A stretch of DNA of 36,722 nucleotides from a virus: IMG/VR virus record IMGVR_UViG_3300017971_000156, positions 1 to 36,722 of that record; one strand, 5' to 3'. Below the pieces are notes generated by a model. The model was not told where the DNA came from. It saw only the letters and a list, made by a program, of their open reading frames with translations, and searched no databases. Below are positions 1-36,722 of the stretch, in pieces (within the stretch, counting starts at the first letter, position 1; each line of letters opens with the position of its first letter). The translations under genes were made by a program, and so were the position numbers.

Positions 1-123
1 ACCGAGTCGTCTTTCCTCAGAGACCAATGGAGCAATCTGCTGTTCGGTCAAACCAAGCCTGCGACCTTCTTCAATCACTCGTCGGCTAGCTCGACCGAAC
101 CCTGGCGTAATGGTTTTTCCTAA
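1..123. repeat. Terminal direct repeat, left copy
   Basis: These 123 bases are identical to the last 123 bases (36600-36722). The repeat lies inside one open reading frame that continues in frame across the join. This fits a circular assembly, or a circularly permuted packaged genome, better than a physical end repeat, which would normally be intergenic. Confidence 0.95.
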
Positions 124-609
124 TGCAGGGATTCCAGCAGCGCCAATTTCGGCGACAGCCTGCCCAAGCTGACCCAGCCCAACCTCTTCAGCACCCTGAC
201 CAGCCGCACCCATTAGGAGCGCCCTAAGAGCTGATCCGCCTGCACCTAATCCACTACCAGCGAATGTTGGTGCGACCTCTCCAGCACGCTCTAGTGCACG
301 CTCTAGGAAGCCTTCTTGCACAGGTAATTGCTCTTCAAGGCCTTCCTCAAATTCCTCTGGAGAAACCATCGCTCCCTCACGAGCTTCGCGAAATGTTTCA
401 CCGATTCCAAGGACATCAGTTAGTGATTGTACGAAATCCGCTACCTCATCCAACGCCTGTCGACTGGTGCGAGTCACACCTCGAACTGGTGCAGAAACCA
501 GAGAGCGCGCACGACTGACAGCTTGATCTCTTTCCAGAGTTTGTTTTGTCTCATTTTCTTGCTCTAGGCGAACAAGATTCATGAACCCATCGTCATTATT
601 AGAGCTCAC
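1..609 (-). CDS. DNA ejection / internal virion protein, N-terminal part (continues at 36599-35823)
   Basis: This is the 5' part of a gene cut by the artificial break. Joined across the 123-base repeat, it encodes about 461 residues ending at 35823. The proposed start is GTG at 609, overlapping the stop of the upstream gene (599-601), with AGGTGG a few bases before it. ATG at 582 would give 452 residues. Residues about 1-110 are charged and helical, and about 112-170 form a Gly/Ala-rich stretch that could be membrane-active. It is the third of three consecutive genes after the tail genes, the place where P22-like phages encode ejection proteins (gp7, gp20, gp16). I see no catalytic motif. The ejection role is inferred from position and composition. 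Confidence 0.7.
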   Translation of the reverse strand, partial: MSSNNDDGFMNLVRLEQENETKQTLERDQAVSRARSLVSAPVRGVTRTSRQALDEVADFVQSLTDVLGIGETFREAREGAMVSPEEFEEGLEEQLPVQEGFLERALERAGEVAPTFAGSGLGAGGSALRALLMGAAGQGAEEVGLGQLGQAVAEIGAAGIPALGKTITPGFGRASRRVIEEGRRLGLTEQQIAPLVSEERRLG

Positions 610-1741
610 TCCGCCACCTATTTATCTGGTCTGAATTTGGAATTACATAGCCCATTTTACGGGCGTTCTTTTTCATTTGCTCTTCATTCGGATTCTTACT
701 CAGCATCGCAGCAGCCATGCGTGGAGTGAGAAATGTTCCACGCTTTACCTTTTTAGTGGAAAGCTTAAGAAGATCATCTCCGGACTTTTCTCGCTCATGA
801 ACTTCACGCAGTCTATATGCAAGCCTATCCTGTAAATCCTGACCCGTCTCTTCTATCCGTTTATCTACTCTAGCCGCTATATCTGGCTGGACAAAGCCAT
901 AGTCCTGTCTATCTTGTGCTGCCAGCTCATCTGCAACCTGTTGCTCCATGCGCTGTACTGCGGTTTCGTGCTCTAGAATCTCTGTAACCGTAAGGTTAGC
1001 CTCTCTTGAGATACCAATTTGTGGGAGCATGGTTGCAATTTGCTGCTCAATCCACTGGTTTGGTCTTGATCCTGCTCTTTGGATGTTGCCCAAGAGAAAC
1101 TCTTTCTGCGCATTAATTAATTGCTGACCTTTCGCCGTTCTAAGCGCTCCGCCAAATCGTCCCAGAAACCGATTGAAGTTATCTTTGCTCCAGAAATCAA
1201 GATCCTGCTCTTGAATAGAATCGCGCATTAAGCGCACAGCCTGCTCTTTCTCCCTAACACCAGAACGCTGCTTATCTATGTTCGTCAAAAATGGAACGGT
1301 AATCTTTTCCGCGCTTTTCCGATCTTCTACGAAGCCTTTTTGTGTCAGCTCGCGCTCTTTAATATCGAAGTTTCTGCGGCTTTTTTCCGCTTTAGCTACC
1401 TGGGCTAGGAACTTATCCCCAGAAACCTCCATCTGCAACAGCTCTTGATCGCTCTTTTTTTGGAGCGCATTAGGCTTCGGCTGATCAATTGGCTGTGGTG
1501 CATCCGGTTGTCTTTCTTCAAGCTCCCTGGGCTGTGGTGTGTCATCTGCCAGTGCCTCTGCGGGATCAGGAATTATCCCCATTTGGATCATCAGCTTTTC
1601 TCTACGCTTCTCCTGCTCTTGCTGTTGCTGCTGAGCGTGAAGATTTTGCAGAGTGGTAGGAAGCGTACCCTCAACACCTCTTTGCAAACCTTGAAACAAC
1701 TGCTCTAGTGGATCGCTTCCCGGTACGATGATGGCTCCCAT
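599..1741 (-). CDS. Probable DNA ejection / internal virion protein, Gln-rich coiled coil
   Basis: The product is 380 residues, highly charged and almost entirely predicted helical, with a poly-Gln stretch near residues 35-45 and several long heptad-like segments. It has no signal peptide or enzymatic motif. The start is ATG at 1741, which shares its A with the upstream TGA stop (TGATG) and follows a strong GGAGGTG ribosome site. A TTG one codon earlier is less likely. It sits in the middle of the three-gene block expected for ejection proteins in P22-like phages, equivalent in position to gp20. Function is inferred from gene order and composition; no family was recognised by sequence. Confidence 0.65.
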   Translation of the reverse strand: MGAIIVPGSDPLEQLFQGLQRGVEGTLPTTLQNLHAQQQQQEQEKRREKLMIQMGIIPDPAEALADDTPQPRELEERQPDAPQPIDQPKPNALQKKSDQELLQMEVSGDKFLAQVAKAEKSRRNFDIKERELTQKGFVEDRKSAEKITVPFLTNIDKQRSGVREKEQAVRLMRDSIQEQDLDFWSKDNFNRFLGRFGGALRTAKGQQLINAQKEFLLGNIQRAGSRPNQWIEQQIATMLPQIGISREANLTVTEILEHETAVQRMEQQVADELAAQDRQDYGFVQPDIAARVDKRIEETGQDLQDRLAYRLREVHEREKSGDDLLKLSTKKVKRGTFLTPRMAAAMLSKNPNEEQMKKNARKMGYVIPNSDQINRWRSEL

Positions 1742-2235
1742 CAAACACCTCCAAACAGTTTAGAACCTAACGCTCCGCCGCCTGGCCCACCTAGAAAGGC
1801 TCCGCCAACAGTTCCTGCTAGGCCAAGTGCTGATCCTAGAGGGCTTGTGCCCTGACTCACGATCGGTTGTTGCTGTTGCCGGCCTAATGCAGCAATAAGG
1901 GCTTGGAGTTGATTCTGTTGTCCCTGCTGCTGAAACTGCGATAACTGCCCAGCCAGACCGGACTCGACATTTGCTGCGGCTTGTGTGATAGCTCTATTTA
2001 ACCCTGAGCTACTAGCTGCACCTTGTCCAATGAACAGCTCGTTAAGATCGGGGATCGTTTGTTCACGGAAATGTTGCATGGTTGGATCTGCAACTTGCGC
2101 TTGAAAGAACTCTCTTTGTTGTTCTGGGTCAAAAAGTGGGCCTAAATCCATTCCTAAGATTTGATTCAGAGCCGCTCTTTGTTCTGGAGTTACTAACTCC
2201 GCTGTACCTACCTGCTGTGGTCCTTTACCTGACAT
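1741..2235 (-). CDS. Probable small ejection protein, Gly/Ala-rich C-terminus
   Basis: The product has 164 residues. The middle is Gln-rich (about 95-125), and the C-terminal 35 residues are glycine, alanine and leucine rich, a composition common in phage proteins that enter membranes during DNA delivery. GGAGG lies five bases before the ATG, overlapping the end of the preceding gene. It is first in the ejection-protein block and translationally coupled to the next gene by TGATG. By position it matches the small P22 gp7-type protein, but no direct similarity can be claimed from sequence alone. Confidence 0.6.
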   Translation of the reverse strand: MSGKGPQQVGTAELVTPEQRAALNQILGMDLGPLFDPEQQREFFQAQVADPTMQHFREQTIPDLNELFIGQGAASSSGLNRAITQAAANVESGLAGQLSQFQQQGQQNQLQALIAALGRQQQQPIVSQGTSPLGSALGLAGTVGGAFLGGPGGGALGSKLFGGV

Positions 2236-2697
2236 TTATGCCTCCATCATGATTCTCTTAGATGGTTTAAACCCTAAACGTCTATAGAGACCAGGGCGAG
2301 TCGTAAACCAGCGCACTTTTTCTACTTTCAAGATACTTTTAAGCCATTCTAGCAGCTTAATCAAGCATTTCAGATGATCCTTGGTGTGCCATATGCTTTT
2401 ATCTACGCTATAGCAGTTTACGTAGAGCATATTCTCCAAAGGATCAAATTGACACCACAAGAATCCTGAATAAACTGGTGTGTAAAGCCCGAAAAGCATT
2501 CCAAGATCATCAAGGCTTGCTTCTATCGCTTTTCTGTAATTCTCGGGCTCAACGACAAGATCTTTGACCTGTTCGATCCATTTAGTCGGGATTCTATTCG
2601 CATTGATTAGTCGTTCAAATCTAACCACCGCCTTCGGGGTCGTATTGTCCGAGTATTGTGACGTTGAATTGACCTTCGAGAGCTGCGCCGCCATCAT
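2236..2697 (-). CDS. Hypothetical protein, possible GNAT-like acetyltransferase fold
   Basis: The product has up to 153 residues. The C-terminal part resembles the end of GNAT acetyltransferases: a strand (VRWFTTRPG) followed by YRRLGFKPSKR, like the usual 'YrrlGF' acetyl-CoA end motif. The N-terminal half is not recognised. GNAT-like proteins are often found among podovirus tail and ejection genes. The ATG at 2697 overlaps the upstream gene by 77 bases and has AGGA about 7 bases before it. A GTG at 2628 with GAAGG upstream would nearly remove the overlap and give 130 residues. I prefer the longer form but the start is uncertain. Catalytic activity is not shown. Confidence 0.55.
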   Translation of the reverse strand: MMAAQLSKVNSTSQYSDNTTPKAVVRFERLINANRIPTKWIEQVKDLVVEPENYRKAIEASLDDLGMLFGLYTPVYSGFLWCQFDPLENMLYVNCYSVDKSIWHTKDHLKCLIKLLEWLKSILKVEKVRWFTTRPGLYRRLGFKPSKRIMMEA

Positions 2698-3115
2698 GTC
2701 CGAGTCCTATTTGGTCTGTTAGAAATCCAATGACCAAGCTCACACCATTCCATGTGCCGGACGCAGGTGTGAAATTTGATAAGTTTGTTTCTGTCGCCGC
2801 TGTCCCAACGATGGGCTTTTGAATAATTGAGCACCTTTGCGGCATATTGTCTTCAAGACCACTAATCATGATGTAGAACATTCCAATCTTTGGAAGCATG
2901 ATTAAGGGCTGTCCGGGCGGTGAGACAACACCAGTCTTGCTGGTGCTAATGATCGTCATCTCATACGTGTTATTCACGCCGAGAGCAATCCTCTCGTACA
3001 TCTTGTTGATGTCTTTGTTTTGCTGAAGAAGATACTCACTCAATAAACGTGAGTCGCCGGTTCGTATCTCTGCTTCGTCATATGGGATGCTGAACGATTC
3101 TTCAATATTAGGCAT
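2621..3115 (-). CDS. Conserved-type structural protein of unknown role
   Basis: The product has 164 residues and no membrane segment or signal. The first 60 residues look helical, with an acidic start (PNIEESFSIPYDEAEI). The rest alternates beta-rich segments with Gly/Pro turns, ending YDPEGGG. It begins inside the end of the large tail gene (8-base overlap), so it is expressed with the tail and ejection genes and is probably a virion or assembly component. No family recognised. Confidence 0.6.
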   Translation of the reverse strand: MPNIEESFSIPYDEAEIRTGDSRLLSEYLLQQNKDINKMYERIALGVNNTYEMTIISTSKTGVVSPPGQPLIMLPKIGMFYIMISGLEDNMPQRCSIIQKPIVGTAATETNLSNFTPASGTWNGVSLVIGFLTDQIGLGHDGGAALEGQFNVTILGQYDPEGGG

Positions 3116-5432
3116 GGAGTTCTAATCTCCCAGCTGGACGCATCCAAAATATCATAGCGTGAATGTCTACATACTTTTCTTGGCCTGTTGTCTTTAGTTG
3201 GACTTCATGCCACGATCCAGCAGCCCCCAAATAAATCCGCTTCCAAATCCGAGTATCTGCTCCATGATCTCTCGCAAGAGAGAGTGTTACAATATCCTGA
3301 CCATCCACTTGATACGGGAGCGGGTCAGCATCTAGATAAAACGTGCAGTCTACATCTGCATTGCTATCTGCAGAGAAAAGGATGTCGATATATCCGAACT
3401 CCGCATTAGCACCTTGCTCAACGAATGGATTAAGCCGTTTAGTACGCAATATTGACGTGAAGTCATCTCCGGTCACTGTGGAACCAACAACTTCAGATCG
3501 ATCAGATCCGCCGAACCCAAGCTCCCAGATTGTACCTTCGGTATCTCCCATAAGAGGAATTGATGCTCCAACTTGGAATCTACCGGCATTCCATGCTCGA
3601 AATAGCTCTGACCATTTGTACTCTGTTGAAGACCACGTCATATCATCGGCAGTAGCCTGAAACTCACCAAGCACATTAACTGGGTGACCGATAACAACCT
3701 CTCCGCCAGAGGTATAAGCTGTAAAACCAGTAGAATCCACTCCGGCCAACTCAAATGTGGTTGATGTTGGGCTCGCTACCACATAAGTATTGTCATTGAC
3801 CTCTGTCATTCCGACAACGTCTTCTAGTTGAACTCGGTCACCAGCCTCTAAGCCGTGCGCTCCATCCGTTGTAACAACTGCAGGGTCTGCCTGAGTAATC
3901 CCAGTGACATCTATACGATGGCCAAAGAAATGCGTTGTCCAACCATTGTCTTCGAAGTGGTAGATCAAGGCGTGATTGATTGTCTCTTCATTGTTGTCAG
4001 CATAAGTAAACCAAACGCGTTCAGCTTCTTCGAACTTGAAAGCAACAAAGCGCTCTATGAGATCCGCGTTAAACTGGATGGTGAACTCAGGAATAGCCTT
4101 ATCTATGCGATCTACTGCTACACCGTTGCATGCCAAAATACCCGTTGTGCCTACACTTGTAACAAACTTATCAAAGAGTGTTGTTCCGAACTTAGATTCT
4201 GATTTACGTGTGACATTGATCCGCTCCCATCTAAATGGAAGGATTGCATTGCCAGTGTACCGAACCTTCCAAGCGCTTCTCCGAAAGAAAACGATCTCAT
4301 CTTCATCAACAGCGCCATGAGAAACAATTGGGTCTCCAGTAGGAGCATCAACGAAACCACCTTGACCACCGCTGTTCTGGTCGTGCCATGTATCCGGATC
4401 AGCAGGCTTGGAAAACCGAGTGCGCTGTTTCTGCTCTGTTCCCGATTCGCTAGGCGAAAGAAGATGCAAACGCTCTTTCATAAGAAAAACGTGCTGCGCC
4501 GTTCCCAACACATTAGTCGTTGGGGTTGCATTAGTGAAATCGACAACCACACGAGTTAGATTTGTTCCATCATATTTGAGAAGACGATCGTTACCATTAA
4601 CGAAGAACATAGAACCGCGATAGTTGACGTATGAGAAGATATCGCTCTCTGCTGCACTCAATACATTCAAATGGTGCACAACACCTGTTGTAGCCGCTCC
4701 AGAGAGCCCGCTGACACCGTCTAAGCTGAATGTAGTTCCGCCGGTAACTGTAATCGCGCAAACAAACCCGTCATAGTCACTTGCGCCAGTCGAGCTCTCT
4801 AACCGAACCTTATCTCCAGTTGAAAGTCCGTGCGCGGCTGTTGTGGTTACAACTGCTGGGTTTGCATTAGACACCGCATTCAGAGTAACGGTGCTAATGT
4901 CCAGTGTGTCGAATTCATCGTTAGAGGAATCCCATAGGCCGACATATGTAGTATCAGCGGCTATAAGTAGCTCATCATCATTGCTATCTCGGTACAGCAT
5001 AAGACCGGTGATCGCGCTGGTAGAGACCTTTGTAATTTGACCACCACTCGTATAGGCAGTGAAATTATCGCCGTCAGTATCGAGCAAATCGAATGTCGTG
5101 GCCGTGGCATCTGTCACGGTATATCGGTTTCCATTTAACTCAGTTGTTCCTGCAACGCTACGAAAGCGAACTTCGTCACCGTTAGACAAACCGTGGTTTC
5201 CGTTTGTTGTAATAACAACCTGATCACCGCTTGGAAGTGAGATGCTAGCAATTGTACTGCACAGATATTCATAGCTCGCAAACCGCCTATATCCAAGGCG
5301 GCGGCTGAGGATTCCATCTTTCATGTCCATGTTTTCAGCAATCTGAAACGCATCACCGGGAAGTTTCCACGGATCTAGATTTTGCTGTAGACCGGCTCGG
5401 TAATCACCGACTAGGAAAGGCTGAAATCCCAT
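3108..5432 (-). CDS. Large tail hub/nozzle or DNA-stabilisation protein with three FCCH-type repeat domains
   Basis: This 774-residue protein is the largest tail gene. The N-terminus (GFQPFLVGDYRAGLQQNLDP, then NMDMKDGILSRRLGYRRF) resembles podovirus proteins that seal the portal channel or form the tail nozzle, the P22 gp10-like role. Three beta-rich repeats of about 75 residues lie at 60-136, 182-254 and 507-582. Each has the pattern 'AVVTT..HGL..GD.V' followed by 'TTF.L', which phage annotation usually calls the E1 FCCH-like domain. Two of the repeats end in nearly the same 'FTAYTSGG' segment. The ATG has AGGT about 6 bases upstream. It lies between the gp4-like adaptor region and the ejection genes, as expected for a tail hub. 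Exact placement in the virion is inferred. Confidence 0.7.
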   Translation of the reverse strand: MGFQPFLVGDYRAGLQQNLDPWKLPGDAFQIAENMDMKDGILSRRLGYRRFASYEYLCSTIASISLPSGDQVVITTNGNHGLSNGDEVRFRSVAGTTELNGNRYTVTDATATTFDLLDTDGDNFTAYTSGGQITKVSTSAITGLMLYRDSNDDELLIAADTTYVGLWDSSNDEFDTLDISTVTLNAVSNANPAVVTTTAAHGLSTGDKVRLESSTGASDYDGFVCAITVTGGTTFSLDGVSGLSGAATTGVVHHLNVLSAAESDIFSYVNYRGSMFFVNGNDRLLKYDGTNLTRVVVDFTNATPTTNVLGTAQHVFLMKERLHLLSPSESGTEQKQRTRFSKPADPDTWHDQNSGGQGGFVDAPTGDPIVSHGAVDEDEIVFFRRSAWKVRYTGNAILPFRWERINVTRKSESKFGTTLFDKFVTSVGTTGILACNGVAVDRIDKAIPEFTIQFNADLIERFVAFKFEEAERVWFTYADNNEETINHALIYHFEDNGWTTHFFGHRIDVTGITQADPAVVTTDGAHGLEAGDRVQLEDVVGMTEVNDNTYVVASPTSTTFELAGVDSTGFTAYTSGGEVVIGHPVNVLGEFQATADDMTWSSTEYKWSELFRAWNAGRFQVGASIPLMGDTEGTIWELGFGGSDRSEVVGSTVTGDDFTSILRTKRLNPFVEQGANAEFGYIDILFSADSNADVDCTFYLDADPLPYQVDGQDIVTLSLARDHGADTRIWKRIYLGAAGSWHEVQLKTTGQEKYVDIHAMIFWMRPAGRLELHA
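3687..5255 (-). repeat. Three protein-level repeat domains within the tail gene
   Basis: Copies lie at 5255-5025, 4889-4671 and 3914-3687. All share 'VTT..HGL..GD.V' and a later 'TTF.L' motif. Copies 1 and 3 also share FTAYTSGG. They are insertions in an otherwise single-copy protein. Confidence 0.75.
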
Positions 5433-5439
5433 GGATAAC

Positions 5440-6063
5440 CTATGTTGTTAGTGCGGATGGATGATAAACAACAAAGCCGAATTTGGCGTTAGACATACTA
5501 CTTCCATCAGCTCCCTTGATTTGAACATGGAAATTGCTTGCTGTTGGCGTTTTCCCGGCAGCACCTGAAACAGCATACGTAGCCGCGTCTGAAGCTGATG
5601 TCGAAACAGCAAACGACGTAAATAGAATAACGTAGTCTGTTGGCGATCCCGAAATCGTCTGATTGAACGAAACTTTGTAAAGCCCGGTTGAGATCTTGGA
5701 TGTGTTTCCACTGTCCACGTTATATCCGGTTCCAGCAACAAGCGCTCCAGTTGAGTCAATTACTCCAAAAGCTTTAGGAAGTGGAGAGACTCCACCGCTA
5801 GTAAGCTGGGTTACGTTGCCGTCTTCATCTTGCCAGTGAGCCTCTGTGCTTGTTGTACTTCCGTCATCCTGCGTCTTTTCTAGCCCGTAGAAATAACCAG
5901 CGTTTGTCGCTGTTGTTGGTGCTGGATCTGCGCCCTGACGTGTTAGCTGTACAGCCTCATGTTGGACTTCACCCTCTTGAATTGCCGTGAAGTTATCCCT
6001 CAAGTCACCAGCAGAGTTCTTTAGCTTATCATTATTGCCGGGCTTATCTTTGTCGAATGCCAT
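5440..6063 (-). CDS. Tail-associated structural protein, beta-rich
   Basis: The product has 207 residues. The N-terminus (MAFDKDKPGNNDKLKNSAGDLRDNFTAIQEGE) is the segment found at the start of many phage tail and fibre-like proteins ('KP.....S.G.LR.NF.AI..G'). The rest is Ser/Thr/Gly-rich and beta-like, without enzymatic motifs, consistent with a short appendage or tail accessory protein. It follows the adaptor gene and precedes the large tail hub gene on the same strand, with only 7 bases between its stop and the next start. Role inferred from composition and context. Confidence 0.6.
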   Translation of the reverse strand: MAFDKDKPGNNDKLKNSAGDLRDNFTAIQEGEVQHEAVQLTRQGADPAPTTATNAGYFYGLEKTQDDGSTTSTEAHWQDEDGNVTQLTSGGVSPLPKAFGVIDSTGALVAGTGYNVDSGNTSKISTGLYKVSFNQTISGSPTDYVILFTSFAVSTSASDAATYAVSGAAGKTPTASNFHVQIKGADGSSMSNAKFGFVVYHPSALTT

Positions 6064-6071
6064 TTATTACC

Positions 6072-6698
6072 TCAAAATGCTGGAACTGAGCGCTGCGATA
6101 CAAACATTTGCGCCGCTTTGTCTTGTGCTTGTGCTCTTACTCTGTCATACCAAGGCTTAAGAGCCGATGCTTTGTCGAATTCTCCACCAGATAAGAGAAG
6201 ATCTAGAGCCGAGCCATAAGCCACAAGCTCACCTAAACTTTCCCACCCTAAAGCCGTCGAATCAGCACCTAGTTCTGCCGGTCTATCATAGGCGAGAATT
6301 CTAATCGTATATCCATCATCTGGAATCGGGCGAAGGACTACCTCATTACTCATGATCAAGATGTCTTGAGGCTTAGAGTTTGTCTCTGTGCTGTCAATCA
6401 ACCAACGGTTGTAGAACGCAGCTGGATCATAAAAAACCTCAAGAGGATCATCGTCTACATAAGCGGGCGGAAGGAATGTATGAAAGCCCTCATCCAAGGC
6501 TTGCGTGCCTACACCAGAACTTGTCTCAAATGACCAAAAAGTGAGCTCATCCTGTAGCTTTACTTCAGTACTGAGCTTAAATTTAATCCAACGGTTGATG
6601 CGATCATTAAGATCTGAGTCACTCGGGTTGCTAGTGGAAGGACGCCCAGCAAGCTTTCTAACTTCAGTCCTAATATCGCTTAGAGACCAATTACCCAT
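6072..6698 (-). CDS. Head-to-tail adaptor, P22 gp4-like
   Basis: The product has 208 residues. The N-terminal pattern 'LSDIRTEVRKLAGRPS....SDSDLNDRINRWIKFKLST' is typical of phage adaptor proteins that form a ring under the portal (P22 gp4 / gp6-like adaptors), a helical protein that starts with a helix and 'D.INRW'. The C-terminal helices (LGELVAYGSALDLLLSGGEFDKASALKPWYDRVRAQAQDK) also match. It acts in virion assembly, binding the portal ring after packaging. Position between head and tail genes supports this. The start overlaps the upstream gene's end by 8 bases. Confidence 0.7.
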   Translation of the reverse strand: MGNWSLSDIRTEVRKLAGRPSTSNPSDSDLNDRINRWIKFKLSTEVKLQDELTFWSFETSSGVGTQALDEGFHTFLPPAYVDDDPLEVFYDPAAFYNRWLIDSTETNSKPQDILIMSNEVVLRPIPDDGYTIRILAYDRPAELGADSTALGWESLGELVAYGSALDLLLSGGEFDKASALKPWYDRVRAQAQDKAAQMFVSQRSVPAF

Positions 6699-7032
6699 TG
6701 CCTACCTCTTGCATGTCAAGCCGCTTTACACTCTCGGTATCAGTATAATCTATTTCTTTGATTTTACTGTCACGGTTCTTCTTAATGATGACGCGACCAT
6801 CTTCAATTGCCCAGAATTCTCGGTCTTCTCGAGAGGCGGGAAGTTGGATAGGATCTAGCTCTAGATACTGCTCGGCTATGTCGAGATCGTGTCGTCTGAG
6901 CCACTCATCCCTATCGCCACTAAAAGTAGGAGAAGGATATATAACGCTGACGCCGCCATCCCAATTGATAGCCACGAATACCTTTTCCTTCCAATCATCA
7001 TCATCTGAATATGATCGCGTTGACACTTGCAT
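6691..7032 (-). CDS. Hypothetical small protein in the head-tail connector region
   Basis: The product has 113 residues and is acidic, with mixed alpha/beta character. Notable segments are VFVAINWDGGVSVIYPSP and DEWLRRHDLDIAEQYLELDPI. It has no signal, membrane segment or recognised motif. It overlaps both neighbours (32 bases with the upstream gene, 8 with the adaptor gene), suggesting coupled translation with the connector genes. It could be a chaperone or minor structural protein; function unknown. Confidence 0.55.
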   Translation of the reverse strand: MQVSTRSYSDDDDWKEKVFVAINWDGGVSVIYPSPTFSGDRDEWLRRHDLDIAEQYLELDPIQLPASREDREFWAIEDGRVIIKKNRDSKIKEIDYTDTESVKRLDMQEVGNG

Positions 7033-7294
7033 CTACGCACTTCCCTTCCTTCTCAACAGAGATAGGATACTCGCTTTTTGTCCTTCCAAGCTCTTCACGC
7101 TCATGCGCTGAGCCGCGCGTATCTGTCGTGCAGACTGCTACGTAGTCTTTAGTGTCGCAATCCTGATCGAAAACAAGCGTGTATTGACCTACACCGGCGT
7201 CTATGACGCTAGCCAAGCCATCTGCCCTAGGAACCAACAAGAGCCCTCCATGGGGCTCTATTTTAGCTTTTACTGGATCGGTACTAGCGTGCAT
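7001..7294 (-). CDS. Hypothetical small protein
   Basis: The product has 97 residues, predicted mainly beta, with segments such as GGLLLVPRADGLASVI and YTLVFDQDCDTKDYVAVCTTDTRGS. No known domain. It overlaps the previous gene by 25 bases and the next by 32. AAGGA lies about ten bases before the ATG. Being in the head-to-tail gene run, it may be a minor virion protein, but nothing in the sequence proves this. Confidence 0.5.
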   Translation of the reverse strand: MHASTDPVKAKIEPHGGLLLVPRADGLASVIDAGVGQYTLVFDQDCDTKDYVAVCTTDTRGSAHEREELGRTKSEYPISVEKEGKCVDASVNAIIFR

Positions 7295-7671
7295 CGTGGG
7301 CGCGTCCTTCCCTCGTCGAAATACATGAGGCCCATCATAAACTCAGCAATCTCTGTGGGAATCTCAACATCCTCACCGTCATCAATCGCGAAATCGTAAT
7401 ACCGTGTCTTGCGACGACCTGTACGTCTATCGAGAACTGTCACACCACGGGTGAACTCCATAGGAGTACCGGGCTGCTGATTGTATGTGAATCTATACCG
7501 TCTAGATGGAAGTTCTTCATCATCAAAGGGAAACTTCCCGATATCTGGATTTGGACGATGCTCTTGCACCATTCTTACGGGCACCGGCTCTGGTTGAGCT
7601 ACTGCCATTGCCATTGCTGGCTCTTGAACATCCAAATCTAGATCTAAATCTGCTTTCTTGCGTCGTCCCAT
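7270..7671 (-). CDS. Hypothetical protein of the head gene cluster
   Basis: The product has 133 residues. The N-terminus is basic then repetitive (GRRKKADLDLDLDVQEPAMAMAVAQPEPVPV), probably disordered. The C-terminal two-thirds contain a beta-rich region with 'RYRFTYNQQPGTPMEFTRG' and 'RKTRYYDFAIDDGEDVEIP'. It lies directly after the UUCG hairpin that separates it from the capsid genes, so its level may be lower than that of the capsid proteins. No family recognised. Confidence 0.55.
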   Translation of the reverse strand: MGRRKKADLDLDLDVQEPAMAMAVAQPEPVPVRMVQEHRPNPDIGKFPFDDEELPSRRYRFTYNQQPGTPMEFTRGVTVLDRRTGRRKTRYYDFAIDDGEDVEIPTEIAEFMMGLMYFDEGRTRPRCTLVPIQ

Positions 7672-7704
7672 TTGTATTACTCCTAGTTAGTGTGCGCACA
7701 AAGA

Positions 7705-7724
7705 CCCCGAGCCGAAGCTCAGGG
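7705..7724 (-). terminator. UUCG-tetraloop hairpin after the capsid genes
   Basis: On the minus strand this reads as an 8-bp stem, CCCTGAGC / GCTCGGGG with one G-T pair, capped by TTCG, a very stable loop. It is followed only by TCTTTG, so it is a weak or partial terminator or an mRNA-stabilising 3' hairpin. It lies in the gap between the capsid/decoration genes and the connector genes, where expression usually steps down. Confidence 0.55.
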
Positions 7725-7744
7725 CCACGTAATACGCACAGGAC

Positions 7745-8155
7745 TTATGCGTTAATGTCTCCGCGATCAATGAATCGTGAAGCCCAAACAGCGATGTAGT
7801 AAACCTCATCACTGTCAGAACCACGAAGCGCTGAACCAAGAGTCAGTGTCAGTGTGTGAGTCGCTGAAACCTGGTTAGACGTTTCACTGTATGCAACGCT
7901 GTCTGCCACTGTGATACCATTTGTGGTCTCCAGTGACGCTACAGCTGCATCAGCTTCATTGATGTTGACTAGCGCATCGCCTGCAGGAAAATCCTTGAAC
8001 CATACGCCGCTGATGTTAGATGCATCCGTGCCATAATCTGTGTAGTTAAAACACATGAAAAAGTCAGGGTTGCGATCGATTTCCCAAGTAAGTGCAACGT
8101 TTGCACCGTCGGCCTCAAAGTGACCAACTTCAATGTATGGAAGAGCTGATTCCAT
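7745..8155 (-). CDS. Probable capsid-associated (decoration-type) protein
   Basis: The product has 136 residues, Ala/Ser/Thr/Asp-rich and predicted beta, with no signal or catalytic motif. It directly follows the major capsid gene (10-base gap) with a good AAGGAGA ribosome site, and is followed by a stable hairpin, so the scaffold, capsid and this gene appear to form a high-expression unit. In comparable phages this slot holds a head decoration or cement protein. That role is an inference from position; the sequence itself is not recognised. Confidence 0.55.
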   Translation of the reverse strand: MESALPYIEVGHFEADGANVALTWEIDRNPDFFMCFNYTDYGTDASNISGVWFKDFPAGDALVNINEADAAVASLETTNGITVADSVAYSETSNQVSATHTLTLTLGSALRGSDSDEVYYIAVWASRFIDRGDINA

Positions 8156-8165
8156 TTTGGTCTCC

Positions 8166-9107
8166 TTATGAGTGTGTTACTTCTAGATTTCTCATGAAAT
8201 TGTCGTTTAGGATACGCGATACAAAGAACGCCTTCCAACCGACTGAAGCACGCTGATCAAGTGGGTCAGATGTTCCACCAGATCCGAATGCTTTAATGAT
8301 CGTAGATGCAGATCCGCCTTCAAGCTCTGTGAGCCCGTAAGCGTTCTTACCTACGATGAAGCAGTGGTACTGTACAGGTGATTCCGATGTAGCTTTACCA
8401 GCAGAGCTGACCAGCCAACGAACACGACCTGTAGAACCCCACTCAGACTCAAGAACTGGCATTTGCTGACCGTATTCCTGTGTAGACACGAAGTTAGAGA
8501 CGTTCGCAAGATCGTCTGTAATATCTGTGTCACACAATCCAAAGTATGATGGTGGAACCGGAGCTGTACCAAAGTTATTAGAGGCCTGAATCACTTCAGA
8601 AATCATCTGAGCGTCGTTACCCATAAGGGTCTTAACTTCGCCGTCGATGTCTGACTTTGTGACTTCTGTGGGGGTGTTTCCGTTGAGTCCACCAGATGCA
8701 TTTGTTGCGGACGCTGTGCTAGACAGTGTGTCGCGAACGATTGCGTCGATGGTCTCACCCATTTGCTGACCAAGAAGCTCTACAGCCTCTGTGATAACAG
8801 CATCTTCAACGGTGAGATCAACTACATCAGAGATCTCCACGAAATCTCCGTACTGACTGACCACTGCGGTCAAATCTGTTTTCGCAAGCTGTGAACCTGC
8901 AGGGGTGATGCCTTCACCAATAGGAGTCGTTGCAACTGAAAGGTTTGTGTAACGACGAAACTTGATCGTGTTACCAGCCTTTTTGCGTAGATCCCGACGC
9001 TGACCAAACAAAGAGTGAATCAGGTAGGGACGTGCACGCATCAGAAGCAAACGGTCGTACATGGTGCTGACAGCTGGATCTACTTGTGTAGTAGTAGTTT
9101 GAGCCAT
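8166..9107 (-). CDS. Major capsid protein, N4 gp56 family
   Basis: The product has 313 residues and matches the N4-gp56 type of HK97-fold coat protein. Recognisable features include the N-terminal 'YDRLLLMRARPYLIHSLFGQ', then 'K.GNTIKFRRYTNL' and 'TTPIGEGITPAGSQL', 'Y.DFVEISDVVDLT', the helix 'EAVELLGQQMGETID' and a C-terminal 'ASVGWKAFFVSRILND'. It assembles the icosahedral head with the scaffold encoded just upstream. The gene is preceded by scaffold with 15 bases between them, the usual order. GGAAAAG lies before the ATG. Confidence 0.9.
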   Translation of the reverse strand: MAQTTTTQVDPAVSTMYDRLLLMRARPYLIHSLFGQRRDLRKKAGNTIKFRRYTNLSVATTPIGEGITPAGSQLAKTDLTAVVSQYGDFVEISDVVDLTVEDAVITEAVELLGQQMGETIDAIVRDTLSSTASATNASGGLNGNTPTEVTKSDIDGEVKTLMGNDAQMISEVIQASNNFGTAPVPPSYFGLCDTDITDDLANVSNFVSTQEYGQQMPVLESEWGSTGRVRWLVSSAGKATSESPVQYHCFIVGKNAYGLTELEGGSASTIIKAFGSGGTSDPLDQRASVGWKAFFVSRILNDNFMRNLEVTHS

Positions 9108-9122
9108 TTGTCTTTTCCTTGT

Positions 9123-9797
9123 TTAACCACCCCGCTTTACAGCTGCAATCTTTGCCTCAAACTCCGAATCAGAAAGGTTTTTGATGTAGTCGACAGCAGA
9201 CAAAGATGAACCACCCGTAGGTGCATTCGATACGCTACCTGGCTTTTGCGCGTTCTCAACCATACGTTGAGCTTCAGCCGCCTTTTTAGCGTTTCCCTGT
9301 GCCTGCTCTCTGCCTAATTCATATGCCAACAGATGCGGGTCTGAGCTAGAAGCGATTGCCTGCGCTAAAGCAGGGTTCGTTTCTGCTTTTTTCAATGTGT
9401 TCTGTACTACGTTATCGTAGTCAGAAAACTGAGAACGATAACCCATAAGTTTCAGCTGTTTATTCACAGAATCCATCTGTTGATTAAACGTCTGTTCCTT
9501 TTGAGAGAGCACTCTCTGAAAATCACCGACAGTTGCGACATCTTGCTCATCCATGCCCTCAAACGGGTTAGCAGGTTGCGCGGCCTGCTGCGCTGGTGGC
9601 GGGGATTGCAACATCTCTTGCTGTCGTTGCAAAAGTAAGTTCTCGCGCTGCTTTAGTTGCTCGATCTCTTGCTTTTGCTGAGCCATCGTTTCATTAGCTG
9701 CCTTCCAGTTGACGTCTTGCTGGTTTGGCTGCTCTTGAGTTGCTGGCTCTTGAGACTCGGCGACAGTCTCAGCGTGTACGCCCTGTTCTTCGGTCAT
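9123..9797 (-). CDS. Capsid scaffolding protein
   Basis: The product has 224 residues, Gln/Glu/Ala-rich and strongly helical, with a coiled coil at about 30-65 (QKQEIEQLKQRENLLLQRQQ), a Pro/Ala linker (SPPPAQQAAQPANPF), further helices and a basic C-terminus (KIAAVKRGG). Internal scaffolds that bind coat subunits commonly end in such a basic helix. It is immediately upstream of the major capsid gene. AAGGACACAT precedes the ATG. It is the first gene after a 500-bp non-coding region, so its promoter probably lies there. No protease motif is seen. Confidence 0.8.
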   Translation of the reverse strand: MTEEQGVHAETVAESQEPATQEQPNQQDVNWKAANETMAQQKQEIEQLKQRENLLLQRQQEMLQSPPPAQQAAQPANPFEGMDEQDVATVGDFQRVLSQKEQTFNQQMDSVNKQLKLMGYRSQFSDYDNVVQNTLKKAETNPALAQAIASSSDPHLLAYELGREQAQGNAKKAAEAQRMVENAQKPGSVSNAPTGGSSLSAVDYIKNLSDSEFEAKIAAVKRGG

Positions 9798-9902
9798 ATG
9801 TGTCCTTTTTAAGCCCGTAGACCTGTCGCGGCTTCCGACAAATTCAAATTAGCCTGGGTATCAAATAAAAAGCAACCTAAGGCGAACAAAAGACGTACGG
9901 CA

Positions 9903-9916
9903 TGTGAATTTTCACA
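9903..9916. promoter_or_regulatory. Inverted repeat, candidate operator
   Basis: TGTGAA-TT-TTCACA forms a perfect 6-bp inverted repeat. A further half site, TTCACAC, follows at 9921. The spacing (TGTGA-N4-TCACA) is two bases too short for a CRP site, so a different regulator is more likely. Confidence 0.4.
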
Positions 9917-9929
9917 TCTGTTCACACGA

Positions 9930-9960
9930 TCAAATGACCGTCAAATGACCATCAAATAAG
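9930..9960. repeat. Three 11-bp direct repeats (TCAAATGACC type)
   Basis: TCAAATGACC occurs at 9930 and 9941, and a partial TCAAATAAG at 9952, exactly 11 bases apart. Another TCAAATAA is at 9860. One-helical-turn spacing is typical of protein-binding iterons. Confidence 0.6.
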
Positions 9961-10035
9961 AAAGCTGTTAAACATTGGCACACGGGGGGAGATATAGCGA
10001 AAATCGGCTATAAGTGGGCATAACTGGGTATAAAA

Positions 10036-10137
10036 GGACTGTCGGCACGGTGGGAACGTGCGCTTAAGACAATAATGCGCTTGCGACTCGTGGGACTCCA
10101 CTAGCAGGCAAAGTGAGTTCGAATCTCACACAGTCCA
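10036..10137 (+). tRNA. tRNA-like element, anticodon not assignable
   Basis: The ends match a tRNA: a 7-bp acceptor stem (GGACTGT with ACAGTCC), discriminator A, and a perfect T arm (GTGAG-TTCGAAT-CTCAC) directly before the acceptor 3' strand. A D-like arm is present (GCAC-GGTGGGAAC-GTGC, with GG in the loop). The middle 51 bases (10062-10112) are too long for a normal anticodon arm plus variable loop and give no clean 5-bp stem with a 7-base loop. They contain a GTGG-GACT-CCAC hairpin inside a weaker CTTGC/GCAGG stem. Positions 8-9 are C and G, where T8 is nearly universal. It may be a long-variable-arm tRNA, a decayed tRNA, or a tRNA mimic. Confidence 0.5.
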
Positions 10138-10252
10138 TACGTAGATTTACGTGTAAGTTACATCGCGTTACGTAAACTTACGCGTATCTCCCTAGGGGAA
10201 ACTACCAAACTGGTAGGAATCGTTACATAATCGTTACGTAAATTTACGTGTA
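10138..10252. repeat. Three 18-bp repeats, TACGTARAYTTACGYGTA
   Basis: Copies begin at 10138, 10169 and 10235. Copies 2 and 3 match at all but two positions; copy 1 also differs at position 7. Spacings of 31 and 66 bases are near whole helical turns. The internal TTACGTAA of copies 2 and 3 is a palindrome. The set could be operators or origin iterons. Confidence 0.65.
10202..10216. other. Perfect hairpin between repeats 2 and 3
   Basis: CTACCA-AAC-TGGTAG gives a 6-bp perfect stem with a 3-base loop. It is not followed by a T-run on either strand, so it is not a standard terminator. Confidence 0.5.
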
Positions 10253-10295
10253 TGAGGGGTAAACATGAGGGGTTCTCATGTCTAATGTGAGGGGT
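10253..10295. repeat. Three TGAGGGGT direct repeats
   Basis: TGAGGGGT occurs at 10253, 10266 and 10288, just beyond the stop of the minus-strand gene at 10296. On the minus strand it reads ACCCCTCA. Function unknown. Confidence 0.5.
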
Positions 10296-10571
10296 TCAGT
10301 CGACATTAGGTGGCGATGGCAGCTTCATCCATGCGCTTGGTTCGTCAAGCTCTATCTCTGCTGGTAGCGAGTACCAAACCTCTGCGTCGGTACACCAGTA
10401 GGCGATGGCTTGCTGGTCAATTGAAAACTGAGAGCCAGCAGGGCAAAAGAGTAACACGCTAGTTCCGTTCTTGGGAGCGGTGTCCATCGCTTGCCACTTT
10501 GGCGGCACACACGCATCACAACAGATGTAGGCCATTTCACTAGGATGGGCTCCGCAAACGCAACACATCAT
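10296..10571 (-). CDS. DUF551-like protein with N-terminal Cys pairs (copy 3 of 3)
   Basis: The product has 91 residues. The N-terminus has two cysteine pairs (CCVC and CCDAC), suggesting a bound zinc. From residue 26 it follows the DUF551 pattern: 'WQAMDTAPKNGTSVLLFC', then a variable middle and a final 'W.KLPSPP'. DUF551 is a small phage/prophage family of unknown function. The start overlaps the stop of the next gene by ATGA, so it is coupled to its paralogue. It is the last gene of the accessory block. Confidence 0.7.
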   Translation of the reverse strand: MMCCVCGAHPSEMAYICCDACVPPKWQAMDTAPKNGTSVLLFCPAGSQFSIDQQAIAYWCTDAEVWYSLPAEIELDEPSAWMKLPSPPNVD

Positions 10572-10870
10572 ACTTCCTCAGGGGGTTCAGGGAGTGGCTG
10601 CCAGAAAATTGGATCCGACTTGCATTTCCAGTGATACTGTCCAAGCTGTACCCAAAGCACATCCCACTCGTCTCGCTCAAAGTAACCCACGCTAATAGTT
10701 TCGTCGCGGTAGATTAAAACATCGGAGCCCATGGGCGCTAACGATATAGGCTGCCATTCTGGCTTCCATAGATTTTTACAACATCCTAGGCACGCATCAC
10801 ACAGGGATGTTATGCCCTCTCCCTGGTCTACTTGCATGGCGCAATTGTCGCATCGTACGCTAAATCTCAT
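10568..10870 (-). CDS. DUF551-like protein with N-terminal Cys cluster (copy 2 of 3)
   Basis: The product has 100 residues. Cysteines in the first 31 residues (RCDNCAM and CDACLGCC) look like a zinc site. Then comes the DUF551-like part: 'WQPISLAPMGSDVLIY' and the final 'FWQPLPEPPEEV'. It is clearly related to both neighbours in this second part. ATGA overlaps couple it to the next copy. Function unknown; the shared half and different front halves suggest duplication followed by change of the N-terminal partner. Confidence 0.7.
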   Translation of the reverse strand: MRFSVRCDNCAMQVDQGEGITSLCDACLGCCKNLWKPEWQPISLAPMGSDVLIYRDETISVGYFERDEWDVLWVQLGQYHWKCKSDPIFWQPLPEPPEEV

Positions 10871-11148
10871 ACTCCCTCAGGAGGTTCAGGGAGCGGCATC
10901 CAGCAGACCGGCGGGAAACGCTCAGGCTCACATTCCACTTCCCAAAGTGGAGTGTTCCACACCACATCATCTCTTCCGGTATAACTAGCAACTGCCATTC
11001 GCCCACCCTGCCAATAGACCAGAACACTAATTCCAATAGGCGCTCTGTCTATCGGCTGCCAGACAAACCTTTCCAGAGCTTCCTTTGCGCACTCTAGCGC
11101 GTCTAATATTGTTTTTACCTGTTCCTCGTCGTAACAATATTCAGTCAT
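10867..11148 (-). CDS. DUF551-like protein with helical N-terminus (copy 1 of 3)
   Basis: With ATG at 11148 the product has 93 residues. This start is preferred because GGAGGG lies about six bases upstream and the overlap with the previous gene's stop is minimal; a start at 11166 is possible. Residues 1-27 form an amphipathic helix (DEEQVKTILDALECAKEALERF). The rest is DUF551-like: 'WQPIDRAPIGISVLVYW', ending 'CWMPLPEPPEGV'. Unlike its two paralogues it has no cysteine cluster. Confidence 0.7.
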   Translation of the reverse strand: MTEYCYDEEQVKTILDALECAKEALERFVWQPIDRAPIGISVLVYWQGGRMAVASYTGRDDVVWNTPLWEVECEPERFPPVCWMPLPEPPEGV

Positions 11149-11410
11149 CCCAGCCCTCCGTATCAAATAAAACTTGCGGGTTACTAAAGCTCACGGCTTT
11201 GATCTTTTTACCACTCGCCTTCGCGGCGATGGCATATTCCACGAACCGCACGAGTAATCTATGATCGCCGAAAACCAACGGAATCATTGCTCCATTTATG
11301 GAAGCGCCAAGTATTCCCTCATTGCCGTCTTCATCCTCAGAGAGGTAGGCGTAGAGCGTGTCACACTTCTTGTAATTTCCTGGGTCAACGACATGAATAT
11401 TATCGCTCAT
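11141..11410 (-). CDS. Hypothetical accessory protein
   Basis: The product has 89 residues and is acidic, with 'DTLYAYLSEDEDGNEGILGASINGAMIPLVFGD' followed by two helices. No recognised domain, signal or membrane segment. It overlaps the upstream gene by 11 bases and the downstream gene start by 8, in a tight accessory operon. Likely expressed with the neighbouring small genes; role unknown. Confidence 0.6.
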   Translation of the reverse strand: MSDNIHVVDPGNYKKCDTLYAYLSEDEDGNEGILGASINGAMIPLVFGDHRLLVRFVEYAIAAKASGKKIKAVSFSNPQVLFDTEGWDD

Positions 11411-11720
11411 CTACCAGCTCCTTTACGATCTTTTCGTGACCCTCCATCGCGTCCGCAAGCGTGCGATAGCGATAGCATTCCATCGAATCGAAAGACTCGT
11501 CTTTGAAGATCATCGTCTCGAAATAGTAGTCGAAACCCTCAGGGCCACAATGGGGAATGCCAAGCCAGACGGTGCTAACGCGCAGTGGTCCAATATGATT
11601 CACACCGATGTATTTGTAGTCGTCGATAGAAAGCAAAACCGCGCATTCATCTGGGCTAATCAACGAGCCAGATTTGGTTCTGCACGAAAGTTGCTTATTC
11701 ATGTAATCTGCGAAATTCAT
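11400..11720 (-). CDS. Conserved phage hypothetical protein ('VSTVWLG' type)
   Basis: The product has 106 residues. The core 'LRVSTVWLGIPHCGPEGFDYYFETMIF' followed by 'YRYRTLADAMEGHEKIV' matches a small family common in tailed phages, whose members usually read 'VSTVWLGLDH....P..FETMVF' and end with a helix that includes 'A..GHE'. Its function is not established. AGG lies about nine bases before the ATG. The upstream gap carries two TGTGTTA sites, so a promoter or operator for this gene may be there. Confidence 0.7.
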   Translation of the reverse strand: MNFADYMNKQLSCRTKSGSLISPDECAVLLSIDDYKYIGVNHIGPLRVSTVWLGIPHCGPEGFDYYFETMIFKDESFDSMECYRYRTLADAMEGHEKIVKELVDER

Positions 11721-11739
11721 AGTATACCTGTGTAGTGAT

Positions 11740-11755
11740 GTAACACACTAACACA
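11740..11755 (-). promoter_or_regulatory. Paired TGTGTTA(C/G) sites, candidate operator
   Basis: On the minus strand two adjacent 8-mers, TGTGTTAG and TGTGTTAC, lie 20 bases before the gene starting at 11720. The same 8-mer recurs at other gene boundaries (19172, 22149, 25299). Confidence 0.45.
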
Positions 11756-11757
11756 TA

Positions 11758-12114
11758 CTAGATTACTTGTATAGCACCCTTGATGTTCGACGCTGAGTTA
11801 GCAACGATCTCTTGCGGATTGTGCGGATCGAGAAACTCCCGGGCACATTCGACGTCAAGCGGGAGCTCCCAAAGCTTTTCAATGGTGCCTTTGCTGTTAT
11901 CCACGAGCCAAAGCACAGTACCAAGCATCTTAGGGGGGATAGTACTCCTAAGCATGTAGGTGGATTTCATCATGTTGCAATCGTGATTTGTCCAGTTAGA
12001 GTGCTTTAGGATGTAATAGCTGGTCTTATTTTTGTTCTTGCTGAGGATGCCATTGAGCATATCCGCCTCACCTTGCTCCAAAGCAGATCGCACATCCCAT
12101 AGTAATTCCGTCAT
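11758..12114 (-). CDS. Hypothetical protein
   Basis: The product has 118 residues. It has a helical start (LLWDVRSALEQGEADMLNGILS), a central segment with scattered Cys/His and a C-terminal helix-plus-strand region. It has no recognised motif, signal or membrane span. GAGGGACAC precedes the ATG. It lies in the accessory block between head genes and scaffold and is separated from the next gene by the paired TGTGTTA sites. Confidence 0.55.
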   Translation of the reverse strand: MTELLWDVRSALEQGEADMLNGILSKNKNKTSYYILKHSNWTNHDCNMMKSTYMLRSTIPPKMLGTVLWLVDNSKGTIEKLWELPLDVECAREFLDPHNPQEIVANSASNIKGAIQVI

Positions 12115-12121
12115 GTGTCCC

Positions 12122-12322
12122 TCATAGTATTACGCAACAGTCTTTAGCTACACAGCACACCTTATCATCAGTTTGTGTTGCAGTCACATCAATATCTACT
12201 ATTTGGGCGTCCTGATCACTCTCAACCTTGGAGCAACACGCGCTTTTGACGATGCAATTCCAGCCTGAAGATGCTTTTTCACGATGGGTATCTAGCTGAA
12301 GAGGGGGGATTGGGTTAGTCAT
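12122..12322 (-). CDS. Cysteine-rich small protein
   Basis: With ATG at 12322 (GGAG eight bases upstream) the product has 66 residues. Upstream in-frame starts at 12358 and 12418 lack a ribosome site. Seven of the 66 residues are cysteine: NCIVKSACCSK in the middle and VCCVAKDCCVIL at the end, giving three CC pairs. This suggests metal binding or disulfides; no signal peptide supports export. It ends CVIL, which resembles a eukaryotic CaaX box but is probably chance. No family recognised. Confidence 0.5.
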   Translation of the reverse strand: MTNPIPPLQLDTHREKASSGWNCIVKSACCSKVESDQDAQIVDIDVTATQTDDKVCCVAKDCCVIL

Positions 12323-12420
12323 AGTCGAAGCTCCGCTGTAAATGTTTATATTTTCCATAGCAGGGGAACGACAAAGATCACCACCCTTAGAAGGGTAAAA
12401 AGAAATTAAGTAAGACACGG

Positions 12421-12624
12421 TTAATCCAAAAGTAAAAGTGGTCTGCAGAAATCGCGAATATTCTCAAGAAACTCGGATTCTTCATCAGAAAGGGGCATAG
12501 ATTTTAACCGCCACCGACACTTTTCGTCAATTTCATGAAGCGAGAGATAAAGCTCTTTCGCCATGAACAACATTTGCGCTTCTTCTCTTGAATCATCGCC
12601 ATCAAGCTCAAATGTGATTTTCAC
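12421..12624 (-). CDS. Conserved small phage protein
   Basis: The product has 67 residues: one beta strand (KITFELDG) followed by acidic helices (REEAQMLFMAKELYLSLHEIDEKCRWRLK and SDEESEFLENIRDFCRPLLL). This matches a short family found in many phages ('MK.TF.LD....REEL....A..YYS.L.EFD..LR'), of unknown function. The start is GTG at 12624 in a GTGA overlap with the upstream gene, with GAGAGG before it. Confidence 0.6.
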   Translation of the reverse strand: MKITFELDGDDSREEAQMLFMAKELYLSLHEIDEKCRWRLKSMPLSDEESEFLENIRDFCRPLLLLD

Positions 12625-13817
12625 GTGAACCTCTCAAACCAGCCAACCGTCACAAATACGTCACTGCTAGATGCTGAAGTTGCCGAGATTGTCATTGTAT
12701 CGCCGGGAGAAAGAACAGCCGCCAAATCCTCTATAGGAATGTAAAGTGAGTCCACTTTGGCCATTACATAAGAGGCAACCAGCTTGCCACCGCTTACCGT
12801 TGTCCCTGCAGTGTCGTAATCTATCACAGAATCATCTGTATCGATGTCTGTATAGCTAGGGGATCCACCAAGCGTTGTGTTCAGATACACATTGAGCTGA
12901 ACAGACTTAGTGCCGTCTGACGCAAAAGACAGGTAGTCCGGCTGAGCAAGAATCTGATTAGCTATACTCTGATACGTGGTCTTGTTTCTGATTGTTAGAA
13001 CGTTCGTTTCAGTGGTAATAGCTTTCGTGTTGCTGATGGCGTTTCGAATCCAACCCTTGTAAGCCGTTGAACCCTCAATAAACAGTGACTGAGACGAATT
13101 CTTTAGCACCACATCTGTAGTGTTCGTCGTGTTTCTCGACTCAAAACAGAAAGGAAACGACGGGTTTTGTGTAGACGTTTCCGTATTCTGGTTCGCGTAT
13201 TTGATTACATGCACCAGCTGAAAAGCACCTGTGTTCTGATTCTCGATGTAGAATCTTTGGGCTCCGAACCCTAACCACTGGTACTTAATTTGGAACACGT
13301 TCCCTTTAGTGGGATCCAACGTCACGCCAGATGGGCCATTCCCATCAAAAGTATCTTCAGACCACGACGCTTGTGGAATCCATGAATCAGAACTCCCAGA
13401 ACGGCGCATAATTCCAAAGCTTGTGCCATTATAGCCAAAGAAGTAGCCATCTGTGTTGTTACCAATTCCGATAATCTGTGTATTCCCAGCAACGCCAGTG
13501 TCAAAAACACACGCGAAACGAGTCATGGCACCAAGTCCGGGAAAATACTCCAGAACATTGTTGCTTCTCATCTGACCGGAACTCGATGACGCCGCACCGC
13601 TATGCGCTTGAGCAAACTGCCCACTGTGAGAAACTGAGCCGCTTCCTGTAACAGTTGTAGTGTACATGTCACCATTTATCGAATAGGGAAAGTGACCAAG
13701 ATGCACCGGTGTCAAAGCACCAACAAGCGTTTCACCGAAAGCCGTAACGTTGGAAGCGGATACTGCGTCTTCCACTAAGCCTTTAGATGCCTGACCCGCT
13801 AAGCCTGCATTACTCAT
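12621..13817 (-). CDS. Head-associated structural protein, beta-rich
   Basis: The product has 398 residues, Ser/Thr/Asn/Gly-rich with few lysines and many predicted strands. A recognisable central segment, 'NVFQIKYQWLGFGAQRFYIENQNTGAFQLVHVIKYAN', occurs in phage structural proteins encoded near head genes and looks like a jelly-roll or carbohydrate-binding-type domain. The last 110 residues (VQLNVYLNTTLGG to WFERF) appear to be a separate beta domain. It is coupled to its upstream neighbour by ATGA. A head fibre or outer decoration role is plausible but inferred. Confidence 0.6.
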   Translation of the reverse strand: MSNAGLAGQASKGLVEDAVSASNVTAFGETLVGALTPVHLGHFPYSINGDMYTTTVTGSGSVSHSGQFAQAHSGAASSSSGQMRSNNVLEYFPGLGAMTRFACVFDTGVAGNTQIIGIGNNTDGYFFGYNGTSFGIMRRSGSSDSWIPQASWSEDTFDGNGPSGVTLDPTKGNVFQIKYQWLGFGAQRFYIENQNTGAFQLVHVIKYANQNTETSTQNPSFPFCFESRNTTNTTDVVLKNSSQSLFIEGSTAYKGWIRNAISNTKAITTETNVLTIRNKTTYQSIANQILAQPDYLSFASDGTKSVQLNVYLNTTLGGSPSYTDIDTDDSVIDYDTAGTTVSGGKLVASYVMAKVDSLYIPIEDLAAVLSPGDTMTISATSASSSDVFVTVGWFERFT

Positions 13818-14149
13818 AGTTGTTGTCCCTCCATGTGGACGCTGCCGACTGTTGGGAGCGCACCAGCTACGCCCTTCACCTCAAATTGCATGCCTGTTGG
13901 CTTCGCACCGATGCGCTGATCTGCTTTGTTCGCCTGAAGATCGAGCATTCGAGATGCTCCTGGCTGCAAGATATAGTGATCGTTCACCCCGTCTTCACTC
14001 ACGTACACTACGGCATCTGTCGTGTTGAACACAGACCAGACGTAAAGAGGCTCTGTAAGAGCTGAACCTAAGTTCTGATAGCTCGCTGTGATCGATGTCC
14101 CGGCGAGTTCCTTTACGGTCATCGCCTCGAATGTTCTGTCAAGACCCAT
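13814..14149 (-). CDS. Hypothetical virion-associated protein
   Basis: The product has 111 residues, predicted beta, with 'LYVWSVFNTTDAVVYVSEDGVNDHYILQPGASRMLDLQANK'. Proteins of this type often form small beta-barrel subunits paired with the larger structural protein that follows, to which it is coupled by ATGA overlap. GGAGAG precedes the ATG. No established function. Confidence 0.55.
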   Translation of the reverse strand: MGLDRTFEAMTVKELAGTSITASYQNLGSALTEPLYVWSVFNTTDAVVYVSEDGVNDHYILQPGASRMLDLQANKADQRIGAKPTGMQFEVKGVAGALPTVGSVHMEGQQL

Positions 14150-14264
14150 CGCGTGGCTCTCCTCTCAAGATACTGTCTAGGTCAGCCTCAATTGACGCCA
14201 TAGTGCTCCTGTGAATGATCAACATCATCACGAAGCCCACGAATAAACCAGCTGCAAACTCCAT
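14139..14264 (-). CDS. 41-residue single-span membrane protein
   Basis: This short gene fills the gap after the portal. Its ATG shares a base with the portal stop (TAATG), and GGGAG lies eight bases upstream. The product begins MEFAAGLFVGFVMMLIIH, a single hydrophobic helix, followed by a charged tail (EADLDSILRGEPRDGS). Its end overlaps the next gene by 11 bases. It might be a holin-type or membrane-anchoring protein; size and topology are all that support this. Confidence 0.6.
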   Translation of the reverse strand: MEFAAGLFVGFVMMLIIHRSTMASIEADLDSILRGEPRDGS

Positions 14265-16426
14265 TACTGTACTCCCGGCTGCAGAGCGCTAGCGTCTTGT
14301 GTGTACGCTAAGGCTGCGGCTAACTCTTGATTTGCTTTATTCTCTTGTGTTCGCTGAGCCACTAGGTTGCTTTGAGTCTGGTCTTGCTCAAGACTCTTGA
14401 AGAAATCTAGTAGACGAATGAGTCTGGCGTCGTCCATGGACTCAATTTCCTTAACAGCCTTAACCCTGTTGAGTACAGCCATTGAGTTATTTTCCTGAAG
14501 CTCAGAGACGCGCTCGACGGCAAGACCACGATCAGCCTCGGCCCGTGCAATGCGTTCAACGCCAAGACCAACATCGCTAAACACCTTGGCTCGCTGTAGC
14601 TCACGTAGACGCGCTTGATCCTCAAGCTGCTGCTGTTGAACCAATTGTTGCTTTTCTGCTTCCTGATCCATGGCTGTTCGGAGCGCATCTTTGTCTTGAA
14701 GAGGCATGAAATCAATGATGACACTATCAGGAATCGGAATTCCAATTTGCCGCGCCTGTAGGAGTTGAGTATAAGCCAAGGCGCGTTGGGTAGGCGTCTC
14801 CATCGCTTCTTGCACAACTGCGTCGTACACTCCGAAGCTTTTATCTGAGAACTCTGGGGTGGGCTCTTCATTGATGATTCTCGCTACTTTTCCAGAACTA
14901 AAGTTAGCTTGTACGGCGGCCATCATCTTATTACCAACAAGCTTTTGCGCTAAACGGTAATTATCGAAAAGATCTTGAAGAACCGTAATCCCTGCGCCTT
15001 GACGAAGCTTAGCGAGTACGCCTGACATTTGAAGATTGCCGTCATCTGCCATGCCTAGAAGTTCGTCGGTAATTCCAGCGATCTCAACGATATCGTTGTC
15101 AAACTGCTGAGACAAGTTAAATAGACCGGCTGGGATGTCTGCAGGTGGCAACCTTTGGGCGTCGGTCATTTGAGCATCGTCTTTCATCCAAACGACGCGG
15201 CCTTGACCAGATTGATAGAGATCTTTCGGGTTAACGACTGCCCCGGACTTCGCTTGCCATCCTGTGTTGACTTGAGAGTCTAGGATGTCGAGCATCTTAC
15301 TGCGGCGCTTGTTGGACTCTGTCTGTGGGTCTCGGCTGCAACGCACGAGCGATTGAAGCTTGAGGGAAAAGTCACCGGATGGCTGTCTGCTAAAGAAGTT
15401 GGAGAGATCATCTTGACCAACCGGGCCTGTGATATTGCCGCTGTTATTCGTGCTGTGCTCGGGATCCCAGAAAGCCATGACCGGCACATGAGGGAAATCC
15501 CCAATGCCCCATGGGTCTTCTCCAATCCACAGTGGAACTTCTTCAACCAAAATGCTGAGCACCACCGTAGGAATCTGCCGCGTGACGAAGTGCCACTCTG
15601 GAAACGCCTGAGAAAAGTCCCGGCCTCGCTGAATCTGACCTTTTTCCAGCGTGACGATTTGGCCTGTCTCTCGGTTAATGAGCTGCCGCTCTTCTCGATA
15701 TGTTCTACGCCAAAACTCGTCGTAACGTAGAACATCTTTCGCACCTCGAAAAGAAGCGTCGGCCATGTTTGGAAACCTGCCGTCGCGGGCTGTGCCCTTG
15801 AGCATGTCGATGTCGTCCGATCTCTGCGGAAGTAATGCCTTAACCGCCTCACGACTCAGAAGCCGACGCTGTAAGATAAACTCGCAATCAGAAAGATCGC
15901 GACGAGTAAAACGCGGGTCTAGCAACACTTGGTTGTGAGGAACACGCGCTAGCTTGATATCACCGTCAAGAGGATCTTTCTGATAGTCCACTGACAGCTG
16001 AAGAAGGTTAATTCCTGTTTTTAGGCACCCTTCGAACGCATCTGACATGGTATGAAGCATGTTATCGCGGTTCATCACCCAAAGCAGCACAGCCGAAAGC
16101 TGATCTGCTGTCTTCTCGTCGGAATTTTCTACGGGCTGCGCAACAATGCTATGGCGAGATTTGCGCTCGAACCCTGTCACCATCTTGATGTTTCTGCGAA
16201 CTCTGTTAAAAACAAGCGCGTTTCGGCGCTGCTCTGCTAAAGATGCTTTCTCGTGGGCTTCCCATTGATCCCCAAGAAAACACATCATGTCACGAGTAGC
16301 TTCCTGAAGGAACGGTTGCCAAGCCCGATGTGCAAAGTCGTGACACTCACGGTAAAGATTCGCAACCTCTGCCTCTTCACTGTAACTAAAATTGCGCTCT
16401 GCTAGCTGCATCTGTGTGGCTGTCAT
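14264..16426 (-). CDS. Portal protein, P22-like
   Basis: The product has 720 residues and matches the P22-type portal family, which forms the dodecameric DNA gate of the head. Markers are 'GDQW....' near residue 52, 'R.ALVFNRVRRNIKMVTG' (69-85), 'DNMLH...DAFEGCLKTGINLLQL', 'FPHVPVMAFWDPEH', 'VRCSRDPQTESNKRRSKMLDILDSQVNTGW' (361-390) and the C-terminal helical tail rich in Gln/Glu. About 28 Asn/Ser/Gly-rich residues (325-352) sit inside an otherwise conserved stretch between DPEH and LKLQSLVRC and look like an inserted loop. AGGAG precedes the ATG. It follows large terminase directly. Confidence 0.9.
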   Translation of the reverse strand: MTATQMQLAERNFSYSEEAEVANLYRECHDFAHRAWQPFLQEATRDMMCFLGDQWEAHEKASLAEQRRNALVFNRVRRNIKMVTGFERKSRHSIVAQPVENSDEKTADQLSAVLLWVMNRDNMLHTMSDAFEGCLKTGINLLQLSVDYQKDPLDGDIKLARVPHNQVLLDPRFTRRDLSDCEFILQRRLLSREAVKALLPQRSDDIDMLKGTARDGRFPNMADASFRGAKDVLRYDEFWRRTYREERQLINRETGQIVTLEKGQIQRGRDFSQAFPEWHFVTRQIPTVVLSILVEEVPLWIGEDPWGIGDFPHVPVMAFWDPEHSTNNSGNITGPVGQDDLSNFFSRQPSGDFSLKLQSLVRCSRDPQTESNKRRSKMLDILDSQVNTGWQAKSGAVVNPKDLYQSGQGRVVWMKDDAQMTDAQRLPPADIPAGLFNLSQQFDNDIVEIAGITDELLGMADDGNLQMSGVLAKLRQGAGITVLQDLFDNYRLAQKLVGNKMMAAVQANFSSGKVARIINEEPTPEFSDKSFGVYDAVVQEAMETPTQRALAYTQLLQARQIGIPIPDSVIIDFMPLQDKDALRTAMDQEAEKQQLVQQQQLEDQARLRELQRAKVFSDVGLGVERIARAEADRGLAVERVSELQENNSMAVLNRVKAVKEIESMDDARLIRLLDFFKSLEQDQTQSNLVAQRTQENKANQELAAALAYTQDASALQPGVQ

Positions 16427-16429
16427 GCC

Positions 16430-18694
16430 CTAAACTCCTACTGCGTATTTTTCCCACATGCGTTCAGCCTCAGCCTCACTCATAGAATCCGTTGAGATGC
16501 AACCTAGCCCTATAGCCAAATACCGGAACGCATCGCATGTGTGCGACGCCCAATTGTGTAATGGCTTTGACTTCCAGCAACCGTGCTTATCATCCCACTC
16601 TCTCTTATACGATTCTAGCGCCTGTATGCCAAGTTCGCATTTTACTTCGTCAAAATAGCAACGATGTAAAATGTTTCTCAAGGCGTCAATTCCCTCAGAG
16701 ATCAATAACTTAGGGGCTACAGTAAATTTTATGCCATGGTTTCTAGCAACCTCAGCGCGTGTATGTCCTGTAGTATATTCATGCACTTCTACGTCGTGGG
16801 GCGCGATATGTTTACCATAAACGTAGTCTTTTTCCTTCAGATACTTCAGGTAAAACGTGAGTGGCTCGCCGCTATTCTCGTAAGTTTCAAGTACCCGGAT
16901 CTCTTGCCCGTACGTCTGAAAAAATACGATAGCGGTAGAGTCATCAAACCCAAGATCCCAAGCAGTATGGACAGGCAAGTTAGGATCGTAAAGGACGCGA
17001 GTAAGCCGACCGTCTCGGCGAGCAGCGCTAATTTGCTTTGCATAGTATTCCCCTTGATGTGCGACTTCGAAAGCTTCTTCAGGCGTCGACGGGTATTCCC
17101 GCTTCATATCGTCGCCTTGAGTGAGCAGCTTTTTCGCATACCACGCTTTTTGGCCTTCAGTTAAGTTGATTCCTTTTTCGGACAAAAGTGTGAAATATTC
17201 GGACAGCTCATCGTTAATTCGGACAGAGTAATCAAGCGTGTACTCCGGAGACTCGAACCAAGGGAAAAAGTGCAGTTTGAAGTCGAGAGGTGTTAATTCT
17301 CTGCCTTCGTCGATTAACTTCTTGGCCTCTTGGCACATCTCATAGAACGAACCTGATCTCCCCTCTGCCGTAGACTCGACAAAGACATATTGCCCGGCTT
17401 GGACGGTGTTTAAAGATCCAGTTACTATCTCACGGGCTTTATCCGGGAATCTTGCGGCGATCTTTCCGAATTCTGAGATATGAAGATACTGAATGGTTGC
17501 CGATCGCAACGACGTACCGACTCGAATAGATGAGTCGTTGGAGAAGGTAAGCTCTCTAACCGTGTTTGTATTGGCGGTAACTTCATTTCTGATGAACGGG
17601 GGCAGCTGGTCATAAGCATATTTGATGCGTTTGAATAAATGTGTTGCATCCTCTCTAGTATGCGCTATCACACCTGCGGATTTATTTGCATTGAAGAGGC
17701 AACGATCGAGAAAAAGCATTGCGATATAGGTGGAATTATGTGACACAAGCCCTTCAGCTATGAACGTCTTTGTTGATGTTTGTAGGTCAACAACCTCCCC
17801 GACTCCAAGTTCCTCAATCTCCGTGATTACGGAGTACGGACCAGATGCAACCTGAGGCATTTCTTTGCCATCCCACCAATTCCGCTCCATGAAACGAGAC
17901 GGTCTAGTAACACCAACTAAACGCATCATTTCATCAAGACGCGCTACAACAAGCTTGTTTACTGGTTTTGTCCCGTATTTTGACTTACGCTCTGCTTTGT
18001 CTATTTCTATGCGGTATGTGTACTTGTTTTGTCTTAGGTACGCTTCCATCCTATTGAATACAGAGCCAGAAACTTGTGAAACCGAAACAGAACCACCAAG
18101 GCGCTTTGCATTAGCGAGAGAACCTTCACCATCCAGAATTCCACCGAACCAACCATCTTCATAGCCGCCCTTTTCCCACGGGGTGTCTAATATGCGCCTA
18201 ATTTTTGTTCCAACACAAAGCTTGCCCTTCCCGTGCTGATCAATGCTCCTCCACCTATAATCAGTTGCCGATTTGCGCGACAACCAACGATGGCCACCGG
18301 TGCAGATTACCGACGATCCATCATCAAAATGAAGTTTGTATCTCTTGGCTCTTCTGAAAGCCACAGCCTGAACTGTGGACTCTCGCATCCTTCTTCGTTT
18401 TCCACGAGTTAACGTGTGCTCGTCGACACCAACAAGTTTATCTCCGGGTTTAATATCCGCTATCCTGGACCATGTAAGATCAGCCCTCAATACCTTGGTA
18501 TCAGGATCGAGACACATCCCAAGCTGCCTAGCCTTCAGGATCACATTCATGTACCACTGGGAATGGTATAGCATTTCTTGAGCGTGATTCAGCTTGAACT
18601 TGACGCGCCTCCCCTCTTTGTCAAGAATCCAATAGAGGTTGTTAATCCGCCAGTAGGGATCGTTGAGCTTCGCGATGACCTCGTCGTCGTTCAC
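16430..18694 (-). CDS. Terminase large subunit interrupted by an intein
   Basis: The precursor has 754 residues; splicing would leave 494. The host protein shows the ATPase P-loop as 'KARQLGM' plus 'STYIAM', split by the intein between residues 60 and 321, a Walker-B-like 'YLHISEFG', and RuvC-like nuclease features: 'HTAWDLGFDDSTAIVFF' and a late Asp in 'HTCDAFRYLAIG'. It cuts and translocates DNA into the head through the portal encoded next. The start is GTG at 18694, in a GTGA overlap with small terminase, with GGGAG eight bases upstream. Because the intein splits the P-loop, packaging ATPase activity should require protein splicing. Confidence 0.9.
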   Translation of the reverse strand: MNDDEVIAKLNDPYWRINNLYWILDKEGRRVKFKLNHAQEMLYHSQWYMNVILKARQLGMCLDPDTKVLRADLTWSRIADIKPGDKLVGVDEHTLTRGKRRRMRESTVQAVAFRRAKRYKLHFDDGSSVICTGGHRWLSRKSATDYRWRSIDQHGKGKLCVGTKIRRILDTPWEKGGYEDGWFGGILDGEGSLANAKRLGGSVSVSQVSGSVFNRMEAYLRQNKYTYRIEIDKAERKSKYGTKPVNKLVVARLDEMMRLVGVTRPSRFMERNWWDGKEMPQVASGPYSVITEIEELGVGEVVDLQTSTKTFIAEGLVSHNSTYIAMLFLDRCLFNANKSAGVIAHTREDATHLFKRIKYAYDQLPPFIRNEVTANTNTVRELTFSNDSSIRVGTSLRSATIQYLHISEFGKIAARFPDKAREIVTGSLNTVQAGQYVFVESTAEGRSGSFYEMCQEAKKLIDEGRELTPLDFKLHFFPWFESPEYTLDYSVRINDELSEYFTLLSEKGINLTEGQKAWYAKKLLTQGDDMKREYPSTPEEAFEVAHQGEYYAKQISAARRDGRLTRVLYDPNLPVHTAWDLGFDDSTAIVFFQTYGQEIRVLETYENSGEPLTFYLKYLKEKDYVYGKHIAPHDVEVHEYTTGHTRAEVARNHGIKFTVAPKLLISEGIDALRNILHRCYFDEVKCELGIQALESYKREWDDKHGCWKSKPLHNWASHTCDAFRYLAIGLGCISTDSMSEAEAERMWEKYAVGV
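17735..18514 (-). mobile_element. Intein with LAGLIDADG-type endonuclease remnant
   Basis: Residues 61-320 of the terminase (260 residues). It starts with Cys in 'CLDPDTKVLRADLTW' (block A), has 'ICTGGHRWLS' (block B, with the conserved His), and ends 'FIAEGLVSHN' followed by Ser321 (blocks F/G). All splicing residues are therefore present: Cys1, His, terminal His-Asn and +1 Ser. Between them 'WFGGILDGEGSL' resembles one LAGLIDADG motif. At 260 residues, with one clear motif, the endonuclease is small and may be degenerate. Confidence 0.92.
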
Positions 18695-19155
18695 TCCTGA
18701 TCTCCCATTGGCACGTTAGAGCTCGGGTCCGCCTTGTTCACCAAGTCGTCCGATGCCTTGAGCTGCTGCATCAAAGAGATCTGTTGCTCAACCTTCTTCT
18801 GATCCTTCTCGTCCTCTCGGCAACGCTGGTCTTCGTCATAGTTCCATTGTTCCTTCAAATAGATGCGTTCTGAAATGTCTCCAGAAAGCGCTAAGCCTGC
18901 GCGTCTTGCGCCAATAATCGCCTTCGCAAGGTCATAGGCGTCTGAAAAATGTTTACTTTTGCCACAGAAATGCATGATCTGCGATCTAGTAAAATGACAC
19001 TCTGCGCGCCACCCGATGATATGCATCGAGTCTGGTTTATTAGCATATTCCAGAACGTGGGCCGCGATCTCTTCTAGCTTCTCTTCAGTCCACATTTCCG
19101 GCCTGCCCACGCCCATCTTGTGGTCTCCCTTTGCTGGATACTTATGCTTAGCCAT
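18691..19155 (-). CDS. Terminase small subunit (probable)
   Basis: The product has 154 residues. 'GVGRPEMWTEEKLEEIAAHVLEYANKP' and 'ARRAGLALSGDISERIYLKEQWNYDEDQR' resemble small-terminase proteins that recognise the packaging site and load the large subunit. The early part is a plausible DNA-binding helical domain and the C-terminus is a charged helix. It sits directly before large terminase with a GTGA overlap, the normal order. The ribosome site is weak (AGG, nine bases before the ATG). It is the first gene of the leftward morphogenesis run, so its promoter should lie in 19156-19266. Confidence 0.75.
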   Translation of the reverse strand: MAKHKYPAKGDHKMGVGRPEMWTEEKLEEIAAHVLEYANKPDSMHIIGWRAECHFTRSQIMHFCGKSKHFSDAYDLAKAIIGARRAGLALSGDISERIYLKEQWNYDEDQRCREDEKDQKKVEQQISLMQQLKASDDLVNKADPSSNVPMGDQE

Positions 19156-19170
19156 CTTTCGCTTGCCTAA

Positions 19171-19200
19171 TTGTGTTACGCTGTGTTACACTGTCTTACA
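19171..19200. promoter_or_regulatory. Three tandem 10-bp repeats, TGTGTTAC type
   Basis: TGTGTTAC at 19172 and 19182 and TGTCTTAC at 19192 repeat with a 10-base period, one helical turn. They lie between the leftward terminase gene and the rightward gene at 19267, where an operator controlling both directions would be expected. Confidence 0.6.
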
Positions 19201-19218
19201 GATTGCAGAGTCACTTGT

Positions 19219-19248
19219 TTGTCACCCACCTCTGTAATAACTGATACT
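19219..19248 (+). promoter_or_regulatory. Probable sigma70-type promoter
   Basis: TTGTCA (19219) and GATACT (19243) are separated by 18 bases. This would start transcription near 19255, just before the GAAGGA ribosome site of the gene at 19267. Confidence 0.4.
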
Positions 19249-19266
19249 AAATTTGAAGGAAAGCCC

Positions 19267-19476
19267 GTGAAAGACATTAACCTAAGCATCAACAAACCAA
19301 CAGTTGTGCACATTCAGCACATTCCCGAGAGAGATCTTTGGCTCGTTAACGAAACACCTAGTCCAGAAGCTCTAGATTACCCGGTGCGTTCTGCAGCCTT
19401 TTTTTTCTTTTATGCTGACGCCATGATGTGCGCGAAGGCTTGGATCGATGAAGATGGAGTTGCGTCATGGACATAG
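19267..19476 (+). CDS. Hypothetical small protein
   Basis: With GTG at 19267 the product has 69 residues. This start is chosen because GAAGGAAA lies about six bases upstream; a longer frame from 19171 would cover the 10-bp repeats. The sequence contains 'VVHIQHIPERDLWLVNE' and a Phe-rich segment 'RSAAFFFFYADAMMCAKAWIDEDG'. Not enough for a membrane span. No family recognised. It heads a short rightward operon of three small genes opposite to the terminase genes. Confidence 0.55.
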   Translation: MKDINLSINKPTVVHIQHIPERDLWLVNETPSPEALDYPVRSAAFFFFYADAMMCAKAWIDEDGVASWT

Positions 19477-19712
19477 ATCGAGAGCGCCTAGACTACCTGA
19501 AAGCCATGATGCCCAAAATGAACCAGCGTTACTCTGGATCAAAATGGTACGTCTGCACTGAAGATGGCCGCGAGTTCCTGACGGACTCGCTTGAGTCTGC
19601 TGAGGCATTGCGTGTGGAGTTAGCCGATGGCATGGCTGAGGGTTTGGGTAAGGACGAGTGGTGTTTGGCTCACGAGTCGATTGATATAATCCCCTGCAAT
19701 GGAGTTAGCTAA
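19467..19712 (+). CDS. Hypothetical small protein
   Basis: The product has 81 residues, acidic and mostly helical (DRERLDYLKAMMPKMNQR; LESAEALRVELADGMAEG). It overlaps the previous gene by 10 bases and the next by a TAATG junction, so the three are probably one transcription and translation unit. No recognised motif. Confidence 0.55.
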   Translation: MDIDRERLDYLKAMMPKMNQRYSGSKWYVCTEDGREFLTDSLESAEALRVELADGMAEGLGKDEWCLAHESIDIIPCNGVS

Positions 19713-19804
19713 TGTTTATTTGTATTCCAGTATTGATGGTCCTTGGCTTTTTGGCTGTACGTTCTCTTTTCGAATCCTTCGCTGATGACGACGAATGCTA
19801 TTAG
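19712..19804 (+). CDS. 30-residue single-span membrane peptide
   Basis: A very short gene with ATG overlapping the previous stop (TAATG) and GGAG seven bases upstream. The product begins MFICIPVLMVLGFLAVRSLF, a hydrophobic helix, and ends with an acidic tail (ESFADDDECY). The good ribosome site and coupling argue for a real gene. Phage membrane peptides of this size include lysis, exclusion and host-inhibition proteins; which it is cannot be told. Confidence 0.5.
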   Translation: MFICIPVLMVLGFLAVRSLFESFADDDECY

Positions 19805-19818
19805 CCTGATGCGTCGGC

Positions 19819-19844
19819 AGGATTTGTTATCTTATTCAAATCCT
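19819..19844. terminator. Possible bidirectional hairpin between converging genes
   Basis: AGGATTTG and CAAATCCT form a perfect 8-bp stem with a 10-base loop, covering the stop codon of the minus-strand gene at 19832 and lying 15 bases after the plus-strand gene ending at 19804. No T-run follows, so termination is only a guess. Confidence 0.35.
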
Positions 19845-20230
19845 GGATCGTAGGTGATTCCTGATGGAGTGACGACAGCCAAAACGTCGAATTTGTTTTT
19901 GTCTTTCGTTGGATGGTAAATCTTATTATTTCTGGCTATCATGCCAGTTGTGACCTCAACTCTGTATAGCTTTCCTCTGTACCATGACACTAAATCAAAT
20001 TCATTTTTCCCAACTTCTCGAAAGATTTGGTGTCCGTTTTCAACAAGGTCAATTATTACTCTCAGTTCGTTCATATCTCCTTTTGTTTGGCTTGGTGGAT
20101 TTCCGGTGTACTGAAATGATTTAGAATAGTTTTTCCTCTGGCATTTCTGAGAGCAATATTTTTTCACATTGTAGTGTGACTCTCTTGGGTCAATTACCTT
20201 CTTGCAATGCAAGCATCGCTTTTCCTTCAT
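19832..20230 (-). CDS. Zinc-finger protein with PD-(D/E)XK-like nuclease domain
   Basis: The product has 132 residues. Residues 6-30 contain CLHC and CSQKC pairs (C6, C9, C26, C30), a small zinc finger. From about 50 on it follows a PD-(D/E)XK nuclease layout: helix with E55 (GDMNELRVIIDLVENGH), then 'NEFDLVSWYRGKLYRVEVTTG', where D79 and E92 would be the metal ligands. The usual lysine two residues after the glutamate is Thr, so activity is uncertain. GGAGAG precedes the ATG. It ends the leftward early/replication block. It could be a homing, restriction-like or DNA-repair nuclease. Confidence 0.6.
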   Translation of the reverse strand: MKEKRCLHCKKVIDPRESHYNVKKYCSQKCQRKNYSKSFQYTGNPPSQTKGDMNELRVIIDLVENGHQIFREVGKNEFDLVSWYRGKLYRVEVTTGMIARNNKIYHPTKDKNKFDVLAVVTPSGITYDPGFE

Positions 20231-20298
20231 AAACGCTCTCCATTGGCATTTCGCCGTCTCAGGGTGTATTCACGCCGTCCACCTTCCGTTCTGCCCGC

Positions 20299-20574
20299 CT
20301 ACCCCTGTTTCTGAGCTTCCTGAGCGAAGTATTCATCCCTTTTCTCGTCTAGTTTTCGCAATGCGTCTTTTTGTCGCGCTTCGCTTTGCCTGGAAGTCAG
20401 GATAACATCGGCTTGCTCGTGGAAATACGCGAGTGCTTGCTTGTCTGCCCGCTGGAGTCTGGTGGTAATGGAGATAGTCCGCAGGTGGAGCTCTTTCCCC
20501 CTTGGCTTTCTGTCTAGCAGGGCCGTCAGGTCTGATAACGCCCTAAGTCTTTCTGTCTTAAGCTCTTGTAGCAT
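20299..20574 (-). CDS. Hypothetical helical protein
   Basis: With ATG at 20574 (AGGA upstream) the product has 91 residues; an in-frame ATG at 20598 would add eight. It is strongly basic/charged and helical throughout (LQELKTERLRALSDLTALLDRK; EARQKDALRKLDEKRDEYFAQEAQ), possibly a coiled coil. Its start lies inside the end of the replication gene, so it is translated after it. It may be a replication accessory factor, but nothing identifies a function. Confidence 0.5.
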   Translation of the reverse strand: MLQELKTERLRALSDLTALLDRKPRGKELHLRTISITTRLQRADKQALAYFHEQADVILTSRQSEARQKDALRKLDEKRDEYFAQEAQKQG

Positions 20575-21403
20575 GAACCGTCCTGTGAGTTTCCGCATAT
20601 TTTAGCATGAGATCGAACTCGCGGTCAAAGTTCTTGTCGCTGTAGCTGAGTGCGGGGCAGATGGAGATATCTTCATAGATCACGCAGGTTTCGTTTACGA
20701 TCATCGGCTCTATCGCCTCATTCTGCGCTCGCTCCCTGCGAGCTTGGATTTCCTTTGCCTTGGAATCCGAGATTTCTTGCTCTCTGCTGGGTGTGTAGAT
20801 CCAGTTTCCCTTGATGGCAGAGCGAAGCAGTCGCCCGTGGTCATCCTCTGCATATCGCCAGACAGCTTCGACGGCCTGCTCGACTACAGGCTCGGGATGT
20901 TCCTCACAGAGTTTTTTCTTAAGCCCGTAAGGAACCTTAACCTTGTCAAGACAACTAAAAATAACAATCGGCGAAGCCGGATTATTGTTTTCTTTCTCAG
21001 TCTTCTCTTCTTTCTTAGTAGGACTGCGTTTCACCGGAACCGGCGTTTCACCGGTACCGCCAAAACCGGTGTTTCGGTAACTTTTTTTGAATTCCTCTTC
21101 TGAAATGGGTTCCTCAAAAAAGTGCCACTCTAGACCCTCGAACTTTCCAGTTCCTTCTTCATGCTTTTTTCGTCGGTGTAGGTATCCACTTTTCTCGAGC
21201 TCTTTGATTCCAGAGTCGAAAGACTTCTCCCCGTCTGAGGCGTGCTGAATCATTTCTTTTTTATAAAACTTCCAATCATCTGGCCGAGAAAAAGCGTATG
21301 TCAATAAACCTTTCGCCTTCCAACTGATGGAGCTGTCCATCACAATCCGCTTATTAAATCTTACGAAAGGATCTTTAGTTCTGTGTGCGTAACATAATGT
21401 CAT
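20558..21403 (-). CDS. Replication initiation protein, winged-helix type
   Basis: The product has 281 residues. Residues about 12-75 ('FVRFNKRIVMDSSISWKAKGLLTYAFSRPDDWKFYKKEMIQHASDGEKSF', then 'KELEKSGYLHRR') match the winged-helix domain of phage replisome organisers and DnaD/RepA-like replication proteins, where it binds the origin. A charged linker (PTKKEEKTEKENNN) joins it to a C-terminal helical part that probably contacts the helicase. A strong GGAGGAG precedes the ATG. It lies just left of the gap with the DnaB box and left of the helicase gene, a standard initiator-helicase arrangement. Confidence 0.75.
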   Translation of the reverse strand: MTLCYAHRTKDPFVRFNKRIVMDSSISWKAKGLLTYAFSRPDDWKFYKKEMIQHASDGEKSFDSGIKELEKSGYLHRRKKHEEGTGKFEGLEWHFFEEPISEEEFKKSYRNTGFGGTGETPVPVKRSPTKKEEKTEKENNNPASPIVIFSCLDKVKVPYGLKKKLCEEHPEPVVEQAVEAVWRYAEDDHGRLLRSAIKGNWIYTPSREQEISDSKAKEIQARRERAQNEAIEPMIVNETCVIYEDISICPALSYSDKNFDREFDLMLKYAETHRTVHATRA

Positions 21404-21436
21404 TCACTCCTCCAAGAGCGGAAGAGAGCAGCGACC

Positions 21437-21465
21437 TTGAGAAAAATGTCAGCAGGTGTTACACT
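21437..21465 (+). promoter_or_regulatory. Extended -10 promoter for a rightward transcript
   Basis: TTGAGA (21437) and TACACT (21460) with exactly 17 bases between and TG at 21457-21458, giving an extended -10. The same -10 with TG occurs at the 25230 gene's promoter. A GTGTTAC site overlaps the -10, so it may be repressible. Confidence 0.6.
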
Positions 21466-21550
21466 TAGTGACATAACTCGAGAGGTGCAACTCTCTGGTT
21501 ATAAGCATACAACCCCAGGTGACTGGGGTCGTATGCAATCTAGATTTCAA

Positions 21551-21559
21551 TTATCCACA
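21551..21559 (+). promoter_or_regulatory. DnaA box
   Basis: TTATCCACA is the exact consensus high-affinity DnaA box. It lies in the 226-bp gap next to the replication initiator and helicase genes, so an origin is likely here. Only one perfect box was seen. Confidence 0.6.
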
Positions 21560-21597
21560 TTGACAGATTAACCGATTTTTCGGCTAGCGATGTTTTT

Positions 21598-21631
21598 AGC
21601 CCCGTAAGGCTTTCCTACGGGGCTTTTTTTT
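21598..21631 (+). terminator. Rho-independent terminator
   Basis: AGCCCCGTA and TACGGGGCT form a perfect 9-bp stem with a 9-base loop, followed by eight Ts on the plus strand. It would end the rightward small RNA before it runs antisense into the gene at 21630-22139. The minus strand has no T-run. Confidence 0.85.
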
Positions 21632-22139
21632 ACTTCACACTCGGCCACCACCTGGAATTCCACTTATCCCAACGCAAATAACTGAAACCATCTGCACACA
21701 CCCCAAGATATTCTATATGCATTTCCTCACCAAATATATGTCCCACATCTTCTATTTGTTTTTGCATTGTTTTCGCGGCTTTGAAACAGTGTAAAAGCGC
21801 CGCTGTCAAAGCTATTTCTTTGTTTCTGCTAGCTCCTAGTATTGTGCGGTCTTCTTCTCCGTCAAATTTCGATCTGTGGACTACGAACCATGAATCAGCC
21901 GTCTTGGTAATCAACAGATCGTCCAGTTCTAAGTCATCCGCATCTTTTTTTTGCTGTGGGGGTCGATCTGGTGGGCATTCCATTTTAGATACATCGCCTT
22001 CTTTCCATAATTCCACCTCATCTGCATAGGGCGACAGCTCAGGATACCAACAGGTTATGCGTTCAACTGCATGGTGATAGCCTCGCCTGTAATCTCTGTC
22101 GTCAAACGGTTGCGCTTGCTCTTTCTTCTCATTACTCAT
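21630..22139 (-). CDS. Hypothetical protein of the replication block
   Basis: With ATG at 22139 (ACAGGACATATT upstream) the product has 169 residues; a longer frame would run deep into the helicase gene and is rejected. The N-terminus has 'DRDYRRGYHHAVERITCWYPE', a proline/charged linker follows (MECPPDRPPQQKKDADDLELDD), then 'LLITKTADSWFVVHRSKFDGEEDRTILGASRNKEIALTAALLHCFKAAK', a strand-strand-helix unit. No family recognised. It sits between helicase and origin gap and is transcribed with the helicase. Confidence 0.55.
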   Translation of the reverse strand: MSNEKKEQAQPFDDRDYRRGYHHAVERITCWYPELSPYADEVELWKEGDVSKMECPPDRPPQQKKDADDLELDDLLITKTADSWFVVHRSKFDGEEDRTILGASRNKEIALTAALLHCFKAAKTMQKQIEDVGHIFGEEMHIEYLGVCADGFSYLRWDKWNSRWWPSVK

Positions 22140-22152
22140 AATATGTCCTGTG

Positions 22153-23571
22153 TTACGGGTTAAAATGATCCATTTCTGGATGGTTTTTAATCTGCTCCAT
22201 AGCATCGTACGCCATGTGCTCTCGGATTGACCTCTCGTATCCCCCCATTTGACAGTACTCCAGCTTATGCCATCCGTCGATAGATCCGGTTTCGCCATGT
22301 CGGTTTTTGGCAATCACGAACTTCATCTGTCCGGTTTCCGTTCCTGTTCCCATGAGCGGCCTATGGAGAAAAATAACCGAGTCAGCGTCTTGCTCGATCG
22401 CTCCAGAATCCCTCAGATCGCTCAGTTTAGGCTCCCGAGAACCCCCGGCGTCCTTGACTGATTCACGGTTGAGCTGAGAGAGACAGACAATCGGCGCATC
22501 AATTTCTTTGGCTAGAGTCTTGAGTCTGCGGGTGATTTCAGCCACTGCCAAAGCCTTAGTCTGGAACTGCCCGGCGTCTTTGATAAGCCCAAGATAGTCT
22601 ACTACCACGGCAGATACTCCGCCGATGGCTTTCTCTCGCCTGCATCTCGCAGCAATATGATTCACGGTGAGATACTGCGTCTCATCGATCGTGATCGGAA
22701 GCTTTTCAATGCGCTGCGTTGCTTCAACGATTAGCTGAAATTCCTGGCCGTTCACCGTCCTATTTTTCACTCGCTTGTGAGAAACCGCCGACTCCATGGA
22801 GAGCATCCGCTCTGTGAGCTGCACCGCCGTCATCTCCATCGTGAAGAATAGCACTGGCTCCCCAAGTTTCGCGACATTCACCGCTAGGTTGAGCCCAAAC
22901 GTTGACTTACCAACACCTGGCCTTGCTCCTACAATGATGAAATCTGGAGCGTTGAGTCCCCCAATCATGTCATCTAGCCTATGAAAACCGAGCGGTATTC
23001 CTTTAAACGGAATCCCTTGCTCTTGTCTGCGCATAGCCTCTTCTTGCTCGCGCTCAAACATATCGAGATACGTTTCGCCATCCCCCTGAAGAACAGCATC
23101 TACGGTTTTCACCGAGTCCTCTTCATCCCCAGCAAGATTGGTAATCCACTGAGACGCTTGGTCGACCATCGACGCTGCATCTAGTTTTTCATCTCCGGTA
23201 ATGTCCAGAATCTGCCTGGCTCTTTGCTGGAGCTCACGCTTGATAGTGAGTCCGCGAAGCTCTTCTATGTATGCTGGAGTTTGAAACGATGACCCGGCGA
23301 TCTGACCTAGCTGGTGAATATACTCAGCACCGCCGACTTTCTTTATGAGTGGGTCATCTTTCAGCTTCTCACTAATTAGAAACGTATCCACTGCTTGGTG
23401 CTGGTCATAGCACTGAGTCATCGCTTCAAAGACAACTTGGTGCTCTGGATAATAGAAGTCTTTTCTGGTTAAACGCTCAACACCCATATTAAAAGCATTA
23501 CAACTGGATATCATAGAACTTAGAATGACATATTCGCATTCTTTACTATTCGGTGTTTTGAGGGTCTTCAT
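22153..23571 (-). CDS. DnaB-type replicative helicase
   Basis: The product has 472 residues, the normal length of DnaB. The N-terminal domain (to about 120) matches the DnaB helical collar. The ATPase core has Walker A GARPGVGKST (215-224), Walker B VVVDYLGLI (322-330), 'SQLNRESV' (365-372) and 'LSDLRDSGAIEQDADSVIFLHRP' (383-405). It unwinds DNA at the phage fork and would be loaded by the initiator encoded two genes later. AGGACATA precedes the ATG. No separate polymerase or primase is encoded, so the phage depends on host replication enzymes. Confidence 0.93.
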   Translation of the reverse strand: MKTLKTPNSKECEYVILSSMISSCNAFNMGVERLTRKDFYYPEHQVVFEAMTQCYDQHQAVDTFLISEKLKDDPLIKKVGGAEYIHQLGQIAGSSFQTPAYIEELRGLTIKRELQQRARQILDITGDEKLDAASMVDQASQWITNLAGDEEDSVKTVDAVLQGDGETYLDMFEREQEEAMRRQEQGIPFKGIPLGFHRLDDMIGGLNAPDFIIVGARPGVGKSTFGLNLAVNVAKLGEPVLFFTMEMTAVQLTERMLSMESAVSHKRVKNRTVNGQEFQLIVEATQRIEKLPITIDETQYLTVNHIAARCRREKAIGGVSAVVVDYLGLIKDAGQFQTKALAVAEITRRLKTLAKEIDAPIVCLSQLNRESVKDAGGSREPKLSDLRDSGAIEQDADSVIFLHRPLMGTGTETGQMKFVIAKNRHGETGSIDGWHKLEYCQMGGYERSIREHMAYDAMEQIKNHPEMDHFNP

Positions 23572-23593
23572 TATGTCCTAGTGTAGTATTGTG

Positions 23594-23776
23594 TTATTTT
23601 CTGCGTCTTTCCTCTATCGCACATAAACGCCCGTGGAAATCTTTCATCTCCGCGTGTATTGCGTCGACTTTTGCATCCATGTGCTTCCAGTCTGATCTTG
23701 ATTCCGATCGAAACCACATGATCATTCCTGCGTTTGCTAAAAATAGAGATATGACTTGCAACCAGCTTTCATTCAT
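23594..23776 (-). CDS. Small membrane protein with coiled-coil tail
   Basis: The product has 60 residues: an N-terminal hydrophobic helix (LQVISLFLANAGMIMWF) and a charged coiled coil (DAKVDAIHAEMKDFHGRLCAIEERRRK). AAAGGACA lies five bases before the ATG. This layout fits small holin-like or membrane-anchored phage proteins. A plus-strand frame over the same bases lacks such features. Location next to the helicase suggests early expression. Function unknown. Confidence 0.55.
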   Translation of the reverse strand: MNESWLQVISLFLANAGMIMWFRSESRSDWKHMDAKVDAIHAEMKDFHGRLCAIEERRRK

Positions 23777-23785
23777 TTTTGTCCT

Positions 23786-24040
23786 TTAGTGTAATATTGG
23801 ATCGCCGCCATCTTTTGGGGTGACAAATCTGACGCCGCATAACATCGTCACTTTATCTGTGACAGGCTCGCACTTATATGTTGTGTAATCGCCGTTATCG
23901 ATAGCCTCTACGACTCTCCATTTTCTCCCATGCGCATATGCAAGTGGCCCCCAATCGTCTCTGCGATTTGGTGCATCGAAGTAGTAATATGGCCGTCCGT
24001 GAATCCTGATTTTCGTCAGGTTTCTGATAAGTCCTGTCAT
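23786..24040 (-). CDS. Hypothetical early protein
   Basis: The product has 84 residues, aromatic- and Arg-rich, mainly beta (KIRIHGRPYYYFDAPNRRDDWGPLAYAHGRKWRVVEAIDN; YTTYKCEPVTDKVTMLCGVRFV). No motif or signal. It begins in an ATGA overlap with the end of the upstream gene, so it is in the early operon. Confidence 0.5.
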   Translation of the reverse strand: MTGLIRNLTKIRIHGRPYYYFDAPNRRDDWGPLAYAHGRKWRVVEAIDNGDYTTYKCEPVTDKVTMLCGVRFVTPKDGGDPILH

Positions 24041-24276
24041 TCTTGCTCCTCTATTTGTTCGTACGCGCGTAGAACACCCTCTTCATGTGCTAGATTTTCC
24101 AGTGTTCTGTGTGTGTCCTCGATGTTGTTCCGATCATTGGTCACATAGTACTCACCCAACTGGCTATACCACCTGGATTTTTGCGGGCATGAGTGTAAAT
24201 ACTCACCACGTTTTTCAAGTTTTCTTGCGATTCTAGCGAATACAGCTCTACGACTGACTGTTTTTTTTGTAATCAT
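24037..24276 (-). CDS. Hypothetical early protein, basic N-terminus
   Basis: With ATG at 24276 the product has 79 residues; AGGAGG lies six bases upstream, which decides this start over 24318. The first 25 residues are strongly basic (KKTVSRRAVFARIARKLEKRG), the rest acidic and helical (EDTHRTLENLAHEEGVLRAYEQIEEQE). A nucleic-acid-binding N-terminus is possible. No family recognised. Confidence 0.55.
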   Translation of the reverse strand: MITKKTVSRRAVFARIARKLEKRGEYLHSCPQKSRWYSQLGEYYVTNDRNNIEDTHRTLENLAHEEGVLRAYEQIEEQE

Positions 24277-24323
24277 TTGTGCCTCCTGTGCAACAAGCAC
24301 ATTAGCACACTTGCACAATCAGT

Positions 24324-24521
24324 TCAACCCTGGCGTATTTGTGTCCCACAAGATGGACACAAAATTGTTTTCGTCTCACTATTGTCGAGTTCGCAATACA
24401 CAAACTGCCCGAATTTGAGTTCTCCAGACTGCAGTTTGCCCATCATCCATTGATCCATATCAATGTACGTGTCGAATAGTGCTATGTCGTTGCCCTTGGT
24501 ATCTCTGATCGCAAATTTCAC
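24324..24521 (-). CDS. Hypothetical small protein with a C-terminal Cys pair
   Basis: The product has 65 residues. It starts with GTG at 24521, with GAGGAAAG about six bases upstream. It ends 'TILCPSCGTQIRQG', a CPxC knuckle lacking a second pair, so it may bind zinc only as a dimer or be a reduced zinc ribbon. No family recognised. The start overlaps the end of the zinc-finger gene by four bases (GTGA). Confidence 0.5.
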   Translation of the reverse strand: MKFAIRDTKGNDIALFDTYIDMDQWMMGKLQSGELKFGQFVYCELDNSETKTILCPSCGTQIRQG

Positions 24522-24745
24522 GTACTTTCCTCACTAGATTGTCGCTTGGCCATGGCTCGAATACGTCTATTTGCCACTGTTCCAGAATGGAAGTTCTGAC
24601 TCGCATCGCGTGCGAAGTTGACGTTACATCCGCTTGACCAGAAGCAGTTTCCGCATGAGCAACATTGGTATTTTGTTTGGGTAGGGGAGATGTCATGGCG
24701 CGCATCCGTTATTTCGGTTTGCCCGTTGCATATAGAACAAAGCAT
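24518..24745 (-). CDS. Zinc-ribbon protein, Ogr/NrdR-like finger
   Basis: With ATG at 24745 the product has 75 residues. 'MLCSICNGQTEITDARHDISPTQTKYQCCSCGNCFWSSG' matches the layout of phage zinc-finger regulators such as Ogr/Delta: CxxC, an 'R' segment, then Y-C-CxC-C and an aromatic. The tail is basic (RRIRAMAKRQSSEE). It could be a transcription activator of later genes or another zinc-ribbon protein. The ribosome site is poor. A strong terminator ends only 12 bases before the ATG, so expression may depend on read-through or processing. Confidence 0.55.
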   Translation of the reverse strand: MLCSICNGQTEITDARHDISPTQTKYQCCSCGNCFWSSGCNVNFARDASQNFHSGTVANRRIRAMAKRQSSEEST

Positions 24746-24756
24746 GATTGCGCCGT

Positions 24757-24783
24757 AAAAAAAGCCCGCCGTGGGGAGCGGGC
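24757..24783 (-). terminator. Rho-independent terminator
   Basis: On the minus strand GCCCGC and GCGGGC form a GC stem with flanking C-G extension around TCCCCACG, followed by seven Ts. It ends transcripts of the gene at 24799-24990 and lies directly before the zinc-ribbon gene. Confidence 0.8.
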
Positions 24784-24798
24784 CCACATTGGAAAGTG

Positions 24799-24990
24799 TT
24801 AAAACTTGCCGTCGCCGCTGCGTGGCTTGTTGCCCAAATGAGGCATTTCACGCGCTGCATTGTTGCGCATTGGCGCATCATATGCTGCAGAACGCTCCAA
24901 ATTTGGAGATGCTGCTGCTGCTTCGTGATTCTTAGCGCCCATTTCCATCGCAACAGGTTGTGCGTTATTTTTGACGAGATTCTTAGCCAT
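24799..24990 (-). CDS. Small early protein, Ala/Asn-rich
   Basis: The product has 63 residues, basic, Asn/Ala/Pro-rich and probably disordered (MAKNLVKNNAQPVAMEMGAKNHEAAAASPNL... ending GNKPRSGDGKF). AGGAG lies seven bases before the ATG. A perfect 14-bp palindrome lies in its 5' leader and a strong terminator follows it, so it is separately controlled. Early phage proteins of this type often bind host enzymes, but nothing specific is seen. Confidence 0.55.
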   Translation of the reverse strand: MAKNLVKNNAQPVAMEMGAKNHEAAAASPNLERSAAYDAPMRNNAAREMPHLGNKPRSGDGKF

Positions 24991-25002
24991 TTTATAACTC
25001 CT

Positions 25003-25016
25003 ATGCTTGCAAGCAT
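25003..25016. promoter_or_regulatory. Perfect 14-bp palindrome, candidate operator
   Basis: ATGCTTGCAAGCAT is its own reverse complement. It sits between the ribbon-helix-helix gene (25045-25230) and the next gene (24990), right before the ribosome site. It is a natural binding site for a dimeric regulator. Confidence 0.55.
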
Positions 25017-25044
25017 GTTGACAAATCCCTTTTTACTCGCTTCC

Positions 25045-25230
25045 TTAATTAGGGGTCAACCCGCCTTTCTCCCGCCATTCATTATAACAACGCTTGATCG
25101 CGTGTCTTACGATGTCTGTACGTGTGATATTTGAGACGCTTTTCTTTTGCGCACTGCCGCGCATTTCGTCGATCATTGCTAGTTCTTCTTTAGATGCCCG
25201 CATAGTCAAATGGGCCCACTTCTTATCCAT
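25045..25230 (-). CDS. Ribbon-helix-helix DNA-binding protein
   Basis: The product has 61 residues. 'WAHLTMRASKEELAMIDEMRGSAQKKSVSNITRTDIVRHAIKRCYNEW' fits the CopG/Arc/MetJ fold: a DNA-contacting strand (AHLTMRAS) followed by two helices, the second starting at ITRTDIVRHAI. Such proteins are dimeric repressors. It is the first gene of the leftward early block, with its own extended -10 promoter at 25261-25289 and repeated sites near it. It is the best candidate for the regulator of the divergent early region. No target is proven. Confidence 0.75.
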   Translation of the reverse strand: MDKKWAHLTMRASKEELAMIDEMRGSAQKKSVSNITRTDIVRHAIKRCYNEWREKGGLTPN

Positions 25231-25260
25231 TGCTCTCTCCTGATTGCCTGATTTTATTCC

Positions 25261-25289
25261 AGTGTAGCACGTTTTATGTTTGCTGTAAA
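25261..25289 (-). promoter_or_regulatory. Extended -10 promoter of the regulator gene
   Basis: On the minus strand TTTACA and TACACT are separated by 17 bases, with TGC directly before the -10. The -10 equals that of the small-RNA promoter at 21460. Transcription would start near 25254. Confidence 0.6.
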
Positions 25290-25298
25290 TGGTGATAC

Positions 25299-25314
25299 TG
25301 TGTTACTGTATTAC
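25299..25314 (+). promoter_or_regulatory. Paired TGTGTTAC/TGTATTAC sites
   Basis: Two adjacent 8-mers, TGTGTTAC and TGTATTAC, lie just upstream of the -35 of the regulator's promoter and before the rightward recombination operon. Confidence 0.45.
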
Positions 25315-25413
25315 TCAAAGAAGCCCGAATGCTACAGGCAGCTAGGCGGAAACATTAACAAGTTCAATTTGCTAATGGAGTAGCGGTACACCGCCGTGGT
25401 GGCTAAAAACTAA

Positions 25414-25452
25414 ATGCCTGGGCCCGCCGGAGCCATATCCGGCCCAATTTAG
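25414..25452 (+). CDS. Possible leader peptide before the recombination operon
   Basis: A 12-codon frame, MPGPAGAISGPI, ends in TAG overlapping the ribosome site of the gene at 25461. Codons for Gly, Pro and Ala dominate, and it overlaps a 6-bp hairpin (25426-25443, GCCGGA/TCCGGC). It has no clear ribosome site of its own. It may be chance. Confidence 0.25.
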   Translation: MPGPAGAISGPI

Positions 25453-25460
25453 GAGCAAAA

Positions 25461-25694
25461 ATGCACACATATAAAGAACAAATTTCTAAAATTGAGGAAT
25501 TAGCCAATGAGTGCCAGGATACCATTGATGCATTACAATATGTTCTCGGACAGGCTCGAAAAAGTAGCGAGTCGCTTCGCGCAGCGTGTGAATACATCCA
25601 AGAACTTCACGAATTGCGAGTCTTTGAAGAAAGAAATAAACACCCTGTCGTTGGAGATCCGATACCTTGTGCATCTGTTAGAGAACCTAACTAA
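25461..25694 (+). CDS. Coiled-coil protein, first frame of an apparent frame-switched gene
   Basis: The frame gives 77 residues. AGGAGC lies seven bases before the ATG. Residues 1-55 form a regular acidic helix (ISKIEELANECQDTIDALQ...; AACEYIQELHELRVF). After this the sequence turns irregular and Pro-rich (KHPVVGDPIPCASVREPN), while the +1 frame begins a clean helix. A single +1 switch near 25620-25635 would join both into a protein of about 106 residues. It heads the recombination operon. See the next entry. Confidence 0.6.
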   Translation: MHTYKEQISKIEELANECQDTIDALQYVLGQARKSSESLRAACEYIQELHELRVFEERNKHPVVGDPIPCASVREPN

Positions 25695-25782
25695 AGAAAT
25701 AAAAAATGCCGAGTCAACGCCCGTGAAGGATCAACTCGGCTCACATCAACATATCAATGTCGAGAAGGAGAGATTAGCATGA
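25507..25782 (+). CDS. Coiled-coil protein, second frame of the same region
   Basis: The frame gives 91 residues. Its first 38 residues look non-coding, but from 'ESLKKEINTLSLEIRYLVHLLENLTKEIKNAES' on it is a good coiled coil. It ends in an ATGA overlap with the ERF gene, as true operon genes do. GAGGAA lies eight bases before its ATG, so independent start is possible. The simplest reading is one gene with a +1 frame change, either an assembly/sequence error or real recoding. True overlapping genes are the alternative. Confidence 0.45.
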   Translation: MSARIPLMHYNMFSDRLEKVASRFAQRVNTSKNFTNCESLKKEINTLSLEIRYLVHLLENLTKEIKNAESTPVKDQLGSHQHINVEKERLA

Positions 25783-26399
25783 CCACAAAAAAAGAACAAC
25801 CAACCAAAGAAAAAGCCAAACTTAATCTTTACCAGAAACTTATCTTGGTTCGCAAGGAAGTTGAGTACATGCAGAAAGATTCTGACGGCTATAAATTCCG
25901 ATATGCCTCGGATACGGCCATTATCGGCGCAATACGGCCAAAAATGGACGAATTAGGCATCTTTTTGGACCAAGAAATGGTGTCTGTAGAAGTAGTCGGC
26001 GCAAAAACCATAAAAGTAGACTTCTTGTATCGCTGGATCAATGCAGAGAATCCCACTGAAATAATCGAGCGCAAGCAAACAATGTTCGATCATGAGGCCT
26101 CTGAGCAAGGTCTTGGTAAAGCGATGACATACGGAATGAGATATTTTCTTTACAAAAGTTTCTTGGTTGCTACCGCTGACGATGACCCTGATGCTCACCA
26201 ATCCAAGTTGCTTGCCCGTAGGCCAAAGCCAAGCTTAAACAAACAACAGATCGATGAGATCATGGCATTAATGGGTGGACGCCAAGACATTTACGATGGA
26301 ATCTTGTCTCACTACAAAGTTGGTGACATCGGCGCGATTGCAGCTGATCAGCATACGACACTTATCAACGGCATCAAAGCAAGGCTGAACAATGGGTAG
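25779..26399 (+). CDS. erf: ERF-family single-strand annealing protein
   Basis: The product has 206 residues. 'LNLYQKLILVRKEVEYMQKDSDGYKFRYASDTAIIGAIRPKMDELGIFL' and 'EQGLGKAMTYGMRYFLYKSFLVATADDDPDA' are characteristic of ERF recombinases (P22 Erf). They anneal complementary single strands during phage recombination and genome circularisation or concatemer formation. The C-terminal 60 residues form a separate small helical domain (NKQQIDEIMALMGG...). AAGGAG precedes the ATG. The next gene encodes the partner exonuclease, with an 8-base overlap, the usual annealing-exonuclease pair. Confidence 0.9.
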   Translation: MTTKKEQPTKEKAKLNLYQKLILVRKEVEYMQKDSDGYKFRYASDTAIIGAIRPKMDELGIFLDQEMVSVEVVGAKTIKVDFLYRWINAENPTEIIERKQTMFDHEASEQGLGKAMTYGMRYFLYKSFLVATADDDPDAHQSKLLARRPKPSLNKQQIDEIMALMGGRQDIYDGILSHYKVGDIGAIAADQHTTLINGIKARLNNG

Positions 26400-27273
26400 A
26401 GTTGAGTTTGAGCAAGGAAGCCAAGAGTGGCTCGAATGGCGGAAAGGTGGCATCGGTGGTTCCGATGCTGCCTGTATCCTTGGTGAGAACCCCTGGCGGT
26501 CAGCTTATGATCTATGGTGTCTCAAGACAGGACGAAAGCCTGAGCAGACTATGAATGCTGCGATGCAGAGAGGGGTAGACCTTGAGCCAGTAGCTCGCCA
26601 GACGTTCGAAGAGATAACGGGCTGGTCCATGCCAGATGCCTGCTTCCAAGATGATGAATATGAATTTCTAAAGTGCAGCGTTGACGGCATTGGATTCTGT
26701 GGAGATGACATCTTGGAAATCAAATGTCCTGGGGAGAAAGCTCATGAAAAGGCCTTGATGGGCGGGATTCCTGCGCACTACAAAGCCCAGATGCAACACT
26801 GCATGATGGTTACTGGCGCTAAGCGATGTTACTTCTTTAGCTACCGGCCAGAAGATCAGCGTTCGCCCCATGCTATGATTCGTGTGGAACGTGACGACCA
26901 ATACATCGAAAAGCTCAAGGCTGCAGAAATTGAATTCTGGAGCTGTGTCGTCAATGACGTACCTCCAGAGACTGATTCTACGGACTATCTCATTAATGAC
27001 GATGAAGAGGCTCTGAGTCGCTCTGAGAGATATCTAGAGAAGCTTGCGATCTACAATGAAGCCAAGATGCAACTCGAGATAGCAAAGGAAGGTCTTTTGG
27101 ACTGCACAGACGACGGAAATATGATCGTCGGCAAGGTCAAATGCACAAGAGTCGTCAGAAAGGGCGCAATCGATTATAAGCAATTGCACGCTGAATTCGG
27201 AATTACCGATGAGGTTTCCGAGCGATTTAGAAAGCCAGAGTCCAGTTTCTGGAAACTAACGGAGACGAAATGA
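26392..27273 (+). CDS. YqaJ-type / lambda exonuclease
   Basis: The product has 293 residues. 'FEQGSQEWLEWRKGGIGGSDAACILGENPW' at the start is the YqaJ family signature. The nuclease motifs are E65 in RGVDLEPVAR, D98 in SVDG, and E109-K111 in EIKCPG. It digests one strand of DNA ends, leaving single strands for the ERF protein encoded just before. The C-terminal part (from about 200) is helical. Start ATG overlaps the ERF gene's end by eight bases. Confidence 0.9.
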   Translation: MGRVEFEQGSQEWLEWRKGGIGGSDAACILGENPWRSAYDLWCLKTGRKPEQTMNAAMQRGVDLEPVARQTFEEITGWSMPDACFQDDEYEFLKCSVDGIGFCGDDILEIKCPGEKAHEKALMGGIPAHYKAQMQHCMMVTGAKRCYFFSYRPEDQRSPHAMIRVERDDQYIEKLKAAEIEFWSCVVNDVPPETDSTDYLINDDEEALSRSERYLEKLAIYNEAKMQLEIAKEGLLDCTDDGNMIVGKVKCTRVVRKGAIDYKQLHAEFGITDEVSERFRKPESSFWKLTETK

Positions 27274-27605
27274 GTGAACAACAATACCGAGTAAAAATTC
27301 GTTATCTTGCCGACACACTGCCGGAGCACGAAGAACACGTGCTCCTGTTCTTCAGAGAGCACCCTTCTGCTTCTAGTGTCTATCAAAATGATTTTCAGAT
27401 AGGGCATTTCGTTGCGGTTCTGCCTCACGTTACCGAACCGACGAAGTACAGGGAAGATTACGTTGAGTTTTACAATTACAAATCAGGTGAGCAGATAGAC
27501 CTATCCCACCTACAAAATCCAGTCGCTTGGGTGTCGTTGAGCGTTGCCCAGGATGTAAAGATGTTTTTAGAAACGCACTTTCCAGAAAACCGAGAGAAAT
27601 CATGA
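27270..27605 (+). CDS. Hypothetical protein, weakly DUF551-like
   Basis: The product has 111 residues. 'YLADTLPEHEEHVLLFFREH' and a later 'NPVAWVSL' vaguely echo DUF551 ('LP..G..VL.F' and a final 'W..L'), but the end lacks the usual Pro-rich tail. GGAGACGAA precedes the ATG, in an ATGA overlap with the exonuclease gene. Encoded among recombination genes. Function unknown. Confidence 0.5.
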   Translation: MSEQQYRVKIRYLADTLPEHEEHVLLFFREHPSASSVYQNDFQIGHFVAVLPHVTEPTKYREDYVEFYNYKSGEQIDLSHLQNPVAWVSLSVAQDVKMFLETHFPENREKS

Positions 27606-27949
27606 CCATCAAGATCACGAGATTTCATAAATACGAAAAAGGCCACTTATTTGGGTTCGCAGATATCGCCGTGCCCGTGTGGGGAACAACGATGAACATC
27701 CGTGGCTGTAAAGTCTTCAGCAAGAACGGTGGGCAATGGGTGACTCTGCCCTCTCGTGAGTACCAAGATGACAAGGGCGAAACCAAATACCAGCCTTTAA
27801 TTGGCTTAGACGATGAGGCTGTGTATAAGAAGTTCAAAGACGGACTTGAGCAAGCCTGGCAGGAGTACTGCAAAGAAAACGCAGCTCCACCGCCAGCGCA
27901 GCCACAAAGTGACTATCAGCAAGCCAAAGATGAGGGACTCCCATTTTAG
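27602..27949 (+). CDS. Probable single-stranded-DNA-binding protein with acidic C-terminal tail
   Basis: With ATG at 27602 (ATGA overlap with the previous gene) the product has 115 residues. 'FGFADIAVPVWGTTMNIRGCKVFSKNGGQWVTLPSREYQDDKGETKYQPLI' resembles SpoVG-like small beta proteins that bind nucleic acid. The tail is a Pro/Gln-rich linker ending AKDEGLPF, very like the DDDIPF tip of bacterial SSB, which recruits partners. It is encoded with ERF and exonuclease, so it would protect single strands in recombination and replication. Role is inference from fold-like pattern, tail and context. Confidence 0.6.
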   Translation: MTIKITRFHKYEKGHLFGFADIAVPVWGTTMNIRGCKVFSKNGGQWVTLPSREYQDDKGETKYQPLIGLDDEAVYKKFKDGLEQAWQEYCKENAAPPPAQPQSDYQQAKDEGLPF

Positions 27950-27950
27950 C

Positions 27951-28181
27951 ATGAATTTGAACGGTGAAGCAGCAAAAGCGGCGTTGATGACAATGGCGGC
28001 TGGGATGAGTAAATCCAGCAATCCACCAAAGAAAGCCCCGGTCAACTGCCCCGAATGTCAAGCGGGTTTACATTACACAGAGCGTGGGGTCATCCATCAA
28101 GATCCACCGCGTAGACGGGTGAAGTGTCCCCAGTGTGAATTTAAAGGTTTTCATCACTTGGAGTCCGGCGATGTCATATGA
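27951..28181 (+). CDS. Zinc-ribbon protein
   Basis: The product has 76 residues, starting at ATG 27951, one base after the previous stop. The first 27 residues are helical and Ala-rich. Then come two cysteine pairs: NCPECQAGL (CPxC) and KCPQCEFKG (CPxC), a zinc ribbon. It lacks a strong ribosome site and is probably translated by coupling. It likely binds nucleic acid or a partner protein in the recombination operon. Family not recognised. Confidence 0.6.
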   Translation: MNLNGEAAKAALMTMAAGMSKSSNPPKKAPVNCPECQAGLHYTERGVIHQDPPRRRVKCPQCEFKGFHHLESGDVI

Positions 28182-28449
28182 GCAGGCGATCCCAGATATG
28201 AACGATCTATTGGCCAACTGCAGCAGACAATGCACAGTCGATGCCATGCAGATGATGGAGATGCTAGAGGTGGGCCGCAATATGAAGCTTGCACAGGATC
28301 AGCAGCTCGATGAGCAGTTCCATCTTTGCTACACTTTAGCGTGTGTGCTCACATGGGCAACACTACATCCTGAGGACTTTTCCGAGCTGGCATCATGGTG
28401 GAACAAAGATGTGGCTCCGGGAGTGCTTGCCACATACAACGAGTTATAA
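28171..28449 (+). CDS. Hypothetical helical protein
   Basis: With ATG at 28171 (GGAG seven bases upstream) the product has 92 residues. It is Met-rich and helical (NDLLANCSRQCTVDAMQMMEMLEVGRNMK; LDEQFHLCYTLACVLTWATLH). An ATG further upstream at 28135 lies inside the zinc-ribbon gene and is less likely. No recognised family. Confidence 0.55.
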   Translation: MSYEQAIPDMNDLLANCSRQCTVDAMQMMEMLEVGRNMKLAQDQQLDEQFHLCYTLACVLTWATLHPEDFSELASWWNKDVAPGVLATYNEL

Positions 28450-28451
28450 TC

Positions 28452-28793
28452 ATGGACGAAGCAACTGTTATCTATTGGAAGGTGGTATCCGAGCATATCG
28501 CAGCCCCGTTTTACGTCAGCGGAAACATCACCCATGAAGACATGCTGGAGATGGCCAACGCTATCAGCAAGGCGAATAATTGCGTGGTTGTGGTTCAAAA
28601 CATTCGTCGAGACGGCTATGGTGAGGAAAACGTCATCTGGCAACGGTATTTGATCAATGGTCTCGATTCGTTTGGAAGGGAAACCGATAAGCAAAAAGCG
28701 CCCAAGGTTTCTAAAAACGGGAAGGACGTACGACGTCCAGCAAAAGGAAAAGCAGCAAGTGATAGCTGCTCTGAAGCGGTTGTACAGCCATGA
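28452..28793 (+). CDS. Hypothetical protein overlapping the RusA gene
   Basis: With ATG at 28452 the product has 113 residues. The first 65 ('EATVIYWKVVSEHIAAPFYVSGNITHEDMLEMANAISKANNCVVVVQNIRR') look like a real alpha/beta protein. The last 45, which overlap the resolvase gene in another frame, are low-complexity and basic (DKQKAPKVSKNGKDVRRPAKGKAASD) and look like a shadow of that gene. A missing stop from a small sequence change is possible. Family unknown. Confidence 0.5.
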   Translation: MDEATVIYWKVVSEHIAAPFYVSGNITHEDMLEMANAISKANNCVVVVQNIRRDGYGEENVIWQRYLINGLDSFGRETDKQKAPKVSKNGKDVRRPAKGKAASDSCSEAVVQP

Positions 28794-29058
28794 TGAGCCA
28801 CTTGCTGGCCCTCTATCGCTATCACTTCACTTTGACTTGCCCTACCCCAAAAGCTGGCCAAAGAAACGCAAGAGAAACTACGAAAATGAGCCGCATTTGA
28901 CCAAGCCTGACATCGATAATCTTGTTAAATGGGTGTTGGATTGCATGAATGGTGTGGTATTTCACGACGATCGTCAAATCGTGGCGCTCTCATGCCAGAA
29001 AAACTACTGCGATCATGATGGAAGCACGTTTATTTTTGTGAGGGATCAAGATGTATAA
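28657..29058 (+). CDS. rusA: RusA-family Holliday junction resolvase
   Basis: The product has 133 residues, normal for RusA. Start 'SIRLEGKPISKKRPRFLKTGRTY' and core 'EPHLTKPDIDNLVKWVLDCMNGVVFHDDRQIVAL' are diagnostic. The catalytic aspartates correspond to D85 and D87 in KPDIDN and to D104/D105. It cuts four-way junctions formed during recombination so that DNA can be packaged. A stop codon lies two codons before the ATG, so this start is forced. The gene overlaps the previous frame by 137 bases, unusually long. Confidence 0.9.
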   Translation: MVSIRLEGKPISKKRPRFLKTGRTYDVQQKEKQQVIAALKRLYSHDEPLAGPLSLSLHFDLPYPKSWPKKRKRNYENEPHLTKPDIDNLVKWVLDCMNGVVFHDDRQIVALSCQKNYCDHDGSTFIFVRDQDV

Positions 29059-29332
29059 CCTACCATTCGTACCTAGTGAACGCCCGCTGACTCGCCATAT
29101 AAGCATGATTCGCAACTGCTTGGATCTCTTAGAGCTGATGTATGAGGATGACAAAGAAGGTGCGTTTCTAGAAGCAGGGTTCGTGCTCCAGATGCTGGAT
29201 AGCCACCAGGTTTGCAAGGAACTCTGGGAGCAGCTAAAGCAGGACGCTGAGAATATGGGAATAGAGACTAATCATCCGAAAATGCAAACCAAAACCATCG
29301 ATCCATACAAATACGAGTACAATTACGAATGA
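29051..29332 (+). CDS. Hypothetical protein ending the recombination operon
   Basis: The product has 93 residues, acidic and helical in the middle (ISMIRNCLDLLELMYEDDKEGAFLEAGFVLQMLDSHQVCKELWEQLKQDAENM), with a Tyr-rich tail (DPYKYEYNYE). It overlaps the resolvase stop by eight bases and the converging lipoprotein gene by ten. No terminator was seen between the two strands. No family recognised. Confidence 0.55.
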   Translation: MYNLPFVPSERPLTRHISMIRNCLDLLELMYEDDKEGAFLEAGFVLQMLDSHQVCKELWEQLKQDAENMGIETNHPKMQTKTIDPYKYEYNYE

Positions 29333-29505
29333 TTTTCTTCAGTTTCTGGCGTCAGATCGACATCAAGACCGGTGCGGTCTCCTATTTGCTCTTCTAGGAA
29401 TTCCTCAAGAGGGTGATCATCATCGAGCCCAAGCTTATTGTTAAGCGCAGAGCAACCACCGACAAACGCACCAATAACCGCTAAAGAGATACAAAATCTA
29501 AACAT
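29323..29505 (-). CDS. Small lipoprotein, candidate outer-membrane spanin
   Basis: With ATG at 29505 (GGAG three bases upstream) the product has 60 residues. 'MFRFCISLAVIGAFVGGCS' is a lipoprotein signal with lipobox VGGC, cleaved before Cys18. The mature part is acidic (DDDHPLEEFLEEQIGDRTGLDVDLTPETEE). It follows the membrane/coiled-coil gene, and the pair fits inner- and outer-membrane spanins that fuse the membranes in the last step of lysis. The proline-rich character of classic Rz1 is absent, so it could be another phage lipoprotein. Confidence 0.6.
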   Translation of the reverse strand: MFRFCISLAVIGAFVGGCSALNNKLGLDDDHPLEEFLEEQIGDRTGLDVDLTPETEENHS

Positions 29506-29665
29506 TATCTCCGTCCATTCCAACTGCTCGTCTATGAACATCACATTGCTCCAGCTCTTGCTTCAGTTCCTGAACTCTATCGCAGCGTTCTTGATATAGA
29601 GCACCTAGCGCAATACTAAGTCCGCAAAAAAGAAATAGGGCTAAACCCATGTCATATAACTTCAT
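29498..29665 (-). CDS. Candidate inner-membrane spanin
   Basis: With ATG at 29665 the product has 55 residues: an N-terminal membrane helix (GLALFLFCGLSIALGAL) and a periplasmic-type coiled coil (ERCDRVQELKQELEQCDVHRR). This is the i-spanin layout, though short. The lipoprotein gene overlaps its end by eight bases, as many spanin pairs do. The ribosome site is weak. It lies just after the fibre genes, a common place for lysis genes. Confidence 0.55.
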   Translation of the reverse strand: MKLYDMGLALFLFCGLSIALGALYQERCDRVQELKQELEQCDVHRRAVGMDGDNV

Positions 29666-29669
29666 TGAA

Positions 29670-29864
29670 TTACCCACACAGAATTTTCCAATCTTCTTTT
29701 GTGATGCCAAGACGCTTCATAAGCTCGTCTCTTTTTATTTCTAGACGTCCCTCTTCAGCGATTTCTGCCTGTTGCTGAACTTTCGCGTCTGCCCATTTTT
29801 TTTTCATGGCTGCGATCTCTTCATCGGCCATCTCAACCCGCTTGCCATTTCGTAATTTGTGCAT
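29670..29864 (-). CDS. Short tail-fibre-assembly-like protein
   Basis: The product has 64 residues. 'MHKLRNGKRVEMADEEIAAMKKKWADAK' followed by a helix and 'KRDELMKRLGITKEDWKIL' resembles short proteins encoded after phage tail fibres ('...NG.RVEMT.EEIA...'). They may help fibre folding, but this is not certain. It is joined to the last fibre gene by TAATG. The reading of the motif is weak evidence. Confidence 0.55.
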   Translation of the reverse strand: MHKLRNGKRVEMADEEIAAMKKKWADAKVQQQAEIAEEGRLEIKRDELMKRLGITKEDWKILCG

Positions 29865-30658
29865 TACGCCTCCTGGATTGCATAAAGAATGAATTCACCA
29901 CTAGAGATTTCGTCGGTATTCAACGAGAACTGTACAGCGTCAATCGCCTCAGCGACAACATAGTGTGAAATTAAAAGACCATGATATTGAGTTCCACCAT
30001 TTGCAGACGTATAGCCGAAGTGAGACTTAACAACCGTGAACTCACTAGCGTCAGCTGGCTGATACAGATCAATTTCTGCAGTATAGCGCCCTTCATCAGC
30101 CGCTGTTCCAATTCCAGTCGTTCCACTTTGCTTGCTCAGTGGGATAGAACTGCCGGTTGTTATACTATCGAGCAAATTGATCCGGCTTTTGTAATTTGTT
30201 ACTTCAAACGTTGAACCATTATCATTAGACAACAGCATTTTTAGGAACGTGTTATCCGTGACGGGAATCATGTTCCTGATGGTGATGTGGTAGTGATTGT
30301 ATGTGGAATTGATGTAGGTATTGTCCCACTCGATCGTCGCACTGGTGGACGCGCTTTGTGAATTCAGCCATACCCACGCGCCACCAGCGGATGCAGGAAT
30401 AGGTGTGCCCCAACGAACGCCCAAGATTTCACTGCTATCTGCAATTGGCATTGTATCATCAGCACCAACCGTCAGGAATTGAGGTGTCGTCGTACCATCA
30501 CCAACAACAAGGTCGCCTTTCGATGGTGGCCCGAGCATTTCTACAGCATCTGTACCATTCCCGATCATGAACGCACCGTCTGTCAGAGTAGCAAGACCTG
30601 TTCCACCCTTAGAGACTTGAGCCGGATCTTGAGAATTCCACGCATTATTTGTTGCCAT
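29864..30658 (-). CDS. Tail fibre protein (probable receptor-binding tip)
   Basis: The product has 264 residues. The N-terminal 100 have 'GGTGLATLTDGAFMIGNGTDAVEML' and 'KGDLVVGDGTTTPQFLTVG', repeats shared with the next fibre gene upstream. The C-terminal 165 residues (from 'AWVWLNSQSAS') are a beta-sandwich-like domain with no similarity to the neighbours and contain many Tyr/Asn/Ser. A distal, receptor-contacting tip is plausible. It shares TAATG junctions with both neighbours. Confidence 0.65.
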   Translation of the reverse strand: MATNNAWNSQDPAQVSKGGTGLATLTDGAFMIGNGTDAVEMLGPPSKGDLVVGDGTTTPQFLTVGADDTMPIADSSEILGVRWGTPIPASAGGAWVWLNSQSASTSATIEWDNTYINSTYNHYHITIRNMIPVTDNTFLKMLLSNDNGSTFEVTNYKSRINLLDSITTGSSIPLSKQSGTTGIGTAADEGRYTAEIDLYQPADASEFTVVKSHFGYTSANGGTQYHGLLISHYVVAEAIDAVQFSLNTDEISSGEFILYAIQEA

Positions 30659-31794
30659 TATACTACCGTGATATTTCCAATTGAACTAAGTACAAGAAAG
30701 TCTGTATTAGCTGTAATACAAAGAAGCTCTACAACGTCATATTGTTGTGTTGATGCAAGTGAACCGCCAACTCCAGTCGTTGTGTCTGTAACTCCGAAGT
30801 GAATCGTCTGGCTTGCATTTTGGGCAATAGCCCAACCGCCTGCGCCTTTGCCTACGACCTTGATGACATCTCCAACGGAACATGCTGCCGGCAAGGTGCC
30901 TGTGACCAGTCCGGCGTTATTCATTATGTATCCGTTCTCAGCTGCAAGAGCTTGAGATGTACCAACAACTTCATTCCAAGAAAAGCCAGACGCTGAACCG
31001 TCAATTTCTATGGTTCCGGCACCAGTATTTACGGAAATTCCACCTGCGCCTGTGATCAGACCAAGAACGGGGTCTACACCTGTAGATCCAATCAGCACCT
31101 GACCATTTGTAGGTTGTGCGGTTACTGTAACTGCCCCTGTACCGCTACCAAGTAAAATGCCACCATCAGTCAAAGAAGCAGCACCAGTACCACCATTAGC
31201 TACTGAAACGGGTGTGTCTAGCGCTACTGTAACCGTAGAGCCTGATCCTGACGTAGTAATACCGGTGCCGCCTGCTATGGTCAACGCTCCAGAGGATGGA
31301 GTCGCTGTACCACCATCAGTGGGAAACGAGTTCGCGACTGTACCGTTGAAGGTCACATGCCCCGAAGTCACTGTAAAATCACTGCTTTCGAAGGAACAGA
31401 TGCCCTTATTCGCACTACCTACCCCAGCCGCAGCGTCTTCACCAGCAATGGTAATTGTTCCCGTACCATTGGTAATGTCGATACCCTCGCCCTCAGTCAG
31501 GGTTGCCTTGGTAAGCGTGTTCCCAGTGGTATTTCCAATCAGCAGTTGACCGTTGGTGTAAGTGGTTTGACCGGTACCACCAGAGGCTACTGGAAGGGTT
31601 CCATCGAAGTTGATGGTTAGTGTCGCTCCACTAGCAGATGTCGCTATGTTGGTGCCACCAGCAATTGTAATCGTGCCACCAGATGGCGACGCTGTTCCTG
31701 TGTCCGCGTCCAAGTCGGTAACAGCAGAGACACCCGGTGCGACATCGTCGGCTAGGTCAAAAGTCCCGTGGAACGGATTGATTTTATACGGCAT
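30658..31794 (-). CDS. Tail fibre protein with Gly/Thr-rich repeats
   Basis: The product has 378 residues. The N-terminus '[14 protein letters not shown]' is a virion-attachment motif common in phage fibres. It contains two copies of a module, 'GTA.P..G...TIAGGT.I.TS.SG.T.T' (residues 31-64 and 160-193), and several 'GGTG...L..G..L.G.GTG' repeats (70-91, 199-222). The last about 110 residues form a different beta domain. TAATG junctions couple it to the genes on both sides. A third module copy lies in the gene at 34397. Confidence 0.75.
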
Positions 31795-32480
31795 TACCTT
31801 GCCCTCCTGGAGAGAAAAATAGGCGGTCCATCAGCTGATTCAGCAGCACTATTGTTCGTTCCGTCAAACCCGTTGCCGCTCAAATCGGGTGGTGACGTGG
31901 TTAAGCAATCCCAATACGCCACTCGATTCTGCGTAATGGATTCTGGATTTGCCATCAATTCCAATACTTCGGCTGAGGAAATCGCCTTATCAAACATGGA
32001 TACGTAGGCAATGTTACCCGAGAAGTCGAAGGTTCCAGCCAACGGCGTATCGCCGACGCCAAAGTTTCCAGATCCAGCACCAACCGCACTAACAGCGTCA
32101 GCCCAGGATCGGTTAGAATTGGCTTTACTCACTCCGTCGGCGTACATTCCAATGATTGGTGTTCCACTGTTGTAATCGTAAGAAAACGCAAGATGAACCC
32201 AAGTATTATTACTCATGTAACCGCTGATCTGGTCATCAGTCTGCCGGATGAAGTGGCCTCCTGTTCCTGTACACTGCACTTCGAAATGTACGAATGTACT
32301 GGTGCCATCAAAACCAACTGTGATGCTGGAATCATAACTGCGACCAAGCCAATACTGTTTAGCCGTGATGTCCGTGGTTTTCAACCAGAGCGCAAAGCTG
32401 AATGCGGATGCACCAGAGATGGGATTGTTAGATCCAATATCTATTGATTGTCCACCAGCGAATACGCAACTCGCTCCCAT
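31794..32480 (-). CDS. LamG/concanavalin-like fibre-associated protein
   Basis: The product has 228 residues. '[34 protein letters not shown]', '[29 protein letters not shown]' and '[27 protein letters not shown]' match the laminin-G-3/concanavalin jelly roll, which binds sugars or glycans. In this cassette it probably contacts host surface polysaccharide. No signal peptide. TAATG junctions on both sides indicate coupled translation. Confidence 0.75.
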
Positions 32481-33187
32481 TACACCACCGGAATGATTAT
32501 TGTGAATTGCCAGCCATAGTAGTCGACTGCATTCAATGTGTCAGACGCATTGTCGGCATCCCGTCCAAGTCTGAACGGAATAAAGTCATTCGCTGCCCAG
32601 CTCATGTTGGATACCGTCTCTGTCCACGTTAGACGGTCCAGATCCCCGTCAGTGGTATCTACAGCCAGCGCACCACTAGAGACTGTAGTATAAGAACCAT
32701 CTGCAGCCTCACTGTCTGCAATCGCTCTAAAGTCGAAGTCAAAGACCACGTTAGCCGCAGCTGTTCCGGAAGCTCGCTTTCCGATGAGCTCGAAAGTGAC
32801 TGTTCCGCCAGTGTCGATGTCTCCGGGACATGTAAAGCTATCTTGGCGGTACTCTGGAGTTGCTCCATCGAAGGCAGCAAAGTGGTCTTCTACGGTGCCA
32901 AGATCGACATAGGTTACAGGTGCGAAAGCAGTCGTTGTATTGACACGCATTCCAGCCAATGGAAAGCTGATGCGCCTAACTGGTAACGCGCCCCACTGCA
33001 GCCCTGTGGTCTGTCCACTCGCTGCCTTGAGAATCGTACCGTTAGCGCCAACGGCAAGATCAACCCAATTGGAGCCATCGTAAGCGATGATATCGCCTTT
33101 ATTACCTGTAAGGCCTGCAATATCCGAAAGAGCAGCCCCCTGAACACCATAGTCGATTCTGTTGGTGAATGGGTTGATTCTTACCAT
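32480..33187 (-). CDS. Tail fibre protein with INPF attachment motif
   Basis: With ATG at 33187 (AGGGGG six bases upstream) the product has 235 residues; a longer frame would overlap the previous gene. The start 'MVRINPFTNRIDYGVQG' is a typical fibre anchoring segment, followed by 'GNKGDIIAYDGSNWVDLAVGANGTILKAASGQTTGLQWG', a common linker. The C-terminal about 160 residues are beta-rich and may form a trimeric knob. Joined to the next gene by TAATG. Confidence 0.7.
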   Translation of the reverse strand: MVRINPFTNRIDYGVQGAALSDIAGLTGNKGDIIAYDGSNWVDLAVGANGTILKAASGQTTGLQWGALPVRRISFPLAGMRVNTTTAFAPVTYVDLGTVEDHFAAFDGATPEYRQDSFTCPGDIDTGGTVTFELIGKRASGTAAANVVFDFDFRAIADSEAADGSYTTVSSGALAVDTTDGDLDRLTWTETVSNMSWAANDFIPFRLGRDADNASDTLNAVDYYGWQFTIIIPVV

Positions 33188-33195
33188 AATGCCCC

Positions 33196-33462
33196 CTAAG
33201 CGAAGTAACTTGAGCGCAAGTCCCATTCGTATGCAAACGCTGGGATATCACTCGCTATCTGCTGCCTTGTGACTGCATTGTTTCCGTCATACGTCTGCTT
33301 GGTGATATACCAAAGCGCGCTGCCTGCTGCAGTTCCTGGGCGAGCCCAACCTACGTAAATAGGATTACCGCTAGCGTCGTTCTCCATCCGCTTTTCGAAA
33401 AGCATCTGGAAGTCAAATTCACATCCAAGAGCGCTGATATCTGGAATTTTTGGTTCTGCCAT
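33196..33462 (-). CDS. Small fibre-cassette protein
   Basis: The product has 88 residues. 'NDASGNPIYVGWARPGTAAGSALWYITKQTYDGNNAVTRQQIA' is a motif seen in small phage proteins encoded next to fibre genes. Mostly beta. Its stop is eight bases before the fibre gene at 33187 and its start is just after the coiled-coil gene. Probably a minor virion component; function unknown. Confidence 0.6.
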   Translation of the reverse strand: MAEPKIPDISALGCEFDFQMLFEKRMENDASGNPIYVGWARPGTAAGSALWYITKQTYDGNNAVTRQQIASDIPAFAYEWDLRSSYFA

Positions 33463-33464
33463 AA

Positions 33465-34352
33465 TTAACCCTCAAATTCGAAGTGAGCTTGCATTTCTTT
33501 GATAACCGAGACAACCTTATCCATGCGACGCTCTAACAAATTAATGTCTTTGCGTGCCAAGCTCATAAGATCAACCTGTTCATCAAACTTGGAAAGACGC
33601 TCTCTTACGTCTGCTACAACCTGCTGATTCTCTGCCTTAACAGCTTGTAAATCCTGGTGCAGTTCATTTCTGAGCTTGTCAAACTTGCCATCTAGTGACT
33701 TTTGATTCTGCTCAAGTCCCTGCATTAGATTCTGCTGGCGAGCTTTCATATCCTCACCGGCGTGCTCCAGCATCTTAGCGATGTTTTCTTTGTCATCGCG
33801 GAGATCAGTGCGAATCGCTTCTAGATTTCTGCCAGCCTGCTTAAGACCATCGGAGTGAAGCTGCAGCTTTTCTTTCTGCTGGCGTTCCACGTCGTACTGA
33901 TGATCCTTCAGCTTCTCTAAATCCTGGCTGCAGCCGTTGATTGACTTCATGAGTCTATCTAGCTCACGGGCGTTTGCCTTTTGCTCATGACGCACGAGCT
34001 CGCCAATTTGCACCTGCTCCAGAATCTCTTTTAGCTGATCTTGGAGCGCATGAACTTCCTCAGGGAGCTCTTGGTCCTTCGCAGCTGCGTTCATCGCTGC
34101 AATCGCTTCTTTCTGTGCCTGCTTGATGCCTTTCTCGATGCGCTTGAGTTCCTCTTGCATCACCTCGAAAGCACCTTCTACACGCTCATTACAGCGGCCT
34201 TGCTTCGATACATCCTGCTTATATTCATCCAAGTGCGCTCGGAATTGTTCCTCAAGCTGCTTGAACGGACGAATCATGTACATCACAAGCTCAGAAACCA
34301 TAAGCTTCGAAACCTGAGGCTGCACTTTCTTTTCTTCTTTTTCTTTAGCCAT
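33465..34352 (-). CDS. Long coiled-coil protein within the fibre cassette
   Basis: With ATG at 34352 the product has 295 residues and is almost wholly coiled coil: long Glu/Lys/Gln/Leu heptads from about residue 30 to the end with few Gly or Pro. It starts very basic/acidic mixed (MAKEKEEKKVQPQ). No membrane span or catalytic motif. Its place between beta-rich fibre genes suggests a rod or stalk, or a cytoplasmic chaperone for the fibres. AAGG lies upstream. The fibre cassette's only helical member. Confidence 0.6.
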   Translation of the reverse strand: MAKEKEEKKVQPQVSKLMVSELVMYMIRPFKQLEEQFRAHLDEYKQDVSKQGRCNERVEGAFEVMQEELKRIEKGIKQAQKEAIAAMNAAAKDQELPEEVHALQDQLKEILEQVQIGELVRHEQKANARELDRLMKSINGCSQDLEKLKDHQYDVERQQKEKLQLHSDGLKQAGRNLEAIRTDLRDDKENIAKMLEHAGEDMKARQQNLMQGLEQNQKSLDGKFDKLRNELHQDLQAVKAENQQVVADVRERLSKFDEQVDLMSLARKDINLLERRMDKVVSVIKEMQAHFEFEG

Positions 34353-34396
34353 AAACGGACACCTTTTCAATTAGGCCGGATCGCTCCGGCCATGTA

Positions 34397-35071
34397 TTAG
34401 ATTGTTGCAACTCGGTACCAGATCTGGAAAGTGATCGTGGTATCGTTAGATGCATTTCCGCCGTACTCACCGTCTCCGTTCTGATCCAAGACGAGTGCTT
34501 GGTTTGCTGCACTGGAGTAAGCAACGATTGGATCCTTGATAGGAATACCGTATGTGAGTGTGTCCGCAGACTGATCAATGAAACCTGTAGCCTCAATCAC
34601 ATCTGAAACCGCTACACCAGCCGCATTTACGTATTTAACAACAAGGTTATCTGCTGATTCGGTAAGGACTTCCGATCCGTAGTTGAGCTTTAGGATAAGC
34701 TTTTCGAAAATAAGCACTTGCCCAGCTCCAGGAGCAGCCACAAGGCTTTTCGGTGTTGCTGCTAGCGCCTTAATCTCAGCATTGCTGATCGTTCCTGACG
34801 CCTGACGAAGATAGTTCTCATCTAGGGCCACTGTCATCGTAGCTGATGCACCAGTTGTCGTTAGACCGGTTCCACCTGCAATTGTAATCGCAGATGATGC
34901 CGGCGTTGCTGTACCGCTATCACCAGAGAATGTTTCTGCCACAGATGCCGCGGCAAGCGAAACCTTACCGTTATCTGTAACGGAGAAATCTGTGGAATCA
35001 AACTGCGCCGATCCAGCTCTTGATGTACTTGAGCGCTTTCGCCCAGTATAATTTAACGGGTTGATTGGCAT
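34397..35071 (-). CDS. Tail fibre or short tail appendage protein
   Basis: The product has 224 residues. It begins 'MPINPLNYTGRKRSST', related to the INPF start of the later fibre genes. Residues 50-84 contain one copy of the module also found twice in the gene at 30658: 'GTATPASSAITIAGGTGLTTTGASATMTVAL'. The last 120 residues are a distinct beta domain (LILKLNYGSEVL...; ITFQIWYRVATI). It is the first fibre gene after the HNH gene. Confidence 0.7.
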   Translation of the reverse strand: MPINPLNYTGRKRSSTSRAGSAQFDSTDFSVTDNGKVSLAAASVAETFSGDSGTATPASSAITIAGGTGLTTTGASATMTVALDENYLRQASGTISNAEIKALAATPKSLVAAPGAGQVLIFEKLILKLNYGSEVLTESADNLVVKYVNAAGVAVSDVIEATGFIDQSADTLTYGIPIKDPIVAYSSAANQALVLDQNGDGEYGGNASNDTTITFQIWYRVATI

Positions 35072-35096
35072 TTTACTCGATGCTCCTTTTTAACGT

Positions 35097-35729
35097 TTAT
35101 TTTACATTAGTCCAGTTTCTGCCGAGCACAATGTTTTTTATCATAACTTCGGAAACACCGTACCGATCACTCAAGTCACCCCTGCAGACACCCTCACTAT
35201 ATTCATTACGGATATTTCTTACATCTGATTCCGTCAACTTAGATTTGTGATTCTTCTCGCCGATGAGAGATCTCTTTTTTTGCACCATATCCGCGCTATT
35301 TTCCGCTGGCGTTCCTAGAAATAAATGCTTGGGATTCACACACTTACGGTTGTCGCATGTATGGCACACAGATTTACCGTGAAGAATAGAGCCCTTATAA
35401 AGCTCATAGGAATATCTGTGGACCTTGACGCTCTTATCGAATATATGCATGCGGCCATACCCCTGAACAGTCATCGACCCCTGCCATTCCCAACACCCAT
35501 TTGGCATCTTCTTATACTTTGACTCGAATTTATGTTTTATCCTTTCCTTGGATCTCGCATAGCATCCACAAGATGACATTCTCGCATTAGAGAAAACTGA
35601 AGGCCGAACGTAACAAATCGTCCCACATCTGCAATGGCATCTCAGTTTAAACCTGCCTCCATTGTCTCTCTCAGGTCCTACACCTACACACTCTAACCAG
35701 TAATTGGTCTTACCTAAATACTTACTCAT
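35097..35729 (-). CDS. HNH endonuclease (HNH_3 type, homing-like)
   Basis: With ATG at 35729 (GGGAG six bases upstream) the product has 210 residues. An N-terminal Cys-rich part (CHCRCGTICY and SSCGCYARS) looks like a zinc-binding DNA domain. The catalytic part is 'GCWEWQGSMTVQGYGRMHI', 'VHRYSYELYKG', 'CHTCDNRKCVNPKHLFLGTPAENS' with H104, C125-D-N and H135. The C-terminus 'HKSKLTESDVRNIRNEYSEG..RGDLSDRYGVS..MIKNIVLGRNW' is a helix-turn-helix. It is a free-standing mobile endonuclease inserted between the ejection and fibre genes, nicking DNA at a preferred site. Confidence 0.88.
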   Translation of the reverse strand: MSKYLGKTNYWLECVGVGPERDNGGRFKLRCHCRCGTICYVRPSVFSNARMSSCGCYARSKERIKHKFESKYKKMPNGCWEWQGSMTVQGYGRMHIFDKSVKVHRYSYELYKGSILHGKSVCHTCDNRKCVNPKHLFLGTPAENSADMVQKKRSLIGEKNHKSKLTESDVRNIRNEYSEGVCRGDLSDRYGVSEVMIKNIVLGRNWTNVK

Positions 35730-35822
35730 TACAACTCCCGTAGTTGCTCCGAAACAAAATATGAACGGCATGCGATCGGAATTCGCTATTCGGTAGCTAA
35801 CCTAGCCGCTCATGACAACCTC

Positions 35823-36722
35823 TCACTCAAAGACGCGCTGAAACTGTTCCTCACTCAACTCTTGTATTTCTTTTTCTGAATCAGCAAACACGTTTTTACC
35901 AAGATTTGATGATAATTCAGGCGAGATTTCCCTGACTTCATCCGAAAGTTGGTTCCAGGCTCTATTCGCAATGGCAATTTTACCTTGATTTAATGAAGAA
36001 ACGATCTGGCGGCTTAAATTCTGAAATCTGGGATTTACCAGCATTTCAGATGCCAAACTTCTTGCTGCTTCATGCCCAACTAAAGTGGCAATCGGCGCTG
36101 GACTACCATAAACGACTGCGCCTATCACTTCTCCCTTCATGATGTTTTTCATGAAATCATCAAATCCAGATGGAGCAAGAGCCTTTCTAACCTTGGCGTA
36201 CCGACCAAACAATTCATTGGTAACCTTGAAATCATTCAATAACTCTGGAGACAGGTCACCTAGTTGCTTTTGCAAGGGCTCTTTAATCCTGCCTAGCCTA
36301 GACCGTATATCCTTGGGCAGTGAGTTTAATTTCTGCCAAAAGTTGATTATCTTGGAACCGGTAACATTTTCAGCAAACAGCAAACCAAGATCTTCTTGTA
36401 TGGCATTTCGTGTCTTTTGAGGAACTTCCTCTAATATCTTTTGAACCTCGCCAAACAGCTGTTTTTGTTGACCAGCAGGAATGCTAATGTTTGACACATC
36501 TAAAGTTCTAAGATGATCAAATGAGGACGCGAGCCCCTTTTTTGTTTCCTCTAAAGCCGATGCAACCCTTTTTCCCTTACGAGCACCCTTCCCTAGAACA
36601 CCGAGTCGTCTTTCCTCAGAGACCAATGGAGCAATCTGCTGTTCGGTCAAACCAAGCCTGCGACCTTCTTCAATCACTCGTCGGCTAGCTCGACCGAACC
36701 CTGGCGTAATGGTTTTTCCTAA
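35823..36722 (-). CDS. DNA ejection / internal virion protein, C-terminal part (joins 609-1)
   Basis: This is the remainder of the gene split by the artificial break. The frame runs in from 36722 and repeats codons at 123-1 before continuing to its stop at 35823. Together the protein has about 461 residues. The C-terminal 260 residues are charged and helical (ALEETKKGLASSFDHLRTLDVSN; SRLGRIKEPLQKQLGDLSPELLNDFKV), with a small hydrophobic stretch (GEVIGAVVYGSPAPIATLVG). No peptidase or transglycosylase motif is seen. The HNH gene follows 93 bases downstream. Confidence 0.7.
   Translation of the reverse strand, partial: LGKTITPGFGRASRRVIEEGRRLGLTEQQIAPLVSEERRLGVLGKGARKGKRVASALEETKKGLASSFDHLRTLDVSNISIPAGQQKQLFGEVQKILEEVPQKTRNAIQEDLGLLFAENVTGSKIINFWQKLNSLPKDIRSRLGRIKEPLQKQLGDLSPELLNDFKVTNELFGRYAKVRKALAPSGFDDFMKNIMKGEVIGAVVYGSPAPIATLVGHEAARSLASEMLVNPRFQNLSRQIVSSLNQGKIAIANRAWNQLSDEVREISPELSSNLGKNVFADSEKEIQELSEEQFQRVFE
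36600..36722. repeat. Terminal direct repeat, right copy
   Basis: Identical to 1-123; the two ends overlap, closing a circle of about 36,599 bp. Confidence 0.95.

Follow-up and report, generated by a model that had tools for sequence, protein, structure and literature searches.

Why should a tightly packed block of leftward replication genes be interrupted by a gap whose transcription signals point the other way? The question is raised by IMGVR_UViG_3300017971_000156, one virus record of IMG/VR (36,722 bp), which was analysed over its full length and is called the window here. The source phage carries genes for a P22-like portal, a DnaB helicase and an O-like initiator, together with the recombination genes ERF, YqaJ and RusA; it appears to have no close sequenced relatives. 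Its leftward replication genes follow one another in this order:

23571-22153 (minus strand): DnaB-type replicative helicase
22139-21630 (minus strand): upstream gene, 169 aa, whose stop codon meets the 3' end of the RNA predicted below
21403-20558 (minus strand): replication initiator, 281 aa, lambda-O/phage-Rep-like, with HTH in its N-terminal half; the presumed target

Between the last two lies a gap of 226 bp (21404-21629), free of long ORFs and flanked by leftward genes on both sides, which is exceptional in that the rest of the block is tightly packed. The N-terminal half of the initiator is 41-45% identical to initiators of staphylococcal and lactobacillus phages; the 169-aa upstream gene matches no known family. 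The gap and its edges contain the following elements:

21437-21465 (plus strand): sigma-70-type promoter, with -35 TTGAGA, a 17-bp spacer and extended -10 TGTTACACT
21446-21474 (no strand): 29-bp dyad ATGTCAgcagGTGTTACACttagTGACAT, centred on the promoter -10; candidate operator
21472-21631 (plus strand): predicted small RNA of ~160 nt, deduced from promoter and terminator
21473-21502 (plus strand): hairpin 1, dG -12.0 on the plus strand and -9.4 on the minus strand
21505-21536 (plus strand): hairpin 2, a 6+7 bp stem with a GTGA tetraloop, dG -22.1
21557-21592 (plus strand): third hairpin, weak
21598-21631 (plus strand): intrinsic terminator, a 9-bp stem followed by T8, dG -17.3

An earlier note on this DNA had described an extended -10 promoter, two hairpins and a strong plus-strand terminator in a gene-free gap, and all of these are confirmed and can be ranked across the window. 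The promoter, whose -10 reads TG-T-TACACT, comes first on the plus strand and third across both strands of the 36.7 kb when scored with a sigma-70-like weight matrix, which is approximate and built from general knowledge. The terminator (AGCCCCGTA-AGGCTTTCC-TACGGGGCT, then T8) is missed by a standard terminator scan because its loop has 9 nt; in another scan it is the window's top compact hairpin with a full T run, and a laxer one adds a single longer, imperfect hairpin of lower dG at 9345. Across 20 shuffles of the whole window, a hit with dG <= -16 turns up at a mean rate of 0.05 per shuffle. The predicted RNA as a whole has a folding energy of -63.5 kcal/mol, where dinucleotide shuffles give -35.2 +/- 3.8 (z = -7.4; 0 of 200 shuffles as stable). 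Hairpin 2 and the terminator hairpin are slightly more stable on the minus strand and hairpin 1 on the plus strand, so folding alone does not decide the strand, and the polarity of the RNA rests on the promoter and on a T run found on one side only. Promoter, fold and terminator agree in spacing and polarity, and the best reading of the signals at 21437-21631 is a predicted rightward small RNA.

The -10 element is a usual site for operators, and the dyad centred on it is the best odd-centred dyad of the window; together with hairpins 1 and 2, it makes up three of the window's top five 29-bp dyads, all within 60 bp. On the minus strand the same bases can pair into a weak hairpin with T5 after it (dG -6.2), which might serve as an attenuator in the leader of the initiator mRNA. 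A search for the dyad pattern in IMG/VR returned three places, all unrelated. We rejected an operator common to this promoter and either the promoter at 25266 (leftward) or that at 19187 (plus strand): all three have the core GTGYTACAC, which overlaps the extended -10 consensus, and only this core matches, the flanks being different. Both of these other sites have surroundings of their own. The extended -10 promoter at 25266 belongs to a leftward stretch (24755-25315) with a 61-aa protein that looks by eye like a ribbon-helix-helix repressor, a 63-aa gene and a strong terminator (24784-24755), which probably forms an early regulatory unit. The plus-strand promoter-like site coincides with tandem 10-bp repeats at 19171-19201 (+; TGTGTTACGC TGTGTTACAC TGTCTTACAG); TGTGTTAC recurs at 22149 and 25299, near gene borders.

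Two further elements connect the locus to replication:

21026-21075 (no strand): iterons within the initiator gene, 17-bp tandem repeat GCGTTTCACCGG[A/T]ACCG
21551-21559 (plus strand): perfect DnaA box TTATCCACA, by sequence

The iterons comprise two tandem copies and a partial third, border on AT-richer DNA (20940-21020) and occupy the position within the initiator gene at which the origin of phage phiJB is annotated; they thus likely mark the phage origin, inside the initiator gene as in lambda. Perfect DnaA boxes number three in the window, against 1.15 expected.

By its sequence, the predicted RNA is a new family: blastn of the gap against 50,697 phage records gave no relevant match, Rfam no match at gathering score, and a 15-mer of hairpin 2 searched in IMG/VR eight hits, all unrelated. 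Single-protein scans found no relative of the initiator, helicase or upstream gene in IMG/VR, nor of the initiator in GTDB genomes; portal scans did find relatives, but on contigs without the replication module, and the portal scan of GTDB found none. A scan based on aligned initiators yielded 80 loci, which were ranked by similarity to the window's initiator. The nearest two, L039 (48% identical over 202 aa) and L040 (49% over about 200 aa), each carry an antisense terminator in the gap that precedes the initiator gene (dG -19.8 and -16.8, respectively), ending ~175 nt upstream of the initiator start, compared to 222 nt in the window; the L039 phage also has the portal (34-43%) and YqaJ (34%) in the same gene order. 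DNA similarity between the window RNA and these two gaps was not found. The iteron-like cores CGGTAAA / GGTGAA are readable in both at the same codons and with the same 17-bp period, as read from the sequence and not listed by the repeat finder; a DnaA box was not found in L039 or L040.

Antisense promoter, hairpin and terminator also lie upstream of the initiator in L081 and L065, and an antisense terminator lies there in the Microbacterium phages MO526 and Kozie. The top antisense promoter-like site in the gap ranks 5 of 11152 in L039, 4 of 8438 in L081 and 1 of 6348 in L065; that of L040 is weak (rank 81). In lambda, used as a positive control, the same method ranks pO second and recovers the oop terminator. 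Counting terminators of dG <= -12, and only initiators with distinct upstream regions, an antisense terminator precedes 8 of 29 initiators, compared with 7 of 144 controls (Fisher p 7e-4), the latter being other ORFs of the same loci with mechanical gene calls; leaving out the window and lambda, it precedes 6 of 27 (p = 0.007). The initiator set, taken from loci ranked by similarity to the window's initiator, is skewed to staphylococcal phages, which are mostly negative; phages that have this type of initiator, staphylococcal, lactococcal or other, for the most part show no clear antisense terminator. The recurrence of antisense units before O-type initiators has modest statistical support. 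Among the relatives the position of the predicted RNA is conserved and its sequence is not; like the signals in the window and their statistics, this is directly observed.

What, then, would such an RNA do? The reading that we favour, and consider probable without holding it secure, is a cis-antisense unit in the manner of lambda pO/oop, which restrains the initiator and transcription of the origin. Host RNA polymerase would start at ~21472 and make a structured RNA of ~160 nt ending at 21631. Its transcription would run counter to the leftward operon that leads from helicase to initiator, and the RNA would be the complement of the initiator mRNA's 5' leader. An action in cis is favoured because the upstream gene is touched only at its stop codon, which leaves the initiator leader as the target. 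Firing of the antisense promoter would reduce leftward transcription, which supplies the initiator and also passes through the origin within the initiator gene. Transcription of the RNA, the direction of its effect and the molecular step are what we infer here; candidate steps are collision of convergent polymerases, cutting of the 160-bp duplex by RNase III or altered folding of the leader. When the leader was folded with the RNA-covered bases blocked, no clear switch appeared and the outcome hinged on three bases at the 5' end of the RNA. Direct block of translation is unlikely, since the predicted RNA starts ~55 nt upstream of the initiator ribosome site. A repressor bound to the -10 dyad might switch the brake on and off, and the DnaA box might couple it to host replication.

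The counter-transcribed RNAs of plasmids (CopA, pT181 RNAI, pIP501 RNAIII, pMV158 RNAII) are small, structured and antisense to the initiator leader; the window RNA differs in coming from a phage and in not overlapping the initiator ribosome site. The U-turn (YUNR) loop, common but not universal in these plasmid RNAs, is absent from its loops GUGCAA and GUGA (plus strand) and UUGCAC and UCAC (minus strand). The layout recalls that of lambda, where pO is convergent with pR and lowers the pR transcription that reaches the origin, with DnaA sites downstream of pO and oop antisense to cII (PMC3985674). In both phages the space between an O-type initiator and the gene upstream of it contains an antisense promoter and terminator; the RNA, which in the window is predicted, heads away from the initiator and terminates near the 3' end of that upstream gene; iterons lie within the initiator gene; and one or more DnaA sites lie downstream of the antisense promoter (in the window, the predicted box TTATCCACA). 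Both also have an operator-like site at the promoter, which in lambda pO is a LexA site (PMC5869508) and in the window is the dyad, not a LexA box. The differences are these: the window RNA has no sequence similarity to oop, is 160 nt long and not about 80, and has an extra strong hairpin; the main target of oop is the 3' part of cII, whereas the window RNA overlaps its upstream gene, which is not recognizable as cII, by ~2 nt in the stop codon only; and the initiator is of the staphylococcal/DnaD-like phage type, unlike that of lambda. Outside phages, Bacillus subtilis ArrA is a chromosomal RNA antisense to the 5' leader of dnaA, likewise an initiator of replication (PMC12112137); the likeness is one of position, with no sequence relation to the window RNA evident. 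The earlier proposal that the RNA may regulate the initiator accordingly gains from its position and from the lambda pO/oop precedent, the effect itself being a matter of prediction.

Other readings give the same signals a different function. The RNA might be an Hfq-type phage sRNA that adjoins the initiator by chance and pairs in trans with host or phage mRNAs elsewhere. The U-rich stretch ahead of the terminator, the long T run and weak plus-strand Rfam scores for ncS54 (E 0.0018), anti-hemB, Spot 42 and PrrF speak for this; yet all the scores lie far under gathering (the best reaches 24.8 bits, where the gathering threshold is 90) and probably reflect mostly the terminator, and relatives keep an antisense terminator beside the initiator despite full sequence change, which fits a role in cis. 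We consider an action in trans unlikely, and it is quite unlikely that the region functions as DNA, with origin or operator palindromes and a DnaA site, the RNA having little or no role: the clustering of dyads and the perfect DnaA box speak for it, but a one-sided T8 terminator and a well-spaced extended -10 promoter are signals of transcription, and the iterons lie elsewhere, within the initiator gene.

The transcript might instead encode a protein. The earlier argument that a plus-strand terminator can be explained only by a plus-strand RNA is reasonable, but it does not say whether the RNA stands alone or the terminator closes a small mRNA, and an ORF of 41 aa at 21446-21571 (+; MSAGVTLSDITREVQLSGYKHTTPGDWGRMQSRFQLSTLTD) stops 26 bp ahead of the terminator stem. 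Its codon score of 0.124 per codon falls inside the range of real genes (0.167 +/- 0.079) and is reached by just 1.5% of stop-free off-frame stretches, a figure that is not strong given that about six frames were inspected; its start codon precedes the predicted start of transcription, and it comes with neither a good ribosome site, nor a better upstream promoter, nor a homologue, which leaves a small-protein mRNA a decidedly poor prospect. Very improbable in our estimation is that the functional element is the leader of the leftward initiator message, in which the hairpins and the weak ATGTCA..TGACAT-T5 would attenuate transcription, with or without an antisense RNA, on the model of pT181/pIP501-type plasmids. 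The leader does fold strongly on the minus strand and the hairpin forms within it (P about 0.9-1.0), and L065 has, besides its antisense terminator, a sense-strand terminator (221-264, +; dG -11.6) directly upstream of the initiator start, resembling plasmids under antisense attenuation control; against this, the window's hairpin is weak (-6.2), the same bases form the promoter dyad, and neither L039 nor L040 was found to have a sense terminator of this kind. That the RNA primes replication, as the earlier note had also suggested, we hardly credit at all: it is near replication genes, but its 5' end is ~400 bp from the iterons, transcription heads away from them to stop ~550 bp off, and in the case of lambda oop a primer role has been abandoned (PMC3985674).

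Returning to the cis-antisense brake, it may be, although we would not call it likely, that such brakes arose repeatedly before O-type initiators in unrelated phages, with position, promoter and terminator kept and sequence not; lambda oop would then be one instance of a general layer of phage replication control that has mostly gone unannotated. Most work on lambda pO/oop has treated it as a lambdoid feature, and what it does in replication remains under debate. That uncultured phages with an initiator of another subfamily share this layout, their sequences being unrelated, suggests that an antisense promoter before the initiator is a recurrent way to tune origin firing. The cultured Microbacterium phages MO526 and Kozie, which have the antisense terminator at this place, allow direct testing.

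Elsewhere in the window, a 500-bp gene-free gap holds a tRNA-like cloverleaf at 10036-10137 (+; fold z -3.4), with a 7-bp acceptor GGACTGT/ACAGTCC, a T arm GTGAGTTCGAATCTCAC and a long variable arm; ARAGORN and Rfam both reject it as a tRNA. The large terminase subunit (16430-18694, minus strand) has an apparent intein at about residues 60-320, with weak family scores. The window's best promoter-like site, TTGACC-18-TGC-TAAAAT at 20599-20628 (minus strand), sits where the initiator gene ends and points toward the packaging and structural genes, possibly as a late promoter.
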